From positions 1 to 64,000 of the forward strand of contig NZ_JPOC01000046.1 of the NCBI RefSeq assembly GCF_000738775.1: DNA of 64,000 nt. Reading direction: 5' to 3'. The first letter of the stretch is position 1, and every line of letters begins with the position of its first letter. The DNA comes from Prescottella defluvii. GTDB taxonomy: Bacteria; Actinomycetota; Actinomycetes; Mycobacteriales; Mycobacteriaceae. A program made the position numbers and the translations under genes. The notes beneath the pieces were generated by a model. It made no database searches. It was not told where the DNA came from and worked only from the letters and a program-made list of their open reading frames with translations. Of the stretch, positions 1 through 64,000 are shown piece after piece.

Positions 1-336
1 GGCACCCTCGTGTGGCTCGGCAACCCGCTGACGTCCCCCATCCGCGCGCGGGTCGGGGACGGGACGTGGCACCTGAGCGGCGGCAACCGACGCTGGTCCG
101 TCGAGATCGAGGGACGCGCTCCGCCCGACGCCTCGCACATCCTGCCGGTGCCGCTGCCGGCGCGGCGTCGCAACATTCCCGGCGCATTGGAGCACCTCGC
201 GGGGAATCTGTCCGTAACGTTGCGTCACAACAAGCGTTGTGTGTGGTCGGGTGAATCCCGTCTGGCGGGCCTCGAGCACGGTGGGATCGCCCGGGCACAG
301 GCGGAATCACGGCGTCGGGGGTCGCCGCAGCAGTAG
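1..336 (+). CDS. C-terminal part of a tocopherol-cyclase-like protein (5' end outside window)
   Basis: The frame is open from base 1 to the TAG at 334-336, giving 111 residues with no clear internal start, so this is the 3' end of a gene that begins upstream. The tail has a Trp-rich beta pattern (WHLSGGNRRWSVEIEG) and ends in a stretch close to LAGLEHGGIARA. I associate that stretch with the C-terminus of the tocopherol cyclase-like/DUF2804-type lipocalin-fold families, which may bind hydrophobic ligands. The assignment rests on this short tail only. The gene is followed 45 bases later by the lipase-family gene on the same strand. Confidence 0.5.
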   Translation, partial: GTLVWLGNPLTSPIRARVGDGTWHLSGGNRRWSVEIEGRAPPDASHILPVPLPARRRNIPGALEHLAGNLSVTLRHNKRCVWSGESRLAGLEHGGIARAQAESRRRGSPQQ

Positions 337-381
337 CGGGCACAACGGGAACGAACGACATATTGGGGGGGATCTCGAGCA

Positions 382-1686
382 ATGCTTCGAACATCTTTAC
401 TCGCGACGGTGGCCGCCGTCGCCCTGGTCGCCGGTGCGCCGCCGGCCACGGCCGCGCCGACCCCGGTCGGCCTCGACGAGATATTCAGCCCGTTCGTCAT
501 CAGCACGTTCACCGACGGCAGGATCGCCCCGCCCGATCAGTGGCGGCCACGTCATCCCGTGTCCGACCCCTGGTACCAGGCCCCACCGGTCGGCGACGCA
601 CCCGCGGGCACACTCCTCAAGGCCCGCCCGGCGACGGTGCAGGTGTACGGCGTGCAACCGGCCCACGTCCGCGGCTACCAGTTGATGTACGTCACCACCG
701 ACTTCGATGGCAGCCGCATCGTGAACACCGGCATGCTGATGATCCCGGACGACGGCACCCCGCCGCAGGACCGCAAGCTCATCGGCTACTCCGAGGCCAA
801 CGACAGCCTCGGCCCGGGCTGCATGCCCAGCACCCAGTGGACCGGCGGCGACCAGGACGATCCGGCGTTGTTCTCCGCGCTCGGGCCCGTCGCGCAGATG
901 TTCGGCAACGGCTGGGCCGTGATGATGAGCGACACCGCCAACGACGGCGACCCGGCGCCCAACGGATTCTCGATCGGTCAGTTCTCCGGTGCCGCCACGC
1001 TCGACGGCCTACGGGCCGCGCTCGCGCTGCCCGACGCCGACTTCGCCCCCGACACCCCGATCGGCATCTACGGCATCGCCGGCGGTGGCGTGGCGGCAGC
1101 CTTCGCGGCCGAGAAGCAGGCGTCGTACGCGCCCGAACTCGACGTCGTCGGCACCGTGCTGCAGGCGATGGTGGTCGACAGCGCGACATTCGAGCGCAAG
1201 GCCGACGGCGGCATCGGCGCGGGCTTCGTGTTCGCGAACTCGCTGGGCTACGCGGCCCGCTACCCCGAGATCGATCTCGACGCGGAGCTGACTCCCCTCG
1301 GCCGGCAGATCGCCGACGTCTTCAACCGCACGTGCCAGCAGACGTACCTGCTCACGCCGTTCCTGCCGCTGTCCGCGCTCTACACCCGCGGACTCCCGGC
1401 CGACAACCCGGCCTTCGCCCGCGCGTACGCCGAGAACCGGTTGGGGCAGCAGGCCCCGCAGGCGCCGGTGCTGATGACGTCGTGCCGCGACGACTTCCTG
1501 GTCCCCTACTCGGACGTCGAGCAACTCGTCGCGGCGTACCGCGCCGGCGGCACCGAGGTGACGGTCGACCCGAGCGTGTGCGGTGTCTCGGATGTCCTGG
1601 CGAACCCGTGGCGGGTCGGCACCGAGATGCTGGGCATGCAGAACGTCGACTGGTTCGTCGGCCGGTTCGCGGAGGCGGGGCGATGA
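382..1686 (+). CDS. Exported lipase-family (LIP) alpha/beta hydrolase with an atypical nucleophile elbow
   Basis: This 434-residue protein starts with a signal peptide (residues 1 to about 25, ending in ATAAP) and has the overall pattern of the secretory lipase family (PF03583). A G-rich stretch lies just before the ATG. At the expected nucleophile elbow, G-x-S-x-G, the protein reads GIYGIAGGG, so residue 233 is Ala (codon GCC) instead of Ser. Other landmarks such as the GYSEAND strand (from about residue 135) and the C-terminal HxxD-like region are less clear. The missing Ser suggests a non-hydrolytic role or a shifted active site. The next gene overlaps its stop codon (ATGA), so the two are probably made together. 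Family assignment is good; activity is doubtful. Confidence 0.75.
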   Translation: MLRTSLLATVAAVALVAGAPPATAAPTPVGLDEIFSPFVISTFTDGRIAPPDQWRPRHPVSDPWYQAPPVGDAPAGTLLKARPATVQVYGVQPAHVRGYQLMYVTTDFDGSRIVNTGMLMIPDDGTPPQDRKLIGYSEANDSLGPGCMPSTQWTGGDQDDPALFSALGPVAQMFGNGWAVMMSDTANDGDPAPNGFSIGQFSGAATLDGLRAALALPDADFAPDTPIGIYGIAGGGVAAAFAAEKQASYAPELDVVGTVLQAMVVDSATFERKADGGIGAGFVFANSLGYAARYPEIDLDAELTPLGRQIADVFNRTCQQTYLLTPFLPLSALYTRGLPADNPAFARAYAENRLGQQAPQAPVLMTSCRDDFLVPYSDVEQLVAAYRAGGTEVTVDPSVCGVSDVLANPWRVGTEMLGMQNVDWFVGRFAEAGR

Positions 1687-2936
1687 GGAAGCTGATCACC
1701 GGCGTCGTGGTCGCCGCGCTGATGTTCGCGCCGACGGCGACCGCGACTGCGGACACCGGACCGGACCCGCAGCTCGACCTCTACCTCGACGCCCCGCTGT
1801 CCAACGAGAACGCCGAGTCCAACGGCGGCGTCGAGCCGTCGTTCTCCACGAATCCGGACGAGCTGGGCGCACTGCTCGACCACGCACGGGCACGCGGCGT
1901 CGCGCCGACGCGGTACAGGGCGCTGCTGCAACAGTTCTGGCTGGCGACGGCCACCCGGAAGGCGGGGCTGGACCTGAACGACTGGGATCCGGCCCGGGGT
2001 CTCGCGGCGAACGAGCACAACCTCGCCGACACGTTCCGCTACTACGAGCGCCTGCAGCTCGAGAATCCGAACTTCCTGTGGACCGGGCAGGGCGGCATGG
2101 CCGGACCGTCGTTCGCGGCCGGGATCATGGACGTCGACCTCGGCCGGGTCGTGCTCGACGTCCGCGGCGCGCGGGACGCCGTCGCCGCGATCGTGGGCAC
2201 ACTCGACGACGCCGCCGCACCCGCGACGGCGAACCTGCCGGCCGACCTGCGGGCGGTGCTCGAGGTGGGCGCGGTCGTCACCGCCGACGACATCGCACAC
2301 TTCCAGACGCAGGTCATCGCGATGAGCAAGCACATCTTCATGGACCTTATCCCCCAGCACGAGGCGTTCCTGGCCGGTGGCATGACCGCGATCGACGAGT
2401 ACCACGCCGCCGGACTGATCGACGAGAACGCCTACCGCGCATGGCAGAACCTGGCTACCGGCGAGCCGGACAAGGTGGCGGCAGGCAATCGGGACCTGCT
2501 CTACCGCGAGCAGTACCAGTCCATCGGCGAGCAGTGGGACACCGCCCGCAACTACAAGGGTGCGGTGGGCCGCGCCCTCACCTATCTGAGTACCGTCGCC
2601 GCCGACCCGGCGATCCCGGGCGTGATCCCGCCGCGGGAGGCGTCCCCGCTGGTACTCACCGCGGGTGACGTCTCCGGCGCCGCCACCGCCGGACCGCAGT
2701 GGCGGCTGCAGACGCCACTGCCGGCCTTCAACTGGTCCGACCGCGACGCCCGCTGGGTGTACATCACCGAGCAGATGCTGCCGAAGTACCAGTCCCTCAA
2801 GGACACCCGGCCCGACCTGTGGCGGGCCACCCTCACCACCCCCATGGAACAGCAGATCCAGGACCAGCGGGCGCTGTCCCGACTACCGCAGATGCTGACG
2901 TCGATGGCACGGACCACGCAGGCACAGTTCTACTGA
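1683..2936 (+). CDS. Exported protein of unknown function, coupled to the lipase-family gene
   Basis: The ATG at 1683 overlaps the TGA of the preceding gene (ATGA), which supports this start over the much longer open frame reaching back to 363. The 417-residue product begins with a signal peptide (MRKLITGVVVAALMFAPTA, cleavage near ATAD at about residue 23). The mature part is mostly alpha-helical, with conserved-looking Trp/Tyr-rich patches (FLWTGQGGMAGPSFAAG, MSKHIFMDLIPQHEAFLAGG, FNWSDRDARW). I do not recognise the family with confidence. The tight coupling suggests that it acts with the upstream lipase-like protein at the cell surface. Confidence 0.8.
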   Translation: MRKLITGVVVAALMFAPTATATADTGPDPQLDLYLDAPLSNENAESNGGVEPSFSTNPDELGALLDHARARGVAPTRYRALLQQFWLATATRKAGLDLNDWDPARGLAANEHNLADTFRYYERLQLENPNFLWTGQGGMAGPSFAAGIMDVDLGRVVLDVRGARDAVAAIVGTLDDAAAPATANLPADLRAVLEVGAVVTADDIAHFQTQVIAMSKHIFMDLIPQHEAFLAGGMTAIDEYHAAGLIDENAYRAWQNLATGEPDKVAAGNRDLLYREQYQSIGEQWDTARNYKGAVGRALTYLSTVAADPAIPGVIPPREASPLVLTAGDVSGAATAGPQWRLQTPLPAFNWSDRDARWVYITEQMLPKYQSLKDTRPDLWRATLTTPMEQQIQDQRALSRLPQMLTSMARTTQAQFY

Positions 2937-2947
2937 CCGGTCGACGG

Positions 2948-2975
2948 CCGTGCAGATCGGATCAGATCTGCACGG
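2948..2975. terminator. Hairpin between convergent genes
   Basis: A perfect 11-bp inverted repeat, CCGTGCAGATC at 2948-2958 and GATCTGCACGG at 2965-2975, with a 6-nt loop. The loop contains the stop codon of the leftward ROK gene and the right arm its last codons. It can serve as a bidirectional terminator. There is no T-tract, as is usual in actinobacteria. Confidence 0.7.
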
Positions 2976-4263
2976 TCGCCTTCCGCATGGCCACCAAGGG
3001 ATTCGCGTACAGCGAGCTGAGCGAGACGACACCGGCCGCGTGTTCCTGGACCCGATTGCCGAATCCGGTGATCCGCACGTCCGACCCGCCGGCCCGGGTG
3101 GCGCGCGCCAGCGCCCGGGAGACCTGCGGCACGGCCTCGGGGTAGTCGGTGAACGCCTGCCCGCCGAGGATCACCCGGTCCGGATTGAACAGGTCGCGCA
3201 GCATCGCGACCGCCCCGCCGAGAGTCCGCGCCCTCTCGTCCAGGATCTCCTGCGCCCGAACCGAACCCGCACGTGCGGAGCGATACAGTGCGGCGATCGG
3301 GGGCAGCGTGTCGCCGTCGGGCAGGACACCGGCACGGCGGGCCGCGAGCAGCACCCCACGATCACCGACGGCGGCCTCGAGGCAGCCGGTGGCCCCGCAT
3401 CCGCACTGCACCTCCGAGGCGGTCGGCAGGTGGGCGATCGATCCGGAACCCGCACTCGGCGTGTGCACCTTGCCGTCGAGAGTCATTGCCAAACCGACAG
3501 TTTCACGTGCGTAGAAGTACAGCCCGCTGCTCTTCCCCCCGGCCGTGCTGTCGGCGCGCTGCGGCGTCAACAGCAGTTCGGACGCGGCCATCGCCTCGAC
3601 GTGGGCCGCGACCGAGACCGGCAGCCCGAACCCGGCCCCCACCACGTCACCGACCCGCGCGTCGGTCCAGCCGAGACGCGGGTGGTCGACGATGCCGGTC
3701 TCCGGGTCCACTCGACCGCCGAGCGCCACCCCCACCCAGAGCGGCCGACGCCGGTGCCAACGGGCCGCGAAACTACGTGCGCTGCCGGTGATGGTGGCGA
3801 GCGCTGCGCCCGACGGCCCTCGCGGCGTGGGGATCTCGACGGCACCGAGGATCCGGCCCCGCAGGTCGGAGGCGATCACGCTGGTGGCGACGGCGCCGAT
3901 GTGGATGCCGACGGTGAGGTAGGACTCGTGGTCCACCTCGAAGGGGATGCGCGGGCGGCCGACGGCACCGGCCGCGGCGAGATCGGGTCGCTCGCGCAGG
4001 AGGCCCACCGACAGCATCGCCGAGACGTGCCGATTCACTGTCGCGATGCTCGAACCCGTTGCGCGCGTGGCCTCGTCACGGGACAGTGGTCCACCGGCGG
4101 CGGCGACGCGGAACACCGCAGCGGCAGGGCCGTCGGCGATTCCGAGGGTGGGTGCCACGATTCGCGGGCGGGCGATGGGGCCGGACGCCCCGGGACGTGA
4201 GGCGATGGTGGTGCGGGCGGTCACAGGTCTCGTTCGGGTGGCGTGAGGCGCTGCGGTGAGCAT
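2962..4263 (-). CDS. ROK-family transcriptional regulator (Rv0485-like)
   Basis: The frame is open to 4419, but ATG 4263 has a clear AAGGA seven bases upstream, giving 433 residues. The N-terminal part contains a winged helix-turn-helix (about residues 40-100, LSRDEATRATGSSIATVNRHVSAML). The rest is a ROK sugar-kinase-like fold with a Cys-rich motif, CGCGATGCLEAAVG, typical of the ROK zinc site (CxCGxxGCxE). By synteny with murB, the L,D-transpeptidase and the SDR it matches Rv0485 of M. tuberculosis. It is preceded by a short Cys-rich open frame that may control it. Confidence 0.85.
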   Translation of the reverse strand: MLTAAPHATRTRPVTARTTIASRPGASGPIARPRIVAPTLGIADGPAAAVFRVAAAGGPLSRDEATRATGSSIATVNRHVSAMLSVGLLRERPDLAAAGAVGRPRIPFEVDHESYLTVGIHIGAVATSVIASDLRGRILGAVEIPTPRGPSGAALATITGSARSFAARWHRRRPLWVGVALGGRVDPETGIVDHPRLGWTDARVGDVVGAGFGLPVSVAAHVEAMAASELLLTPQRADSTAGGKSSGLYFYARETVGLAMTLDGKVHTPSAGSGSIAHLPTASEVQCGCGATGCLEAAVGDRGVLLAARRAGVLPDGDTLPPIAALYRSARAGSVRAQEILDERARTLGGAVAMLRDLFNPDRVILGGQAFTDYPEAVPQVSRALARATRAGGSDVRITGFGNRVQEHAAGVVSLSSLYANPLVAMRKATVQI

Positions 4264-4391
4264 CGGTCTGTCCTTGCCCCGTCCCGGAGGGGACGGCTGT
4301 CGACGCGGTCGGGTGACGCGCTGCGACGGGGATCGGGTCCCACCGGAGGGGCGGGCGATCAGCACGAACGTAGGGTGCCGGCAGCGCGGAA

Positions 4392-4505
4392 TCAGCTGAG
4401 GGAAGCGCGGCAGGGACAACAGAGTTCCCGAGCCAGCGGCAGCCGGGACCCCAGCGCGGCGGTCACGTAGGTGACCCGCGGTGCGGAGGAGATACCGGAC
4501 GACAT
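4392..4505 (-). CDS. Cys-rich short leader ORF (37 aa), probable leaderless leader peptide
   Basis: This reading frame is too short for routine gene calling. It runs from ATG 4505 to TGA 4392 and encodes 37 residues ending in LARELCCPCRASLS, with Cys at 29, 30 and 32. A TAGCTT hexamer sits 6 nt upstream of the ATG, so the mRNA would start on the ATG (leaderless). It lies 128 nt upstream of the ROK regulator on the same strand. Poly-Cys leaderless short ORFs acting as cysteine-responsive attenuators are known in mycobacteria. That role here is an inference; the ORF and promoter are visible. Confidence 0.5.
   Translation of the reverse strand: MSSGISSAPRVTYVTAALGSRLPLARELCCPCRASLS
4461..4476. 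promoter_or_regulatory. Inverted repeat inside the leader ORF
   Basis: GGTCACGTAGGTGACC has two perfect 6-bp arms around a 4-nt centre. It lies within the Cys-rich leader ORF, between the ROK gene and the divergent SDR. It could be a regulator operator or an RNA stem; the sequence does not decide which. Confidence 0.35.
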
Positions 4506-4511
4506 GCGATC

Positions 4512-4517
4512 AAGCTA
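4512..4517 (-). promoter_or_regulatory. -10 hexamer TAGCTT of the Cys-rich leader ORF
   Basis: TAGCTT on the minus strand, followed by six bases and then ATG 4505. This spacing places the transcription start on the start codon. Confidence 0.55.
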
Positions 4518-4572
4518 GCATCCGCGCCCGCACACCCCCAGCCCATCCCCGGCTCCGGGCCCGTGTCGGCAC

Positions 4573-4578
4573 TACGAT
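4573..4578 (+). promoter_or_regulatory. -10 hexamer TACGAT of the SDR gene (leaderless)
   Basis: TACGAT, then six bases, then ATG 4585. There is no Shine-Dalgarno sequence, so leaderless translation is likely. Confidence 0.6.
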
Positions 4579-4584
4579 CGAGCC

Positions 4585-5334
4585 ATGAGCCTGTCACCGG
4601 ACACCCGCGTCGCCGTCGTCACCGGAGCGAGCTCCGGCATCGGGGAAGCCACCGCCCGCACCCTCGCCGAACAGGGATTTCACGTCGTCCTCGGCGCCCG
4701 CCGCCTGGACCGCCTCGAGACCATCGCCACCGAGATCGGCGGCACCGCGCTCGAGTTAGACGTCACCGACGAGGATTCCGTCGACGCGTTCTGCGCGGTG
4801 CTCCCGCGAGTCGACCTACTCGTCAACAACGCGGGCGGCGCGAAGGGCCTCGCCCCGGTTCTCGAGGCGGATCTCGACGACTGGCGCTGGATGTGGGAGA
4901 CCAACGTCCTCGGGACGCTGCGGATCACGAAGGCACTGCTGCCCAAGCTGATCGAGTCCGGCGACGGCCTGATCGTCACGATCACGTCGGTGGCCGCGTT
5001 CACCGCGTACGACAACGGGTCGGGCTACACGTCGGCCAAGCACGCGCAGGCGGTTCTGCACCGCACCCTGCGCGGCGAATTGCTGGGCAAGCCGGTACGA
5101 CTGACCGAGATCGCCCCGGGCGCGGTGGAGACCGAATTCTCCCTCGTCCGGTTCGACGGCGACACCGAGCGCGCCGCGAAGGTGTACGAGGGCATCACCC
5201 CACTGGTGGCGGAGGACGTCGCCGAGATCGTCGGGTTCGTCGCGTCGCGCCCGCCGCACGTGAATCTGGACCAGATCATCGTCAAGCCACGCGACCAGGC
5301 CGATACGGGACGATTCCACCGCACCACCAGCTAA
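4585..5334 (+). CDS. Short-chain dehydrogenase/reductase (Rv0484c-like)
   Basis: This 249-residue classical SDR has the cofactor motif TGASSGIG at residues 13-20, NNAG at 81-84, catalytic Ser near 135 and YxxxK at Tyr148/Lys152. It should be a cytosolic NAD(P)-dependent oxidoreductase; the substrate is not visible. The SGIGxA pattern and ARR after the second strand hint at NADP(H). It is divergent from the ROK regulator and, as I recall, matches Rv0484c by position. Its TAA stop forms the first three bases of the next gene's -10 hexamer. Confidence 0.88.
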   Translation: MSLSPDTRVAVVTGASSGIGEATARTLAEQGFHVVLGARRLDRLETIATEIGGTALELDVTDEDSVDAFCAVLPRVDLLVNNAGGAKGLAPVLEADLDDWRWMWETNVLGTLRITKALLPKLIESGDGLIVTITSVAAFTAYDNGSGYTSAKHAQAVLHRTLRGELLGKPVRLTEIAPGAVETEFSLVRFDGDTERAAKVYEGITPLVAEDVAEIVGFVASRPPHVNLDQIIVKPRDQADTGRFHRTTS

Positions 5335-5337
5335 TCT
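5332..5337 (+). promoter_or_regulatory. -10 hexamer TAATCT of the DUF2804 gene
   Basis: TAATCT, six bases, then ATG 5344. The TAA is also the stop codon of the upstream SDR, so the promoter core overlaps the end of the preceding coding region. Confidence 0.6.
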
Positions 5338-5343
5338 CGCGGC

Positions 5344-6396
5344 ATGCAGCACCGATTGCAGCCGGGCCCGCTCCTCGACGCGCGCGGGCGCCTCGCCGAG
5401 GCCGGATGGTCCGATGCCGAGATCCGCCGCTACGACCGTTCGGCGGTCGCGGCCCCGTCGTGGCGGATCAAGGAGTGGGACTACTACTGCGTCCTCACCC
5501 CCGACCACGGGCTGGCACTGACGGTCGCCGACAACGGCTACATGGGTCTGCTGGGCGTGTCCTGGCTCGATTTCTGCAATCGACGCGAGCACACCGAGAA
5601 CGTCATGCTGCCGTTTCCGATGGGGCGGATGGGCCTGCCGGCGAGCGCCGACGCCGGCGATGTCGTGGTGGACCGCAGGAAGATGCGGATCGCGTTCCGT
5701 CACGTCGACGGTGGCCGGGTCCTGAGCATCGACCACCCGGGTTTCGACGGCGGCCGCGGCCTGCACGGCGAACTACACCTGGCACAGACGCCGGCGGCGA
5801 ACTCGGGTCACTCCGCAGGCTCCGCTCCTGCCCGGATGGTGATCGCGACGCCGTTCCCGAAGGCGTACAAGGCCTTCTACTACAACCAGAAGATCAACTG
5901 CCTGGCCGCCACCGGTGAGATCGCGGTCGGGGCGGAGACTTTCGGCTTCGACCCGGATACCGCCTTCGGCGTCTTCGACTGGGGTCGGGGCGTGTGGACC
6001 TACGACAACACGTGGTACTGGGGCTCGGCGTCGGGTGTGGTGGACGGCCGGTCGTTCGGCTTCAACATCGGGTACGGGTTCGGTGACACGTCCGGGGCGA
6101 GCGAGAACATGGCGTTCGTGGACGGTGTCGCGCACAAGCTGGACCGGGTGACCTTCCACCTGCCCGAGGGCACCTACGACGGCGCCCCCTGGAAGTTCAG
6201 CAGCAACGACGGAGGGTTCGAGATGACGTTCGAGCCGATCATCGACCGGGCCGCGTCGACGGACCTGAAGGTGCTGCGCTCGATCCAGCATCAGGTGTTC
6301 GGCCGGTTCACCGGGCACGTGGCGCTCGACGACGGCAGCCGGGTCGAGGTCACGGACCTCCTCGGGTTCGCCGAGGAGGTCCGCAACCGCTGGTGA
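5344..6396 (+). CDS. DUF2804 family protein
   Basis: The product has 350 residues and no signal peptide. It has the features I associate with DUF2804: an N-terminal LxxGPLLDARGRLAEAGW stretch, a central FPKAYKAFYYNQKINC motif and a later FDWGRGVWTYDNTWYWGSASG motif. The family is related in fold to large lipocalin-like or CrtC/tocopherol-cyclase-like barrels. Function is unknown; binding or conversion of a hydrophobic compound is possible. It starts from its own leaderless promoter just after the SDR. Confidence 0.8.
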   Translation: MQHRLQPGPLLDARGRLAEAGWSDAEIRRYDRSAVAAPSWRIKEWDYYCVLTPDHGLALTVADNGYMGLLGVSWLDFCNRREHTENVMLPFPMGRMGLPASADAGDVVVDRRKMRIAFRHVDGGRVLSIDHPGFDGGRGLHGELHLAQTPAANSGHSAGSAPARMVIATPFPKAYKAFYYNQKINCLAATGEIAVGAETFGFDPDTAFGVFDWGRGVWTYDNTWYWGSASGVVDGRSFGFNIGYGFGDTSGASENMAFVDGVAHKLDRVTFHLPEGTYDGAPWKFSSNDGGFEMTFEPIIDRAASTDLKVLRSIQHQVFGRFTGHVALDDGSRVEVTDLLGFAEEVRNRW

Positions 6397-6411
6397 ACCG
6401 GCGGCGCCGCG

Positions 6412-7239
6412 CTAGTTCATGTTCAACGAGCTTGCGCGGACAGGTGGTTCGGCCGGTGGCTGCTGACCGAGCGAGGCCTTGGCGTCCTCCCCGATGTGGG
6501 CACCGATCATGCCGGCCGCCATCTCCTGGGTCTCCGAGACCAGCTTGCGCTCGGCCGCGTTCGCGATCCCGTCGACGAGCGCATCGTTGACCTGCGAGCC
6601 TCCGAGCGGACTGGACACCATCGTCGAGACGACGGTCCCGAACACGTCCTTGCCGAGCGCGGCCGTGTCGAACCCGTCGCGGTTGCCCTCCGAGATCTGC
6701 CACAGCTGGATCATGCTCGAGATTCCACCGTCCCGGAGCACCGCGACCGCGACGTCACGGCCGAGCTTCTCGAGGAGTTCCCGCAGGATCAGCCGCACGG
6801 TGACCTGCGTGGCCAACTGGGCCGCCGGGATGGCCGTCGTGCTCGCCCCGAGTGTCCCGGCCGCAGCCGCGAGGAGCGCCGCGATCTCCGCCGCGAGCAG
6901 TATCAGCGCGGAGATGATCGACAGTTTCGCGTGTTCGACGTCCGCCGCGGTGCTCTCGCACGAGTCGGCGAGCTGCCGGCACGCGGACGCGATGTCCTCG
7001 ACCGAGGCCCCGACCTCCTGCCATCGTCCGGCGACGGCGTCGTTCACGTCGCCGACCAGGGCGTCCAATGCGGGCTGGATGGACCGCGCGCCGTCGGCAC
7101 CGACGCGGTCGAGGCTGACGGCGGCAAGTTCCCACGCGTCCGACAGCCGACGCAGGGACGTCTCGTCGGCCTCCGGCCAGTCCTGCCCGACCGCGACCGA
7201 CGCGAGGGTGCGTAGCGAACCGGGGATCTCGATGCCCAT
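6412..7239 (-). CDS. WXG100-like-domain protein (type VII secretion substrate type)
   Basis: The 275-residue product begins MGIEIPGSLRTLASVAVGQDWPEADETSLRRLSDAWE. This is the N-terminal domain seen in many large actinobacterial type VII-exported toxins (WXG100-like/CpnT N-terminal type). A hydrophobic helix pair lies around residues 105-140. Unlike polymorphic toxins it has no recognisable C-terminal toxin domain and ends in a Pro-rich tail. Its start overlaps the stop of the WXG100-like gene (TGATG), and it is the last gene of the four-gene ESX accessory cassette. Confidence 0.75.
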   Translation of the reverse strand: MGIEIPGSLRTLASVAVGQDWPEADETSLRRLSDAWELAAVSLDRVGADGARSIQPALDALVGDVNDAVAGRWQEVGASVEDIASACRQLADSCESTAADVEHAKLSIISALILLAAEIAALLAAAAGTLGASTTAIPAAQLATQVTVRLILRELLEKLGRDVAVAVLRDGGISSMIQLWQISEGNRDGFDTAALGKDVFGTVVSTMVSSPLGGSQVNDALVDGIANAAERKLVSETQEMAAGMIGAHIGEDAKASLGQQPPAEPPVRASSLNMN

Positions 7240-7553
7240 CAGCTGCCCCCGCCCAACGCGCCCGCGAATCCGCTGTCGGTGTTCTCGAACACCTGCGCGG
7301 TGTCCCGCAGTCCACCGGCGATGCCCGCGAACACCTCGACGAGGTGCTGCAGCGCGGATCGGGCACCGTCGGCGCCCGGCACGTACGTGGACGCGAATGC
7401 GGTTCCGGGGGCGTCCGTCCCCCAGCTCGTGCCCTCCCCGTCGAGGACCCCGCCGAGGTCGCTCAGCGCATCGGAGAGCCGGTCGGCGAGGAGGTCGAAG
7501 TGGGGTGCGGCGCCGCGCAACTGGTCGGCATCGACCCGCATCCGGTCAGCCAC
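7239..7553 (-). CDS. Small WXG100-like ESX protein
   Basis: The GTG at 7553 has GGGAGG six bases upstream and overlaps the end of the YbaB-like gene, giving 104 residues. The open frame continues further upstream but is not needed. The product is helical, with a SWG turn near the middle (GEGTSWGTDAPG), a WXG-type hairpin. The N-terminal MRVDADQLRGAAPHFDLLADRL is typical of ESX C-like proteins. It probably pairs with the WXG100-like domain of the next gene for type VII export. Confidence 0.75.
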   Translation of the reverse strand: MADRMRVDADQLRGAAPHFDLLADRLSDALSDLGGVLDGEGTSWGTDAPGTAFASTYVPGADGARSALQHLVEVFAGIAGGLRDTAQVFENTDSGFAGALGGGS

Positions 7554-8112
7554 GGTGCGCCTCCCGCAGGATCGGCGCGCGCCAGTCGTGCAGGTCGTCG
7601 TCCGGGACGGGCACGGCCGGATCCGCAGCGGCAGTGGCGGCGGTGGCTGCGGTGGTAGCGGCGGCGAACTCGGTCGCCACCGTCGGCAACAGGTTCCGGA
7701 GGCTCGGCGCCCCGGCCACCAGGTCGGACAGGTCCGGAAGACCCGCTGCCGCACCGGTGACCGGCGCCATCAGTTCGGCGATCCGTGCGCGCACCTCCGC
7801 GGTGGCGGCGCGGGCCGTGGCGGCGACGACCTCGGCGAGCCGTGCGGGCGTCGTCCGCGTGAACGTCGACGGATCGAGGTCCACCGCCACCACCGACCCG
7901 GACGAGTCGACGGTCACCCGGACCAGTCCGTCGGGCGACTGCACCTGCGCGGTGGTCTGCGCGAGAGCCCCCTGCGCTGCCGCGAGTGCCTCCGTCTGCC
8001 GGTCCAACCCCTCGAGCAGGGCATCGACCTGCCCCTGCAACACGGCGTTGCTGCTTCTCGTGCGTTCCCGTGCGGTGTCTCGGTTGTCTACCCGAATACC
8101 GTTGTCGGTCAT
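7546..8112 (-). CDS. YbaB/EbfC-like protein of an ESX cassette
   Basis: The ATG at 8112 follows GGGAGG with six bases between, giving 188 residues (the frame is open to 8175). The N-terminal helix and the following beta segment (SPDGLVRVTVDSSGSVVAVDLDP) are the YbaB/EbfC fold. Such proteins are common beside EspG and WXG100 genes in actinobacterial type VII clusters, where their role is unclear. The C-terminal part is Ala/Thr-rich, with AAATTAATAATAAAD-like repeats, and probably flexible. Confidence 0.75.
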   Translation of the reverse strand: MTDNGIRVDNRDTARERTRSSNAVLQGQVDALLEGLDRQTEALAAAQGALAQTTAQVQSPDGLVRVTVDSSGSVVAVDLDPSTFTRTTPARLAEVVAATARAATAEVRARIAELMAPVTGAAAGLPDLSDLVAGAPSLRNLLPTVATEFAAATTAATAATAAADPAVPVPDDDLHDWRAPILREAHRG

Positions 8113-8190
8113 TGCTTCCCTCCCGGTGTTCCCCTTCGCTGTGTGTAGACGCGGACGCGGGGGAATCGGTTCCATCGGACCGGAAAGTCG

Positions 8191-8982
8191 TCAGCGCACG
8201 GGCACGCCGGTGCGGATCGCGTCCACCAGACGCTGGATCTCCCCCGCCAGGTCCGTGGTGGCGGCCGGCGCGACGACGACGTCGTCGGATTCGCGCATCG
8301 TGTAGCGGCCGTCGCCGTCGAAATCGAGCCAGTGCAGCCCGATGCCGTCGGTGGTGGGTCGACTGTCGTACGCGACGCCCCCGAACGCGGTGACCTCCCC
8401 GATCCCGGTGCGCGGGCGCCGCAGCAGCGCCAGCGCCTCGTCCCGAACGCGTCCGGCGCCCGCGGAGACGAGGAGCGGCCCGGCGGAGACGTCGAGGTCG
8501 CGGCGCCGGAAACGCAGCGCACCGCGGGATCCGGCCGGGGCCGCGGGCAACGCGGCCGCGACGGCCTGCGGGATCTGCGCGGGCGACACCCCGCGGATCA
8601 GGACGTCGCCGCCGGTGTCGGCGTCGACTCCGGGGAGTTGGATCGCCAGTGTCGCTCCGCTGCTGTGCAGTCCGGCGTGCATGCGGATCCGGGTGGCGAG
8701 CCCGACGCCGGCGAACCCGACCACCTCGAGCCGGATGTCGGGTTCGGCGAGCACCGTCAGGTGGTGATGGAGACGCTCGGTGACCCGCGGCGCCCAGTGC
8801 TGTGCGGCGGCGCGGCGCTGCCGATCGAGGTCGTCCTGGTCGTCCGCGGCGGGCCGGAAGCACAGCGGATACGGCAGCCGGTCCCGCCCCAACTCTCGCC
8901 ACAGCACCTGGAACTCCAGACCGGTGCACCGCCACCTCGCATCGCGCCCCGCCGGACCACCGGCAGATTCGCCGAACCCCAC
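8191..8982 (-). CDS. EspG-like ESX secretion-associated protein
   Basis: The GTG at 8982 has GGAGG nine bases upstream, giving 263 residues. The frame is open to 9069, so the start is not certain. The beginning (WRCTGLEFQVLWRELGRDRLPYPL) and the alternation of beta strands and helices match the EspG family, cytosolic chaperones for ESX-exported substrates. It is the first gene of the cassette EspG - YbaB-like - WXG100-like - WXG100-domain protein. No EccA-E, mycosin or EspG-paired PE/PPE genes are present here. Confidence 0.75.
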   Translation of the reverse strand: MGFGESAGGPAGRDARWRCTGLEFQVLWRELGRDRLPYPLCFRPAADDQDDLDRQRRAAAQHWAPRVTERLHHHLTVLAEPDIRLEVVGFAGVGLATRIRMHAGLHSSGATLAIQLPGVDADTGGDVLIRGVSPAQIPQAVAAALPAAPAGSRGALRFRRRDLDVSAGPLLVSAGAGRVRDEALALLRRPRTGIGEVTAFGGVAYDSRPTTDGIGLHWLDFDGDGRYTMRESDDVVVAPAATTDLAGEIQRLVDAIRTGVPVR

Positions 8983-9081
8983 CCCGTCACCCCTCCCCGA
9001 GTGCACGGCGCCGCCACCGACGGCGGCGCCCACAGACAATAGACGCGCCGGCGCCCGGGACGGTTCCATCCGGCCCCAGCA

Positions 9082-9133
9082 CCCATTCCTGCTCGCTGCG
9101 GGCGGGTATCCGCGAAAGTCGCCGAGGAATGGG
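9082..9133. promoter_or_regulatory. Long-loop inverted repeat upstream of the ESX cassette
   Basis: CCCATTCCT at 9082-9090 and AGGAATGGG at 9125-9133 are perfect 9-bp arms separated by 34 nt. They lie in the gap between the end of the L,D-transpeptidase gene and the first ESX gene. It could be a pair of operator half-sites or a leader/terminator stem. Confidence 0.35.
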
Positions 9134-9142
9134 CGCTCAGGC

Positions 9143-10324
9143 TCACAGCGCCGACATCGACAGCCAGGTGGGCCAGTCGATCGCCCAGTCGTAGACGTCG
9201 CCGTCCGCGGCCGAGAGGTCGATGCGGGTACCGGTGACCTCCACCGGATCGCCGTACATCGCGATGCCGAAGTACTCCTCGGCGTCCGACAGCGACAGGT
9301 TGATGCACCCGTTAGTCACGTTCGAGGCGCCCTGCACCCCGACGGTCGCGGGGTTGGCGTGGATGAACTCACCGTTGTTGGAGATCCGCACCGCCCAGCG
9401 TTCGCGGACGTTCTCGTAGTACGGCGGGTTCGACATCAGGAAGTCCTCGTGCTTCTCGGTGACGACGTGGACGCCGCTGCGGGTGACGTTGCGGTCCTCG
9501 TTGCCCTCGCCGTAGCTGACGGGAATGTCCATGACCGTGACGCCGTCGCGGACCACCTGCATGCGGTGGCTCGGGGCGTTCGCCTTGACGATCTGGCTGC
9601 GGCCGATCGTGAAGTTCAGTGAGACGTCGCTCGCCCCGTACGCGCCGCCGCCGAAGTCGACGCCGTACAGATCGGCGACGACGTTCACGGTGGTGCCGGG
9701 CGCCCAGTAGTTCTCCGGACGCCAGTGCGCCCGCGCGCCACGATCGTCGGGCAGCCACGCCCACGCGCCGGGTGTCGGCGGGTTCGTGGTCACCTTCAGG
9801 GACTTCTCGACCGCGGCCTTGTCGGCGATGGGTCCGTCGAACTGGAGGATGATCGGGGCCCCGATGCCGACGACCTGACCGTCCCCGATGTTGGTGCGCA
9901 CCGACGTCGTCGTGTCCGGGTCCACCGTCGTGAACGATCCGGCGACCGGCACGGACTTGCCGTCCGGCCCGGTCGCGGTGCCCGCCCACGTGTAGGTGCC
10001 GCCGTAGCCGAGCGGTTCGGTGACCGTGTACGACCGTCCGTCGGGGCTCGGCGTGCCCTGCACCACCGTGCCGGTGGCGCTGGTGAGCGTGACGCCCTGC
10101 AGCGTGCCGCCGTCGGCCCGGATCGAGATCGGCTCGACGGGGTTGACGTTCGTCGCACCGGCCGCCGGCGTCTGGATCACCTCCACCACCGGGTCGGCCG
10201 CAGCCGTACCGTCCGCGGCGCCACCCGTGGCGATGGTGCAACCCGCGAGCAGCATCATCCCCAGCAGGGCGGCGATCACCGCCGACAGACGCGTCCGAAC
10301 TGACCGAATCCCCTGTTCATGCAC
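9143..10324 (-). CDS. lprQ: Lipoprotein L,D-transpeptidase (LprQ/LdtMt5 type)
   Basis: The 393-residue protein has an N-terminal lipoprotein signal with lipobox LLAGC (Cys29), then Ig-like domains (about 45-240), then a YkuD catalytic domain. His322 and Cys340 lie in [23 protein letters not shown], the HX14-17[S/T]xGC pattern. It should form 3-3 cross-links in peptidoglycan at the outer membrane face. Position beside murB matches Rv0483 (LdtMt5). The start is GTG 10324 with TACCGT seven bases upstream, so it is probably leaderless. Confidence 0.88.
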
Positions 10325-10331
10325 GAAAACA

Positions 10332-10337
10332 ACGGTA
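10332..10337 (-). promoter_or_regulatory. -10 hexamer TACCGT of the L,D-transpeptidase gene
   Basis: TACCGT followed by seven bases and then GTG 10324. No Shine-Dalgarno sequence is present. Confidence 0.5.
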
Positions 10338-10376
10338 CTCGCCGTGCGACAGTGGCTTTCGTCACTCGGACATCGA

Positions 10377-11471
10377 TCAGATGACGACTCCCACTGTCAC
10401 GGGCTCCGGTTCGAGACGCACCCCGAACGCGGCCTCGACACCGTCCCGGACAGTTCGGGCCAGGTCGACGAGGTCGCCCGTGGCGGCCTCCCCACGGTTC
10501 GTCAACGCCAGGGTGTGCTTGGTGGACAGGCGGACCCGCGCATCCTCGCCGGGGTAGCCCTTCCCGAACCCGGCCCGCTCGATGAGCCACCCCGCGGACA
10601 GCTTGGTTCCGGCCTCCCCGGGGAACTGCGGGATCCGCACGTCCGCACCGACCTTCGCCCGAATGGCGTCGATCACCGTGAGCAGGCTCGCATCCGGGAC
10701 CACCGGATTGGTGAAGAACGACCCGGCGCTCCACGTGTCGTGGTCGTCGGCGTCGAGCACCATGCCCTTGCCGCGACGCAGGCCGAGGACCACGTCGCGC
10801 ACCTCGGCGGTGGGTCGCCGCTCGCCCTCCTCGGCTCCGAGGGCGGACGCCAGTTCCCGGTAGGCCAGCGGCGCGCTCGAGCCGTCGGGCCGGACGGTCA
10901 TCTCGACGGCCAGGACCAGCGCGTCGTCGCGGTGCTTGAGGATGCTGGTGCGGTAGCCGAGACCGAGCTCCGACGGCTCCACCCAGCGCACGTCGCCGGT
11001 GGTGCGGTCGAGCAGTTGCACCCGGCGCAGCAGGGAACCCACCTCGACGCCGTACGCACCGACGTTCTGCACGGGTGTCGCGCCGGTCGAGCCGGGGATC
11101 CCGGACAGGCACTCGAGCCCGCCCAGTCCGGCGGCGACGGTCTTGGCGACGACGTCGTCCCACACCGCACCGGCCTGCGCGAGCACCGTGTCCTCACCGA
11201 GCTCGACACCGGCGTCGGCGACGCGGACCACGACGCCGTCGAACCCGTCGTCGGAGATCACCAGATTGGACCCACCGCCGAGGACGAGGGTCGGCACCCG
11301 GGCGTCGTCGAGTACACGGACGACGTCGACGAGGGTCCGGGTCGACGGGCATTCGGCGAGTACCGCGGCGGGGCCGCCGAGCCGCAGGGTGGTCAGGGTC
11401 GACAGCGGCACCTGCTCGGACAGCTGGGCGCCGGCGGCGACGAGGCGCCCCCGGATGAGTGGATCCAACAC
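10377..11471 (-). CDS. murB: UDP-N-acetylenolpyruvoylglucosamine reductase MurB
   Basis: GTG 11471 gives 364 residues, close to the usual MurB length, and is preceded by TACCGT six bases upstream (leaderless). The frame is open to 11558 but the extra sequence is not MurB-like. Clear FAD-binding motifs are [19 protein letters not shown] and [24 protein letters not shown]. The C-terminal part carries GSFFTNPVV with the catalytic Ser and [11 protein letters not shown] near the end. It performs the NADPH-dependent second step of UDP-MurNAc synthesis in the cytosol. It lies directly upstream of the L,D-transpeptidase on the same strand. Confidence 0.95.
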
Positions 11472-11477
11472 GTGCAA

Positions 11478-11487
11478 ACGGTAGCGT
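11478..11487. promoter_or_regulatory. Overlapping bidirectional -10 elements (murB / DUF2505 gene)
   Basis: The ten bases ACGGTAGCGT contain TACCGT on the minus strand (11483-11478) and TAGCGT on the plus strand (11482-11487), sharing a central TA. The murB GTG lies 6 nt beyond one hexamer and the ATG at 11495 lies 7 nt beyond the other. Both transcripts would be leaderless from a 23-bp intergenic region. Confidence 0.65.
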
Positions 11488-11494
11488 GCCGTCC

Positions 11495-11998
11495 ATGGCC
11501 CGACACATCGAGCATTCCGCGCAATACCCCCAGCCCGTCGCGACGGTGCACGCCGCACTCACCGACGAGGGCTACTGGCAGGCCCGCCTGCGGGAGGTCG
11601 GTGGACCCGGCGCGACGCTCGACGAGATCACCGTCGGCGACGGCACCATCGACGTGGCGATGACGCAGTCGGTGCCCGCCGAGCACCTGCCGGCCGTCGT
11701 CACCAAGATCCGGCCCGGTGACCTGATCATCACCCGCACCGAATCGTGGGGTGCGCTACAGGGCGATCGTGCGGTGGGCACGTTCTCCGCGCAGGTCGAG
11801 GGTGCGCCGGGCGAGCTGCGCGGCACCATGACGCTGACCTCCGACGGCACCGGATCGCTGCTGGTCATGGACGGTGAGGTCGAGGTCAAGATGCCGCTGA
11901 TCGGCGGCAAGATCGAGTCGGTCATCGCCGGTCAGGTCCTGGAACTGCTCGACGCCGAGGAGGACTTCACCGGGCAGTGGACGTCCGCGGCCCGGTAG
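11495..11998 (+). CDS. DUF2505 (SRPBCC-like) protein, first of a tandem pair
   Basis: ATG 11495 follows TAGCGT with seven bases, giving 167 residues; the upstream extension to 11459 would overlap murB. The sequence begins MARHIEHSAQYPQPVATVHAALTDEGYWQARL, typical of DUF2505, a START/SRPBCC-related fold that binds hydrophobic ligands. No catalytic residues are known. The next gene at 12044 is a paralogue with the same beginning (MARRIDYSARFDHPAERVYAALS) and shared motifs (DLIITR, GGK near the C-terminus). Divergent from murB. Confidence 0.8.
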   Translation: MARHIEHSAQYPQPVATVHAALTDEGYWQARLREVGGPGATLDEITVGDGTIDVAMTQSVPAEHLPAVVTKIRPGDLIITRTESWGALQGDRAVGTFSAQVEGAPGELRGTMTLTSDGTGSLLVMDGEVEVKMPLIGGKIESVIAGQVLELLDAEEDFTGQWTSAAR

Positions 11999-12030
11999 TC
12001 GCTTTCCCCTACGGACCGGGCATCAGCCGG

Positions 12031-12036
12031 TAATCT
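12031..12036 (+). promoter_or_regulatory. -10 hexamer TAATCT of the second DUF2505 gene
   Basis: TAATCT, seven bases, then ATG 12044; no Shine-Dalgarno sequence. Confidence 0.6.
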
Positions 12037-12043
12037 GCCGGTC

Positions 12044-12544
12044 ATGGCCCGTCGCATCGACTACTCCGCCAGGTTCGACCATCCGGCCGAACGGGTGTAC
12101 GCCGCACTGAGCAGCCCGGACTACTGGGAGGCGCGGATGGTGGAGATGCGCAAGTACAGCGAGAATCACGTCGAGAGCCTCGAGGTGCACGACGGGGGCA
12201 TCGACCTGGTGCTGCACCACGTGCTGCCGCGCAAGGACCTGCCGGATATCGCGCAGACCGTGCTGAAGAAGGATCTGATCATCACCCGCAAGGAGCGGTA
12301 CACCCCGTTCGGGGAGCCGGTGACCGGCACGTACGAGGCGTCGATTCCGGCAGGTCCGGGCAGCCTCACCGGAACCATCGAACTGTTCGGCACCGACACC
12401 GGCTGCACGCTGCGCACGTCGTCGGAGGCGAAGGTGTTCCTCCCGTTCGTCGGCGGCAAACTCGAACAGCTCATGCTGATCAACCTGGTCGACCTGTTCC
12501 GCACGGAGGCCGAGGTCACGGCGTCCTGGCTCGCCCAGCAGTAA
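12044..12544 (+). CDS. DUF2505 (SRPBCC-like) protein, second of a tandem pair
   Basis: The 166-residue product is a paralogue of the preceding gene product and shares the start MARxIxYSAxF, the central DLIITRxE and the LPFVGGKLEQL region. It has its own leaderless promoter, so the two paralogues can be expressed separately. Fold class is START/SRPBCC-like; the ligand is unknown. The pair sits in the murB neighbourhood; I recall a hypothetical gene (Rv0481c) there in mycobacteria. Confidence 0.8.
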   Translation: MARRIDYSARFDHPAERVYAALSSPDYWEARMVEMRKYSENHVESLEVHDGGIDLVLHHVLPRKDLPDIAQTVLKKDLIITRKERYTPFGEPVTGTYEASIPAGPGSLTGTIELFGTDTGCTLRTSSEAKVFLPFVGGKLEQLMLINLVDLFRTEAEVTASWLAQQ

Positions 12545-12549
12545 CCGGC

Positions 12550-13329
12550 GTGCGCGAAGGAAAACCCGTCGGCGTCATCACCCGCGGCACCACAGGCATC
12601 AATCGGCTGCGCCGCAGCGACCGCTGGCTCGTTCACAGCCCGGTCGTCACACGGATGCTGCGCGACGCCCCCGACCCGCTGGTCGTCGACCTCGGCTACG
12701 GCGCCATGCCGGTCACCACATTGGAGATGGCGGCCCGGCTGCGGACCGTCCGCCCCGACGTCCGCGTCGTCGGACTCGAGATCGACCCGGACCGGGTGGT
12801 CGAGGGCCGGGACGGCGTGACCTTCGCGCGCGGCGGCTTCGAACTCGCCGGCCTGCGGCCCACCCTGATCCGCGCGTTCAACGTGCTGCGGCAGTACCCC
12901 GAGGACGCCGTCGACGAGGCGTGGGGCCGGTTGCGCAGCGGCCTCGCGCCGGGTGGCCTCATCGTCGACGGCACCTGCGACGAACTCGGCCGGCGCTGCG
13001 CGTGGGTGCTACTCGACCGCGACGGCCCCCGCTCACTGACGCTCGCCTGGGATCCGTTCGGCGTGGACCGGCCCAGCGACATCGCCGAGCGTCTGCCCAA
13101 GGCCTTGATCCACCGCAACGTCGCCGGCGAACGCATCCACGAAATGCTCGTCACGGCCGACCGGGCCTGGGCGACGGCCGCCGGGCTGGCGCCGTTCGGG
13201 CCCCGTATCCGGTGGCGGGAAACCCTGCACCTGCTCTCCGACCTCGGCGTGCCGGTCACGCCGCAGCGGCGGCGGATCCGGGACTGCGTTCTCACCGTGC
13301 CGTGGAGTTACGTCGCGCCGTCCGGGTGA
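12550..13329 (+). CDS. Class I SAM-dependent methyltransferase-like protein
   Basis: The GTG at 12550 lies five bases after the stop of the DUF2505 gene, giving 259 residues. The Rossmann-type motif I is VVDLGYGAMPVTTLEMA, followed by VVGLEIDPDRV, where an acidic residue would contact the ribose. The central part (FNVLRQYPEDAVDEAWGRL, PGGLIVDGTCDELGRR) is the later half of the fold. The substrate cannot be read from the sequence. It is probably co-transcribed with the DUF2505 gene. Confidence 0.75.
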   Translation: MREGKPVGVITRGTTGINRLRRSDRWLVHSPVVTRMLRDAPDPLVVDLGYGAMPVTTLEMAARLRTVRPDVRVVGLEIDPDRVVEGRDGVTFARGGFELAGLRPTLIRAFNVLRQYPEDAVDEAWGRLRSGLAPGGLIVDGTCDELGRRCAWVLLDRDGPRSLTLAWDPFGVDRPSDIAERLPKALIHRNVAGERIHEMLVTADRAWATAAGLAPFGPRIRWRETLHLLSDLGVPVTPQRRRIRDCVLTVPWSYVAPSG

Positions 13330-13337
13330 CGAGGGCT

Positions 13338-13949
13338 CTACCGGCACGACCCCAGTGCGTGTTCGATCCGCTCGGCGACCTGTATGGGCTGGCCGTCGCA
13401 TTCGGCCCGGAGGCGTTCGGGGTCGATACGGCCGATCGCGACGCCGTCGCTGACGACCTCGTCGTACAGGTCCTGGGCGATGCCGCCGGCCGCGAGGTCC
13501 AGTGCCGTGCACAGGGGCGTGGTGATGCCGAAGGTCCCGGTCTGTTCGCAGTCCTCGGGTCGCAGTTTCCGGCGGTGCAGCGCGAGGCGGCGGGTGGGTG
13601 CGGGCGCCGAGCCGATGGTCGACAGGTGCACGAAGCTGGGATGCAGGTGACCGAGGCCGTGGAGTTCGGCGGCGCTCTGGTGCGAGACCACCGCCGCGCC
13701 CTCGAACCATGCGCACCACTTGGCGTATTCCTCGAGGTCGGTGCGCGGAAATGAGGCGAGCCGGAACAGATCCCGTTCGATCCGCAACCAGGACCCCTCG
13801 GCCAGGCGGCCGCCGATATCCTCGGCAGTGCAACCAAGACGCAGCGCCTGCCCGGTCGTGAAATACCCCGCTTGCCGGAGCGCAAGGCGACGCAGATCCT
13901 CACCCGCCTCGGAGGTGGGTTCGCGCCGCGGATCTGTCCAGCCCGCCAT
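13338..13949 (-). CDS. AbiEi-type antitoxin-domain / DUF559-like protein
   Basis: ATG 13949 has TACTGT six bases upstream (leaderless), giving 203 residues; the open frame upstream to 14027 is probably not translated. The N-terminus (LRRLALRQAGYFTTGQALRLGCTAEDIGGRLAEGSWLRIERDLFRL) is the winged-helix domain of AbiEi-like antitoxins. A middle segment VVSHQSAAELHGLGHLHP and a TPLCTALDLA motif follow, the usual arrangement. No AbiEii-type nucleotidyltransferase toxin gene lies beside it, so it is an orphan, as is common in actinobacteria. Role unknown, possibly a regulator. Confidence 0.7.
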   Translation of the reverse strand: MAGWTDPRREPTSEAGEDLRRLALRQAGYFTTGQALRLGCTAEDIGGRLAEGSWLRIERDLFRLASFPRTDLEEYAKWCAWFEGAAVVSHQSAAELHGLGHLHPSFVHLSTIGSAPAPTRRLALHRRKLRPEDCEQTGTFGITTPLCTALDLAAGGIAQDLYDEVVSDGVAIGRIDPERLRAECDGQPIQVAERIEHALGSCR

Positions 13950-13955
13950 GTGGCA

Positions 13956-13961
13956 ACAGTA
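13956..13961 (-). promoter_or_regulatory. -10 hexamer TACTGT of the AbiEi-like gene
   Basis: TACTGT, six bases, then ATG 13949 on the minus strand. Confidence 0.55.
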
Positions 13962-14063
13962 CTGCGCCGGTGTGCAGCAGATCACAGTTTTGGCGATAGC
14001 CGGTGTCCATACCGAGCCCCCATTCACAGAAACCGTTCAGAGTCTTCGGGGAGAATCCCTGTC

Positions 14064-14834
14064 ATGTCGGCACCAGTGAACGCACCCCAGATGCCCACGG
14101 CCCCGAAGCGCCCGCGGCGCAAGGCGGTCCTGATCTCGCTGTTCGTGGTTGCGGCGCTCGTCGTCGCCCTCGTCGGCGGTGAGCTGTTCCTCCGTCAGCG
14201 CGCGACCAGTTGCATGGAGTCTCAGTTCCAGAGCCAGCTCGGTTCCGAGGTGGACGTGAGCCTCAGCTGGAAGCCGGTGCTGTGGCAGATGGTGGGCAAG
14301 AACGTTCCGTACGTGAAGATCGACAGCTCCGGCTCGTCGTTCGGCCCCGCCCAGGGCATGCAGGTGCATGCGCGCGCCAACGACATCAAGATCACCGACT
14401 CGCCCGACAGCAGCGGCACGATCGGCAGTTCGTCCGCGGATGTCACGTGGTCCACCGACGGGATTCTCGCGACCGTGCAGTCGCAGTCGCTGGGCAATCT
14501 GGTCAGCTCGGTGACCCCGGATTCGACTGCGGGGACGCTGAAGTTCGCCGTCGGGCCGGCGGGACTGGCGGACCTGACGGTGCGCCCGACGGTGCAGAAC
14601 GGTGAGGTGGTCGTCGAGACGGTGGGCGCGGAGATCCTCGGCCTGGGCCTGCCCACCGCGCTCGTGGACGGGATCGTGCAGACCCTGACCGACAGCCTGC
14701 AGCAGTATCCGCTGGGCATGGCCCCGACGTCGCTGACCGTCACCGACACCGCCGTCGATCTGAACCTCGAGGGCGGTCAGTACGTGATGCCGCCGCAGGA
14801 CCCCAACGCGCAGAGCAGTTGCAGCCTGCTCTGA
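14064..14834 (+). CDS. DUF2993 membrane-anchored protein
   Basis: ATG 14064 follows GGGGAGAA about nine bases upstream, giving 256 residues. A basic N-terminus (KRPRRK) precedes one membrane segment (about residues 25-45, VLISLFVVAALVVALVGG), so the rest is outside the cytoplasm. The extracytoplasmic part has repeated beta strands typical of DUF2993 (LmeA-like), the family of the mycobacterial protein needed for lipomannan elongation. By position beside deoC it probably matches Rv0479c. A mannolipid-related role is inference from family. Confidence 0.82.
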   Translation: MSAPVNAPQMPTAPKRPRRKAVLISLFVVAALVVALVGGELFLRQRATSCMESQFQSQLGSEVDVSLSWKPVLWQMVGKNVPYVKIDSSGSSFGPAQGMQVHARANDIKITDSPDSSGTIGSSSADVTWSTDGILATVQSQSLGNLVSSVTPDSTAGTLKFAVGPAGLADLTVRPTVQNGEVVVETVGAEILGLGLPTALVDGIVQTLTDSLQQYPLGMAPTSLTVTDTAVDLNLEGGQYVMPPQDPNAQSSCSLL

Positions 14835-14841
14835 CGCCCGG

Positions 14842-15522
14842 TCAGGTCTGGTCCGGCAGCCCGTCGAGCACGACGCGGGTGCCGGACAGTCCCAGTCGGG
14901 TGGCGCCGGCCCCGATCATGGCCAGCGCCGCCTCGGCGGTGCGGATACCTCCGCTGGCCTTGACGCCCAGCCGGCCTCCGACCGTCTCGGCCATCAGGCG
15001 CACCGCCCGGGCGCTCGCTCCGCCCGCGGGGTGGAATCCGGTGGACGTCTTGACGAAGTCCGCACCGGCCAGTTCCGCGGCCCGGCAGGATTCCACGATC
15101 GCGTCGTCCGACAGTGCCGCCGACTCGATGATCACCTTCAGTACGGGTCCCGGACCGATCGCCTCACGAACGGCGAGGATGTCGGCGTGCACCGCGTTGT
15201 ACTCGGCGGCGACGGCGGCCCCGATGTCGATCACCATGTCGATCTCCGCGGCGCCCTGGTCCACCGCGAGGCGTGCCTCGGCGCCCTTGACGAGCGAATG
15301 ATGTTTGCCCGACGGGAATCCGACGACGGTCGCAACCACCGGCCCACCGGTGTCCTCGCCGGGCAGCGGCAGCATCGACGGCGACACGCACACCGCGTAC
15401 ACGCCCAGTTCGCGGGCCTCCGCGACCAGCGCCCGGACATCGGCGTCGGAGGCTTCGGGTTTGAGCAGGGTGTGGTCGACCAGGGCGGCGACTCGGGACC
15501 GGCTGAGCGCGATGTCGGACAT
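14842..15522 (-). CDS. deoC: Deoxyribose-phosphate aldolase DeoC
   Basis: ATG 15522 gives 226 residues, the normal DeoC length; the open frame to 15891 overlaps the divergent methyltransferase and is spurious. The Schiff-base lysine is Lys158 in [11 protein letters not shown], and the second active-site lysine is Lys188 in [10 protein letters not shown]. It cleaves 2-deoxyribose 5-phosphate to acetaldehyde and glyceraldehyde 3-phosphate in the cytosol. It is convergent with the DUF2993 gene. Confidence 0.95.
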
Positions 15523-15546
15523 GCCTCGAAGCTTGGCACAGCTCGT

Positions 15547-15552
15547 TAGCAT
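15547..15552 (+). promoter_or_regulatory. -10 hexamer TAGCAT of the broken methyltransferase gene
   Basis: TAGCAT, seven bases, then ATG 15560. The promoter of the interrupted gene therefore still looks intact. Confidence 0.55.
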
Positions 15553-15559
15553 CGGTCGT

Positions 15560-16402
15560 ATGGCAGGGACGTACGCCGAGGAGATCGCCGCGACGTTTGA
15601 CGCGGCCGCCGCCGACTTCGATCGGGTCGCGCCGGACGTGTGGGATCCCGCCGGCCGCGCGCTCGCGTTCGCGGCCGGGCTGCGACCGGGTGACGCGGTG
15701 CTCGACGTGGGTAGCGGCACGGGTGCCTCTGCACTGCCGGCGGCCCTCGCCGTCGGCCCGACCGGTCTGGTCCATGCGATCGACCTGTCCGACGAGATGC
15801 TCGAGCGGGGCCGGGTGAAGGCGTCGGACCGGGCCCTGCTCAACATCGAGTTCGTGTGTGCCGACGCCACCGCATGGGAGCCGCCGAGCACCGTCCCCGA
15901 CGCCGGCTAAGACACCCTCCTCAGCTCGTACGCGGTGTTCTTCCTGCCCGAGATGGATCAGGCGTTCGCGCGGCTGTGTCGACTGGTGCGCCCCGGGGGC
16001 ACCGTCGGTGTCACGGCCTGGCAGGACACGGCCCTGCGCGAGTACGCGACGACGTTCCTCGACGCGCTGGGACCGCACCTACCGGAACCGCTGCCCGATC
16101 TCGCCGCCGAGATGGAACCGGCGCAGCGGATCGACAGCGCCGACAAGCTGGGCGCATGGCTCGGCGACGCGGGCACCGAGGCCGTCGAGGTGCGCACCCT
16201 GTCGAACCTGATCCCGGCGACCGAGGAGTTCTGTTGGAACTTCGTGCTGGGCAGCGGGTTACGCGCAACCCTGTCCGGGCTCGCACCGGAGCTCGTGGAC
16301 CGGGTGCGCGGCGACTTCATGAGCCTGATCACCGACCGCGGACTGCACACCGTGGACGCCACGACGCTGGTCGGCACGGCGAGGGTCGTCGGATTTCCGT
16401 GA
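15560..16402 (+). pseudogene. Class I methyltransferase gene interrupted by an in-frame TAA
   Basis: From ATG 15560 the frame encodes a ubiE-like methyltransferase with motif [18 protein letters not shown] and the following [14 protein letters not shown]. It then hits TAA at 15908-15910 (codon 117). The same frame continues without another stop to 16402, with LLSSYAVFFLPEMDQAFARLCRLVRPGGTVGVTAW, the expected second half of the fold. The stop replaces what should be a Tyr or similar codon in DAG-x-DTLLSS. The gene is therefore split by one nonsense change (or a base-call error). A restart at GTG 15935 would make only a 155-residue C-terminal piece. Confidence 0.85.
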
Positions 16403-16419
16403 CCTGAGAGACTGGGCCC

Positions 16420-17307
16420 ATGAGTTCAGCTGCCTCGACCGACGACCGTCGTTACGTCCTGTCTCTGGGTTGCCCCGACCGCACCGGCATCGTGGCCCGC
16501 ATCTCCGCGTTCCTCGCCGAGATCGGCGGCTGGATCGTCGAGGCCGCGTACCACGCGGATGCCGACACCGGTTGGTTCTTCACCCGGCAGGCGGTGCGGG
16601 CGTCGTCGATCAGCCTGAGCCTCGAGGAGATGCGGGAGAAGTTCGCGGCCGTCGCCGCCGAACTGGGTCCCGAGACGGAGTGGACGCTCACCGACACCGG
16701 CGAGCGCAAGCGCGTCGTGCTGCTGGTCAGCAAGGAGGGCCACTGCCTGCACGACATCCTCGGCCGGGTCGCGGCGGGCGAACTGCAGTGCGAGATCGCC
16801 GCGGTGATCGGCAACCACCCGGATCTCGAGCGCGTCACCAAGCGTCACGGCGTCGACTTCCACTACGTGTCGTTCCCGAAGGATCCCGCCGAGCGCGGGC
16901 CGGCGTTCGAGCAGGTCCGCAAGCTGGTCGACGTGCACGACCCGCACGCGGTGGTGCTGGCCCGGTTCATGCAGGTGCTGCCGGCCGAACTGTGTGAACA
17001 CTGGGCCGGACGCGCGATCAACATCCATCACAGCTTCCTGCCGTCGTTCGTCGGTGCCCGCCCGTACCACCAGGCGTTCACGCGTGGCGTGAAGCTGATC
17101 GGCGCCACGTGCCACTACGTGACGGCCGAACTCGACGCCGGCCCCATCATCGAGCAGGACGTCATCCGCGTCGATCACACCGACGAGGTGTCGGACATGG
17201 TCCGCCAGGGGCGTGACATAGAGAAGCTGGTTCTCGCCCGCGGCCTGCGGTGGCACCTGGAGGACCGCGTCCAGGTGCACGGCCGCAAGACGGTCGTCTT
17301 CAGCTGA
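16420..17307 (+). CDS. purU: Formyltetrahydrofolate deformylase PurU
   Basis: The 295-residue protein has an N-terminal ACT domain (about residues 10-90, YVLSLGCPDRTGIVARISAFLAE) and a C-terminal formyltransferase-like domain. The catalytic triad is visible as Asn201 and His203 in AINIHHSFLPSF and Asp239 in TAELDAGPIIEQD. It hydrolyses 10-formyl-THF to formate and THF, balancing one-carbon pools in the cytosol. It lies 17 bases after the broken methyltransferase frame on the same strand and convergent with the following hydrolase. Confidence 0.95.
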   Translation: MSSAASTDDRRYVLSLGCPDRTGIVARISAFLAEIGGWIVEAAYHADADTGWFFTRQAVRASSISLSLEEMREKFAAVAAELGPETEWTLTDTGERKRVVLLVSKEGHCLHDILGRVAAGELQCEIAAVIGNHPDLERVTKRHGVDFHYVSFPKDPAERGPAFEQVRKLVDVHDPHAVVLARFMQVLPAELCEHWAGRAINIHHSFLPSFVGARPYHQAFTRGVKLIGATCHYVTAELDAGPIIEQDVIRVDHTDEVSDMVRQGRDIEKLVLARGLRWHLEDRVQVHGRKTVVFS

Positions 17308-17313
17308 CGACGG

Positions 17314-18348
17314 CTACGCGAGGCTGCGCAGGCGTTCGATCTCGGCGTTGAAGTCGGCGACGGCCTCGACGGACGTCATGTGACCGATGCCGGCGAGCAC
17401 GATCAGCCGGTCGAGGTGCTCGGCGTCGTCGAGGGCCTGCGCCAGCCGGCGGGCATGCGACGGTGGCGTGAGCCGGTCCGCGGTGCCCACCAGGACCGCG
17501 GTCGGCACCGTCAGGTTGTTCAGCCCGTCCTTGATGTCGAGGGTGCTCAGTGCCGCGCCCCAGCCGCCGCGGGTACGCGGATGGCACTCGCTGACGATGC
17601 GCTCGCAGAAGGCGACCTCCGCGGGCGTGGCGCCCGGCGCCAGCGCGACGTACTTGATCGCACGCGTGGTCACCGGGGACGCCGGCATCGGCAGGGCCGA
17701 ACCCAGCACCGCCCGACCGACGGGCACCGGGACTCGCGGAAAGCGTTGCGGGAGCGGGATGACCGTGGTCTCGGCGACGAGACTGTCGGTGCCGGTACTG
17801 GCCAGCAGCACAGACTGGGCGTACTGCTCCACCTGCTCGGGGTACTTGCCGGCCCACGCGACGATGCTCATGCCGCCCATGCTGTGCCCGACGATCTCGG
17901 CCTTGCGTCCGTCCCGGACGGTCGCGGCGAGGACGGCGGCCAGGTCGTCGGCGAGGACGTCCGGGCTCAGCGGGTTCCGCCCGATGCCACTGCGACCGTG
18001 GCCGCGCTGGTCGTAGGTGATGACGCGGTACTTCTCGGCGAGCGCGTTGACCTGCGGGTTCCAGAAGTCGGCGGAGCACGTCCAGCCGTGGCTGAGCACG
18101 ATCGGATCGGCGTCGGGTGATCCGTAGGCCCGCACGTGCAGTTCCGCGCCGTCGGCGCTGGTGACGGGGATGATCTCCGGATCGATGCGCGGTGTGGCGA
18201 ACAGCGCCGCCTCGTCCCCGGGATCTGCTGTCGCCGAACGGTTCCGAGCTCGCGCCGCAACAACGGCACCACCCGCGAGCGCCACCGCTGCCGCTGCACC
18301 GATCACCGTCCACAGCATTCTGTGCGACTTCCGTACCGCCACTTCCAC
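17314..18348 (-). CDS. Membrane-anchored alpha/beta hydrolase
   Basis: The 344-residue protein has one N-terminal membrane segment (about residues 11-33) and an alpha/beta hydrolase domain. SHGWTCS (about 86-92) marks the oxyanion region, Ser156 in GHSMGG is the nucleophile, and GIGHMTSVE near the end holds the catalytic His. It is probably an envelope-side esterase or peroxidase-like hydrolase of unknown substrate. Two in-frame GTG codons (18348 and 18342) compete as start; AGGA and GGGGAG lie upstream of both. Confidence 0.82.
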   Translation of the reverse strand: MEVAVRKSHRMLWTVIGAAAAVALAGGAVVAARARNRSATADPGDEAALFATPRIDPEIIPVTSADGAELHVRAYGSPDADPIVLSHGWTCSADFWNPQVNALAEKYRVITYDQRGHGRSGIGRNPLSPDVLADDLAAVLAATVRDGRKAEIVGHSMGGMSIVAWAGKYPEQVEQYAQSVLLASTGTDSLVAETTVIPLPQRFPRVPVPVGRAVLGSALPMPASPVTTRAIKYVALAPGATPAEVAFCERIVSECHPRTRGGWGAALSTLDIKDGLNNLTVPTAVLVGTADRLTPPSHARRLAQALDDAEHLDRLIVLAGIGHMTSVEAVADFNAEIERLRSLA

Positions 18349-18360
18349 TCCCCTGTTCCT

Positions 18361-19122
18361 CTAGCCGGCGCGCGTCGAGTCCGATTCGGGCGCAACCTGT
18401 TCCAGCTGACTCGCGGCTTTCGCGAGCGCCTTCGAAATCTGTTCCTCCATCGCCTCGGTGAACAGTGCGTGCACCGCGTCGTGCGCGAGCGGACGCACCT
18501 GGTTCACCAGCGCGGCCACTTCCGAGACCGTCGCCGGATCGAGGTCGAGTGTGCCGCCCTCGGGCGCGAGGTACCGGTCGGAGACCAGTTCGACGAACCG
18601 GGCGGCGACGTCACCGAGGTCACGGCGCACCGCCTCGGTCTGTTCGAGGATGTCCGCGAGCGGGACCCCGGCGTCGACGAGGACCTGGGCGGCCTCCATG
18701 AGTCGCGGGTTCGCGACGGAGTACTCCTTGCCGGCCTTGGCCAGCACACCCAGTTGGGTGCCGAGCGCGATGTTGGCCTCGGTGGTCTGGTCGCCGAACA
18801 TCCGTCGCAGCTCCGACATCGTCAGCTTCGCGGCCCGGCGGTACTTCTTCCACCGTCCGCCCGGATCGTCGGTCTCGAGGACGTCGCGCACCTGCAGCCC
18901 GTACTGCGCCGCGGTGAGCAGTTCGCTGATGGTGGCGAACGTGTATCCGCGGTCGAGCATCCGGCCGATGAGGTTGAGCCGCGCCAGGTGCGACTCGTTG
19001 TACCAGCCGGCGCGCCCCTCCTTGCGTGGCGGCGGCAGCAGACCACGATCCTGGTAGACCCGTACATTCCGCACACTGACACCGGCCTCACGAGCGAGGT
19101 CGTCGATGCGGTATTCCTTCAT
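18361..19122 (-). CDS. MerR-family transcriptional regulator
   Basis: ATG 19122 has GGGAAGG six bases upstream, giving 253 residues; the longer open frame to 19269 overlaps the AurF-like gene and is not needed. The N-terminal winged helix (MKEYRIDDLAREAGVSVRNVRVYQDRGLLPPPRKEGRAGWYNESH region) is the MerR DNA-binding domain. The C-terminal part is a long helical effector domain without an obvious metal-binding Cys pattern. It lies 89 bases downstream of the AurF-like gene on the same strand and may regulate it. Confidence 0.85.
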   Translation of the reverse strand: MKEYRIDDLAREAGVSVRNVRVYQDRGLLPPPRKEGRAGWYNESHLARLNLIGRMLDRGYTFATISELLTAAQYGLQVRDVLETDDPGGRWKKYRRAAKLTMSELRRMFGDQTTEANIALGTQLGVLAKAGKEYSVANPRLMEAAQVLVDAGVPLADILEQTEAVRRDLGDVAARFVELVSDRYLAPEGGTLDLDPATVSEVAALVNQVRPLAHDAVHALFTEAMEEQISKALAKAASQLEQVAPESDSTRAG

Positions 19123-19211
19123 GTTGCGCCTTCCCCACTGGGACCGCGACGGCGTCAGCGGTTCCGGCGCGGTCGACGGTGTGGGGAATTCTATCGCGGT
19201 GAGTGTGGGCA

Positions 19212-20147
19212 CTAGATGATGTGCGCCCGGCGCAGCAGCGCCGTCGACGGTCCACCGATCAGCCCGCACTCGTCGAGGAACTCGATGGTCTTGCGGGAAC
19301 CCTCACGGATCATCTCGTGGTAGTGCGTGTTGTTCTTCGCCGCCAGCTTCGCCTCCTCGACGTCGAGCCCGGCGGCCGCATAGACCTGCTCGTTCACGAG
19401 ACACGTGACGACGAAGTAGGCGGTGACACCCAGCACCAGGCGCTGGTAGGCGAGTTTGCGGCGAGACAGCGACCGGACCCGTCGGACCGTTTCCTCGCGC
19501 GCGAACTTGATGTGCCGAGCCTCCTCGAGGACGTGAATCCTGCTCACGGTGCGGGTGAGCGGCTGCACCCGCTCGTCCTTCATGAAGTCGCGCTGCATCA
19601 TGTCGAGGATCTCCTCGGCGAACAGCGTGCCGCCGTACGCGAGCGACCCGGACGCCGTGGACTTGAACAGCCTGGCCGAGTTACGGATCCATCGCTTCGG
19701 CCGGTACGACGGGATCCCGAACCGCTGCGCCGAGCGGGCGAACATCGTGGAGTGCCGGCACTCGTCGGCGATCTCGGTGAGCGCGAACTGCACGTGCGGG
19801 GTGGCCGGGTCGTGCGAGTAGATGTCGCGCAGCAGCATCTGCATGAGGATCATCTCGAACCAGATGCCGGTGCCGGCGACGCTCGCGGCCTCGTGCTTGG
19901 TGAGCGTGATGCGCTGCTCCTCGCTCATGCGCTCCCACAGTTCGGTGCCGTAGAGGCTGCACCACTCGGGCGTCATGCCGTAGAGATCGTCAGGAATCGG
20001 CGCCGCCCAGTCGACCTCGACGAGCGGGTCGTACGACTTGCGGGCCGACGACGCGAGCAGTCGCGCCGCGGTGTCCTGCCGATCCCCGACCCGCATGCGG
20101 CGGGACTGCGGGGCCGGCACGGATTCCCGGTGATGAGTGATCGACAT
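19212..20147 (-). CDS. AurF-like diiron oxygenase
   Basis: ATG 20147 follows AGGAG with six bases, giving 311 residues. The protein matches the AurF (p-aminobenzoate N-oxygenase, PF11583) family. The ferritin-like iron ligands appear as KHEAASVAG, EIADECRHSTMF, AEEILD and LEEARHIKFA (ExxH-type motifs). It should use O2 and a diiron centre for N-oxygenation or a related oxidation; the natural substrate in rhodococci is unknown. It is followed by the MerR regulator and preceded by a good promoter. Confidence 0.85.
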   Translation of the reverse strand: MSITHHRESVPAPQSRRMRVGDRQDTAARLLASSARKSYDPLVEVDWAAPIPDDLYGMTPEWCSLYGTELWERMSEEQRITLTKHEAASVAGTGIWFEMILMQMLLRDIYSHDPATPHVQFALTEIADECRHSTMFARSAQRFGIPSYRPKRWIRNSARLFKSTASGSLAYGGTLFAEEILDMMQRDFMKDERVQPLTRTVSRIHVLEEARHIKFAREETVRRVRSLSRRKLAYQRLVLGVTAYFVVTCLVNEQVYAAAGLDVEEAKLAAKNNTHYHEMIREGSRKTIEFLDECGLIGGPSTALLRRAHII

Positions 20148-20237
20148 CGTCAACTCCTGCTCGAGCCGGTGATCGCGCTGGTCGCGTTCACGCAGGTCAT
20201 GCGCTGGAAACAGCCCGTATCCGGGCATAAATCGACG

Positions 20238-20265
20238 ATAACACTGTCACAATGAGCGTTGTCAA
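20238..20265 (-). promoter_or_regulatory. Sigma-70-like promoter of the AurF-like gene
   Basis: On the minus strand TTGACA (20265-20260), a 16-nt spacer and TGTTAT (20243-20238) precede the gene. The spacer contains an imperfect inverted repeat around CAACGCTCATTG. This is the usual geometry for a MerR-type operator between -35 and -10, so the neighbouring MerR protein is a candidate regulator. Confidence 0.5.
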
Positions 20266-20321
20266 GGTTTATCTGTAACTGTTAGTCAACAGATGGTTGG
20301 AACAGCGCTCGGAGCGAGCAG

Positions 20322-20615
20322 TTACCAGCGGGGGCCGCGCTGGATGTCGTCGACCCGCGGGCGGACGTCGACGAGATAGACGCAGATCGCGACCACGGCG
20401 ATCAAGCCGAAGATGCCGACCACCGGGAGCACCAGCAGCACGAGCAGCGCAGCCACCAGGATGCCGAGCCAGATCGGCTTGCTCAGCTTGTCGACGGCAG
20501 TGAAGGCGTCCTTACGCTGGCGTGCCGCATGGAAGATCGCATAGGCGGCACCACCCAGCGCGAGAAGCTGGAGCGCCGACATGATCAAACCGGTGAAGCT
20601 GTGGACGTTGAACAC
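20322..20615 (-). CDS. DUF2516 small membrane protein (Rv0476-like)
   Basis: GTG 20615 gives 97 residues and has TAGGAT six bases upstream, so it is probably leaderless. There are two membrane segments (about 8-28 and 45-80, the second long enough for two passes) and a charged C-terminal tail VDVRPRVDDIQRGPRW. This is the DUF2516 family, found beside hbhA in mycobacteria. Function unknown. Confidence 0.85.
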   Translation of the reverse strand: MFNVHSFTGLIMSALQLLALGGAAYAIFHAARQRKDAFTAVDKLSKPIWLGILVAALLVLLVLPVVGIFGLIAVVAICVYLVDVRPRVDDIQRGPRW

Positions 20616-20621
20616 GTATCC

Positions 20622-20627
20622 ATCCTA
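20622..20627 (-). promoter_or_regulatory. -10 hexamer TAGGAT of the DUF2516 gene
   Basis: TAGGAT, six bases, then GTG 20615 on the minus strand. Confidence 0.5.
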
Positions 20628-20644
20628 CGAGGCAAGGCGGGCAA

Positions 20645-20672
20645 GCCCCCGCGCAACGGCTTGCGCGGGGGC
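20645..20672. terminator. Terminator hairpin downstream of the hbhA-like gene
   Basis: Perfect 12-bp arms GCCCCCGCGCAA (20645-20656) and TTGCGCGGGGGC (20661-20672) around a 4-nt loop. It lies between the end of the hbhA-like gene and the DUF2516 promoter. Confidence 0.75.
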
Positions 20673-20699
20673 CCGGTTTCCCGATGTGGGTTCGTTCGG

Positions 20700-21581
20700 T
20701 CAGTCCGTGCTGCCCTTGGCGGGAGCCTTCTTGGCGGCCGGGGCCTTCTTCGCGGCGGTGGCCGGCGCGGTCTTGGCCGGTGCAGCCTTGGCGGGTGCAG
20801 CCTTGGCCGGCGCGGTCTTGGCGGGGGCAGCCTTGGCGGGCGCCGTCTTCTTCGCGGGGGCCGGGGCAGCCTTCGGGGCGGCGGCCTCGACCCGCTCGGC
20901 GGCGGCCTCGGACGTGGCCTCGGCACGCTCACCGGCGCCGACGACGCGGCTGGCGACGGAGTCGCCGGTCTCGGACAGGCGCTCGGCGACAGTGTCACTC
21001 GTCTCCGACAGCACCACGGCGGCCTCGTCGGCCACATCGCTGATGCGGCCCGCGGCGCGGCCGGCGAGCTTGGCGGCCTGCTCGCCGAGTTCCCGCGTCT
21101 GACGTGCCACGGTGCCGAGTGCTTCCTCGGTCAGCTCGACGGCGTCGCCGAACACGGCCTCGGCGCGCCCCAGCTGCTCCTCGACGGCGGGCTGCTTGCG
21201 GATGCGCTCGACGGCTTCCTCGCCACGCTCGGCGAGGGAGACGTACAGGTCGGAGGCCACCTTCAGGTACGCCTCGGCGACCTTGCGCAGCTCGTCGGCG
21301 GTGAAGCGCTCGCGCAGCTCGGCGAGTTCCTCGGGCAGCTCGGACGGCAACGCGGCGAGACGCTCGCGCAGCTGCTCGACACCCTCGGACACCTCACCGG
21401 GCAGGTTGGCCCAGCGCTCGCGGGCCTCTTCGAGGCGCTCGGAGACGTCGGTGTTGGTGTTCTCGGCGCGCGAGCGCACCTGGGACACGACGTCGGCGAC
21501 GGCCTGGACGACGAGGTCGCCGGTGCCGACGGCGGCGTAGAACGGGGTCTTCACGTTGTCGATGATCTTCGGATCAGTCAT
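20700..21581 (-). CDS. hbhA: Heparin-binding haemagglutinin-like protein (HbhA)
   Basis: ATG 21581 follows AGGAG with eight bases, giving 293 residues. The N-terminal three quarters are a long coiled coil rich in Ala, Glu and Arg. The C-terminus, from about residue 225, is a Lys/Ala/Pro repeat (PAKAAPAKTAPAK units) like the methylated heparin-binding tail of mycobacterial HbhA. HbhA is a surface and lipid-associated adhesin. Its tail here is longer and more regular than the mycobacterial one as I remember it. The start overlaps the end of the XRE regulator by 8 bp, so they are one transcription unit. Confidence 0.85.
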   Translation of the reverse strand: MTDPKIIDNVKTPFYAAVGTGDLVVQAVADVVSQVRSRAENTNTDVSERLEEARERWANLPGEVSEGVEQLRERLAALPSELPEELAELRERFTADELRKVAEAYLKVASDLYVSLAERGEEAVERIRKQPAVEEQLGRAEAVFGDAVELTEEALGTVARQTRELGEQAAKLAGRAAGRISDVADEAAVVLSETSDTVAERLSETGDSVASRVVGAGERAEATSEAAAERVEAAAPKAAPAPAKKTAPAKAAPAKTAPAKAAPAKAAPAKTAPATAAKKAPAAKKAPAKGSTD

Positions 21582-22056
21582 TCTCGGATCTCCTGTCGAG
21601 TGGATCTGCGATCTCGTGCTCTGGTTCGTCCGAGGCAGCCACACCCCCCGGGGTCTGATCAGCGGATTCGGACTGTTTCGGGTCGTTCTCGCGACAGAAC
21701 GACTCGTAGATCTCGAGGAGCACCTGCTTCTGCCGCTCGGTGATGGCACCGTCGGCCAGCAGCGCGTCCCGGACCGGGCTGTGTGGGCGCTGTTCGAGGA
21801 ATCCGGCCTGCATGTACAGGACCTCGGACGACACCCGCAAACCCTTCGCGATCTGAGCGAGGACGTCGGCGGAGGGTTTACGCAGTCCGCGTTCGATCTG
21901 ACTCAGATAGGGATTGCTGACGCCGGCGAGTTGCGCGAGCTGACGTAAGGACACCTGCGCCGCTTCCCGCTGCGACCGGATGAAACTTCCGATGTCCTGC
22001 GCGGCGCTGCTGACAACACTTGCAGCACCGCCCTTGTCGTCGGGCTCGTCGACCAT
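21574..22056 (-). CDS. XRE-family regulator (Rv0474-like)
   Basis: ATG 22056 follows GGGAG with five bases, giving 160 residues. A helix-turn-helix occupies about residues 20-80 (VSLRQLAQLAGVSNPYLSQIERGLRKPSADVLAQIAKGLRVS, given here as landmarks QLAGVSNPYLSQIERG). An acidic tail follows. By position before hbhA it corresponds to Rv0474. A perfect 10-bp inverted repeat just upstream (22099-22129) is the likely auto-operator. Confidence 0.88.
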   Translation of the reverse strand: MVDEPDDKGGAASVVSSAAQDIGSFIRSQREAAQVSLRQLAQLAGVSNPYLSQIERGLRKPSADVLAQIAKGLRVSSEVLYMQAGFLEQRPHSPVRDALLADGAITERQKQVLLEIYESFCRENDPKQSESADQTPGGVAASDEPEHEIADPLDRRSEND

Positions 22057-22098
22057 CAGTACTCCCTGTTCTGTACGCAAAATCCACGGTAGAACAGG

Positions 22099-22129
22099 GT
22101 GCTAACAATTGCAAGCACTTTGTTAGCAC
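22099..22129. promoter_or_regulatory. Likely operator of the XRE regulator
   Basis: GTGCTAACAA (22099-22108) and TTGTTAGCAC (22120-22129) form perfect 10-bp arms with an 11-nt A/T-richer spacer. It lies 43 bases upstream of the XRE gene start, where a repressor would cover the promoter. The TGCTAAC half-site recurs upstream of ramB. Confidence 0.65.
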
Positions 22130-22159
22130 TCGGCCGGGTGGGACGCCCGCAGCGCCCGA

Positions 22160-23515
22160 TCAGCCGAACATGAGCTGGGAGATCGTGTAGATCGCCAGGC
22201 CCGCGAGGGCGCCGACGACGGTGCCGTTGATGCGGATGAACTGCAGGTCCCGACCGACCTGCAGCTCGATCTTGCGGCTGGCCTCCTCGGCGTCCCACCG
22301 CTGCACGGTCTCGGTGATGACCGCGGTGATCTCGTCGGTGTAGTTCTCGGCGACGTACCGGGTGCCGGACAGCAGCCAGCCGTCGACCTTGGAGCGCAGC
22401 GCGGCGTCGTCACGCAGTCGCTCCCCCAGGTTCGCGACGTTCTCGGCAACCTTGCGGCGCAGCGTGCTGTCGGGGTCGTCGACCGATTCCATGATGAGCC
22501 GCTTGGCCACCCGCCACGTCGCGGCGGCGAGGCCGGTGATCTCCTCGCGGCCCATGATCTCGGCCTTGATCGACTCCGCCTTCGCGATCGTGGCGGGGTC
22601 GTTCTGGAGGTCGTCCGCGAAGTCGATCAGGAAGCGGTTGGCCGCAAGTCGCACCTCGTGCTCGGGGTTGGACCGGACCTTCCAGGTGAACTCGACGAGT
22701 TCCCGGTAGATCTTCTCGCCGAGCATCGAATCGACGAACTTCGGCGACCACGACGGCGAATCCCGGCTGATGACCCGGTCGATCGTGTCCTGACTGTTCA
22801 GCGCCCACTGGTGCGCGCGCTCGGCGAGCAGGTCCAGCAGCGGCATCTGCCGGTTCTCGCGCAGCAGTTCGGCGAGGACCTTCCCGATCGGCGGCCCCCA
22901 GTCGGGTTCGGCGATCCGCCGGACGATCGTGTTGTCGATGATGGCGGTGACGTCGTCGTCCTTGAGCACCTCGACGACGCCGCTCAGCAGGGTCGCGGTT
23001 TCGGCGGCGACGCGTCGCGCGTGCGCGGGTTCGGCCATCCACGTGCCGACCCGCAGCGGGATCTGGGCGTTCTCGACCTTCGCCGACACCACCTCGGGTG
23101 CGAGGAAGTTGTCGCCGACGAAGTTGCTGAGACTCTCGCCCAGCTGGTCCTTCTTCCGCTTGATGATCGCGGTGTGCGGGATCTTCAGCCCCAGCGGATG
23201 CCGAAACAGCGCGGTCACCGCGAACCAGTCGGCGAGCGCGCCGACCATGCCGGCCTCGGACGCCGCCCGGACGTACCCGACCCACGCGCCCGCGCCGCGG
23301 GTCTCCTGCCATCGGCAGAAGAAGTAGACGACGGTCGCGAACACCAGGAATCCGGTCGCGACGGCCTTCATCTTCCGGAGTTCCCGGCGTTTGGTCTCGT
23401 CGTCGAAGACGCCGGCGAACGTCGATGCGGACGACGGCGCCGACCGCGGCCGCTTCTCGGACGGAAGCGGGGTCGGTGGCGTGTGTACGGGCTGCACTGG
23501 CTGCACACTCGTCAT
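22160..23515 (-). CDS. DUF445 membrane protein
   Basis: ATG 23515 gives 451 residues; the longer open frame to 23653 overlaps the divergent TetR gene. After a disordered Pro/Ser-rich N-terminus there is a membrane helix (about 50-68), then GMVGALADWFAVTALFRHPLG, the DUF445 signature, and a long helical cytosolic region. A second membrane helix lies at the extreme C-terminus (GTVVGALAGLAIYTISQLMFG region). Function is unknown; the family is widespread in bacterial envelopes. Confidence 0.85.
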   Translation of the reverse strand: MTSVQPVQPVHTPPTPLPSEKRPRSAPSSASTFAGVFDDETKRRELRKMKAVATGFLVFATVVYFFCRWQETRGAGAWVGYVRAASEAGMVGALADWFAVTALFRHPLGLKIPHTAIIKRKKDQLGESLSNFVGDNFLAPEVVSAKVENAQIPLRVGTWMAEPAHARRVAAETATLLSGVVEVLKDDDVTAIIDNTIVRRIAEPDWGPPIGKVLAELLRENRQMPLLDLLAERAHQWALNSQDTIDRVISRDSPSWSPKFVDSMLGEKIYRELVEFTWKVRSNPEHEVRLAANRFLIDFADDLQNDPATIAKAESIKAEIMGREEITGLAAATWRVAKRLIMESVDDPDSTLRRKVAENVANLGERLRDDAALRSKVDGWLLSGTRYVAENYTDEITAVITETVQRWDAEEASRKIELQVGRDLQFIRINGTVVGALAGLAIYTISQLMFG

Positions 23516-23607
23516 TGTGCCGAAACCTGCGATCGCACCGCCGAGATCGACGTCACTCCCGCCCGGTCCGCACACTAAGCTGGCCTTCTGGATCAACCCC
23601 GGAACGG

Positions 23608-24351
23608 ATGTGGCGAACCCCAGTGCCGAAGCAAAGCGCAGATCTGCAGACAACCGAAGACACGATCGCCAAGAGCGAGAAGCCCGACGGCCGCAAGCGT
23701 CGTTGGCGTGAACACAAGATCGCGCGCCGCGAGGAGCTGGTGGACGGCACGATCGCGGCGATCCGTTCCCGGGGCCGCGACATCGGCATGGACGACATCG
23801 CGTCGGAGATCGGCGTCTCGAAGACGGTGCTGTACCGCTACTTCACCGACAAGAACGACCTCACCAGCGCGACCATGATGCGGTACGTCGAGACGATTCT
23901 CGCGCCGCGCATGTACGAGGCGATCGGCGAGGACCTCGACGAGTACGACCTGACCCGGGTCGCGATCTCGGCGTACGTCGAGACGGTCGCGTCGGACCCC
24001 GACGTGTACCTGTACGTGATGGCCAACAGCGCGGGCCCCAATCGTGACGTGGTCGCCGACTCCGAGCGGATGATCGCGGAACTGCTGGCGACGGTGCTCG
24101 GCGAGCGGTTGCGCGGCATGGACATGGACTCGGGCGGATCCGTGCCGTGGGCGTACGGCGTGGTCGGTGCCGTCCAGTTGGCGACGCACTGGTGGATCTC
24201 GAACAAGTCGATGTCGACGGACGATCTCATCGACTACCTGGTGATGATGACGTGGGGCGGGATCGCGGGCATCGCGGCGGCCAACGGTTCGCCGGCACGG
24301 TTCAAGTCGGTGCCGCACCCGCTGCGCGAGGATCCGGCCGCGACCGACTGA
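23608..24351 (+). CDS. TetR-family regulator (Rv0472c/MadR-like)
   Basis: The start is uncertain: ATG 23608 (used here, 247 residues) or GTG 23623. The N-terminal HTH reads DIGMDDIASEIGVSKTVLYRYFTDK. The basic segment before it (GRKRRWREHKIARREE) is characteristic of the mycobacterial Rv0472c group. That protein (MadR) represses the acyl-ACP desaturases desA1/desA2 in mycolic acid synthesis. Synteny supports the same group here; the target genes are not in this window. Confidence 0.8.
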   Translation: MWRTPVPKQSADLQTTEDTIAKSEKPDGRKRRWREHKIARREELVDGTIAAIRSRGRDIGMDDIASEIGVSKTVLYRYFTDKNDLTSATMMRYVETILAPRMYEAIGEDLDEYDLTRVAISAYVETVASDPDVYLYVMANSAGPNRDVVADSERMIAELLATVLGERLRGMDMDSGGSVPWAYGVVGAVQLATHWWISNKSMSTDDLIDYLVMMTWGGIAGIAAANGSPARFKSVPHPLREDPAATD

Positions 24352-24362
24352 TCAGACTCTTG

Positions 24363-24379
24363 TGTTACTCGAGGTAACA
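24363..24379. promoter_or_regulatory. Palindrome TGTTAC-TCGAG-GTAACA before the DUF4873 gene
   Basis: Perfect 6-bp arms with a 5-nt centre end three bases before the TACCCT -10 hexamer of the DUF4873 gene. Bound protein would block that promoter. The adjacent TetR regulator is a candidate. Confidence 0.5.
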
Positions 24380-24381
24380 AG

Positions 24382-24387
24382 TACCCT
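24382..24387 (+). promoter_or_regulatory. -10 hexamer TACCCT of the DUF4873 gene
   Basis: TACCCT, six bases, then GTG 24394; leaderless arrangement. Confidence 0.55.
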
Positions 24388-24393
24388 GGCGGT

Positions 24394-24747
24394 GTGACCG
24401 ACTTCACCGACGCACACGACGAGCACCCCGACGACGAACCGGACGGCTACCGGGGCCCCGCCCAGGTCACCGTCGACGGTCACCGTCCGGTCATCGTCGA
24501 TGTCGAACTCTCGGGCAACTTCGAGCCCATCAGCGGCCGGTTCGTGTGGCGCGGGCGCGTCCGTGAACTGACGGCCGCACTCGGCGGCGACGTCGTCGTA
24601 CCTCCCGGGACGGAGCTGACGATCGCCACCGCGGAGGGCTCCGGCGTTGGCAAGGTCAGCAACATGGATCTGTGGGGCAGCCACATGGTCGACGGGCTGA
24701 CGCGGCCCCCCTTCCCCGTCATGGAGGACACCGACGGGCTCCTCTAG
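24394..24747 (+). CDS. DUF4873 domain protein
   Basis: The 117-residue product starts with GTG 24394 and has no signal peptide. It shows the DUF4873 pattern: GYRGPAQVTVDG, VDVELSGNFEPISGRFVWRGRV, then a small beta domain ending near WGSHMVDGLTRPPFP. In other actinobacterial proteins this domain is appended to flavin monooxygenases; here it stands alone. Function unknown. It is followed by the ABC1 kinase gene on the same strand. Confidence 0.8.
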   Translation: MTDFTDAHDEHPDDEPDGYRGPAQVTVDGHRPVIVDVELSGNFEPISGRFVWRGRVRELTAALGGDVVVPPGTELTIATAEGSGVGKVSNMDLWGSHMVDGLTRPPFPVMEDTDGLL

Positions 24748-24821
24748 TGTGACCTGTTGCACGCAGGGCAGCCCTCGCCGACGCACTCGTTCCGTCGCTT
24801 TCTCGCATCCGGAGGTCTTCG

Positions 24822-26195
24822 TTGGCCGACAAGGTCCCCACGTCCCGTCTCGTGCGGGGGTCGAAGCTCGGCCAGGTCGCCGCCGGTCGGGCGATCCGCA
24901 GCGCCGGCACCCGGGTGTCGATGGTCGGCCGGTCCGAGGAAGTTCGCGCGCGTCTGGCGGAGAAGTCCGCGATCGCGGCCGCCGACCAGCTCGTCACGGT
25001 CCTCGGCAGCATGAAGGGCGTGGCGATGAAGCTGGGCCAGATGCTGTCGATCCTCGATCTCGACCTCGTGCCCGAGGAACACCGGGAGGAGTTCCAGCGC
25101 AAGCTCGCCGCATTGCGGGACCAGGCGCCGACGACCTCGTTCGAGACGATGCGCGACGTCATCGAGGCCGACTACGGACGCCCCCTCGGCGACGTCTTCG
25201 CGGAGTTCGACCCCGAGGCCGTGGCGGCCGCGTCGATCGGCCAGGTGTACCGGGCCCGGCTGCACGACGGCCGCGACGTCGCGGTCAAGGTGCAGTATCC
25301 GGGCATCGACGCCGCGATCCGCGCCGACATGAAGAACCTGACGATGTTCCTCAAGATCTGGAAGTCGACGGTTCCGACGTTGTCGACGCCCGCGCTGCTG
25401 AACGAGTTGCGGCTGAACTTCGAGGGCGAACTGGACTACGAGCGCGAGGCGCTCACCCAGCGCAAGATCGCGCGGTTGTACGCGAACCATCCGTTCGTCG
25501 CAGTACCGGACAGCGTCCCGGAGCTGAGTACCCGCCGGGTGCTGGTGAGCGAGTTCTTCCGGGGCACCGGTTTCGCCGGAATCCGCGAGCTTCCCCAAGC
25601 GGAGCGAAACCGGTTCGGCGAGATCATCTTTCGCTTCTACATCGGATCGCTGTACCGCTATCGCGAGTTCTGCGGCGACCCGCATCCCGGGAACGTGCTG
25701 CTCGGGGACGACGGCCGGGTGGGCTTCGTCGACTTCGGGCTGTTCAACAGCATGGACGCCCGGCACGTCGAATTCGAGAAGAGCTGCCTCCGCGCGGCAA
25801 CCGAGGGCCGCAAGGCCGACCTGCATGCGCTGATGGTCCGGCGCGGGGTCATCTCCGAGTCTGCGGAGGTGACGCCGGACGAGTGCCTCGACTACGTCTA
25901 CGCCGCCGCGGAGTGGAACCTGGTGGACGCCGACATCGCGATCACCCCGGAGATGGCGAGCACCGGATTCCTGCTGGCGATCGATCCGCGTGCGTCGGAG
26001 TTCTCGGGCATGAAGGGTCAGAACCTGCCGCCGGAGCACCTGTTCTCGCGGCGGGCCGATTTCCTCACCTTCGGGGTCCTGGGTCAGCTCGATGCGAGCG
26101 CCAACTGGCACCGGATCGGCCGGGAGTGGGTGTACGGCGACCCGGCGGCCACCGAACTCGGAGAAGCCGAGGAGCGGTGGCGGCGCGCCCGCTGA
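24822..26195 (+). CDS. ABC1/UbiB-family atypical kinase
   Basis: The TTG start at 24822 is fixed by GGAGG six bases upstream and gives 457 residues. Family landmarks are KLGQM (KxGQ motif, from about residue 70), AAASIGQVYRA (Ala-rich loop), VAVKVQYPG, EGELDYEREA, GDPHPGNVLL and VDFGLF (DFG-like). These proteins are ATPases/kinases linked to quinone or lipid homeostasis. The precise role in actinobacteria is unsettled. It is read in the same direction as the following PPK2 gene. Confidence 0.88.
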   Translation: MADKVPTSRLVRGSKLGQVAAGRAIRSAGTRVSMVGRSEEVRARLAEKSAIAAADQLVTVLGSMKGVAMKLGQMLSILDLDLVPEEHREEFQRKLAALRDQAPTTSFETMRDVIEADYGRPLGDVFAEFDPEAVAAASIGQVYRARLHDGRDVAVKVQYPGIDAAIRADMKNLTMFLKIWKSTVPTLSTPALLNELRLNFEGELDYEREALTQRKIARLYANHPFVAVPDSVPELSTRRVLVSEFFRGTGFAGIRELPQAERNRFGEIIFRFYIGSLYRYREFCGDPHPGNVLLGDDGRVGFVDFGLFNSMDARHVEFEKSCLRAATEGRKADLHALMVRRGVISESAEVTPDECLDYVYAAAEWNLVDADIAITPEMASTGFLLAIDPRASEFSGMKGQNLPPEHLFSRRADFLTFGVLGQLDASANWHRIGREWVYGDPAATELGEAEERWRRAR

Positions 26196-26235
26196 ATCCG
26201 TCCCCGGCGGTACCGGTTGTGGCACAGTTCGGTTC

Positions 26236-27099
26236 ATGGCAGCGGACTCGCACAATGCACTGTGGACCACACCGGCCGCCGAGGCGCTGCGCGCCGGACC
26301 GCACACCAAGGTCGCGAAGATCGACCCCAAGGCCACCCCGGGCTTCAGCGGGAGCAAGTCCGACGGCGAACGGATGCTCGAGGAGCGCGGCGCGGTGCTG
26401 TCCGCGCTGCAGGAGAAGCTGTACGCCAACGGACGCGCCGGTGACAAGCGCTCGGTGCTGCTGATCCTGCAGGGCATGGACACCGCCGGGAAGGGCGGCA
26501 TGGTCCGGCACGTGATCGGGCACGTCGACCCGCAGGGCGTCGACCATGCCGCGTTCGGGGTGCCGACGCCGGAGGAGAAGCGCCACCACTACCTGTGGCG
26601 GATCAACAAGGCCCTCCCCCGCGGCGGCCAGTTGGGGGTGTTCGACCGGTCCCACTACGAGGACGTCCTGGTGGTCCGGGTGCACAACCTGGTCCCGCCC
26701 GAGGTGTGGCACGGACGCTACGACGAGATCAACCAGTTCGAGCGTGAACTGACCTACAGCGGTACGACTTTGGTCAAGGTGGCGATGTTCGTCTCGCTCG
26801 ACGAGCAGAAGGCCCGGCTCGCCGAACGCCTCGAACGTCGCGACAAGTACTGGAAGTACAACCCGGGAGACGTCACCGAACGCGCACTGTGGCCGCAGTA
26901 CCAGGAGGCGTATCAGGCGATGCTGGACAAGACGTCCACCGAGCACGCCCCGTGGTACGTCGTTCCGTGTGACCGCAAGTGGTACAGCCGAATTGCGGTG
27001 ACGGAACTGCTGATCGACGCGCTGTCCCGCCTCGACCTGGACTGGCCCGAGGCCGGGTTCGACATCGACGTCGAGAAGGAGCGCTTGGCTCGTTCCTGA
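26236..27099 (+). CDS. ppk2: Polyphosphate kinase 2 family protein
   Basis: ATG 26236 gives 287 residues; the frame is open to 26092 inside the upstream gene. Walker A is GMDTAGKGG at about residues 80-88, the Walker B/lid region is GVFDRSHYEDVLV, and RRDKYWKYNPGD matches the lid module. It transfers phosphate between polyphosphate and nucleotides in the cytosol. The length and single domain suggest a class I or III PPK2; the donor and acceptor preference cannot be read directly. Confidence 0.9.
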   Translation: MAADSHNALWTTPAAEALRAGPHTKVAKIDPKATPGFSGSKSDGERMLEERGAVLSALQEKLYANGRAGDKRSVLLILQGMDTAGKGGMVRHVIGHVDPQGVDHAAFGVPTPEEKRHHYLWRINKALPRGGQLGVFDRSHYEDVLVVRVHNLVPPEVWHGRYDEINQFERELTYSGTTLVKVAMFVSLDEQKARLAERLERRDKYWKYNPGDVTERALWPQYQEAYQAMLDKTSTEHAPWYVVPCDRKWYSRIAVTELLIDALSRLDLDWPEAGFDIDVEKERLARS

Positions 27100-27118
27100 C
27101 GGTCACGCCGGAGAAGCG

Positions 27119-27340
27119 TCAGAGCATGTGCGGGGTGCTGTGGTGCACCTTGTGGTCGTGGTGGGTGACGCCCCCGAAGATCGCTGCGGAACCCGAGAGC
27201 GCGGCGAGCGAGGCGAGTCCCGCGATGACGGCCCACCCGGCGAACCCGCCACCGGCGGCAACGAGGAACAGTCCGAGTGTCGCGATGCCCACCAGGGCCA
27301 GTCCGTACCCGGCCCACCCGGCGAAGTCGTTGAGAGTCAT
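27119..27340 (-). CDS. Small membrane protein with His-rich C-terminus
   Basis: ATG 27340 has GGAGG upstream; the product has 73 residues. Two membrane helices (about 10-32 and 34-55) are followed by GGVTHHDHKVHHSTPHML, with five His in a short tail that could bind a metal. No family is recognised. It is convergent with the PPK2 gene. Confidence 0.7.
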   Translation of the reverse strand: MTLNDFAGWAGYGLALVGIATLGLFLVAAGGGFAGWAVIAGLASLAALSGSAAIFGGVTHHDHKVHHSTPHML

Positions 27341-27434
27341 TCGCTGTCCCTCCTCCGTGTCGGTATAGAGGTCCGTGCCCTGACGCTACGCCCCGCGTGC
27401 GCGGTGTGCGAGAAACCGACCGGTCGATGCCGCG

Positions 27435-27486
27435 CCCGAACTGACCCGCCGCCCGCGCGATCGCGTCCGCGGGAGGTCAGTTCGGG
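27435..27486 (-). terminator. Two-level hairpin downstream of adhC
   Basis: Perfect 12-bp arms CCCGAACTGACC (27435-27446) and GGTCAGTTCGGG (27475-27486) enclose a GC-rich segment that can form its own inner stem. It starts just after the stop of the leftward alcohol dehydrogenase gene. Confidence 0.7.
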
Positions 27487-27499
27487 TGCGGGAAGCCCG

Positions 27500-28540
27500 T
27501 CAGATGGTGGCGGCGTCGATCACGAAGCGGTACCGCACGTCGCTGGCGACGACGCGGTCGTACGCCTCGTTGATCCGGTCGGCGGGGATCACCTCGATCT
27601 CCGCGCCGATGCCGTGCTCGGCGCAGAAGTTCAGCATCTCCTGAGTCTGCGGGATGCCGCCGACCAGTGAACCGGCGAGGCTGCGCCGGTTCTTGAGCAG
27701 GGAGAATCCCCGAACGCTGATGGGGTTCTCGGGCAGTCCCAGTTCCACCAGGGTGCCGTTGACCGCGAGCATCGACAGGTACCGGTCCATGTCGAGGTTG
27801 ACCGAGACGGTGTTGAGGATCAGGTCGAACTTCCCGCGCAGCGCCTTGAAGGTCTCCTTCTCGGCGGTCGCGTAGTAGTGGTCGGCGCCGAAGCGCAGGC
27901 CGTCGTCCTTCTTGCTCAGCGACTGGCTCAGCACGGTCACCTCGGCACCCATCGCGTGCGCGATCTTGACGCCGACGTGGCCGAGTCCGCCCATGCCGAC
28001 GATCGCGACCTTCTTGCCGGGACCCGCACCCCAGTGCGCGAGCGGCGAGTACAGCGTGATTCCGGCGCACAGCAGCGGCGCTGCGACGTCCAGGGCGAGG
28101 CCGTCCGGGATGGACAGCACGAACTCCTCGTCCACGACGACATGCGTGGAATATCCTCCGGCGGTGCGCTTTCCGTCGCGTCCGACGGTGTTGTAGGTGT
28201 CGACGACGCCGTTCTCGCAGTACTGTTCCTCGCCGGCCTCGCAGCTGGCGCAGGTGCGGCAAGAGTCGACGAAGCAGCCGACGCCGACGCGGTCGCCGAC
28301 GGCGTGCCGGGTCACCTCGGAGCCGATCTCGGTGACGATGCCGGCGATCTCGTGGCCGGGCACCACCGGGTATGCCGTGCCTCCCCACTCGTTGCGTGCG
28401 GTGTGGATGTCGGAGTGGCAGATGCCGGCGTACTTGATCTCGATGAGGACGTCGCGCGGACCGACGTCACGACGTTCGATGACGGTCTTCTCGAGCGGGG
28501 CGTCGGCGGAGTCGGCGGCGTAAGCGGAGACGGTGAGCAT
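27500..28540 (-). CDS. adhC: Zinc-dependent alcohol dehydrogenase (AdhC type)
   Basis: ATG 28540 gives 346 residues, equal to the mycobacterial NADP-dependent AdhC I recall. Catalytic zinc ligands are in GICHSDIH and VPGHE with the later Cys in [13 protein letters not shown]. The structural-zinc loop is [15 protein letters not shown]. The Rossmann motif is [13 protein letters not shown]. It is a cinnamyl-alcohol-dehydrogenase-like medium-chain enzyme that probably reduces aldehydes. The open frame upstream to 28690 is not used. TAGGCAT lies just before the ATG, so leaderless expression is possible. Confidence 0.9.
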
Positions 28541-28660
28541 GCGTACATGCCTACCCGGTGCCGGGAAAGGACGCACAGGGCACCCGCAGGAATCTACTGA
28601 CCTGCGCGGACGCCTCCGGCCATTTCGGCCGAAACGCCTCATACGCCGCTCGCCCCTGTC

Positions 28661-28686
28661 TAGCATCGCCACAACTGAACAGTTGT
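28661..28686 (+). promoter_or_regulatory. Promoter and palindromic operator of the endoglycoceramidase-like gene
   Basis: TAGCAT at 28661-28666 is a -10-like hexamer. Five bases later, where transcription should start, lies ACAACTGAACAGTTGT (28671-28686), with perfect 7-bp arms and a 2-nt centre, typical of TetR-class operators. No matching regulator gene is adjacent. Confidence 0.5.
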
Positions 28687-28734
28687 CCACATCTTGCCCG
28701 AGCGCTTCTCACCGACGTGAACCGAGGGAAATGA

Positions 28735-30297
28735 ATGTGTAAACCTGGCTCAGCGTTCGCAGCGGTCATCGCTGCATGCGCACTCTTCCTGACCGCGGCC
28801 GGCACCGCCGCGGCGCAACCATCGCCGACTCCGGTCACGGCACTGCAGGCCGAGGGGACGCAGTTGCTCGACGGCCACGGCCGGACCGTCCTGCTGCACG
28901 GCGTCAACAACGTCGACAAGGACGCGCCGTACCTGCCGGCGGGCGCAACCCTCACGACGCAGGACATCGACATCCTGGTCCGGCACGGCTTCAACACCGT
29001 CCGCCTCGGCACATCGTTCGACGCGTTGATGCCCGAGCGTGGACAGGTCGACGAGGACTATCTCGACCGGATCACCGGGGTCGTCGACGCCCTCACCGCC
29101 CGCGGCATCTACGTGCTGCTCGACAACCACCAGGACGGACTGTCGAAGCCCTGGGGCGGCAACGGATTTCCCGCGTGGTCGATCCAGTCGCGACCCGAGT
29201 CGTGGGAACCGAACCCGGGCTTCCCGCTGTACTACGTGATGCCGAGCATGAACGTCGGCTGGGACGAGGTGTGGAACAACACGCACGGCGCTCTCGACTA
29301 CCTCGGCACCGCCCTCGGCGCACTCGCCGCGAGGATGGAGGGCAAGCCGGGGGTGATGGGCATCGAACTCATGAACGAGCCGTGGCCCGGATCGCCGTTC
29401 CTGACGTGCTTTCCGAGCGGCTGTCCCGACTTCGACCGCAAGTATCAGGGCGCGATGCAGAAGCTGACCGACTCGGTGCGTGCGGAGAACCCGACGATCC
29501 CGGTGTACTGGGAGCCGAACGTCACGTGGAACCAGATGATGCCGTCGAACCTGTTCAATCCGCCTGCGACACCGGCCGTCACCGACGCCGACATCGTCTT
29601 CGCACCGCACGACTACTGCATTCCCAGCCAGCTCGCGATCTATCTCGGGTTGCCGCAGGCGCTGCGCTCGCTGTGCGTCCCACAGCAGGACCTCACGTGG
29701 TCCCACATCGACGCGGTCACCGAACGCGCGAACATCCCGACCGTGGTCACCGAGTTCGGCGACGGCGATCCGACGGTCCTGAAGAACACGCTCGCGCGCG
29801 CCGACGAACGGTTCATCGGCTGGCAGTACTGGCATTTCGGCGCCGGCAACGTCACCGATCCGTTCCTCGGCGACGTCGGCCGGCAGCTCGTCCGCACCTA
29901 CCCGCAGGCCACGGCCGGCGATCCGGGTCGCATGATCTTCGACGCCGACAACGGCGACTTCGCCTACCGGTACACGCCACGGGCCGCGTCCCGGCCCACC
30001 GAGATCTATGTCTCCGACCTGCACTATCCCGACGGTTACGAGGTGTCGGTGGACGGCGGATCGGTGACCTCCGCGGCGGGCGCCCGGATCGTCACCGTCG
30101 CCGCCGACGGCAGCGGACCGGTGACCGTGAAGATCAACCGGCCCGGGTCACCGGGCGCCGAGGTCCCGGACGGCCCGATCAGCACGAGTTCGTCGGGCAG
30201 CACGGGCTCGTCGGGCAGCAGCGGATCCCTCAGCAGCGAGGGATCTCTCGGTAGCAGCGGATCCCTCGGCAGCAGCGGATCCGGCGACGGATCCTAG
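28735..30297 (+). CDS. Secreted endoglycoceramidase-like GH5 glycosidase
   Basis: ATG 28735 (with GAGGGAA upstream) gives 520 residues. Residues 1-27 are a signal peptide. The GH5 barrel carries the acid/base Glu215 in LMNEPWPGS and the nucleophile Glu340 in VVTEFGDGD. LLHGVNNVDKDAPY near the start and IYVLLDNHQDGLS fit the endoglycoceramidase group known from Rhodococcus. Such enzymes release the oligosaccharide from glycosphingolipids. A C-terminal beta domain (about 385-475) is followed by a Ser/Gly-only tail of roughly 40 residues built from GSLGSSGS-like repeats. Expression is probably controlled by the operator just upstream. Confidence 0.88.
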   Translation: MCKPGSAFAAVIAACALFLTAAGTAAAQPSPTPVTALQAEGTQLLDGHGRTVLLHGVNNVDKDAPYLPAGATLTTQDIDILVRHGFNTVRLGTSFDALMPERGQVDEDYLDRITGVVDALTARGIYVLLDNHQDGLSKPWGGNGFPAWSIQSRPESWEPNPGFPLYYVMPSMNVGWDEVWNNTHGALDYLGTALGALAARMEGKPGVMGIELMNEPWPGSPFLTCFPSGCPDFDRKYQGAMQKLTDSVRAENPTIPVYWEPNVTWNQMMPSNLFNPPATPAVTDADIVFAPHDYCIPSQLAIYLGLPQALRSLCVPQQDLTWSHIDAVTERANIPTVVTEFGDGDPTVLKNTLARADERFIGWQYWHFGAGNVTDPFLGDVGRQLVRTYPQATAGDPGRMIFDADNGDFAYRYTPRAASRPTEIYVSDLHYPDGYEVSVDGGSVTSAAGARIVTVAADGSGPVTVKINRPGSPGAEVPDGPISTSSSGSTGSSGSSGSLSSEGSLGSSGSLGSSGSGDGS

Positions 30298-30307
30298 GAA
30301 CACAGCA

Positions 30308-30344
30308 CACCGGGACCGGACCCGCAGACGGTCCGGTCCCGGTG
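30308..30344. terminator. Terminator between the glycosidase gene and the metE homologue
   Basis: Perfect 15-bp arms (30308-30322 and 30330-30344; CACCGGGACCGGACC and its complement) with a 7-nt loop between two convergent genes. Confidence 0.85.
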
Positions 30345-30363
30345 CGCTGACCGATCGGCGCAC

Positions 30364-32652
30364 CTACCCCTGCACGGCACGCCGCCGCAAACGTCGGGCC
30401 GCCGCAACCAGGTTGCGCAGCGACGGCTCGAGCTGCCAGTAGTGGCGGGGCTTGAGCCCGCCGTCGGGGTTCGCCCACAGCCGGTCGAGGTCCACGGACT
30501 CGGCGGCCTCGGTGAGCAGTTCGTCGAGTTCGTCGATGTCGGGGATCCGCGCCGAACGACTCTCGTACACACCGGGTCCGACGCCGTGGGTGAGGGCCTT
30601 CTCCTTGATCGCTTCCAGCACCCAGCCGATCGAGCGGGTCGCGACGATCGCAGTGACGTCGGCGTCGAGTCGCTCGATCGCGTCCACGACGGACCGCTGA
30701 CCCGAGTACGTCAGGTGCGTGTGGATCTGCGTCGCGGGCTTGGCGCCGCCGGTCGCGAGACGGAACGCGTCGACCGCCCAGTCCAGGTACTCCTTGCGCC
30801 CGGTTTCGCGTAGCGGCAACAGCTCCCGGATGGCCGGCTCGTCGACCTGGATGATCGCGATGCCGGCGGCCTCGAGGTCGGCGATCTCGTCACGGATCGC
30901 CAGAGCCAGCTGGTCGGCGGTCTCGTGCAGCGGCTGGTCCTGGCGCACGAACGAGCGCGCCAGCATCGTGACCGGACCGGTGAGCATGCCCTTGACCGGC
31001 TTGGCGGTGAGGGACTGCGCGTACGAGATCCATTCCACCGTCATCGGCTTCGGGCGGCGGACGTCGCCGTACAGCACCGGCGGTCGGGTACACCGTGAGC
31101 CGTACGCCTGCACCCACCCGTTGTGGGTGAACGCGTAGCCCTCGAGCAGTTCCGCGAAGTACTGCACCATGTCGTTGCGTTCGTGCTCGCCGTGGACGAA
31201 CACGTCCAGGCCGATGTCCTCCTGCAACGCGATCGTCTTCGCGATCTCGTCCTGGATGCGCTTGTAGTACTCGTCCCAGTCGAGTCGTCCCTGCCCCAGG
31301 TCGTAGCGGGCCTGACGGATCTCGTCGGTCTGCGGGAACGATCCGAGTGTCGTCGCGGGCACCGGCGGCAGGTTCAGTCGAGCCTGCTGCGCGATACGGC
31401 GCTCCTCGTACGGTGCACGGACCCGGTGCGCGGGCGTGATCGCATTGACCCGCGCCCGGACGTCGTGCTTCTGCTTGAAGTGCACCGACGTCGGCTTCTT
31501 GCGCCAGCGGTCGGACGGACCCTCGGTGAGTGCCTTGGCGAGCGAGACCACCTCGCCGACCTTCTGTTTCGCGAAGGCGAGACGGTCGGCGACGTCGCCG
31601 GGCAGGTCGTACTCCATGAGCACGTCGTACGGGACGTGCAGCAGCGAGGACGACGTCGACACGACGAGGTCCGGGGTGACGTCCTTGATCTGGTTGAGGT
31701 AGGTGAGGGTGTTGAACCGGTCGACGCGCCACACGTTGCGGCCGTCGACGATGCCGGCGTAGATCCGCTTGCGACGGATGCCGGGAATCTTCGCGAGCTC
31801 CTCGGCGGTGATGCGGCCGTTGACCAGATCCAGGCCGAGCGCCTCGACGGGGGTGGCGGCCAGGATCGGCAGCGCCTCCCCCAGCGACCCGTACGGTCCG
31901 GTGACGAGGATGCGCGGGCGCAGCGGGGCGTGCGCGAGACTCTCGTACGCGCGACCGAGCGCCGCCAGCTCCTCCGGGCTGCGGTCCTCGGTGAAGCACG
32001 GCTCGTCGAGCTGGATGCACGTCGCACCGGCCTTGGCGAGCTGCGCGAACAGCTTCTCGTATTCCGGGAGCAGCGTGTCGAGCAGATCGAGCGTCGCGAA
32101 ACCGTCCTGCGTGGAGCCGGGCGCGATCTTCGACAGCAGCAGCAGTGAGACCGGGCCGAGCAGCACAGGCCGCAGCTCGATACCGAGCGCCTTGGCCCGC
32201 TCGAACTCGTCGAGCATTGTCTCCGAATGCAATTCGAATGTGGTGCGCTCGTCCAGTTCGGGCTGACGGTAGTGGTAGTTGGTGCCGAAGAACCGCACCA
32301 GCTCGAGGGGCGGGAAGTCGGGCCGGCCACGAGCCATCGTGAAGTAGAAGTCGAGTGGGTCGAGCTCACCCTGCAGCGGGGCGAAACGTTCGGGGACGGC
32401 TCCGAACAGCAGGGCGTTGTCGAGCACGTGGTCGTAGTACGAGAACGTATTGCCGGGAACCTGCGTGAGCCCGGTGGCCGCGAGTTCGCTCCACGTCTGC
32501 TCTTGCAGTTCCCTTGCGACGGAGACGAGTTCGTCCTTGGTTCCGGTTCCGTGCCAGTAGGCCTCGAGAGCCCGCTTGAGTTCCCGGCGGGGCCCGATGC
32601 GGGGGTATCCGAGGACGCTGGATCCGTACCCGGCGGTGTTTGCGGCGGACAT
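30364..32652 (-). CDS. metE: MetE homologue lacking three of four zinc ligands
   Basis: The 762-residue product has the length and two-barrel layout of cobalamin-independent methionine synthase, with YPRIGPRRELKRALEAYW at the N-terminus and GYAFTHNGWVQAYGSRC in the C-terminal barrel. In normal MetE the zinc ligands are His, Cys, Glu and Cys (E. coli 641, 643, 665, 726). Here His646 is kept, but the others read Thr648 (HTHLTYS), Val670 (AIVATRS) and Gly731 (NPDGGLKPR). The usual TILCWSF stretch is TMLARSF. It is therefore unlikely to activate homocysteine in the standard way. AGGAAGGG precedes the ATG. No cobalamin riboswitch fits in the 91-base upstream gap. Confidence 0.85.
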   Translation of the reverse strand: MSAANTAGYGSSVLGYPRIGPRRELKRALEAYWHGTGTKDELVSVARELQEQTWSELAATGLTQVPGNTFSYYDHVLDNALLFGAVPERFAPLQGELDPLDFYFTMARGRPDFPPLELVRFFGTNYHYRQPELDERTTFELHSETMLDEFERAKALGIELRPVLLGPVSLLLLSKIAPGSTQDGFATLDLLDTLLPEYEKLFAQLAKAGATCIQLDEPCFTEDRSPEELAALGRAYESLAHAPLRPRILVTGPYGSLGEALPILAATPVEALGLDLVNGRITAEELAKIPGIRRKRIYAGIVDGRNVWRVDRFNTLTYLNQIKDVTPDLVVSTSSSLLHVPYDVLMEYDLPGDVADRLAFAKQKVGEVVSLAKALTEGPSDRWRKKPTSVHFKQKHDVRARVNAITPAHRVRAPYEERRIAQQARLNLPPVPATTLGSFPQTDEIRQARYDLGQGRLDWDEYYKRIQDEIAKTIALQEDIGLDVFVHGEHERNDMVQYFAELLEGYAFTHNGWVQAYGSRCTRPPVLYGDVRRPKPMTVEWISYAQSLTAKPVKGMLTGPVTMLARSFVRQDQPLHETADQLALAIRDEIADLEAAGIAIIQVDEPAIRELLPLRETGRKEYLDWAVDAFRLATGGAKPATQIHTHLTYSGQRSVVDAIERLDADVTAIVATRSIGWVLEAIKEKALTHGVGPGVYESRSARIPDIDELDELLTEAAESVDLDRLWANPDGGLKPRHYWQLEPSLRNLVAAARRLRRRAVQG

Positions 32653-32683
32653 GCGGATCGACCCTTCCTAGGCGGCTACACCG

Positions 32684-32729
32684 CCCGTGCGCCTTTCCGG
32701 TAGCGGGAGCTGCCGGAAAGGCGCACGGG
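32684..32729. terminator. Strong hairpin between fadB2 and the metE homologue
   Basis: Perfect 17-bp arms (32684-32700 and 32713-32729) with a 12-nt loop. Both flanking genes run leftward, so it ends fadB2 transcription and separates it from metE. Confidence 0.85.
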
Positions 32730-32743
32730 CGCGGAGCTCTTGG

Positions 32744-33640
32744 TCAGCTTGCCTTCTTGGCGACACGACCGTTGTCGGCGTATTCGTAGAAGCCGGCACC
32801 CGACTTCTTGCCGACGAGCCCTGCCTCGACCATCCGCAGCAGCAGTGGCGGGGCCGAGTACAGCGGCTCCTTGAACTCCTCGTACATCGAGTCGGCGATC
32901 GACTTGACGGTGTCAAGTCCCACCAGATCGGTCAGCGCGAGCGGACCCATCGGGTGCGCACATCCGAGCACCATCGTCTTGTCGATGTCTTCCTTGGTGG
33001 CGAATCCGGATTCGACCATGCGGATCGCGGACAGCAGGTACGGCACCAGCAGTGCGTTGGCGATGAAACCGGCGCGGTCGCTGGACCGGACCACCTGCTT
33101 GCCGAGCACCTCGCCGGCGAACGCCTCGGCGCGGGCCGACACGGTCGAGCTGGTCTTGAGTGTGGTGACCAGTTCGACGAGCGGGAGGACCGGCACCGGG
33201 TTGAAGAAGTGCATGCCGATCACCCGTTCGGGCGCCTTGGTGGCGATGCCGAGCTTCATGATCGGGATGGACGACGTGTTCGACGCGAGCACCGCGTCGG
33301 GGTCCGTCACGATCGAGTCGAGTTCGGTGAAGATCTCACTCTTGATCTTCTCGTCCTCGACGACGGCCTCCACTACGAGCTGCCGATCGGCGAAGTCGCC
33401 GAGGTCGGACGTGAAGCGCAGCCGCCAGGCGGCCTGCTCCCGTTCCCGCTCGGTGATCTTGCCGCTGCTCACTCCGCGATCGAGCGAGCGCAGGATGCGT
33501 GAGCGTCCGGCCGCCGCGAGTTCGCGGGTCTGCTCGAACACCAGCACGTCGACATGTGCACGGGCGCACACCTCGGCGATTCCGGAACCCATGATGCCGG
33601 CGCCGATCACGCCGACGCGCTGAATCTTTTCGCTGGTCAC
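32744..33640 (-). CDS. fadB2: 3-hydroxybutyryl-CoA dehydrogenase FadB2
   Basis: GTG 33640 follows AGGAG with five bases; 298 residues. The NAD-binding motif is GVIGAGIMGSGIA and the catalytic region is MHFFNPVPVLPLVE, with the conserved His and Glu, then NTSSIPI. The C-terminal 3HCDH domain (from about residue 185) carries SDRAGFIANALLVPYL and GAGFYEY. It oxidises 3-hydroxyacyl-CoA in beta-oxidation. It directly follows aceA, as fadB2 follows icl1 in M. tuberculosis. Confidence 0.95.
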   Translation of the reverse strand: MTSEKIQRVGVIGAGIMGSGIAEVCARAHVDVLVFEQTRELAAAGRSRILRSLDRGVSSGKITEREREQAAWRLRFTSDLGDFADRQLVVEAVVEDEKIKSEIFTELDSIVTDPDAVLASNTSSIPIMKLGIATKAPERVIGMHFFNPVPVLPLVELVTTLKTSSTVSARAEAFAGEVLGKQVVRSSDRAGFIANALLVPYLLSAIRMVESGFATKEDIDKTMVLGCAHPMGPLALTDLVGLDTVKSIADSMYEEFKEPLYSAPPLLLRMVEAGLVGKKSGAGFYEYADNGRVAKKAS

Positions 33641-33675
33641 GTCAGCTCCTTTTCGAAGTGGAGGTCGGGTCCCTC

Positions 33676-33715
33676 GGGAGGGATCGGCGTGGAGGACACC
33701 CCACCGATCCCTCCC
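33676..33715. terminator. Hairpin downstream of aceA
   Basis: Perfect 12-bp arms GGGAGGGATCGG (33676-33687) and CCGATCCCTCCC (33704-33715), with a GTGG/CCAC pair inside the 16-nt loop, between aceA and fadB2. Confidence 0.75.
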
Positions 33716-33729
33716 TCAGGGTGAGAGGC

Positions 33730-35019
33730 CTAGTGGAACTGGCCCTCTTCGGTGGAGCCCTTCAGGGCAGCCGTGGAGGTGTTGGGGTCGACGGTGGTGG
33801 CGATGCGGTCGAAGTAACCGGCGCCGACCTCACGCTGGTGCTTGATGGCGGTGAAGCCACGCTCGGCAGCAGCCTTGAACTCGCGCTCCTGCAGGTCGAC
33901 GAAGGCGGTCATGCCCTCGCGGGCGTAGCCGTGCGCCAGGTCGAACATGCCGTAGTTGAGCGAGTGGAAGCCGGCGAGGGTGATGAACTGGAACTTGAAG
34001 CCCATCGCGCCGAGCTCCTTCTGGAACTTCGCGATGGTCGCGTCGTCCAGGTGCGCCTTCCAGTTGAAGGACGGCGAGCAGTTGTAGGCCAGCAGCTGGT
34101 CCGGGAACTCGCTGCGGACGGCCTCGGCGAACTTCTTCGCAACCTCGAGGTCCGGCACGCCGGTCTCCATCCAGATGAGGTCGGAGTACGGGGCGTAGGC
34201 CTTCGCACGAGCGATGCAGGGCTCGATGCCGTTCTTGACGCCGTAGAAGCCCTCGGCCGTGCGGGTGCCGTCGAGGAACTCGCGGTCACGCTCGTCGACG
34301 TCGGAGGTCAGCAGCGTGGCGGCCTCGGCGTCGGTGCGGGCGATGACGACGGTCGGGACGTCGGCGACGTCGGCCGCGAGGCGAGCCGAGGTCAGGGTGC
34401 GGATGTGCTGCTGGGTGGGGATGAGCACCTTGCCACCGAGGTGGCCGCACTTCTTCTCCGACGCGAGCTGGTCCTCCCAGTGCGAACCGGCGACGCCGGC
34501 CGCGATCATGGCCTTCTGCAGCTCGTAGACGTTGAGCGCGCCACCGAAGCCGGCCTCACCGTCGGCGACGATCGGAGCGAGCCAGTTGTCGACCGAGGTG
34601 TCACCCTCGACCTTGGCGATCTCGTCGGCGCGGAGCAGCGCGTTGTTGATGCGGCGGACGACCTGCGGGACCGAGTTCGCCGGGTACAGCGACTGGTCCG
34701 GGTAGGTGTGGCCGGACAGGTTGGCGTCGCCGGCGACCTGCCAGCCGGAGAGGTAGATGGCCTTGAGGCCCGCGCGGACCTGCTGGACGGCCTGGTTGCC
34801 GGTGAGCGCACCGAGCGAGTTGATGTAGTCCTCGTTGTTCACGAGATCCCAGAGGATCTCGGAGCCGCGGCGAGCGAGGGTGGCCTCTTCGACGACGGAG
34901 CCCTGGAGCTTGACGACCTGCTCCGCGGTGTAGTTGCGCGTGACGCCCTTCCAACGGGGGTTGGTGTCCCAGTCCTGCTGGATCTGCTCTGCGGTCCTCG
35001 GGGTGCCGGTGGTCGACAT
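33730..35019 (-). CDS. aceA: Isocitrate lyase
   Basis: ATG 35019 has GGAG six bases upstream; 429 residues, the length of the short prokaryotic Icl1 type. The catalytic loop KKCGHLGGK places Cys191 as in Icl1. Other landmarks are [15 protein letters not shown] (metal/substrate site) and YNCSPSFNW. It cleaves isocitrate to succinate and glyoxylate and usually also serves the methylcitrate cycle in actinobacteria. The upstream region contains repeated TTGCTA motifs and the ramB gene lies nearby. Confidence 0.96.
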
Positions 35020-35458
35020 CGAAAGCTCCACTTCTTCTCTGCTGCTTCGGCCGGTACGGATGTACTGCTTCACATCGTTGCCAGGCCGTTCGGATGTACA
35101 AACCGACAATGGCACAGACGAAAACCGCCGTCTACCTGTTGCTAGTGCCAATCTTCGCTAGCTTTTCAACTCCATCTGCGAAGGTTGCTAATTTTCACGC
35201 GGCCAAGCAACTGCTTGGGTTACTGCCCAGTAGGTCCCGAATGTTACTCACAAGTAGGCATCTACCTCGGGGTTCGCCGCCGAACCCCCTCCGTCGACGG
35301 AAGGTGAAATCGGACACGTGCGCGCCGACCCGGACGGGTGATCCTCGCCGGGTCGCGACGCGCGGAGTGAGGGCAATCACAGATGCGGGCAGGCTTTCCG
35401 CCCACCGGAACGATCGGAAACGGGAGTCACAGATACTTCCGCGACGCCTCGAGGGCTC
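35020..35458. other. 439-bp intergenic region: aceA promoter and control region
   Basis: No convincing gene is present. The base composition is visibly less GC-rich between 35080 and 35260. Three near-identical motifs read on the plus strand as TTGCTAG (35139-35145), TCGCTAG (35155-35161) and TTGCTAA (35185-35191) upstream of aceA. The rest, from 35260 to 35458, holds the 3' flank of the leftward hypothetical gene and shows nothing recognisable. Confidence 0.6.
35139..35191. repeat. Three TTGCTA-type repeats upstream of aceA (candidate RamB boxes)
   Basis: TTGCTAG, TCGCTAG and TTGCTAA start at 35139, 35155 and 35185 (steps of 16 and 30). Related TGCTAAC and GTTAGCA half-sites flank the ramB promoter. 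Binding by RamB is an inference. Confidence 0.4.
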
Positions 35459-36271
35459 CTACCGGCCCGATTCGCCGCCGACGATCGCAACCCTTGCGAA
35501 GCCGTAGCGGGCGTCCAGGGGTTTGGCCGTCGGCGCCATCTCGTAGGCGTGCGGTCCGAACTCGGCACATTCGATGACGGCCGACCCCGACACGATCGGC
35601 GACAGCCGGGTCACCTTCCATCGGGTGTGCACGAGGTCGCCGGAATCCTCGACGTCCGCGCCGGAGCCCTCGTGGTTCCTCAGAATCAACTGTTCGTTCC
35701 AGCTCTGATGGGCGAGCCAGTCGGGCGTCAACTGCGTTCGCTGCGATCCGCAGTCCGCGAGGTCGACGGTGCCGACGATTCCTCGGCCGCCACCGTCCGC
35801 CGGCGCGATCGCGAAGCCCATGCCGCCGACGCCGTTGACGAGTTCGAGCTGGGCCTGCGGAATGGTCGGCAGCCGGAAGATGTCCTGGCCCGTCCGATCC
35901 TCGATCGGTGTCCCGACGAGGATGTCGGAGGTATAGGCGCCCTCCAGCCCGCTGTCGGGGTGCATACAGCTGCACGACAGTCCGGCGAACAGGCGTCCGA
36001 ACGGATCCTCGACCTCGTTCGAGTCGGTGGACAGCGGGTCGACGATCCACACCGCGATCCGGGGCCGGTCCGGGACGGCCAGCGATTCGGGCAGCAGCGC
36101 CCGCGCGAACCGCCGGTGGACCTCGGTCGTGAGAACGAGCCAGCGGGCCGTCACCGACGCCTCGTTCGGATCTCCCGTCTCGACGGATTCCGACTCGACG
36201 GATTCCGGCTCGGCGAGCAGCGTCGGATGCGCGGGCCCGCTCGGTGCGCGGCGCTTGGAGGTAAAGATCAT
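35459..36271 (-). CDS. Hypothetical protein
   Basis: ATG 36271 has GAGG five bases upstream; 270 residues without signal peptide or membrane segment. The N-terminal 40 residues are acidic and Ser/Glu-rich (PESVESESVETGD). A mixed alpha/beta body follows, with LVLTTEVHRRFARALLP, VWIVDPLSTDSNEVEDPFGRLF and ECAEFGPHAYEM. I do not recognise a family. It sits divergently between aceA and ramB, in the place where mycobacteria carry an acyl-ACP thioesterase gene (Rv0466); the sequence does not look like one. Confidence 0.6.
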   Translation of the reverse strand: MIFTSKRRAPSGPAHPTLLAEPESVESESVETGDPNEASVTARWLVLTTEVHRRFARALLPESLAVPDRPRIAVWIVDPLSTDSNEVEDPFGRLFAGLSCSCMHPDSGLEGAYTSDILVGTPIEDRTGQDIFRLPTIPQAQLELVNGVGGMGFAIAPADGGGRGIVGTVDLADCGSQRTQLTPDWLAHQSWNEQLILRNHEGSGADVEDSGDLVHTRWKVTRLSPIVSGSAVIECAEFGPHAYEMAPTAKPLDARYGFARVAIVGGESGR

Positions 36272-36592
36272 CGTGACCTCGGACGAACCTGATCGGGCGG
36301 GTCTCGCATCTGCGACACCTCAGCCTCCGGACAGGGAGCAGCACACGCCCTCTTCGTCGGGGGCGAGCGTGGGCCGGCGACACCCGTCGCACGACGGACG
36401 TCGATATCGTTCCGCTCAGGACGCGCAGGCCCTCCCCGCCCGACCCAAACCGCCTCGCAACCAATGCTTTACGCAAACATTCATTCGGTTGCCGCCCAGC
36501 ATTTTCCATGGGTGACCGAGATGTCAAGACTTGTTCCTGAAACGTCATGTTCGGTCGGTATCGCGGCCGGACACGGAACAAGGATCACCAAC

Positions 36593-36621
36593 TGCTAACC
36601 CAACCCTTTGCACAGTTAGCA
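36593..36621. promoter_or_regulatory. Inverted repeat at the ramB promoter (candidate auto-operator)
   Basis: TGCTAAC (36593-36599) and GTTAGCA (36615-36621) are perfect 7-bp arms with a 15-nt spacer that contains CTTTGCAC. The right arm ends nine bases before the TACGCT -10 hexamer. Confidence 0.55.
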
Positions 36622-36630
36622 TCACGCTCG

Positions 36631-36636
36631 TACGCT
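36631..36636 (+). promoter_or_regulatory. -10 hexamer TACGCT of ramB
   Basis: TACGCT, six bases, then ATG 36643; no Shine-Dalgarno sequence, so ramB is probably leaderless. Confidence 0.6.
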
Positions 36637-36642
36637 GGCCAC

Positions 36643-38052
36643 ATGGCCAAGACCTTCGTCGGCGTCCGTCTGCGACAGCTCCGTACCGAACGTGGCCTCA
36701 GCCAGGCCGCGCTCGCGAAGACGCTGGACATCTCGGCGAGCTACCTCAACCAGATCGAGCACGACGTCCGCCCGCTCACGGTACCGGTGCTGCTGCGGAT
36801 CAGCGAGGTGTTCGGTGTCGACACCACGTTCTTCTCCTCGCAGGACGACACCCGGCTGATCGCGGAACTGCGGGAGGTGGCGCTCGACGACGACATGGGC
36901 ATCGACGCGGACGCGCAGGAGATCGCGGAGATGGTGTCGTCGCATCCGGGTCTGGCGAAGGCGATGGTGAACATGCACCGCCGGTACCGCAACACCACCG
37001 CACAGCTGGCCGCCGCGACCGAGGACCGGTTCAACGACGGCAGCGGCAGCGGTGCGATCACGATGCCGCATGAGGAGGTGCGCGACTACTTCTATCAGCG
37101 GCAGAACTACATCCACGACCTCGACACCGCGGCCGAGGAGCTGACCGCCCGCATGCGGTTCCACCGCGGCGACATCGCCGACGGCATCGCCCGCCGGCTC
37201 GAGAACCTGCACGACGTCCAGATCGTGCGCCGAATCGATCTCGGTGAGAACGTGCTGCACCGGTACGACCCCGAGACGCGGCTGCTCGAGATCTCTCCGG
37301 CCCTGTCCGGCGGGCAGCAGGTGTTCAAGTTCGCGACCGAACTCGCGTACCTCGAGTGCGGCGACCTGCTGCGCAAGCTCGTGGACGAGGGCAACTTCAC
37401 CTCCGACGAGGCCCGCTCGCTCGCGATGCTGGGTCTGGCCAACTACTTCGCGGCCGCGACGGTGCTGCCGTACGGCCAGTTCCACGAGATCGCGGAGGAC
37501 TTCCGGTACGACATCGAGCGCCTGTCGGCGTTCTATGCGATCAGCTACGAGACGATCTGCCACCGCCTGTCGACGCTCCAGCGTCCCAAGCAGCGGGGCG
37601 TGCCGTGGTCGTTCGTCCGAGTCGATCGCGCCGGGAACATGTCGAAGCGCCAGTCCGCCACCGGTTTCCACTTCTCGTCCAGCGGCGGCACGTGCCCGCT
37701 GTGGAACGTGTACGAGACCTTCGCCTATCCCGGCAAGATCATGACGCAGGTCGCGCAGATGCCCGACGGCCGCAACTACCTCTGGGTGGCCCGCACGATC
37801 GAGCGCCGCGCGTCACGCTACGGACAGCCGGGCAAGACGTTCGCGATCGGTCTCGGGTGCGAACTGCGGCACGCGCCGCGCGTGGTCTACGCGGACGGCC
37901 TCGACCTCGGGGGCGACACCGCGACACCGATCGGCGCGGGTTGCCGTGTGTGCGAGCGGATGAACTGCCCGCAGCGCGCGTTCCCTCCGCTCGGGAAGGA
38001 ACTCGACATCAACGAGCACCGTAGTTCGGTCTCGCCGTACACGATTCGCTGA
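36643..38052 (+). CDS. ramB: RamB-type regulator of acetate/glyoxylate metabolism
   Basis: ATG 36643 gives 469 residues, near the length of Rv0465c; the open frame upstream to 36547 is not needed. An N-terminal XRE helix-turn-helix (about residues 9-62, GLSQAALAKTLDISASYLNQIE) is followed by an IrrE/ImmA-like domain (about 155-280). The C-terminal short-chain-fatty-acyl regulator domain has the Cys cluster CRVCERMNCPQRAFPP. RamB represses aceA and related genes in Corynebacterium and Mycobacterium. It lies about 1.6 kb from aceA here and carries an inverted repeat over its own promoter. Confidence 0.93.
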   Translation: MAKTFVGVRLRQLRTERGLSQAALAKTLDISASYLNQIEHDVRPLTVPVLLRISEVFGVDTTFFSSQDDTRLIAELREVALDDDMGIDADAQEIAEMVSSHPGLAKAMVNMHRRYRNTTAQLAAATEDRFNDGSGSGAITMPHEEVRDYFYQRQNYIHDLDTAAEELTARMRFHRGDIADGIARRLENLHDVQIVRRIDLGENVLHRYDPETRLLEISPALSGGQQVFKFATELAYLECGDLLRKLVDEGNFTSDEARSLAMLGLANYFAAATVLPYGQFHEIAEDFRYDIERLSAFYAISYETICHRLSTLQRPKQRGVPWSFVRVDRAGNMSKRQSATGFHFSSSGGTCPLWNVYETFAYPGKIMTQVAQMPDGRNYLWVARTIERRASRYGQPGKTFAIGLGCELRHAPRVVYADGLDLGGDTATPIGAGCRVCERMNCPQRAFPPLGKELDINEHRSSVSPYTIR

Positions 38053-38074
38053 TCTTCCAGCGCACTTTCCGCCG

Positions 38075-38100
38075 ACACGGCCGCTTCCGTCAGGCCGTGT
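38075..38100 (+). terminator. Hairpin downstream of ramB
   Basis: ACACGGCC (38075-38082) and GGCCGTGT (38093-38100) form perfect 8-bp arms with a 10-nt loop, 22 bases after the ramB stop. Confidence 0.55.
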
Positions 38101-38261
38101 GAGCAGCTGTTCATGCCGGTGTAACAACCGACACGAACTCGTCACCGACAGACATACCGGCGCAATAACTTCCGCCTACCGTGTGCGATCACGGATACAG
38201 CGTCGTATTCGCTCCTCTTCGGGACAGCTCCGGGTCACATCATCGACGGAAAGGCTCGTTC

Positions 38262-39530
38262 ATGCCTACGTTCTCCAAGCGCACCCTCGCCGCTCCCGCT
38301 GCGCTCGCGGCGTTCGGTCTGGTTCTGACCGGCTGCGGCAGCAAGGCGTCGGACCCGTCCGCCGACGGCAGCACATCCGCGGCGTCCTGCGTGGACACTT
38401 CCGGCGACACGATCAAGGTCGGCTCGCTGAACTCGCTGTCCGGCACGATGGCCATCAGCGAGGTCACCGTCCGCGACTCGATCGCCCTCGCGGTCGAGGA
38501 GATCAACGACGCCGGCGGCGTGCTGGGCAAGCGGATCCAGATCGTGGCAGAGGACGGCGCGTCGGAGCCGACGGTGTTCGCGGAGAAGGCCGAGAAGCTC
38601 ATCAGCAGTGACTGTGTCGCAGCGGTTTTCGGCGGCTGGACGTCGTCGAGCCGCAAGGCGATGCTGCCGGTGTTCGAGGACAACAACTCGCTGCTCTACT
38701 ACCCCGTCCAGTACGAGGGCCTCGAGGACTCGCCCAACATCTTCTACACGGGTGCGACCACCAACCAGCAGATCGTGCCGGCGCTGGACTACCTGAAGGA
38801 GAAGGGCGTCACGTCGCTGTACCTGGTGGGCAGCGACTACGTCTTCCCCCAGACCGCCAATCGCATCATCAAGGCGTACGCGGCGGCCAACGGGATCGAG
38901 ATCAAGGGCGAGGACTACACGCCCCTCGGGTCCACCGACTTCTCCACGATCGTCAACAAGGTCCGTACCGCCGACGCCGACGCCGTGTTCAACACCCTCA
39001 ACGGCGACTCCAATGTCGCCTTCTTCCGCGAGTACTCCAATGTCGGGCTGAAAGCTGCCGACATGCCGGTGATCTCGGTGTCCATTGCGGAGGAGGAGGT
39101 GGGCGGTATCGGTGCCCAGAACATCACGGGCCAGCTCACCGCGTGGAACTACTACCAGACCGTAGACACGCCGGAGAACAAGAAGTTCGTCGAGGCCTAC
39201 AAGGCGAAGTACGGGGCGAACAAGCCGACGTCCGATCCGATGGAGGCCGCCTACACATCGGTGCATCTGTGGAAGAACACTGTCGAGAAGGCGAATTCGT
39301 TCGCAGTGGCCGACATCCAGTCCGCCGCCGACGGTGTCACGTTCGCGGCCCCGGAGGGCACGGTCACCATCGACGGCGACAACCACCACATCACCAAGAC
39401 CGCCCGTATCGGCGAGATCCGCGACGACGGACTGATCTACACCGTCTGGGAATCCGACGGCCCGATCCAGCCGGACCCGTACCTCGAGAGCTACGACTGG
39501 GCGAAGAGCCTGTCCGGCTCCGGTAGCTGA
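38262..39530 (+). CDS. urtA: Urea-type ABC transporter substrate-binding lipoprotein UrtA
   Basis: ATG 38262 follows GGAAAGG with seven bases; 422 residues. A lipoprotein signal ends at VLTGC (Cys25). The body is a type I periplasmic-binding fold with UrtA landmarks: IKVGSLNSLSGTMAISE, INDAGGVLGKRIQIVAEDGAS, LLYYPVQYEGLEDSPNIFYTGA and SIAEEEVGGIG. It is the first gene of the urtABCDE operon and should deliver urea or a short amide to UrtBC. A TACCGT hexamer at 38177-38182 could be the promoter -10, leaving an 80-base leader. Confidence 0.92.
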   Translation: MPTFSKRTLAAPAALAAFGLVLTGCGSKASDPSADGSTSAASCVDTSGDTIKVGSLNSLSGTMAISEVTVRDSIALAVEEINDAGGVLGKRIQIVAEDGASEPTVFAEKAEKLISSDCVAAVFGGWTSSSRKAMLPVFEDNNSLLYYPVQYEGLEDSPNIFYTGATTNQQIVPALDYLKEKGVTSLYLVGSDYVFPQTANRIIKAYAAANGIEIKGEDYTPLGSTDFSTIVNKVRTADADAVFNTLNGDSNVAFFREYSNVGLKAADMPVISVSIAEEEVGGIGAQNITGQLTAWNYYQTVDTPENKKFVEAYKAKYGANKPTSDPMEAAYTSVHLWKNTVEKANSFAVADIQSAADGVTFAAPEGTVTIDGDNHHITKTARIGEIRDDGLIYTVWESDGPIQPDPYLESYDWAKSLSGSGS

Positions 39531-39569
39531 CACGCAGCGTTCAACGACGACGAGGGAGGGCGGGCACCG

Positions 39570-40454
39570 ATGGATGTTGTTGTCGGGCAGCTGTTCACCG
39601 GCCTGAGTATCGGGTCGATCCTGCTGTTGGCGGCACTGGGGCTGTCGCTGACGTTCGGGCAGATGGGCGTGATCAACATGGCCCACGGCGAGTTCATCAT
39701 GGCCGGTTCGTACACCGCGTACGTGGTGCAGCAGGTCGTTTCCAGTGCCGGCGCCTCACTGCTGATCTCGCTGGTGGTCGGCTTCGTGGTGGCCGGCTTG
39801 CTGGGCGTCGCGCTCGAGACCACCCTGATCCGCCGGATGTACCACCGTCCGCTGGACACCCTGCTGGTGACGTTCGGCGTCGGGTTGGTGCTGCAGCAAC
39901 TCGCACGCGACATCTTCGGCGCCCCCGCCGTCAACGTCGTCGCACCGTCGTGGCTCTCGGGCGGTGTGGAAATCCTCGGGGCGGTGGTCCCGAAGACGCG
40001 GATATTCATCCTGCTCCTCGCGATCGTCGCCGTCGCGGCCCTGTCGTTCGCGTTGGCGAGGACGTCGACGGGTCGCCGGATCCGCGCGGTGGTCCAGAAC
40101 CGTGACCTCGCGGAGACCAGCGGAATCTCTTCACGCCGTACCGATGTCACGACGTTCTTCATCGGATCCGGTCTGGCCGGTGTCGCCGGGGTGGCGTTGA
40201 CACTGATCGGCTCCACCAGTCCGACCATCGGGCAGTCGTACCTGATCGACGCGTTCCTGGTCGTCGTGATCGGCGGTCTGGGCCGACTGTCCGGCGCGGT
40301 GGTCGCGGCCGTCGCGCTCGGCATCCTCAATTCGTTCATCGAGTACTCCACCACCGCATCGATCGCGAAGGTGATCGTGTTCGTGCTCATCGTCGTCTTC
40401 CTGCAGATCCGCCCGCAGGGACTGTTCGTCGCCAAGACAAGGAGCCTGGTATGA
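39570..40454 (+). CDS. urtB: Urea ABC transporter permease UrtB
   Basis: ATG 39570 follows GGGAGGG; 294 residues with about eight membrane helices. The LivH-type pattern is clear (LTFGQMGVINMAHGEFIMAGSYTAY region, landmark INMAHGEF). A later GLGRLSGAVVAAVALGILN loop contacts the ATPase. It lies 39 bases after urtA and overlaps urtC by four bases (ATGA). Confidence 0.92.
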   Translation: MDVVVGQLFTGLSIGSILLLAALGLSLTFGQMGVINMAHGEFIMAGSYTAYVVQQVVSSAGASLLISLVVGFVVAGLLGVALETTLIRRMYHRPLDTLLVTFGVGLVLQQLARDIFGAPAVNVVAPSWLSGGVEILGAVVPKTRIFILLLAIVAVAALSFALARTSTGRRIRAVVQNRDLAETSGISSRRTDVTTFFIGSGLAGVAGVALTLIGSTSPTIGQSYLIDAFLVVVIGGLGRLSGAVVAAVALGILNSFIEYSTTASIAKVIVFVLIVVFLQIRPQGLFVAKTRSLV

Positions 40455-41548
40455 CCGTGCTCAGTCGTTACCGGGCCTGGGTGGGGTTCGCCGTCGCGGC
40501 GGTGGCGCTGTTCGCCGTCGCGCCGGCGCTGCTCTCCGACTTCCGGCTCAATCTGCTGGCCAAGTTCCTGTGCTTCGCGATCGTCGCGGTCGGCATCGGA
40601 TTGGCTTGGGGTCGTGGTGGAATGCTCACGCTGGGGCAGGGTGTGTTCTTCGGCCTCGGCGCCTACATCATGGCGATGCACCTCAAGATCGCCGACGCGG
40701 AGTTGCGCGGCGATGCGGTACCGGACTTCATGCAGATCGCGGGCATCGGTGAACTGCCCGGATACTGGCTGCCGTTCACCTCGCCGTTCACCACCATCGC
40801 CGCGATTCTGGTCGTGCCGGGCCTGGTCGCGTTCCTGCTCGGAATCGGGGTGTTCAAGCGTCGGGTCAAGGGCGCGTACTTCGCGATCCTGTCGCAGGCC
40901 CTCGCGGCGGCGTTCGCGATCCTGCTGATCGGCCAGCAGTCGATCGGCGGATCCAACGGGCTCAACCGTTTCCGCACCTTCTTCGGCTTCAATCTGTCCG
41001 ATCCGGCGAACAAGCGGATGCTGTTCTTCATCGCGGCCGCCGTCCTGCTGGTAGTGGTCGCCGCCACCCGGCAGCTGATGCGTTCGCGGTACGGCGAACT
41101 GCTGGTGGCGGTCCGCGACCAGGAGGAGCGTGTCCGGTTCCTCGGCTACGATCCGGCGAACATCAAGGTGGTCGCGTACACCGTCGCCGCGTTCTTCGCC
41201 GGCATCGCGGGTGCACTCTTCGTGCCGATCGTCGGCATCATCTCCCCCGCCGACGTCGGTATCGTCCCCTCGATCGCCTTCCTCATCGGCGTCGCGATCG
41301 GCGGGCGCACCACACTGCTGGGTCCGGTTCTCGGTGCGATCGGTGTCGCGTGGGCGCAGACCACGCTGTCGGAGAACTTCCCGTCTGCATGGACCTACGC
41401 ACAGGGCCTGCTGTTCATCGTCGTGATCGGCTTCTTCCCCGCCGGCATCGCCGGTGTCGCAACGTTGCTGCGCCGCCGCACCCTCGTCGTCACGCCCCCA
41501 CCGGATCCCGAACCCGAACCCGTCCGCGAAATGGAGGCAGCACGATGA
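40451..41548 (+). CDS. urtC: Urea ABC transporter permease UrtC
   Basis: The start overlaps the urtB stop (ATGA); 365 residues with about ten membrane helices. LivM-type motifs include AWGRGGMLTLGQGVFFGLGAY (landmark GMLTLGQG) and RYGELLVAVRDQEERVRFLGYDP, the coupling loop for the ATPases. Its end overlaps urtD, keeping the operon translationally coupled. Confidence 0.92.
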   Translation: MTVLSRYRAWVGFAVAAVALFAVAPALLSDFRLNLLAKFLCFAIVAVGIGLAWGRGGMLTLGQGVFFGLGAYIMAMHLKIADAELRGDAVPDFMQIAGIGELPGYWLPFTSPFTTIAAILVVPGLVAFLLGIGVFKRRVKGAYFAILSQALAAAFAILLIGQQSIGGSNGLNRFRTFFGFNLSDPANKRMLFFIAAAVLLVVVAATRQLMRSRYGELLVAVRDQEERVRFLGYDPANIKVVAYTVAAFFAGIAGALFVPIVGIISPADVGIVPSIAFLIGVAIGGRTTLLGPVLGAIGVAWAQTTLSENFPSAWTYAQGLLFIVVIGFFPAGIAGVATLLRRRTLVVTPPPDPEPEPVREMEAAR

Positions 41549-42348
41549 ACCACACCCGCCACCAGCCGAAACTCGGCGGCAACGCCGGAATGTCCAGCCA
41601 GTATCTCGAGATTCGCGACCTGCGGGTCACGTTCGACGGCTTCACCGCCGTCGACGGCGTGGATCTCACACTCCTGCAGGGAGATCTGCGGTTCCTCATC
41701 GGCCCCAACGGTGCCGGGAAGACCACCCTGGTCGACGCGGTGACCGGGCTGGTTCCAGCGACCGGTTCCGTCACCAAGTCGGGGGTGGAACTGCTGGGGC
41801 GGAAGGTCCACAAGATCGCACGACTGGGCGTGGGCCGGACGTTCCAGACGGCGTCGGTGTTCGAGGAACTCACGGTGTTGCAGAACCTCGACATCGCCGC
41901 CGGGGCCGGACGCTCGGCGCTGACGCTGCTGCGCCGCCGCACGTCCGTCCTGCCGCAGATCGAGGAGGCCCTCGAGACGATCGGCCTGAGCCACCTGCGC
42001 GACCGCAAGGCGGGGATCCTCGCGCACGGACAGAAGCAGTGGCTCGAGATCGGCATGCTGCTGGTGCAGGACGCCGACGTGCTGCTGCTCGACGAACCGG
42101 TGGCCGGGATGAGCCACGACGAGCGTGAGGAAACCGGAAACCTACTGCGCCGCATCGGCGGTGAACGCACCGTCGTGGTCGTCGAACACGACATGGACTT
42201 CATGCGGGCCTTCGCGACGTCCGTGACCGTCCTGGCCCGCGGGAAGGTCATCGCCGACGGCAGCGTCGAGGAGATCCAGGCTGACCCGATGGTGCAGCAG
42301 GTGTACCTGGGCACCGCGGCCGCCGCCGACGTGCTCGAGGAGGTCTGA
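41545..42348 (+). CDS. urtD: Urea ABC transporter ATP-binding protein UrtD
   Basis: ATG 41545 overlaps the urtC stop; 267 residues. Walker A is GPNGAGKTT, the signature region is ILAHGQKQWLEIGMLL (UrtD-type variant of LSGGQ), and Walker B is DVLLLDEPVAGM. It energises UrtBC together with UrtE. The unusual HGQKQWLE signature is characteristic of UrtD and supports a urea-type rather than amino-acid transporter. Confidence 0.93.
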   Translation: MNHTRHQPKLGGNAGMSSQYLEIRDLRVTFDGFTAVDGVDLTLLQGDLRFLIGPNGAGKTTLVDAVTGLVPATGSVTKSGVELLGRKVHKIARLGVGRTFQTASVFEELTVLQNLDIAAGAGRSALTLLRRRTSVLPQIEEALETIGLSHLRDRKAGILAHGQKQWLEIGMLLVQDADVLLLDEPVAGMSHDEREETGNLLRRIGGERTVVVVEHDMDFMRAFATSVTVLARGKVIADGSVEEIQADPMVQQVYLGTAAAADVLEEV

Positions 42349-42350
42349 TC

Positions 42351-43043
42351 ATGCTGGAACTCATCGATGTTCGGACCGGGTACGGTCGCACCGAGATCAT
42401 CCACGGCGCCTCGGTGTCCGTGCCCGCCGACGGCGTCGCGGCCGTGATGGGCCACAACGGTGCCGGCAAGACGACGCTGCTGCGGGCCGCCGTCGGGCTG
42501 GCGAAGACCACGTCGGGCAGGGTCCTGCTGGACGGCGAGGACATCACGCGGCTGCGTCCGAGCGCCAGGGTCGCTCGCGGACTCGCCTACGTCCCGCAGG
42601 GACAGCAGTCGTTCGGCCAGCTCACCTGTGCCGAGAACCTGCAGGTGGTGGCCGACGGCCGCAAGCGCGGCCGGGCGCTCATCGACGAGCAACTCGCACT
42701 GTTCCCCGCACTCGAATCGCTTCTGGGCCGCCGGGCCGGGCTGCTGTCCGGAGGCCAGCGGCAGCAGCTCGCGATCGCCCGGGCCCTCATCACCGAGCCG
42801 CGGGTGCTGGTGCTCGACGAGCCGACCGAGGGCATCCAGCCGTCGGTGGTCGCCGAGATCGAGACGGCGATCGTCGAGCTCACCCGACGCGGGGACCTGG
42901 GAGTCCTGTTGGTGGAGCAGCACATCGGCTTTGCGCTCCAGTCCGCGGAGCGCTACTACATTCTCGAATCCGGCCGCGTCACCTCGACGGGAGCCGGCGG
43001 CGCCGGTGCCGAGTCCGTCGTGCGTGAGGCCATGTCCATCTGA
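42351..43043 (+). CDS. urtE: Urea ABC transporter ATP-binding protein UrtE
   Basis: ATG 42351 lies two bases after the urtD stop; 230 residues. Walker A GHNGAGKTTLL, signature LLSGGQRQQLAIAR, Walker B VLVLDEPTEGIQPSVV. GHNGAGKTTLL and EGIQPSVV are typical of UrtE. It is the last transporter gene before the urea carboxylase, 53 bases downstream. Confidence 0.93.
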   Translation: MLELIDVRTGYGRTEIIHGASVSVPADGVAAVMGHNGAGKTTLLRAAVGLAKTTSGRVLLDGEDITRLRPSARVARGLAYVPQGQQSFGQLTCAENLQVVADGRKRGRALIDEQLALFPALESLLGRRAGLLSGGQRQQLAIARALITEPRVLVLDEPTEGIQPSVVAEIETAIVELTRRGDLGVLLVEQHIGFALQSAERYYILESGRVTSTGAGGAGAESVVREAMSI

Positions 43044-43096
43044 CGACCACCATCGCGAACCACTCCCCGAACCCGATCGATCGAAGGAGCCCCTCC

Positions 43097-46000
43097 GTGT
43101 CTCACGGCTTCGACACCCTCCTCGTCGCCAATCGCGGCGAGATCGCCTGCCGCATCATACGATCCGCTCGTACCCTCGGGCTCGAGACCGTCGCGGTGTA
43201 CTCCGACGCCGACGCGTCCGCGAAACATGTCGAGATGGCCGACACCGCCATCCGCCTCGGTCCTGCGCCCGCTGCCGAGTCGTATCTGCGCAGCGACCTG
43301 GTGATCGAGGCGGCGCTCGCGTCCGGTGCGGGCGCGATCCACCCCGGGTACGGATTCCTCTCGGAGAACGCCGAGTTCGCGGCCGCCGCCGAGCGCGCCG
43401 GCATCGCGTTCGTCGGTCCCACCCCGGATCAGCTGCGAGTGTTCGGCGACAAGCACACCGCGCGGGAGGCTGCGCGGGCCGTGGGTGTCCCGCTGGTCCC
43501 GGGTAGCGGTCTTCTCGCGTCGGTGGACGAGGCCCTGGCCGAGGCCGAGCGCATCGGCTACCCGGTGATGCTCAAGGCCGTCGGCGGGGGCGGCGGCATC
43601 GGCATGCAGGCGTGCTTCACCCCGGCGGCCCTCCGCGGGGCGTACGAGACGGTACAGCGCCTCGCGGCGGCGAACTTCTCGTCGTCGGGGGTCTTCCTCG
43701 AGCGCTTCATCGCCCGGGCCCGGCACATCGAGGTCCAGGTGTTCGGCGACGGCCGTGGCCGCACGTTGAGTCTCGGCACCCGCGACTGTTCGCTCCAGCG
43801 ACGCAACCAGAAGGTGGTCGAGGAGGCGCCGGCGTCGGGGCTGCCCGACCGTGTGGTGGATCGACTGTTGCGGTCGTCGCGCGAACTCGCGTCGTCCGTC
43901 GGCTACCGTTCGGCGGGCACCGTGGAGTTCGTGTACGACGTGGACCGCGGCGAGGCGTCGTTCCTGGAAATGAACACCCGCCTGCAGGTGGAACATCCGG
44001 TCACCGAGGAGGTCACCGGCGTCGATCTCGTGGAGTGGATGCTGCGGCTGGCGGGCGGCGACTCGCGAATGCTCGACGGCCTGCCCGATTCGGGACCGCC
44101 GATCACCGGGCACGCCGTCGAGGCCCGCGTGTACGCCGAGGATCCCGGGCACGACTACCGTCCGAGCGCCGGCACCCTGACGTCGGTGCAGTTTCCGGAG
44201 GCCGCTCGCATCGAGTCGTGGGTCGACACCGGCACCGAGGTGAGCGCGCACTACGACCCGATGCTCGCGAAGATCGTCACCCGCGGCACCACCCGCGGGG
44301 AGGCGTTCGCGAACCTCGGCGCCGCGTTGGCCGGGACGCACATGTACGGCGTGCAGACCAATCTGCCGCAGCTACGCCACGTCTGCGCGGGGCCGGTCAC
44401 CGAGTACACCACCGCATCCCTCGCGGACGTGCCGGCGACCGGGCCGCGCATCGACGTGCTGCGGGCCGGGACGATGACCACGGTGCAGGACCTCCCGGGC
44501 CGGATCGGGCTGTGGGAGGTGGGCATTCCGCCGTCGGGCCCGATGGACGACCTGTCGCTGCGCCTCGCCAACACCGCGGTCGGCAATCCGGTCGGTGCAC
44601 CCGGCCTCGAGTGCACATTGCAGGGACCGCGGCTCGTGTTCTCCGTGGCCGCGACCGTGTGCATCACGGGCGCCGACGTTCCGGTGACCGTCGACGGGCT
44701 CGAGGTCCCGATGTGGGAGCCGGTGACCATCGCGGCGGGCGCGACCCTCGACATCGGATCACCCACCGACACCGGGCTGCGCACGTACCTCGCGGTGCGC
44801 GGCGGACTGGACGCCCCGCTGTTCCACGGCAGCGCGTCGACGTTCACGCTCGGCGGCTTCGGCGGCATCACCGGCAAGGCGGTCGCGACCGGGGACGTGC
44901 TGGGGCTCCTCGATGCCACCGAGGGGCACACCGACCCGGCACCGGTGCCGCCCGACTCCCGCCCCGCATTCACCCACACCTGGCATCTCGCGGTCACCGA
45001 GGGGCCGCAGCCGTCGCCGTCGTACTTCACCGACGCGGACATGACGCAGTTCTACGGGACCACGTGGACCGTGGCGAGTCACGCGAACCGCACCGGTATC
45101 CGACTGGACGGCCCCAAACCCACGTGGTCACGCCCGGACGGTGGCGAGGCCGGCCTGCACCCGTCGAACCTGCACGACAACCCGTACAGCGTCGGCGCCC
45201 TCAACGTCTCGGGCGACACCCCGATCCTGTTGGGCCCGGACGGACCCAGCCTGGGCGGGTTCGCCTGCCCGCTGACGGTGGTGAGTGCGCACCGATGGAA
45301 GATGGGGCAGATCCGGCCCGGCGACGCGGTGCGCTTCGTCCCGGTCCCCGACGCGGACGCCGACGCGCTGCGACGCTCGGACGAGAAGCGCTCGAAGGAC
45401 GTTCCCGCAGTGCGGATCTCACGCGGTGACGGCGGGGTCCTGGCACGCACCGACGAGGGCGACGACCGCCCGGCCGTGGCGTATCTGCGCGCCGGAGACG
45501 ACAACGTGCTCGTCGAGTACGGCCCGATGGCACTGGACCTGGGTCTGCGGATGCGGGTGCACGCACTGTCGGAGGCGCTGGCGCAGACCCGGGTGCCGGG
45601 CCTGATCGACGTCACCCCCGGGGTGAGGTCGCTGCACCTGCACTTCGACCCGGACATCCTGCCGCAGTACCGGATCCTCGGTCTGCTCAAGGAACTCGAG
45701 GATCAGCTACCCGCGACGCACGACCTGGTGGTCCCGAGCCGGACCGTGCGACTCCCCCTGTCGTTCGACGATCCCTCCATCGCGGAGGCCCTCGACCGCT
45801 ACCGCAGCGGAGTCCGCGAGAGCGCCCCGTGGCTGCCGTCCAACACCGAGTTCATCCGTCGGATCAACGGATTCGACAGCGTCGACGACGTCCGCGCCGC
45901 CGTGTTCGATGCCGAGTACCTCGTCCTCGGTCTCGGCGACGTGTATCTCGGTGCTCCGCTGGCGGTTCCGCTCGATCCGCGTCATCGCCTGGTGACCACC

Positions 46001-46684
46001 AAGTACAACCCGGCCCGCACCTGGACGCCGTCGGACGCGGTGGGTATCGGCGGCAAGTACCTGTGCGTGTACGGCATGGAGTCGCCCGGTGGCTACCAGC
46101 TGATCGGCCGGACGGTCCCGATCTGGTCGGGATACCGGCAGCGGGCGCCGTTCGAGGCGGGCAAGCCGTGGCTCTTCCGATTCTTCGACCGGATCGTGTG
46201 GGAGCCGGTGACATCCGAGCAACTGACCGAGGCGCGGGCGCAGTCCCGAGCGGGCAGGTTCGATGTCGACATCAGTGAGGGCACGTTCGCGCTCGCCGAA
46301 CACCTGGCGTTCCTCGACACGAACGCCGACTCGATCGCCCGGTTCGAGGCACGACAGAACGCGGCCTTCGAGACGGAGAAGCGGGCGTGGCACGAGGCCG
46401 GCGAGTTCGACCGGACCGAGGCGGCACCCGCGTCCGAACCTGCGTCTGCCGCCGTCGACGTCCCACCGGGAGCGGTGGTGGTGGAGGCGCCGATGGTCGG
46501 AAACGTGTGGCGGGTGGAACTCACACCGGGGCAGCGTGTCTCCGCCGGAGATCCCGCGGTGATCCTGGAGGCCATGAAGCTGGAGATGCCGGTACCGTGC
46601 CCGGGCACGGGCACGGTACTCCAGGTCCTCGCGGAGCCGGGCGCCAAGGTGTCGCCCGGAACTCCGCTGGCCGTCATCGGCTGA
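43097..46684 (+). CDS. Urea carboxylase (possibly guanidine carboxylase)
   Basis: GTG 43097, with AAGGAG upstream, gives 1195 residues. The domains are biotin carboxylase (about 1-455; KAVGGGGGIGMQ, EMNTRLQVEHPVTE), a KipA/KipI-like carboxyltransferase (about 460-1120) and a C-terminal biotin carrier with biotinyl Lys1161 in EAMKLEMP. The layout is that of ATP- and biotin-dependent urea carboxylase, which makes allophanate. Close relatives carboxylate guanidine instead, and sequence overview alone cannot separate them. The urt operon before it favours urea. No allophanate hydrolase or urea-carboxylase-associated genes follow. Its 3' end overlaps the convergent CoA-ligase gene by 11 bp. Confidence 0.88.
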   Translation: MSHGFDTLLVANRGEIACRIIRSARTLGLETVAVYSDADASAKHVEMADTAIRLGPAPAAESYLRSDLVIEAALASGAGAIHPGYGFLSENAEFAAAAERAGIAFVGPTPDQLRVFGDKHTAREAARAVGVPLVPGSGLLASVDEALAEAERIGYPVMLKAVGGGGGIGMQACFTPAALRGAYETVQRLAAANFSSSGVFLERFIARARHIEVQVFGDGRGRTLSLGTRDCSLQRRNQKVVEEAPASGLPDRVVDRLLRSSRELASSVGYRSAGTVEFVYDVDRGEASFLEMNTRLQVEHPVTEEVTGVDLVEWMLRLAGGDSRMLDGLPDSGPPITGHAVEARVYAEDPGHDYRPSAGTLTSVQFPEAARIESWVDTGTEVSAHYDPMLAKIVTRGTTRGEAFANLGAALAGTHMYGVQTNLPQLRHVCAGPVTEYTTASLADVPATGPRIDVLRAGTMTTVQDLPGRIGLWEVGIPPSGPMDDLSLRLANTAVGNPVGAPGLECTLQGPRLVFSVAATVCITGADVPVTVDGLEVPMWEPVTIAAGATLDIGSPTDTGLRTYLAVRGGLDAPLFHGSASTFTLGGFGGITGKAVATGDVLGLLDATEGHTDPAPVPPDSRPAFTHTWHLAVTEGPQPSPSYFTDADMTQFYGTTWTVASHANRTGIRLDGPKPTWSRPDGGEAGLHPSNLHDNPYSVGALNVSGDTPILLGPDGPSLGGFACPLTVVSAHRWKMGQIRPGDAVRFVPVPDADADALRRSDEKRSKDVPAVRISRGDGGVLARTDEGDDRPAVAYLRAGDDNVLVEYGPMALDLGLRMRVHALSEALAQTRVPGLIDVTPGVRSLHLHFDPDILPQYRILGLLKELEDQLPATHDLVVPSRTVRLPLSFDDPSIAEALDRYRSGVRESAPWLPSNTEFIRRINGFDSVDDVRAAVFDAEYLVLGLGDVYLGAPLAVPLDPRHRLVTTKYNPARTWTPSDAVGIGGKYLCVYGMESPGGYQLIGRTVPIWSGYRQRAPFEAGKPWLFRFFDRIVWEPVTSEQLTEARAQSRAGRFDVDISEGTFALAEHLAFLDTNADSIARFEARQNAAFETEKRAWHEAGEFDRTEAAPASEPASAAVDVPPGAVVVEAPMVGNVWRVELTPGQRVSAGDPAVILEAMKLEMPVPCPGTGTVLQVLAEPGAKVSPGTPLAVIG

Positions 46685-48329
46685 GCCGAGCCTCCGCGAG
46701 TACCTTGACCTCCCCCTTGGCGACCTTTCCACCGGGCGCCAAAGGGAGGTGGTCGACGGTGACGACGTGCTCGGGGATGTATTCGCGGGTGACCCCCTGC
46801 CCCGCGAGCCACGCCGACAACTCGTCGGCGGTCAGCTCGACGCCGTCGGCGGTCACCACCACGGCGCACACCTTCTCACCGAACAGCGCATCGTGCACAC
46901 CGACCACCGCGACCATCGCGATCGCCGGGTGGGCCCGCACGAACTCCTCGACCTCGACGGCCGAGATGTTCTTGCCACCGCGGATGATGATGTCCGCCTT
47001 GCGGCCCACGACCCGGACGCGCCCCGCGGCGTCGATCTCGACGATGTCGCCCAGCAGCATCCAGCCGTCGTCGGTGTACAACTCGGCGTTGGCGGCGTCG
47101 TCGTCCCAGTAGCCGTGGCACATGAGCGGGCCGTTCACGCCGGGCTGCCCGCGGCGCTCGTCCCCGAGCACCTCGACGCCGGCGTCGTCGAACACCCGCA
47201 CCTGCATGGCGTCGAGCACGTACCCGCAGGTGCGCAGGCGGGTGTCGGAGTCGTCGTCGACGGTGGTGACGCTCACCGCACCGGTCTCGTTGGAGCCGTA
47301 GAACTGCAGTACCGCCGCCCCGGTGCGCTCCTCGAACGCGAGCGCCTCGGAGTACGGGACCGCCTCACCGCCGGTGAACATCGCCCGCAGTGCGCCCAGG
47401 TCCGCCTCACGGCCGCGGTCGGAACGCAGCAACATCTTGAACTGTGTACTGACACAATTGAGGACGGTCACCCGCTCGCGCTCGAGCAGGTCGATCATGG
47501 TGTCCGCGTTGAACCGCTCGAGCACCACGTTGGGTGCGCCCAGCAGCGCCGGCAGGAAATGCGACGTCCACAGACCGAATCCGAACGGCGCCGGTACCGC
47601 GCCGAAGAAGACGTCGTCGCCGGTGATGTTGCCGGCGCGGGCGGCCACCTCGGAGAAGCCGATCCACCGATGCTCGGTCTGGGTCACCAGTTTCGGCAGA
47701 CCGGTCGTGCCGGACGTGGAGTTGAGCATCGACACGTCGTGGATGCCGAAACGCGGGCTGGTCGCGTCGAACCGTCGGTCGGCGACCGTGGTCGGTGTCC
47801 CGGCGATGTCCTCGACCACGACGGACCCCAGGTCGTCGACGTAGACGACGTATTCGGGACCGCCGGTGCGCTCGCGGAGCTCGGCGACGAGCGGCGCGGT
47901 GTCCTGGCCGCGCATCGTCCGCGCGGTGACCAGTACCCGGCAGTCCGCGCGAGTCGTCAGGTGCGCCACTTCCTTGATCCCGGAACGGGATCCGATGCCC
48001 ACGGCGATCCGGCCGGTTCGGTATGCGGCGCACAGGGCTGCGTGGAAGACCATGGTGTCGGGCAGGTACAGCGCGACCGCACCGGGTTCGATGTCGCCGT
48101 CACGCTCGGCCAGCGCCGCCAGCGCGGACGCGATCCGGTCGGCGGTCGCGTCGTAGCTGGCCCACGAAATGCGGGCGTCGGGGGTGATGAACGCGAGGTG
48201 GTCCGGGATGGTGAGTGCCCAGTGCCGCACGAGCTCACTGATGCTCAGGTCGGCGAACTTCTCGGGCGCGGAGGCGAAGTCGCCGACCGCGATGTCGAGT
48301 GTCGTCGTGATGTTTCCCATCGAGCTCAC
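46674..48329 (-). CDS. AMP-dependent acyl-CoA synthetase/ligase
   Basis: GTG 48329 overlaps the stop of the upstream ABC gene (GTGA); 551 residues. Adenylation motifs are STSGTTGLPKLVTQ (P-loop), FYGSNETGA (A5), DGWMLLGDIVEIDAAGRVRVVGRKADIIIRGGKNIS (A7-A8, landmarks LLGDIVE and GRKADIIIRGGKN) and the C-terminal lysine in APGGKVAKGEV. It should activate a carboxylic acid to its CoA thioester. Being last in the ABC-importer operon, it probably acts on the imported compound. Confidence 0.9.
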   Translation of the reverse strand: MSSMGNITTTLDIAVGDFASAPEKFADLSISELVRHWALTIPDHLAFITPDARISWASYDATADRIASALAALAERDGDIEPGAVALYLPDTMVFHAALCAAYRTGRIAVGIGSRSGIKEVAHLTTRADCRVLVTARTMRGQDTAPLVAELRERTGGPEYVVYVDDLGSVVVEDIAGTPTTVADRRFDATSPRFGIHDVSMLNSTSGTTGLPKLVTQTEHRWIGFSEVAARAGNITGDDVFFGAVPAPFGFGLWTSHFLPALLGAPNVVLERFNADTMIDLLERERVTVLNCVSTQFKMLLRSDRGREADLGALRAMFTGGEAVPYSEALAFEERTGAAVLQFYGSNETGAVSVTTVDDDSDTRLRTCGYVLDAMQVRVFDDAGVEVLGDERRGQPGVNGPLMCHGYWDDDAANAELYTDDGWMLLGDIVEIDAAGRVRVVGRKADIIIRGGKNISAVEVEEFVRAHPAIAMVAVVGVHDALFGEKVCAVVVTADGVELTADELSAWLAGQGVTREYIPEHVVTVDHLPLAPGGKVAKGEVKVLAEARLSR

Positions 48330-49039
48330 TTTCCCACCGTCGTTTCCAGGACACCCATCGACTGCTTGTAGGCGGCGTCGAGCGAGTCGGCGTCGGGCCG
48401 GGTGTCGATGATCCGGCCGCGCTGCATGACGTAACCGCGCTGCACCACCGGTTTGAGGGCGGCCAGCGACGGTTCGGCCACCAGCACCGTGACCCCCTCC
48501 GCGGCGAGATCGCCGACCAGCGAGCGCAGCTCGGCGACGATCTTCGGCGCCAGACCGGTCATCATCTCGTCGAGCAGCAGGACCTTCGGTGTCGACAGCA
48601 GTGCCCGGCCGAGCACCAGCATCTGCTGCTCTCCACCGCTGAGCACGCCCGCGTAGCTGCGCGCACGTTCACGCAGCACCGGGAACCGTTCGAACGCCGA
48701 CTCCACCGCGTCCTTCTTCAGGCCCTGCAGGTCGGCACCGACCTGGAGATTCTCGAGCACCGACATCTTCATGAACAGCTGCCGGCCCTGCGGGACGTAC
48801 GCGAATCCCTCCCGCACCCGCTGCAGCGCCGACAGCGCGTCGACGCGGCGACCGTCCACCGACACCTCGCCGGTACCGCGCACCGAGCCGTACACGGCCC
48901 CGAACAGGCTGGACTTGCCGGCGCCGTTGGGGCCGACGATCGCGGTCACCGTGCCGGCCGTGGCCGTGAACGAGACACCGTCGACGGCGACCGCCGACCC
49001 GTACCGGACCCGCAGGTCCTTCACGTCGAGCGTGGTCAT
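48326..49039 (-). CDS. Branched-chain-type ABC transporter ATP-binding protein (LivF-like)
   Basis: ATG 49039 overlaps the LivG-like stop (ATGA); 237 residues. Walker A GPNGAGKSS, signature VLSGGEQQMLVLGRAL, Walker B VLLLDEMMTGLAP. The Met-Met in place of the usual PS/PT after DE is a small variation. It is part of the TetR-controlled importer operon. Confidence 0.9.
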   Translation of the reverse strand: MTTLDVKDLRVRYGSAVAVDGVSFTATAGTVTAIVGPNGAGKSSLFGAVYGSVRGTGEVSVDGRRVDALSALQRVREGFAYVPQGRQLFMKMSVLENLQVGADLQGLKKDAVESAFERFPVLRERARSYAGVLSGGEQQMLVLGRALLSTPKVLLLDEMMTGLAPKIVAELRSLVGDLAAEGVTVLVAEPSLAALKPVVQRGYVMQRGRIIDTRPDADSLDAAYKQSMGVLETTVGK

Positions 49040-49812
49040 GAGTTTTCCTCTCCTGCCCCGAAGTACACCTCGCGCATCGCGTCGCTCGCGAGACATTCGA
49101 CGGGTTCGCCGTGGAAGGCGACCGCACCGAAGTCCAACAGCACGATGGTCGTCGCGAGTTCGGCGATGAGGTCGACGTTGTGGTCGACCAGCACGACGCC
49201 GCGGCCCTGCGCCTGGATCTTGCGGACCGCACCGGCGATCGCGGCGATGCCGGTGTGGTCCGCGCCCGCGAACGGCTCGTCGAGCAGCAGGACCTGCGGG
49301 GCGGTCGCCATGGCGCGCGCCACCTCGACCAGTCGCTGGCCGCCCAGGCTCAGTTCGCCGCACTCGCTGGTGGTGTCGTCGATCGCGTACTCGTGCGCTA
49401 CCGCGCGGGCACGGTCGGCGGTGGCATCCCAGTTCTCGAACGGTCCCTTGAGCGCCCACCACAGCGAGTGCAGCGGTGAGCGCATCCGCCGGCCGTACAG
49501 CGCGGGGACGATGTTCTCGACCGCGCTCAACTCCAGTGCCAGCTGCGGATGCTGGAAGGTCCGTGACAGTCCCTGCCGCGCCCGCTTCTCGCTCGGTCCG
49601 TCGAGCACACGCCCGGCCAGCGTGACGGTGCCGGCGTCGGCCTTCTGGGTGCCGAAGATGCAGTCCACCAGTGTGGTCTTGCCGGCGCCGTTGGGGCCGA
49701 CGAGGCCGACGACCTCGCCGGGCGCGACGGTGAACGAGACGTTGTCGACGGCGCGGACGCCACCGTAGTTCTTGGTGAGCCCGGAGACCTCGAGCAGTGC
49801 ACTGCCGGTCAT
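49036..49812 (-). CDS. Branched-chain-type ABC transporter ATP-binding protein (LivG-like)
   Basis: 258 residues; Walker A GPNGAGKTTLV, signature ELSLGGQRLVEVARAM (LivG-type variant), Walker B VLLLDEPFAGADHTGI. It starts at ATG 49812, overlapping the LivM-like stop by four bases. Confidence 0.9.
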   Translation of the reverse strand: MTGSALLEVSGLTKNYGGVRAVDNVSFTVAPGEVVGLVGPNGAGKTTLVDCIFGTQKADAGTVTLAGRVLDGPSEKRARQGLSRTFQHPQLALELSAVENIVPALYGRRMRSPLHSLWWALKGPFENWDATADRARAVAHEYAIDDTTSECGELSLGGQRLVEVARAMATAPQVLLLDEPFAGADHTGIAAIAGAVRKIQAQGRGVVLVDHNVDLIAELATTIVLLDFGAVAFHGEPVECLASDAMREVYFGAGEENS

Positions 49813-50855
49813 GAGCGATCACGTCCTTCCTCGGCCGAGCCGGACTTCGTCGAACCGGTGAGGCGAGCGAATGCCGCGGAGATCCAGCCGATCACGCCGC
49901 TGGGGGCGACGACGAGGATCAGCAGCACCGCGATCGCCAGCAGCAGCTCACCGCTGCCCTGGTAGCCGGGCATGTTGAGGGTCACGATGACCACAATCAG
50001 CGCACCGAGCGGTGCACCCCACGCGCTGTTGCGCCCGCCGATGATCGGCATGAAGATCGCCAGGAACACGATGCTCAGGGTGAACGTCTCGGGGGTGACG
50101 GCCTGCACCGAGACGGTGAACAGCGACCCGCCGGTCGACGCGATGGCCGCGCCGATCGCGAGCGCGATCACCGTCAGGTGCGCGGGATTCACTCCGGACG
50201 ACCGGGCGGCGTTCTTGTTGTCGCGCGCCGCCCGCAGCGTCAGACCCCACACCGACTTGCGGAGTCGGTCGACGATCACGGCGATCACGCAGACGAACAG
50301 GATCGCGAGCACGACGAGCGTGTACCGCGGAGGCTGCCAGCCGAACAGGGTGAGGGCCTCGACGCCGGAGATACCGGCCGAGCCGCCGGTGAAGGCGGGT
50401 CCGTCGATGAGCCAGTGCTCGAACGCGATTCCGAACAGCAGGGTGACGGCGGCGAGGTAGAAGCCGGACAGCTTCTGCGTCGCGAGCGCCAGGATTACCG
50501 CGACCACCGCGGCCACGAGGGAGCCGATCACCCAGCCCCACCACATCGACAGCCCGGTCTTCACCGAGATCAGGGCGACGGAGTACGCGCCGATCGCGGC
50601 GTACGCACTGTAGGCCATCGACAGCGACCCGGCCATGACGAACGGGATGTACATGCCGAGCGCGATGAGGGAGTACGTGGCGGCGAGGAACACCAGGTCC
50701 TGCCGGTACAGGCTCGGGCCCATCCACAGCAGCACGCCGGCGACCACCGCGAGGGTGATCCCCACTTCGACGGCGATGTTCTTCAACGAGCGGTCGGCCC
50801 GCGCGGATCGGGCCGGTGCGGCCGATTCCGGTTTCCGTGACGTGGCGGTCGACAT
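49809..50855 (-). CDS. Branched-chain-type ABC transporter permease (LivM-like)
   Basis: ATG 50855 touches the LivH-like stop (TGATG); 348 residues. A cytosolic N-terminal extension is followed by about nine membrane helices with GSLSMAYSAYAAIGAYS and the coupling loop LRAARDNKNAARSSGVNP. Typical LivM architecture; substrate unknown. The larger open frame upstream to 51587 belongs to a shadow of LivH. Confidence 0.9.
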   Translation of the reverse strand: MSTATSRKPESAAPARSARADRSLKNIAVEVGITLAVVAGVLLWMGPSLYRQDLVFLAATYSLIALGMYIPFVMAGSLSMAYSAYAAIGAYSVALISVKTGLSMWWGWVIGSLVAAVVAVILALATQKLSGFYLAAVTLLFGIAFEHWLIDGPAFTGGSAGISGVEALTLFGWQPPRYTLVVLAILFVCVIAVIVDRLRKSVWGLTLRAARDNKNAARSSGVNPAHLTVIALAIGAAIASTGGSLFTVSVQAVTPETFTLSIVFLAIFMPIIGGRNSAWGAPLGALIVVIVTLNMPGYQGSGELLLAIAVLLILVVAPSGVIGWISAAFARLTGSTKSGSAEEGRDRS

Positions 50856-51730
50856 CAGACGCGCACCTTCCTCGAGAGCATGCCCTCCGGCCGGAAGGCG
50901 AAGAACACCAATGCGATCAGCAGGATCGCGGTCTGTGCGGCGCTGGCACCGAAGTAGTAGGGCGCGAACACCTGGACGAAGCCCAGCAGCAGGCCGCCGA
51001 TCAGCGGCGCCCAGCTGCGGCCCGTGCCGCCGATGACGAGGGCGATGAACGCCGTCAGCGTCCACGACAGGCCGCTGGTGAACTGCACACCGGACTTGGA
51101 TGCGAACAGCAGCCCGGCGATCGCCGCGATCAGGCCGGCGACGGTGAACGCCACCAGGCGCACCCGGTTCACCGGGAGACCCAGCACGCGGGCCGCCTCC
51201 GGGTTGTCGCCCACCGCGCGCAGCAGCCGTCCGGTCTGCGAGGTCTGCAGCCACACCCCGACCGCGACGAACACCAGTGCGGTACCGGCGATCAGGACGA
51301 TCGACGAGCTGTCGACGGTGGCACCGGCGACGCTGATCGGCTGGAAGTCGAACAGCTTCTGCCCCGGCAGCGGGGTGCGGCCGAAGACGGTGCCGGCCAG
51401 CTGCTGCACCGCGAACAGCACCGCGGTGACCGCGACCAGTGCGGGCAGTTCGCCGCGGCCGGAACGCTTCTGGACCGGCTGGACGACGAGCTTCTCGGTG
51501 ATCACCGACAGCGCCATGCCGACGCCGAGTCCGAGCAGCAGCGCGAGCCATAACGGGACGCCGTAGTCGACGACGACGAAACTGCACGCCATGGCGGCAG
51601 CCATCGCATACGGGCCCATCGCGAAGTTGAAGAAGTCCGCACCCACCACGACCAGGTACATGCCGAGGGCGATGAGCGAGAAGAAGGCGCCGATCTCGAG
51701 AGCGGCGAGCCAGAGTTGTGCGTCAGTCAT
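50855..51730 (-). CDS. Branched-chain-type ABC transporter permease (LivH-like)
   Basis: ATG 51730 gives 291 residues with about eight membrane helices. The loop RAVGDNPEAARVLGLPVNRV contacts the ATPases, and GADFFNFAMGPYAMAAA replaces the usual NFAHG motif (here NFAMG). It lies 16 bases after the binding-protein gene. Confidence 0.9.
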   Translation of the reverse strand: MTDAQLWLAALEIGAFFSLIALGMYLVVVGADFFNFAMGPYAMAAAMACSFVVVDYGVPLWLALLLGLGVGMALSVITEKLVVQPVQKRSGRGELPALVAVTAVLFAVQQLAGTVFGRTPLPGQKLFDFQPISVAGATVDSSSIVLIAGTALVFVAVGVWLQTSQTGRLLRAVGDNPEAARVLGLPVNRVRLVAFTVAGLIAAIAGLLFASKSGVQFTSGLSWTLTAFIALVIGGTGRSWAPLIGGLLLGFVQVFAPYYFGASAAQTAILLIALVFFAFRPEGMLSRKVRV

Positions 51731-51746
51731 GCTTGTGTCTCCTTCG

Positions 51747-52940
51747 TCAGCCGCACGGAGGCTGGTAGGACGCCCACGGCCCGTCGGGCTTGTTGTCGGG
51801 CCCGAACTCGACGAGCACCAGGCCACACAGGCTGTCGGGCGCGAGGTGGTCGCCGGGGCCGTACGACAGCGTCAGACCTTCCTGTCCGAACGTCGCGGGG
51901 ATCCCGGACACCTGCTGCAGCGCGTCGCGAACCTTGTTGCGGTCGGTGTGGTCGCCGGCGATCTCGAACGCGCGCTTGAGCATCATGACGGCGTCGTAGG
52001 CCTGCGCGTCGTAGGCGGTGAGCTGATAGTCGGCACCCTTGACCTTGCGGACCTGCTCGGTGAATGCGGCTGTGCGCGTGTTGTTCTCACTGAGGCTGCC
52101 CATGTAGACCATGCCGGCGAGAGCGCCGGGGTCGGCCAGCGCCCAGGACTTGGGCTGGTTGCCGATCGACGCGAGCGAGAAGCGCTGCGCCTCCGGATAG
52201 ATCTTCGCGAGCGTGTTGTGTGCGAGGATCTCGAAGTTTCCACCGATGCTGGCGACGAGGATCGCGTCGGGCTTGGAGCCGGTCACCCGGGAGGCCTGCG
52301 CGGTGAGGTCGGCGGCGTCGACGGGCGCCTTCTCGACGGCGGTGACGTCGGCGCACTCCTCGAGCGCGGGACGCAGCGTCTTGATGATGCCGTCGATCGA
52401 GGCGCTGGCGTCACCGAGGATGCCGAGCGTCTTGTAGCCCATCTTCTCGAACGCGCCGCAGTACACCTCGGCGTACTGCTTGAGGGAGTTCGGGATCATG
52501 AACGCGTAGTCGTTGTCCGGCGCGGTTGCGAACGCGTCGGACAGCACGACCGGGGCGATCGCCGGGATCTCGGACTGCTGCAGTACCGACTTCGCCTGGA
52601 TCACCGAGCCGGAACCGGTGGCGAGGAGGACCGCACTCGCACCCTGGTCGACGAGTTTGCGGATGATCGACGGCGTCTTCGTGGGACTGGACTCGTCGTT
52701 CTCGACCACCAACCGGACCGGCTTGCCGTTGATGCCGCCGTCGGCGTTGAGGAGGTCGACGGTGAGCCGGACCGTACTGCCGGCGATGGTGCTGTACGAC
52801 GCACCCGGCCCGGTCGAATCCTCGTCGAGGCCGATCACGATCTCGTCGGGCGACATCTCGCCCGCGGACGCGCATCCCGCCACGCCCAGAGTTCCCACTG
52901 CGGCGGCCACCGCCAACGCGGCGACCCTTCCGATTCTCAC
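51747..52940 (-). CDS. ABC transporter substrate-binding lipoprotein (LivK-like)
   Basis: GTG 52940 with GGGAG six bases upstream gives 397 residues; the frame is open to 53192 through the operator, which is not coding. The lipoprotein signal ends at GVAGC (Cys23). The body is a type I binding fold (DEIVIGLDEDSTGPGASYS, INGKPVRLVVENDESSP). It is the first gene of the importer operon. The ligand is unknown; the operon's CoA ligase suggests a carboxylic acid. Confidence 0.88.
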   Translation of the reverse strand: MRIGRVAALAVAAAVGTLGVAGCASAGEMSPDEIVIGLDEDSTGPGASYSTIAGSTVRLTVDLLNADGGINGKPVRLVVENDESSPTKTPSIIRKLVDQGASAVLLATGSGSVIQAKSVLQQSEIPAIAPVVLSDAFATAPDNDYAFMIPNSLKQYAEVYCGAFEKMGYKTLGILGDASASIDGIIKTLRPALEECADVTAVEKAPVDAADLTAQASRVTGSKPDAILVASIGGNFEILAHNTLAKIYPEAQRFSLASIGNQPKSWALADPGALAGMVYMGSLSENNTRTAAFTEQVRKVKGADYQLTAYDAQAYDAVMMLKRAFEIAGDHTDRNKVRDALQQVSGIPATFGQEGLTLSYGPGDHLAPDSLCGLVLVEFGPDNKPDGPWASYQPPCG

Positions 52941-52987
52941 AACAGACTCCCGTCTCCCACGCCAGCCTTCAAGCGTTTGATCAACCA

Positions 52988-53001
52988 AACAAGTGCTTGA
53001 T
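52988..53001. promoter_or_regulatory. KstR2-type operator before the importer operon
   Basis: AACAAGTGCTTGAT fits the KstR2 consensus AnCAAGnnCTTGnT at every fixed position. It lies 47 bases upstream of the binding-protein gene. A second palindrome, TTGATCAA, is at 52977-52984. Confidence 0.65.
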
Positions 53002-53079
53002 TGACGACTCGGGGCAGAAGTATGCCCCGGGTCACATTCGGAAGTCAACGCGGGGTGATCGCCCAGGCCGGGAGCGGGA

Positions 53080-53862
53080 TCAGTTGCCCCGCAGCAGCCG
53101 CAGTTCGCGGATCGCGTCCTTGAGTTCACGCACGTCGCGCTGCAGGTCGGCCAACTCCGAGACGTCGATCGCCTCGACGGCCCCGGCCGCACCGGCGGCC
53201 TGTGCGGAGGCCGCCGCGTCCCGTTCGGCGACCTCGGACGAACGGACCGGCCCCGGGGCGGCCTTGGCCGACGCCGACCCGGCCGGCCCGCCGGCGGCGA
53301 AGCCGTCGAGGAACACCGCGATCAGGTCGTGCCGCAACCGCTCGGCCTCCTGCTCGAGCGACGCCCGGTTGAATCGCACTGTCGACCAAACGGATTCGCG
53401 GAGCATGCGATGGAAGTGCCGGGGGTCGATGTCGGTACGGAACTCCCCCGCCACCACACCGAGCTCGATGGCGTCGGCCCAGTAGTCGTGGGCCCGCCGC
53501 ACCGCGGTGGAGATGGGACTGTCCGCGGGCTGCGAGGACAGCGCGCTCTCGTTCTGATAGATCTCCGTCGCGAACGGGTGGTCGGCGGCCGCCTCGAACG
53601 AGACCGCGACCATGTGATCGAGTCGCTCGCGCCCGGTCTCCCCGTGGACCATCGCGGCCTCGTAGCGCTCGTTGAGGTCGTCGACGAACGCGATCACGAT
53701 CTCGAAGACGATCGCATCCTTGGAGCCGAAGTAGTGGTAGAGGCTGCCGGAGAGGATCCCGACCTCGTCGGCGATGTCCCGTACGGTGGTGCCCGCGACG
53801 CCACGCTCACTGAACAACTTCGCCGCGTGGAACAGAATCTCTTCCCGCCGGGTCGATGCCAC
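53080..53862 (-). CDS. TetR-family regulator of the KstR2 type
   Basis: GTG 53862 with a G-rich Shine-Dalgarno gives 260 residues. The HTH is GTTVRDIADEVGILSGSLYHYFGSKD, nearly the KstR2 recognition region as I recall it (landmark TVRDIADxxGILSGSLYHxF). KstR2 binds acyl-CoA steroid intermediates. This protein has an extra Ala-rich C-terminal extension (about residues 190-245) and a short coiled coil at the end, so it is a paralogue rather than KstR2 itself. It faces the same way as the importer operon, and matching operator sites lie before both. Confidence 0.85.
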   Translation of the reverse strand: MASTRREEILFHAAKLFSERGVAGTTVRDIADEVGILSGSLYHYFGSKDAIVFEIVIAFVDDLNERYEAAMVHGETGRERLDHMVAVSFEAAADHPFATEIYQNESALSSQPADSPISTAVRRAHDYWADAIELGVVAGEFRTDIDPRHFHRMLRESVWSTVRFNRASLEQEAERLRHDLIAVFLDGFAAGGPAGSASAKAAPGPVRSSEVAERDAAASAQAAGAAGAVEAIDVSELADLQRDVRELKDAIRELRLLRGN

Positions 53863-53912
53863 CTGACGTCCCCCCTCTTCGCGGCGCGGATACAGTCCTC
53901 CGGCACCGATCG

Positions 53913-53926
53913 AACGCTTGCTTGAT
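53913..53926. promoter_or_regulatory. Degenerate KstR2-type half-operator before the tetR gene
   Basis: AACGCTTGCTTGAT keeps the right half CTTGAT of the consensus but not the left half. It lies upstream of the regulator gene and may allow weak autoregulation. Confidence 0.35.
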
Positions 53927-54027
53927 GCCGTTATGTTACACGGCGGGCCCGATCACCGAACAGATCCGACCGGCGGTGTTAGCTTCTCCCTACCGGGCGG
54001 TAACCGAGGGCGGGTGGGTTGGTCACG

Positions 54028-54912
54028 ATGGTGAGTGCGAGTGAACGACGCAGACTCGAAGAGCAGCTGGCGGGACGTCGAGTACTCATCACGGGCGCGG
54101 CCCGCGGCATCGGGGCGTCCCTGGCCCGACGACTGCACGGGCGTGGCGCCCGGGTCGCTCTCCTGGGCCTCGAACCCGAGCTCCTCGAACAGGTCGCGAC
54201 CGTGTGCGGCGGGGCGCCGTGGCGGGTGTGCGACGTCCGCGACCGCGCGCAGACGGCGGCGTCCGTCGCCGCGCTCGTCGACGAACTGGGCGGGTTGGAC
54301 GTCGTCGTGGTCAATGCCGGTGTCGCGGCGCAGCTCCCCCTGCTCGGCGGCGATCCCGCCGTCATGGACCGGACCGTCGAGGTCAATCTGCTGGGCACCT
54401 ACGCCACGGTGCGCGCGGCCGGGCCGTACGTCGCGCATCCGGGCGGGTACGCGCTGCTGGTGGCGTCCGCGGCAGCCGGGGTGCAACTGCCGATGCTGGG
54501 CGCGTACTCGGCCTCGAAGGCGGCGGTGGAAGCGCTCGGCAACACGCTGCGGATCGAGACCCGGCATCTCGGGATGCGGGTCGGTGTCGCCTATCTCGCC
54601 GAGATCGACACCGACATGACTGCGATCGGGTTCGGCACCGCGGCCGCCCGCAGCGTCAGGAAGTTGGGCCCGTTCACCCGGGTGGCGCCGCTGTCGGTGG
54701 CGGTCGACGCATTCGAGCGCGGCATCGCCCGACGCCGTCGGCGTGTCTACGCGCCGCGTTGGGTCGCGACGACGATGCGGCTTCGTATGCTCGTCCAGAG
54801 ACTGATCGAACTGCGCCCGCAGCCGCGGTTGGCGCAGGCCCTGGACGTGGCCCGCACCGAGCACGCCCGGCTGACCACCGAACTACCGGACCGAGCCGGG
54901 GAGGCCGAGTGA
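54028..54912 (+). CDS. Short-chain dehydrogenase/reductase
   Basis: ATG 54028 is chosen over an upstream TTG; 294 residues. The SDR motifs are ITGAARGIG (cofactor), VVVNAG and YSASK (catalytic Tyr and Lys). The C-terminal extension of about 60 basic residues (RRRRRVYAPRW, RLRMLVQRLIELRP) resembles membrane-associated SDRs. The next gene overlaps its stop (GTGA). Confidence 0.85.
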   Translation: MVSASERRRLEEQLAGRRVLITGAARGIGASLARRLHGRGARVALLGLEPELLEQVATVCGGAPWRVCDVRDRAQTAASVAALVDELGGLDVVVVNAGVAAQLPLLGGDPAVMDRTVEVNLLGTYATVRAAGPYVAHPGGYALLVASAAAGVQLPMLGAYSASKAAVEALGNTLRIETRHLGMRVGVAYLAEIDTDMTAIGFGTAAARSVRKLGPFTRVAPLSVAVDAFERGIARRRRRVYAPRWVATTMRLRMLVQRLIELRPQPRLAQALDVARTEHARLTTELPDRAGEAE

Positions 54913-55478
54913 CCGCACACGACGAGAAGACGGGCAACGACACCGCACCACGGGTCGGGCCGGGACGGCTGCGGGAACTCGGGCCGCTCAACTGGGCCAT
55001 GTGGCGGGTGCTGTCGCTCGGCTCCGGCACCCGGGACGCGAAGCTGTTCAGCACCCTCGGCCGCACCGGCGGACTGTTCCGTGGCTGGCTGCACTACTCG
55101 GGCGTCCTGATGCTGCTGCCCGGCACCAGGCTGTCACGATTCGAGATCGAACTGGTGGTGCTGCGGGTCGCGCACCTGCGCGGGTCCCGGTACGAGATGG
55201 ATCACCACATCCGGCTCGGCCGCCGCGCCGGGATCACCCCGCAGATCCTCGACCGCATTCTGGTCGGCCCCACCGATCCCGACTGGTCGCCGCGGTACCG
55301 CGCGATGCTGACCGCCACCGATCAGCTCCTGACCAGCAAGAAGGTGGACGATCCGGCGTGGTCGGCGCTGGCCGCGCACCTCGACGACCGCCGGCTCGTC
55401 GAGTTCTGCCTGCTGGTCACCCAGTACGACGGGCTGGCCACCACGATCGATGCGCTGCGGATCCAACCGGACTTCTGA
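54909..55478 (+). CDS. Carboxymuconolactone decarboxylase / AhpD-fold family protein
   Basis: GTG 54909 overlaps the SDR stop; 189 residues. The helical AhpD/CMD pattern is visible (SRFEIELVVLRVAHLRGSRYEMDHHIRLGRRAGIT). The family's CxxC redox motif is absent; the position reads SRYEMDHH, so it is not an AhpD-type peroxidase partner. Tight coupling suggests a shared pathway with the SDR, substrate unknown. Confidence 0.8.
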   Translation: MTAHDEKTGNDTAPRVGPGRLRELGPLNWAMWRVLSLGSGTRDAKLFSTLGRTGGLFRGWLHYSGVLMLLPGTRLSRFEIELVVLRVAHLRGSRYEMDHHIRLGRRAGITPQILDRILVGPTDPDWSPRYRAMLTATDQLLTSKKVDDPAWSALAAHLDDRRLVEFCLLVTQYDGLATTIDALRIQPDF

Positions 55479-55515
55479 CCGCTGCCGGCCTCACGACCGG
55501 TGGCACACTGGTGGC

Positions 55516-56217
55516 GTGGACCCCGAACAACTCCGAGCCGATTTCTCCCGATTCATGATGTCGTACCGGTTCGGTATCGCTCAGCTGCTGACGAGGGTCA
55601 AGGTCCTCGAGGACGAGTTCACCCACATCAATCGGTACAACCCCATCGAGCACGTCACGTCCCGCGTCAAGACGCCGGAGAGCATCATCCGCAAGGCGCA
55701 GCGCATCGGGTGCCCACTCACCCTCGACGACGTCCGCACCAACATCCTCGACATCGCCGGGGTGCGGATCACGTGCAGCTTCATCTCCGACACCTACCGC
55801 ATCGCCGACATGATCACGAGCCAGCCGGACATCGAGGTGCGCGAGGTCGAGGACTACATCGCCAACCCCAAGCCCAACGGCTACAAGAGCCTGCACCTGA
55901 TCGTCGAGGTGCCGGTGTATCTGAGTGACCGGGTGCAGTCGGTCCCGATCGAGTTGCAGATCCGCACCATCGCGATGGACTTCTGGGCCAGCCTCGAGCA
56001 CAAGATCTACTACAAGTTCAACCGTGAGGTGCCGCCCGAACTGCTCGCCGAGCTCACCGAGGCCGCCGAGACCGCGCACCGGCTCGACGTGAAGATGGAG
56101 CGCCTCAATGACGAGTTCGCCAGCCTCCGGGCCCAGCAGGGCGACGACGACGAACCCCCGGAGCTGACCGTGCCGCCACAGCTGCTCGAAGCACTGCAGA
56201 CGCGCCTGCACCACTAG
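55516..56217 (+). CDS. Small alarmone synthetase (RelA/SpoT synthetase domain only)
   Basis: GTG 55516 gives 233 residues. It contains only the (p)ppGpp synthetase domain: SRVKTPESIIRKAQR, DIAGVRITCSFISDTYR, NPKPNGYKSLHLIVEVP (G-loop Tyr) and ELQIRTIAMDFWASLEHKI. There is no HD hydrolase, TGS or ACT domain. It should convert GTP/GDP plus ATP to (p)ppGpp in stress independently of ribosomes. CACACT six bases before the GTG is a weak leaderless-type -10. Confidence 0.9.
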   Translation: MDPEQLRADFSRFMMSYRFGIAQLLTRVKVLEDEFTHINRYNPIEHVTSRVKTPESIIRKAQRIGCPLTLDDVRTNILDIAGVRITCSFISDTYRIADMITSQPDIEVREVEDYIANPKPNGYKSLHLIVEVPVYLSDRVQSVPIELQIRTIAMDFWASLEHKIYYKFNREVPPELLAELTEAAETAHRLDVKMERLNDEFASLRAQQGDDDEPPELTVPPQLLEALQTRLHH

Positions 56218-56224
56218 CCGCAGG

Positions 56225-56265
56225 CGCCGCCGAGCAGGAGCGATCGCGGCTCCCACCCGGCGGCG
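56225..56265. terminator. GC-rich hairpin between convergent genes
   Basis: CGCCGCCG (56225-56232) and CGGCGGCG (56258-56265), with GAGC/GCTC pairing inside the loop, between the synthetase gene and the leftward Ig-like gene. Confidence 0.4.
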
Positions 56266-56271
56266 GCGACG

Positions 56272-57399
56272 TCAGCGACCGCCGAGCGAGCCGCTTGTCA
56301 GGGCCGGCAGCAGGGTGGTCAACGAGCCTGCCGCTCCCGGCCCGGTGGGGTCGGTCGGACCGGTCGGATCGGTGGGCTCGACCACGACGACACCCGGGAC
56401 CGTGACGGTGACCGTCTTGTCGTCGGACGTCGACGACGCGAACCGCTGGGTACCGACGAAGCGCGCGGTGATCGCATGCTCGCCCGGATCGCGGAACGGC
56501 CACACGAGCGCGGCGTGTCCGTCGGCATCTACCGGCGCGCTCCCGATCAGCGCGGCGCCGTCGTAGAACTCGACGACGCCCTCACCCGGATTGGGCGCGA
56601 CGTCGGCCACGATCCGGACGTCCTCGCCGGTGAGGGCCTCGAGCGCCACCGCGACGGCGGTCTGCGTCTGGTTCACCGAGAACACCTCGGTGGTGGACAG
56701 TGCGGAGCGACCGGGCCCGGATGCGACGCAGTAGCCGGCAGCGTTGACCCAGCGGGACTCGCCGAAGCTCATGCTCGTGTCCTTGATCTTGATGACCGGG
56801 GTGGCCGCGCCCGCGCGGATCGAGGTGGTCACCGCAGTGTTCTCGGCGCCGGCGCGCAGTGTGAGTTCCACTGCCGGGAGCCGGAAGTCGGTGTTCGCCT
56901 TGACCTGCAGACCTTCCTTCGGCTTGTTGTCGCTGGCGCCCGGGCCGTCGGAGATCGTCTTGTTGCTCGTCCCGGTGATGCGCAGGAACGCGCCCGCCGG
57001 ATCGGCGTTGCCGTCCGCCCCGACGCGCAACAGTGTCGGAGCCTCGCCGGTCAGGTTGCTCGACGTTCCCGCGACCAGCGAGTACGCGAGCAGTTCCCCG
57101 CCCTGCGGCACGGCGAGGTCGTACTTGAGCCGACCGGTGTCGGAGTCGGACGTGCGCATCGTGCCGGGATGCAGCCTGACCGTGAACTCGGCGCCGGGGC
57201 GGACGGCGTCGGGCGCGGTCACCTCGAGATTGTCCGAGAACGAGAAGTCCCAGTCGGACGCGCCGTCGACGCGGCACTTGTGTTCGAACGAAACGGTTTC
57301 GGTGACGGGCTCGGCCGACGCGGTGGGCGCACCCACGGTGAGCAGTCCTGCCGCCATCGCCGAGGTGGCCACGGCGGTGGCCACGTTGGAGATCTTCAT
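56272..57399 (-). CDS. Exported Ig-like-repeat protein, paralogue B
   Basis: The 375-residue product has a signal peptide (1 to about 29, ending in TASAEP). An N-terminal beta domain (about 35-235) is followed by a bacterial Ig-like domain (about 240-335, GEGVVEFYDGAALIGSAPVDADGHAALVWPF) and a Pro/Gly/Asp linker (EPTDPTGPTDPTGP). The tail is ALTSGSLGGR. It is a surface or secreted protein of unknown partner. The upstream neighbour has the same design and the same kind of C-terminal end, so the two arose by tandem duplication. Confidence 0.8.
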   Translation of the reverse strand: MKISNVATAVATSAMAAGLLTVGAPTASAEPVTETVSFEHKCRVDGASDWDFSFSDNLEVTAPDAVRPGAEFTVRLHPGTMRTSDSDTGRLKYDLAVPQGGELLAYSLVAGTSSNLTGEAPTLLRVGADGNADPAGAFLRITGTSNKTISDGPGASDNKPKEGLQVKANTDFRLPAVELTLRAGAENTAVTTSIRAGAATPVIKIKDTSMSFGESRWVNAAGYCVASGPGRSALSTTEVFSVNQTQTAVAVALEALTGEDVRIVADVAPNPGEGVVEFYDGAALIGSAPVDADGHAALVWPFRDPGEHAITARFVGTQRFASSTSDDKTVTVTVPGVVVVEPTDPTGPTDPTGPGAAGSLTTLLPALTSGSLGGR

Positions 57400-57427
57400 C
57401 GAACGCCTTTCAGAGCAGAGGGTTTGG

Positions 57428-58621
57428 TCAACGTCCGGCGAGCGAGCCGAGGTCGAGTCCGGGCACGATTCCTGCGAGGCTGCCGAGGCCGGGGTTGCCC
57501 GGCTGGGGGTCGACCGGCCCGGTGTCGTCGCCCGTCACGGTGAGCATGTGCGCCATCGTGGTGTGCGGTTGGCCGCCGGCGTCGCTGAACACGGCGGTGA
57601 CCGACTTGGTGCCCGCCTTCTCGAACGTCAGATCCAGCCGTGCGACACCGCGGACCACAGGACGGGGCTCGCCGACAGGCTTACCGTCGACCATGAACTG
57701 CACTGTGCCTGTTGCCGTTTCCGGCGCAATGTCGGCCACGAAGGAGGCCTTCTCGCCGACGTGCACCGCAGCCGGACCGTCGATCGTCGCGGAGGTCTGG
57801 GTTCCGGGCCCGGGGTCCACCGGATCGCCCTCGACCGCGATGGAAGCGAGCTGCCCCGCGCCGGAATTCAGTCCGCTCTCCGGGGTGTCGCGCGGCGAGC
57901 AATAGGTGGGCGCCCAGATAGTGCCCGCCAGCCAGTGGCTCACCTGGGGCAGGAAGGTCAGGAAGGACTCCGAGGTTCCGAACGTCCCGGCCGCTCCCGC
58001 CGTGCGCACCGACGGCTCGATGGTGCCGGACGGCCCCGCCTTCAGCGTCATTCGAATCTTGGGAAAGGCGAGATCGGTGGTGGCGCCGGCCTGCGCATTG
58101 ATGGCGAGGCCGCCGTGGGACGACGTCGACGACGAGGGCCCATTACCGATGGTCACATTGTTGCCGGACAGTCGGAGCAGGGACCCGGTCGCCGACGGGG
58201 CGCCCGCCTCGTCGACTCGGATCACCGACGCCGGGACACCGGCTGTGAGATTTCCGGGATCGGCCACACCCGCACTGATCAATTCGGCATTCGACGGAAT
58301 CGGCAGATCGATCTTTGCGCGCGAGATCTTCTGCACGTTGGCTCCGCTGACACTGTTGGGAATCTGGACGGTGCCGGGATCGATCTCGATGTCGAAGATC
58401 TCACCGGGCGCGACCGACGGCGGCGCTGTCACGGTGACGGTGGCCGGCTTGCCGTCCGCGGTCGGCCCACTGAAGGCACTGGGAATCGCATTGCACGTCA
58501 CCTGAAACGTGGACGAGGTGGTGACCGGCGCGGGCGCGGCGTGCGCGGCGGGAATACCTACCGCCGCAACGCCGGCCACCAGACCGGCCAGAGTGGCGAA
58601 ACGAGTCGCGCGGGAATTCAT
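57428..58621 (-). CDS. Exported Ig-like-repeat protein, paralogue A
   Basis: The 397-residue product has a signal peptide (1 to about 29, AAHAAP). Its N-terminal beta domain has two Cys in the mature part (CNAIP; APTYCSPRDTPE). An Ig-like domain (about 265-365, ATGTVQFMVDGKPVGE) follows, then a Pro/Gly linker and the tail GLDLGSLAGR. It shares architecture and tail with the next gene. Both have C-terminal ends (GSLxGR) that could be a sorting or assembly tag; that is a guess. Confidence 0.8.
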   Translation of the reverse strand: MNSRATRFATLAGLVAGVAAVGIPAAHAAPAPVTTSSTFQVTCNAIPSAFSGPTADGKPATVTVTAPPSVAPGEIFDIEIDPGTVQIPNSVSGANVQKISRAKIDLPIPSNAELISAGVADPGNLTAGVPASVIRVDEAGAPSATGSLLRLSGNNVTIGNGPSSSTSSHGGLAINAQAGATTDLAFPKIRMTLKAGPSGTIEPSVRTAGAAGTFGTSESFLTFLPQVSHWLAGTIWAPTYCSPRDTPESGLNSGAGQLASIAVEGDPVDPGPGTQTSATIDGPAAVHVGEKASFVADIAPETATGTVQFMVDGKPVGEPRPVVRGVARLDLTFEKAGTKSVTAVFSDAGGQPHTTMAHMLTVTGDDTGPVDPQPGNPGLGSLAGIVPGLDLGSLAGR

Positions 58622-59158
58622 GGCGTCCTCTCATTGGGGGGCAACCTGATTGATGTGATCGACCAGGAAGGTACATCACCTTTACGAACCCTGGATAGAC
58701 GCAAATGAAACCCTTTCCGTCAAGCTGCGACTACGTAACCGTAGGTTTCGAGCAACTCGAGAAATGTTGTTGCACAACGCAATTGACACACGTCAACCAG
58801 TGGTCTCGAACTGCTCGGACTTCGGCATCGCACGACGGTTGATCAGCCATTTCACAATCCGGAAGCGAACAGACGTCGACGGTCGGAGCGACGATTCGAA
58901 CGCACATTTCGAATTCGCACCAAACATGCGACCAGGCGATTCGTCGAGTCGGAGTTCACGCGCCGACGTCTCGACACCGTCCGCCGGGTCCGCCCTATCG
59001 ATTGCTCACACTTCGTCGCCGCTGGCAAACCTCGCCGTAGTCGTTGTGATGATTCCGACGATGGGCGCAAACTCCATTGCCGCCGCACAGAGTTCGCCGG
59101 TAGCGTCACTGCGTTCGGCCGCGACAGACGTCCGTGCCCCCGATTCGGTAGGAACTGC
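58622..59158. other. 537-bp intergenic region before the efflux-pump gene
   Basis: The open frames here on both strands have Arg/Ser-rich, non-conserved products and the base composition is lower in G+C than in the neighbours. No gene, repeat or strong palindrome is supported. It must hold the divergent promoters of the Ig-like genes and the efflux pump. AGGA lies five bases before ATG 59159. Confidence 0.55.
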
Positions 59159-60766
59159 ATGTCCCAAGACGTCCAGGCGACCTCGCGTCCCGACGCCCCC
59201 GTAAACGACAATCCCAATCACGACCGCCGCTGGCTGGTGCTGTGCATCGTCGCGCTGGCACAGCTCACCGTCGTGCTCGACGGCACGATCGTGAGCATCG
59301 CGCTGCCCGACGCCCAGAAGGAACTGGGCATCAGCAACCTGGACCGGCAGTGGGTGGTGACCGCCTACGCGCTGGCGTTCGGTGCACTACTGCTGCTCGG
59401 CGGTCGCATCGCCGACTTCTGGGGCCGCAAGCGCTCGTTCATGGTCGGTATGGCGGGCTTCGCGGTGGCGTCAGCCGTCGGCGGTTTCGCGCAGACCGGG
59501 ATGCAGTTGTTCGCCGCCCGCGCCGGTCAGGGAGTGTTCGCGGCGCTGCTCGCGCCGGCCGCCCTCGCGATCCTCACCACGACGTTCGTCGGCGAGAAAG
59601 AACGCGCCAAGGCGTTCGCGGTGTTCGGTGCGATCTCCGGCGGCGGCGCCGCGATCGGCCTGCTGCTCGGCGGCGTGCTGACGCAGTACGTCGACTGGCG
59701 CTGGTGCCTGCTGGTGAACATCCCCGTCGCGCTGTTCGCGATCGCGGTGACGCTGCCGATCGTCAAAGAGACCAAGGCGCACGGCGACACCAGCTACGAC
59801 CTGCCCGGCACCGTCCTGGTCGCGATCGGCCTGGGCTCGCTGGTGTACGGCTTCACCAAGGCCGAGCACGGCTGGCTCGAGACGCAGACGCTGCTGTTCA
59901 TCGGTATCGGACTGCTCGCGCTCGTCGCGTTCGTGCTCGTGGAGAAGAAATCGGCGAACCCGCTTCTGCCGCTCAGCGTTCCGTGGCACCGCGACCGCGG
60001 CGCGGCGTTCATCGGCTCGGCACTGGTCGGCGCGGCGCTGCTCGGCGGCACCCTGTACCTGACGTTCTACCTGCAGATCGTGATGGGCCTGAGCCCGGTG
60101 ATGTCGGGTGTCGGTTCGCTGCCGATGGCCTTCTTCATCGTCATCGCGTCGACCATCGCGGCGCAGCTCACCACCCGCATCGGACCCAAGCCGCTCATGG
60201 TCGTCGGACCGATCTTCGCGGCCGTCGGCCTGTTCCTGCTCACCCAGATCGAGGTGGACACCTCCTACTGGACACACGTGTTCCCCGGTCTGGCGATCTT
60301 CGGTTTCGGCCTGGGTCTACTGATGGTGCCGATGCAGAACCTGGCACTGCTCGGCGTCCCCAACCATGACGCCGGCGCCGCCAGCGCCCTCGCGAACGCC
60401 ACGCTGCAGATCGGCGGCGCCCTGGGCACCGCGCTGTTCACCACCGTGTACGCGTCGGCCAAGAGCGCATTCCAGGCCGACAACCCGGCGCCCACTCCCC
60501 CGCCCGGCTTCCCCGCCGACGCGATCCCCACCGACCTCGCCAACGCCACGCCGCCCACACCCGAGCAGATCGCGGCCATGCCGGCGCCCGCACAGGACTT
60601 CATCGGCAAGGTCATGGACTGGGTGTTCGGCACCGAGGTGTCCGGCTACGCGCACGCGTTCGGCTGGGCCGGTGCGCTCATCCTCGTCATCAGCCCGATC
60701 GTGATGATCCTGGTTCGTGCCAAGAAGGGCGACCTGCCCGCCGAAGGCGCCGTCGGGATGCACTGA
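59159..60766 (+). CDS. DHA2-family (EmrB/QacA) MFS drug transporter
   Basis: The 535-residue protein has about 14 membrane segments. The first is LCIVALAQLTVVLDGTIVSIALP, with the DHA2-type LDxTIVxxALP motif. Motif A is GRIADFWGRKR and motif C-like GGGAAIGLLLGGVL follows. A large loop near residues 440-480 is Pro-rich (PTPPPGFPADAIPTD). It probably exports toxic compounds using the proton gradient. No regulator gene lies immediately beside it. A long hairpin follows its end. Confidence 0.9.
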   Translation: MSQDVQATSRPDAPVNDNPNHDRRWLVLCIVALAQLTVVLDGTIVSIALPDAQKELGISNLDRQWVVTAYALAFGALLLLGGRIADFWGRKRSFMVGMAGFAVASAVGGFAQTGMQLFAARAGQGVFAALLAPAALAILTTTFVGEKERAKAFAVFGAISGGGAAIGLLLGGVLTQYVDWRWCLLVNIPVALFAIAVTLPIVKETKAHGDTSYDLPGTVLVAIGLGSLVYGFTKAEHGWLETQTLLFIGIGLLALVAFVLVEKKSANPLLPLSVPWHRDRGAAFIGSALVGAALLGGTLYLTFYLQIVMGLSPVMSGVGSLPMAFFIVIASTIAAQLTTRIGPKPLMVVGPIFAAVGLFLLTQIEVDTSYWTHVFPGLAIFGFGLGLLMVPMQNLALLGVPNHDAGAASALANATLQIGGALGTALFTTVYASAKSAFQADNPAPTPPPGFPADAIPTDLANATPPTPEQIAAMPAPAQDFIGKVMDWVFGTEVSGYAHAFGWAGALILVISPIVMILVRAKKGDLPAEGAVGMH

Positions 60767-60795
60767 TCTCTCTCCTCCCCCATTCCCCCTCGGGA

Positions 60796-60846
60796 AGCTG
60801 AAGGGTCCGTTCATGCGCTGGTAGCGCATGAACGGACCCTTCAGCT
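60796..60846. terminator. 24-bp perfect inverted repeat, bidirectional terminator
   Basis: Arms 60796-60819 and 60823-60846 pair perfectly over 24 bp with a 3-nt loop (GGT). It lies between the rightward efflux gene and the leftward SDR gene, ending 15 bases before the latter's stop. Confidence 0.85.
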
Positions 60847-60860
60847 GTCCTACCGGAGCC

Positions 60861-61718
60861 TCAGAGCGCGGCGCGCAGGACGGTTTCGAGCGGGGTGGAC
60901 GCCCGTCCGATGAGCCGCTGCAGGTCGCCGCTGGTGACGTCGAGGACGCCGGTCGCGACACCGGCGTCGGCGTCGGCGAGGACCGCGGCCATCGGTACGG
61001 GCAGTCCGGCGGACTCGAGAATTCCCCGATACTCCGCGACGGGCAGGTTCCGGAACTCGACGGGCTTGCCGGTGACGTTCGAGATGGCTTGGGCCAGTTT
61101 GGGGTACGACACGTGCTCGTCGCCGCCGAGCTCGTACACCTTGCCGGCCTGGTTCTCGTCGGAGGTCAGTACGACGGCGGCGGCCTCGGCGTAGTCGGCT
61201 CGGGCCGCGCCCGCGACGCGACCGCCACCGGCGCTGCCGACGAGGACGCCACGCTCGGCGGTCCCGTCCAGGTCGTTCGTGTAGTTCTCCCAGTACCAGC
61301 CGTTGCGGAGCAGGGCGTGGTCGATGCCGGATTCGGCGAGCAGTCGCTCAGTGACCTGATGTTCCAGCGCGAGCTGGAGGGTGCTGTTCGGCGCGTCCAG
61401 GATGGACGTGTACGCGATGAAGGCGACGCCCGCGGTCTTCGCGGCGTCGATGATGTTGGTGTGCTGCGGCACCCGCTCGCCCACCACGCTGCCGGAGACC
61501 AGCAGCAGCTTGTCGACGCCTGCCAGCGCGGTTTCGAGTGCGGCCCGGTCGGCATAGTCGGCGGTGCGCACCTGCACGCCCTGCGCCGCCAGGTCGGCGG
61601 CCTTCTCCGGGTTGCGGACGACGGCGACGACGTCGGATGCGGGTACGCCGCGGCGCAGCAGTTCGTCGACGGCGAGGCGGCCGAGGTGTCCGGTGGCACC
61701 GGTGACGGCGATGATCAT
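60861..61718 (-). CDS. NmrA-type SDR / NAD(P)H:quinone oxidoreductase-like
   Basis: ATG 61718 follows GGGAG with five bases; 285 residues. The N-terminal motif IIAVTGATGHLGRLAVDEL is the atypical-SDR dinucleotide site. VSGSVVGERVPQHTNIIDAAK and LLRNGWYWENY are typical of the QorB/NmrA-like group. It probably reduces quinones or senses NADP(H). It is divergent from the HxlR regulator, a common pairing for redox-responsive control. Confidence 0.87.
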   Translation of the reverse strand: MIIAVTGATGHLGRLAVDELLRRGVPASDVVAVVRNPEKAADLAAQGVQVRTADYADRAALETALAGVDKLLLVSGSVVGERVPQHTNIIDAAKTAGVAFIAYTSILDAPNSTLQLALEHQVTERLLAESGIDHALLRNGWYWENYTNDLDGTAERGVLVGSAGGGRVAGAARADYAEAAAVVLTSDENQAGKVYELGGDEHVSYPKLAQAISNVTGKPVEFRNLPVAEYRGILESAGLPVPMAAVLADADAGVATGVLDVTSGDLQRLIGRASTPLETVLRAAL

Positions 61719-61823
61719 GAGAACTCCCGAGGTTGAACCTTCAATTCTTCGTTCACGCTCCATAATGCACTTATTTTTCGTAAGCGCAACCGTTTGGGTC
61801 AGTACAGATCGTTTCGCAGGTAG

Positions 61824-61829
61824 TAACCT
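61824..61829 (+). promoter_or_regulatory. -10 hexamer TAACCT of the HxlR gene
   Basis: TAACCT, seven bases, then GTG 61837; leaderless arrangement. Confidence 0.5.
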
Positions 61830-61836
61830 CGAGTGC

Positions 61837-62226
61837 GTGAGCAGCGACGACCAGCACTTCGACGACCCGACCCTCGAGTCCGACGTCTTCGCACGCGACT
61901 GCCATTCGCGGGGCGCCCTGCTCAACATCACCGGACGCTGGGGCACGCTCGCACTTGCCGCGCTGGGTGAGGGCCCGTACCGGTTCGGCGCGCTGCGCCG
62001 ACGGGTGGACGGGGTGAGCGAGCGCATGCTGGCGCAGACGCTGCAGCAACTCGAGCGCGACGGCCTGGTGCACCGCGAGGTCCGCGAGACCATCCCGCCC
62101 AACGTCGAATACAGCCTCACTCCACTCGGAGAGAAGATCGCCGAACGCCTCACCGGGCTCATCGAACTGCTCGAATCGCACATGCCGGACATCACCGCGG
62201 CGCAGACTCGGTACGACGCACGCTGA
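61837..62226 (+). CDS. HxlR-family transcriptional regulator
   Basis: GTG 61837 gives 129 residues; the open frame to 61564 is not coding upstream. The HxlR pattern is DCHSRGALLNITGRWGTLALAALGEGPYRFGALRRRVDGVSERMLAQTLQQLERDGLVHRE (landmarks GRWGTLAL and SERMLAQTL). A conserved Cys27 in RDCHSR is at the site used by redox- or aldehyde-sensing relatives such as HypR, QorR and YodB. It likely represses the divergent NmrA/QorB-type SDR gene. Confidence 0.88.
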   Translation: MSSDDQHFDDPTLESDVFARDCHSRGALLNITGRWGTLALAALGEGPYRFGALRRRVDGVSERMLAQTLQQLERDGLVHREVRETIPPNVEYSLTPLGEKIAERLTGLIELLESHMPDITAAQTRYDAR

Positions 62227-62248
62227 CCGGACGACGACAGGGGTGGCC

Positions 62249-63133
62249 ATGCCGAGCCTGAGCAGTAGGGCCATGCCGTTGGCGATCGCAGCACTGGGCC
62301 GACGACGGCCGAGCGCCGACGATGTCCGCCGGGAGATCGCGGCACTGCAGGCCAAGCCGAAGCCGTTCGCCCCGCCGTCGTCGCTGGGGCGCCGCCTGGA
62401 CGTGACGTCCGGGGCGTCGGCTGCGGGCTGGCCCGTGTTCACGGTGACCCCGCGCGGCCAGGAGCCGTCGCCGCGGGTGCTGTATCTGCACGGCGGCGCC
62501 TACATCCGGGAGATCACCCGGCACCACTGGAAACTGATCGGGCAGTTGGCGTCGGCCGGGGCCGCCGTGACCGTGCCGATCTATCCGCTCGCACCGCGCG
62601 GGACCGCGGAACACGTGGTGGCGGGGTCGGCCGATCTGGCGCACGAACTTGCCGCCGACGGGACCCCGGTGATGGTCGCGGGCGATTCGGCGGGTGGCGG
62701 ACTCGCACTGGCCGTGGCCCTCGCGCTGCGCGACCGCGGTGCGGACGCTCCCGCGCACACGGCACTGATCTCACCGTGGCTCGACGCGACCGGCTCCCAC
62801 CCCGGCATTGCGGCGGTGGCGCCCCGCGACCCATGGCTGCACCCGGGCGGACTCACAGTCGCCGCGGACGCGTACCGCGGCGGGTTGGATCGGGAGCACC
62901 CATGGGTGAGCCCGCTCAACGGGGACCTCACCGGACTCGGCCCGATCACACTGTTCACCGGCACCCGCGACATCCTCAACGTCGATGCCCGCCGGTTCAC
63001 TCCGCTCGCCGCGGACGCCCGCCTGTCACTGGACGTCCACGAGGAGCCGGGGATGATCCACGTCTACCCGCTGCTCCCGATCCCGGAGGGCAAGAAAGCC
63101 CGCACAATCCTGTGCGGGCTTCTCGCGAACTAG
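62249..63133 (+). CDS. HSL-family alpha/beta hydrolase (esterase/lipase)
   Basis: ATG 62249 (an in-frame GTG at 62243 is possible) gives 294 residues. The oxyanion motif is HGGAY at residues 81-85 and the nucleophile Ser147 is in GDSAGGG, the hormone-sensitive-lipase signature. DILNVDARR and GMIHVYP supply the Asp and His. It resembles mycobacterial LipR/LipN-type esterases. Its last codons contain a terminator hairpin. Confidence 0.88.
   Translation: MPSLSSRAMPLAIAALGRRRPSADDVRREIAALQAKPKPFAPPSSLGRRLDVTSGASAAGWPVFTVTPRGQEPSPRVLYLHGGAYIREITRHHWKLIGQLASAGAAVTVPIYPLAPRGTAEHVVAGSADLAHELAADGTPVMVAGDSAGGGLALAVALALRDRGADAPAHTALISPWLDATGSHPGIAAVAPRDPWLHPGGLTVAADAYRGGLDREHPWVSPLNGDLTGLGPITLFTGTRDILNVDARRFTPLAADARLSLDVHEEPGMIHVYPLLPIPEGKKARTILCGLLAN
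63096..63121 (+). terminator. Terminator hairpin inside the 3' end of the hydrolase gene
   Basis: AAGCCCGCACA (63096-63106) and TGTGCGGGCTT (63111-63121) are perfect 11-bp arms with a 4-nt loop. The stem encodes the last residues of the hydrolase (KARTILCGLL) and ends 10 bases before its stop codon. Confidence 0.7.
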
Positions 63134-63152
63134 CTCTTCGGGCGGCGAACCG

Positions 63153-64000
63153 TCAGAAGTTGATCATGTGGCCGGCGAGGCCGTGGATGGCCTCCTGCAG
63201 CGCCTCGCTGAGCGTGGGGTGCGTGTGCACGTTGCGGGCCAGCTCGTTGACCGTGAGGTCCCACTTCTGGGCCAGGGTCAGCTCGGGCAGCAGCTCCGAG
63301 ACGTCGGGGCCGATGAGGTGGCCGCCGAGCAGCTCGCCGTACTTCTTGTCGGCGATGAGCTTGACGAAGCCGTTGGGGTCGCCCAGGCCGTGCGCCTTGC
63401 CGTTCGCGGTGAACGGGAAGGTGGCGACCTTGATGTCGTAGCCCTCGGCCTTGGCCTGCGCCTCGGTGAGACCGAAGCTGGCGACCTGCGGCTGGCAGAA
63501 CGTGGCACGCGGCATCATCCGGTAGTCGCCCAGCTCCATGGTCTCGGCGTCACCGATGGTCTCGGCGGCGACGACGCCCTGCGCCTCGGCGACGTGCGCG
63601 AGCTGCAGCTTGGCGGTGACGTCACCGATGGCGTAGATGCCCGCGACGTTGGTGCGCATGCGCTCGTCGATCGCGATGGCGCCGCGGTCGGTGAGCGCGA
63701 CGCCGGTGTTCTCGAGGCCGTAGCCCTCGACGCGCGGCGCGAAGCCGACCGACTGCATGACCTTGTCGACGGTGACGGTCTCGATCTCGCCGGACTTGTT
63801 GTCCTTGATGGAGACGGTGACGTCGGAGCCGTTGTCGACGATCGACTGGACGGCCGCACCGGTCTTGATCTTGACGCCGAGCTTCTTGTAGTGCTTGGCG
63901 ATCTCCTTGGAGATGTCCTCGTCCTCGTTGGGGAGGGCGCGGTCCAGGAACTCGACGATGGTGACGTCGACACCGTAGTTGGAGAGGACGTAGCCGAACT
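63153..64000 (-). CDS. lpd: Dihydrolipoamide dehydrogenase, C-terminal part (5' end outside window)
   Basis: The leftward frame is open from the window end to the stop at 63153, so 282 residues of the C-terminal part are seen. It includes the end of the NAD domain ([23 protein letters not shown]), the FAD contact [18 protein letters not shown] and the dimerisation domain with the active-site [12 protein letters not shown] (His-Glu pair). It is the E3 subunit of 2-oxoacid dehydrogenases and peroxynitrite reductase in mycobacteria. Position relative to ramB and aceA matches lpdC (Rv0462). Confidence 0.95.

Follow-up and report, generated by a model that had tools for sequence, protein, structure and literature searches.

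What can a homologue of methionine synthase do once it has lost most of the site that activates homocysteine? The question is raised by a gene on the minus strand at 30364..32652 of the window, by which we mean the whole stretch of 64,000 nucleotides that was analysed. MetE activates homocysteine as a zinc thiolate, and a paralogue without zinc should therefore be unable to do so. A sequence-only reading of this DNA had described the product as a full-length MetE homologue, and profile searches agree with it: the open reading frame spans exactly these positions and encodes 762 amino acids plus stop, and both halves of MetE are matched at nearly full length by PF08267 (residues 11-325) and PF01717 (residues 432-753), the two-barrel architecture of MetE being present over the whole protein. 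The best match in the PDB was 1u1h, and identity to canonical MetE copies was about 45-58%. The MetE paralogue scored 975.6 bits with NF003556 (cut-off 541) and 898 bits with TIGR01371, slightly below the cut-off of 929.95. Since it passes NF003556, genome annotation and metabolic models will take it for a methionine synthase, which will mislead omics studies.

Loss of the zinc site

The zinc ligands were numbered by E. coli K-12 MetE (taken from NC_000913), aligned with the MetE paralogue. In this alignment His641, Cys643, Glu665 and Cys726 of E. coli correspond to His646, Thr648, Val670 and Gly731, so that three of the four ligands are lost, as the sequence-only reading had claimed. We extended the comparison to 149 aligned sequences, which fell into 86 zinc-less relatives, hereafter clade A, and 63 canonical MetE proteins with none intermediate (83 and 60 of these rows, respectively, are distinct). 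The alignment leaves out duplicates, a short relative and fragments (L001-L003, L068 and L069) and one locus that gave no match (L004), and it includes one row with a broken frame, represented by its longest open piece (L024), and one cut by a contig end (L079). Cys643, Glu665 and Cys726 were gone in 86/86 clade A rows and present in 63/63 canonical rows, a pattern that exceeds chance or sequencing error, whereas His641 was identical in every row of both groups. The homologues with the same loss that this reading had proposed to look for are the 86 aligned clade A relatives, and its claim of substitution instead of misalignment holds. The position of Cys643 (648 in the MetE paralogue) is occupied in clade A by Gly (39), Thr (25), Ala (8), Pro (6), Asn (3), Ser (3) or Glu (2), that of Glu665 by Val or Ile, and that of Cys726 by Gly with the exception of one Phe. 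The reported change of the usual TILCWSF stretch to TMLARSF is also present, with Arg566 here in place of the CWSF tryptophan (position 561 in E. coli).

That zinc is still held by other residues that have moved in is very unlikely; a site made of His, Asp and Glu only would be conceivable. The invariance of His641 would suit such a site, but a survey for cysteines taking over, also proposed in the sequence-only reading, gave at the level of sequence none that is common except Cys521. This is the sole common cysteine in the catalytic half of clade A (73/86) and is shared by most canonical rows; in six of the 86 members that half is free of cysteine, and four of 27 members from one genus have a single cysteine in the whole protein.

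Distribution and conservation of clade A

Among 101 genomes near that of the window, a clade A relative (at least 62% identity) was found in 45. By identity these were 45 of the 61 genomes from the family of the window and none of the 40 from elsewhere in the order, whose best match reached 55%. Separate MetE matches in the 101 genomes were full length with about 47-55% identity. In a 62-row tree built by a quick method from 27 of the 86 clade A rows and 35 of the 63 canonical rows, with long branches for B_L073 to B_L075, all 27 clade A rows formed one clade (SH-aLRT support 100) nested in actinobacterial MetE, its stem measuring 0.66 changes per site. Named members belong to Rhodococcus, Nocardia, Smaragdicoccus, Williamsia, Hoyosella and Dietzia, and also to Prescottella, of which Prescottella subtropica carries both the clade A gene and a canonical metE. 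For a wider census we used the signature GPG[VI]YE[ST]RS, which is the rebuilt DIHSP loop. It was found in at least 138 of 301 genomes and at least 22 of 31 genera of the family, and across the class in at least 4 of 394 genomes, all four belonging to the window's family. The signature was degenerate at S and R codons and strict elsewhere, and these counts are lower bounds as it misses three members (G016, G036 and G046); the reversed-signature control gave zero among the matches listed, both in the family and in the class. Spread on plasmids was considered and rejected, 112 of 114 matching plasmid records being less than 60% identical; the top plasmid match was a 2.66-Mb Nocardia farcinica record for which no gene is listed.

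The loss of catalytic residues might be read as the decay of a functionless duplicate, and MetE copies that really decay do exist in another family of the order. Two genomes of one genus there (G085 and G094) carry shortened copies of 707-712 amino acids (L268 and L269), which are 80% identical mutually and 46% identical to the window protein. The DIHSP and NPDCG segments are missing from them, as are, in the alignment, the zinc ligands and Ser433; they represent a second, independent loss outside clade A that is more drastic. For clade A itself, decay has a next to negligible probability. Its dN/dS was 0.072-0.127 in eight within-genus pairs against 0.134-0.203 in five pairs of canonical MetE, so in the compared pairs clade A is held more tightly than the true enzyme. 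The match was unbroken in 44 of the 45 clade A genomes, the exception being two pieces in an assembly that is 79% complete (G008), and the signature extends over at least 22 genera of the family. Fifteen further MetE copies were inspected and 13 were canonical at all ligands, including those of G020 and G049; from the other families of the order 11 copies were inspected residue by residue, nine of them among these 15, and short fragments from six genomes (G070, G078, G084, G091, G093 and G096) were left out.

Amino-acid pocket, pterin face and glutamate-tail groove

We took the roles of further positions from the T. maritima MetE structure, as far as the available part of that report describes them (PMC539065), and converted them to E. 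coli numbering. The residues that bind homocysteine are kept: Ser433, Glu484, Met490 and Asp599 were identical in 86/86 clade A and 63/63 canonical rows. Ile431, which according to the same source binds homocysteine through its main chain, is Leu in all 86 clade A rows. Asp489, which it also names as a possible proton donor (PMC539065), was identical in all rows of both groups. The groove for the glutamate tail is likewise retained in clade A, with Arg17 in 86/86, Lys20 in 84/86, Arg515 in 86/86 and Arg or Lys at 518 in 86/86.

The sequence-only reading was wrong to call the folate-side motifs intact. The pterin-stacking Trp561 was lost in 86/86 clade A rows and kept in 63/63 canonical rows, and His694 of the DIHSP motif, which is Arg699 in the window protein, was lost in 83/86 and kept in three. 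Lys117 was lost in 64 rows and kept in 22, His124 was lost in 21 and kept in 65, and Glu605 was lost in nine and kept in 77. Clade A as a group does not retain the full set of pterin-site and candidate proton-donor residues (Trp561, Glu605, Lys117, His694, His124 and Asp489). When 208 columns conserved in canonical MetE were compared, 25 were mostly different in clade A. These included six of the nine zinc, pterin and proton-donor positions picked from the available part of the structure report (PMC539065) (Fisher p = 1.1e-4; 6/10 if Asp489, counted with the binding residues, is moved over). None of nine binding positions had changed, against 25 of 199 other columns, a difference that is not significant (p = 0.60).

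New residues have become fixed as well. These are Arg699, Trp677, Glu697 and Thr672 in the catalytic half and Arg129, Arg152, Arg247 and Arg296 in the N-terminal half. Arg at position 561 was accompanied by Glu605 in 77/77 clade A rows, and the rows without this Arg lacked Glu605 in 9/9; on the tree the latter comprise A_L034 and a single group of five rows, which amounts to about two events. This covariation suggests an Arg561-Glu605 salt bridge that may close the pterin pocket.

Other methionine synthases in clade A genomes

The sequence-only reading had suggested that the gene may be an extra copy, accompanying a true MetE or MetH elsewhere. The genome of the window does encode both a canonical metE and a metH, along with a short MesD-like protein of the MetE family beside MesX (PF08908). 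A full-length canonical MetE match was present in 30 of the 45 clade A genomes, fragments in one (G026) and none in 14, and all of these 14 have a MetH match, MetH being judged by the PF02965 domain alone. The two genomes without a MetH match (G020 and G049) have a canonical MetE with all four ligands. In none of the 45 genomes is the MetE paralogue the sole candidate for methionine synthase. A cobalamin riboswitch was found at the canonical metE of the window's own genome and at 11 of 12 canonical metE loci of a related genus; the window and all eight clade A loci examined had none.

These data bear on whether the MetE paralogue could be a working zinc-free methionine synthase for times of zinc or B12 shortage. 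Its full length, both barrels and the retained homocysteine and glutamate-tail determinants would fit such a role, but Trp561 and His694 are lost along with the zinc ligands, another candidate synthase is present in each of the 45 genomes, the riboswitch is missing from its loci, and the gene has a fixed place beside isocitrate lyase, described below. We consider this role very unlikely. The MetE paralogue is thus in all likelihood no methionine synthase, and as it lacks three zinc ligands as well as the pterin and proton-donor features it should not be filed as one despite NF003556. It resembles MetE in the double barrel and in the homocysteine-binding and glutamate-tail residues; it differs in the three missing ligands, Trp561 and His694, in a TIGR01371 score under the cut-off, and in a different gene neighbourhood where no riboswitch was found. 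The core synthases MesA-MesD have a single barrel and keep their zinc ligands, and the MetE paralogue differs from them in both respects.

There is precedent for zinc-less members of the MetE superfamily. The Chloroflexales MesB-like proteins have FSHG, YCDQ or YREQ for HCEC, and in the available part of that work the authors propose another function for them (Price et al. 2021, PMC7857596). They form a branch of the superfamily that has lost zinc ligands, as clade A has, but according to this source they are single-domain core proteins, while the MetE paralogue has two barrels, retains His641 and is a neighbour of isocitrate lyase. The N-terminal barrel of MetE itself also lost its zinc site after duplication, as far as the available text on the structure describes it, but it lost the homocysteine determinants too (PMC539065), which the MetE paralogue keeps.

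Gene neighbourhood and regulatory signals

Isocitrate lyase is a gene of acetate and fat use. In the window the minus strand carries, in order, isocitrate lyase (aceA, 33730..35019; NF011645, 769 bits, from residue 50 on), a fadB2-like 3-hydroxybutyryl-CoA dehydrogenase of 298 amino acids (32744..33640; NF005875, 522 bits, with PF02737 and PF00725) and the MetE paralogue, separated by gaps of 89 and 91 bp. The isocitrate lyase frame extends to 35151 from a TTG, and the ATG at 35019 (residue 45) was chosen as the likely start. Divergent from it on the plus strand lies ramB (36547..38052; NF038139, 863.7 bits), the regulator of acetate metabolism. The same three genes in the same order and on the same strand were found in 37/37 loci with enough flank, the window included, and in 23/23 further loci, hence in 60/60 overall, of which 57 are distinct as three loci occur in both sets. 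Three loci shorter than 9 kb were left out (L079, L094 and L106), and two were without upstream genes (L092 and L095). By its neighbourhood the MetE paralogue belongs to a glyoxylate-shunt gene set. This fixed neighbourhood was absent from the sequence-only reading, and it points to acetate and fatty-acid metabolism.

By crude gene calls the surroundings of the three genes are less constant. The gene after them varies, the commonest one being common to 6/37 loci, and upstream of isocitrate lyase the commonest neighbour family occurs in 17/37 loci and is thus partly conserved. RamB was the immediate upstream neighbour in 6/37 loci, and a RamB-like gene on the opposite strand lay within the retrieved stretch at 13 of 20 loci of one set (L214-L233) and 3/3 of another (L211-L213). 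At 9 of the best 12 loci examined from family genomes without clade A, isocitrate lyase and the dehydrogenase were still adjacent. As the pair persists without clade A, the MetE paralogue either joined or left an older pair.

The gap between the dehydrogenase and the MetE paralogue was estimated at 6-20 bp in five loci (L214, L217, L223, L113 and L226) and reaches 562 bp in some Nocardia. In the window it holds a hairpin on the minus strand (32682..32731) with a perfect 19-bp stem and a 12-nt loop. The wide gap in some Nocardia and this strong hairpin count against one assured transcript, and co-transcription of the three genes is a prediction. The stretch 30250-36600 showed neither a promoter-like site nor, on the minus strand, a terminator-like one. 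Two candidate signals were rejected. For TTTGCAAA, which we take to be the RamB motif core, there was one match with one mismatch against 2.3 expected, and a perfect stem of at least 9 bp between fadB2 and the MetE paralogue was present in 10 of 63 intergenic regions, the window included, and is not general.

Proposed role

Taking residues and neighbourhood together, we propose, with a probability of about 0.6, that the clade A protein has been repurposed and, without metal, serves an acetate and fatty-acid gene set through a new ligand or a new reaction. In the family of the window a duplicated MetE would have been rebuilt into a metal-free member of the glyoxylate-shunt gene set, one presumably co-expressed with isocitrate lyase when ethanol, acetate or fatty acids are the growth substrates, and incapable of methionine synthesis by the zinc-thiolate mechanism. 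The old homocysteine pocket would still hold an alpha-amino acid by its alpha-amino and alpha-carboxyl groups, through Ser438, Glu489, Asp604 and Met495 of the MetE paralogue. An anionic partner may sit in the kept, positively charged glutamate-tail groove; candidates are a polyglutamylated cofactor (for example folate or F420) or a CoA compound. Arg566 and Arg699 would take the place of pterin stacking and of the candidate proton donor. A narrower version, more tentative, makes the protein a metal-free enzyme of C2 or fatty-acid assimilation that holds an amino acid and an anionic partner and catalyses a reaction unlike that of any known MetE relative. If the protein is an enzyme, growth on acetate or fatty acids would involve an unknown step in a large actinobacterial family of industrial and medical relevance. 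As to F420, the CofG/FbiC family (TIGR03550) was present in 91 of the 101 relatives, namely all 45 with clade A and 46 without it, and is uninformative.

A methyltransferase with another acceptor, a regulator and a decoy, the roles suggested in the sequence-only reading, are all candidates. As a regulator the MetE paralogue would be a pseudoenzyme: it would bind an amino acid such as homocysteine or methionine, leave it unconverted, and exert control over isocitrate lyase, the canonical MetE or a regulator, which would tie the amino-acid state to growth on acetate. An amino-acid pocket kept in 86/86 members while catalytic groups were lost, and a former cysteine position (648) that is free to vary, would suit such a sensor. 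We regard this as possible but doubtful, since it has no known partner and the newly fixed residues (Arg699, Trp677, Arg129 and others) resemble a new site and not a bare sensor. We give a new metal-free reaction a slight edge over a purely regulatory role, since clade A has fixed many new residues instead of simply decaying.

Relation to published data

No paper on the zinc-less clade was among the matches listed in the literature searched, most subscription journals lying outside it, and no papers were found for putative RHA1 locus tags. Two publications seem to have met the gene under the name metE. In Nocardia cyriacigeorgica, a single plastic region carries metE, isocitrate lyase and three genes of citrate metabolism (PMC3751702). 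A second study sorts co-located genes that differ in expression into clusters; aceA appears in clusters F-G, which stem from R. enclensis and P. syringae, and the Fig. 5 legend lists 'fabB' (3-hydroxybutyryl-CoA dehydrogenase) and metE in cluster F (PMC12721874), which we take to be the Rhodococcus cluster. By neighbourhood, both the metE of region RGP-Cy15 in N. cyriacigeorgica and that of cluster F are probably clade A genes; in the available parts of the two papers the gene is named metE without mention of the missing ligands (PMC3751702, PMC12721874). The description of metE in the available text of the second paper seems to us a slip.

Expression data from R. qingshengii IGTS8 may also concern clade A. 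There a MetE with 2 Cys and 7 Met was induced 190- to 273-fold, which the authors took as a switch in methionine synthesis under sulphur starvation (PMC8557817). In the genus of G035, which includes R. opacus and to which we assume R. qingshengii to belong, 27 of 28 genomes carry clade A. The clade A proteins of this genus have exactly 2 Cys in 21/27 cases (1 or 3 in the others) and 5 to 10 Met, and its canonical MetE copies have 4 or 5 Cys in 15/15. Going by this composition, the induced protein, IGTS8_peg5907, may be the clade A paralogue. As described in the available part of the report, the medium contained cyanocobalamin, dibenzothiophene was supplied at 0.5 mM by diluting a 100 mM ethanol stock, which brings about 0.5% ethanol, and no ethanol is mentioned there for the sulphate cultures (PMC8557817). 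Since cyanocobalamin in the medium should repress a riboswitch-controlled metE, and extra ethanol was present, the induction would be explained more simply by the isocitrate lyase gene set answering ethanol than by sulphur starvation. The selenite-induced proteins of R. qingshengii also include a metE, the copy being unspecified in the available text (PMC13414329).

Sequence changes in zinc-less and other degenerate MetE proteins

Besides the altered zinc site, two substitutions in the N-terminal half are fixed (fraction 1.0 each) among the zinc-less MetE relatives of clade A: Cys replaces Trp205 (Cys212 in the window protein) and Tyr replaces Val287 (Tyr298). They perhaps represent compensating core packing. 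In the 79%-complete assembly G008 the clade A gene (L024) is split into two pieces; it is unbroken in the 12 other searched genomes of that genus and in the window's genome. A second degenerate MetE of 707-712 aa was observed in another family of the order (L268 in genome G085 and L269 in G094). These two copies share 80% identity, lack the DIHSP and NPDCG parts and carry altered ligand positions, and their degeneration is a separate event, independent of clade A.

Methionine synthase repertoire and genomic surroundings

Elsewhere in the genome of P. defluvii, at locus L003 (contig C3, 25714-29682), MesX (PF08908, E 7e-156) adjoins a MesD-like protein, as it also does at locus L063. This pair lies ~7 kb from a canonical metE under riboswitch control and, as MetH is also encoded, the single genome thus holds three methionine synthase systems.

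In the window, the gap between fadB2 and the MetE paralogue contains a hairpin with a perfect 19-bp stem and without a T tract (32682-32731); other species occasionally have long hairpins in this gap too. The paralogue is convergent with a gene for Endoglycoceramidase I (28735-30297, + strand; NF051847, 828.6 bits, above cut-off). The urea ABC transporter genes urtA-urtD (38181-42348, + strand) lie downstream of the acetate-metabolism regulator gene RamB.

Ethanol in published Rhodococcus cultures

According to the medium section of the Rhodococcus qingshengii IGTS8 proteome study (PMC8557817), the dibenzothiophene cultures contained ~0.5% ethanol, and that section mentions none for the sulphate cultures. 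As far as this section describes the media, ethanol is a possible confounder for the C2-regulated proteins of that study.
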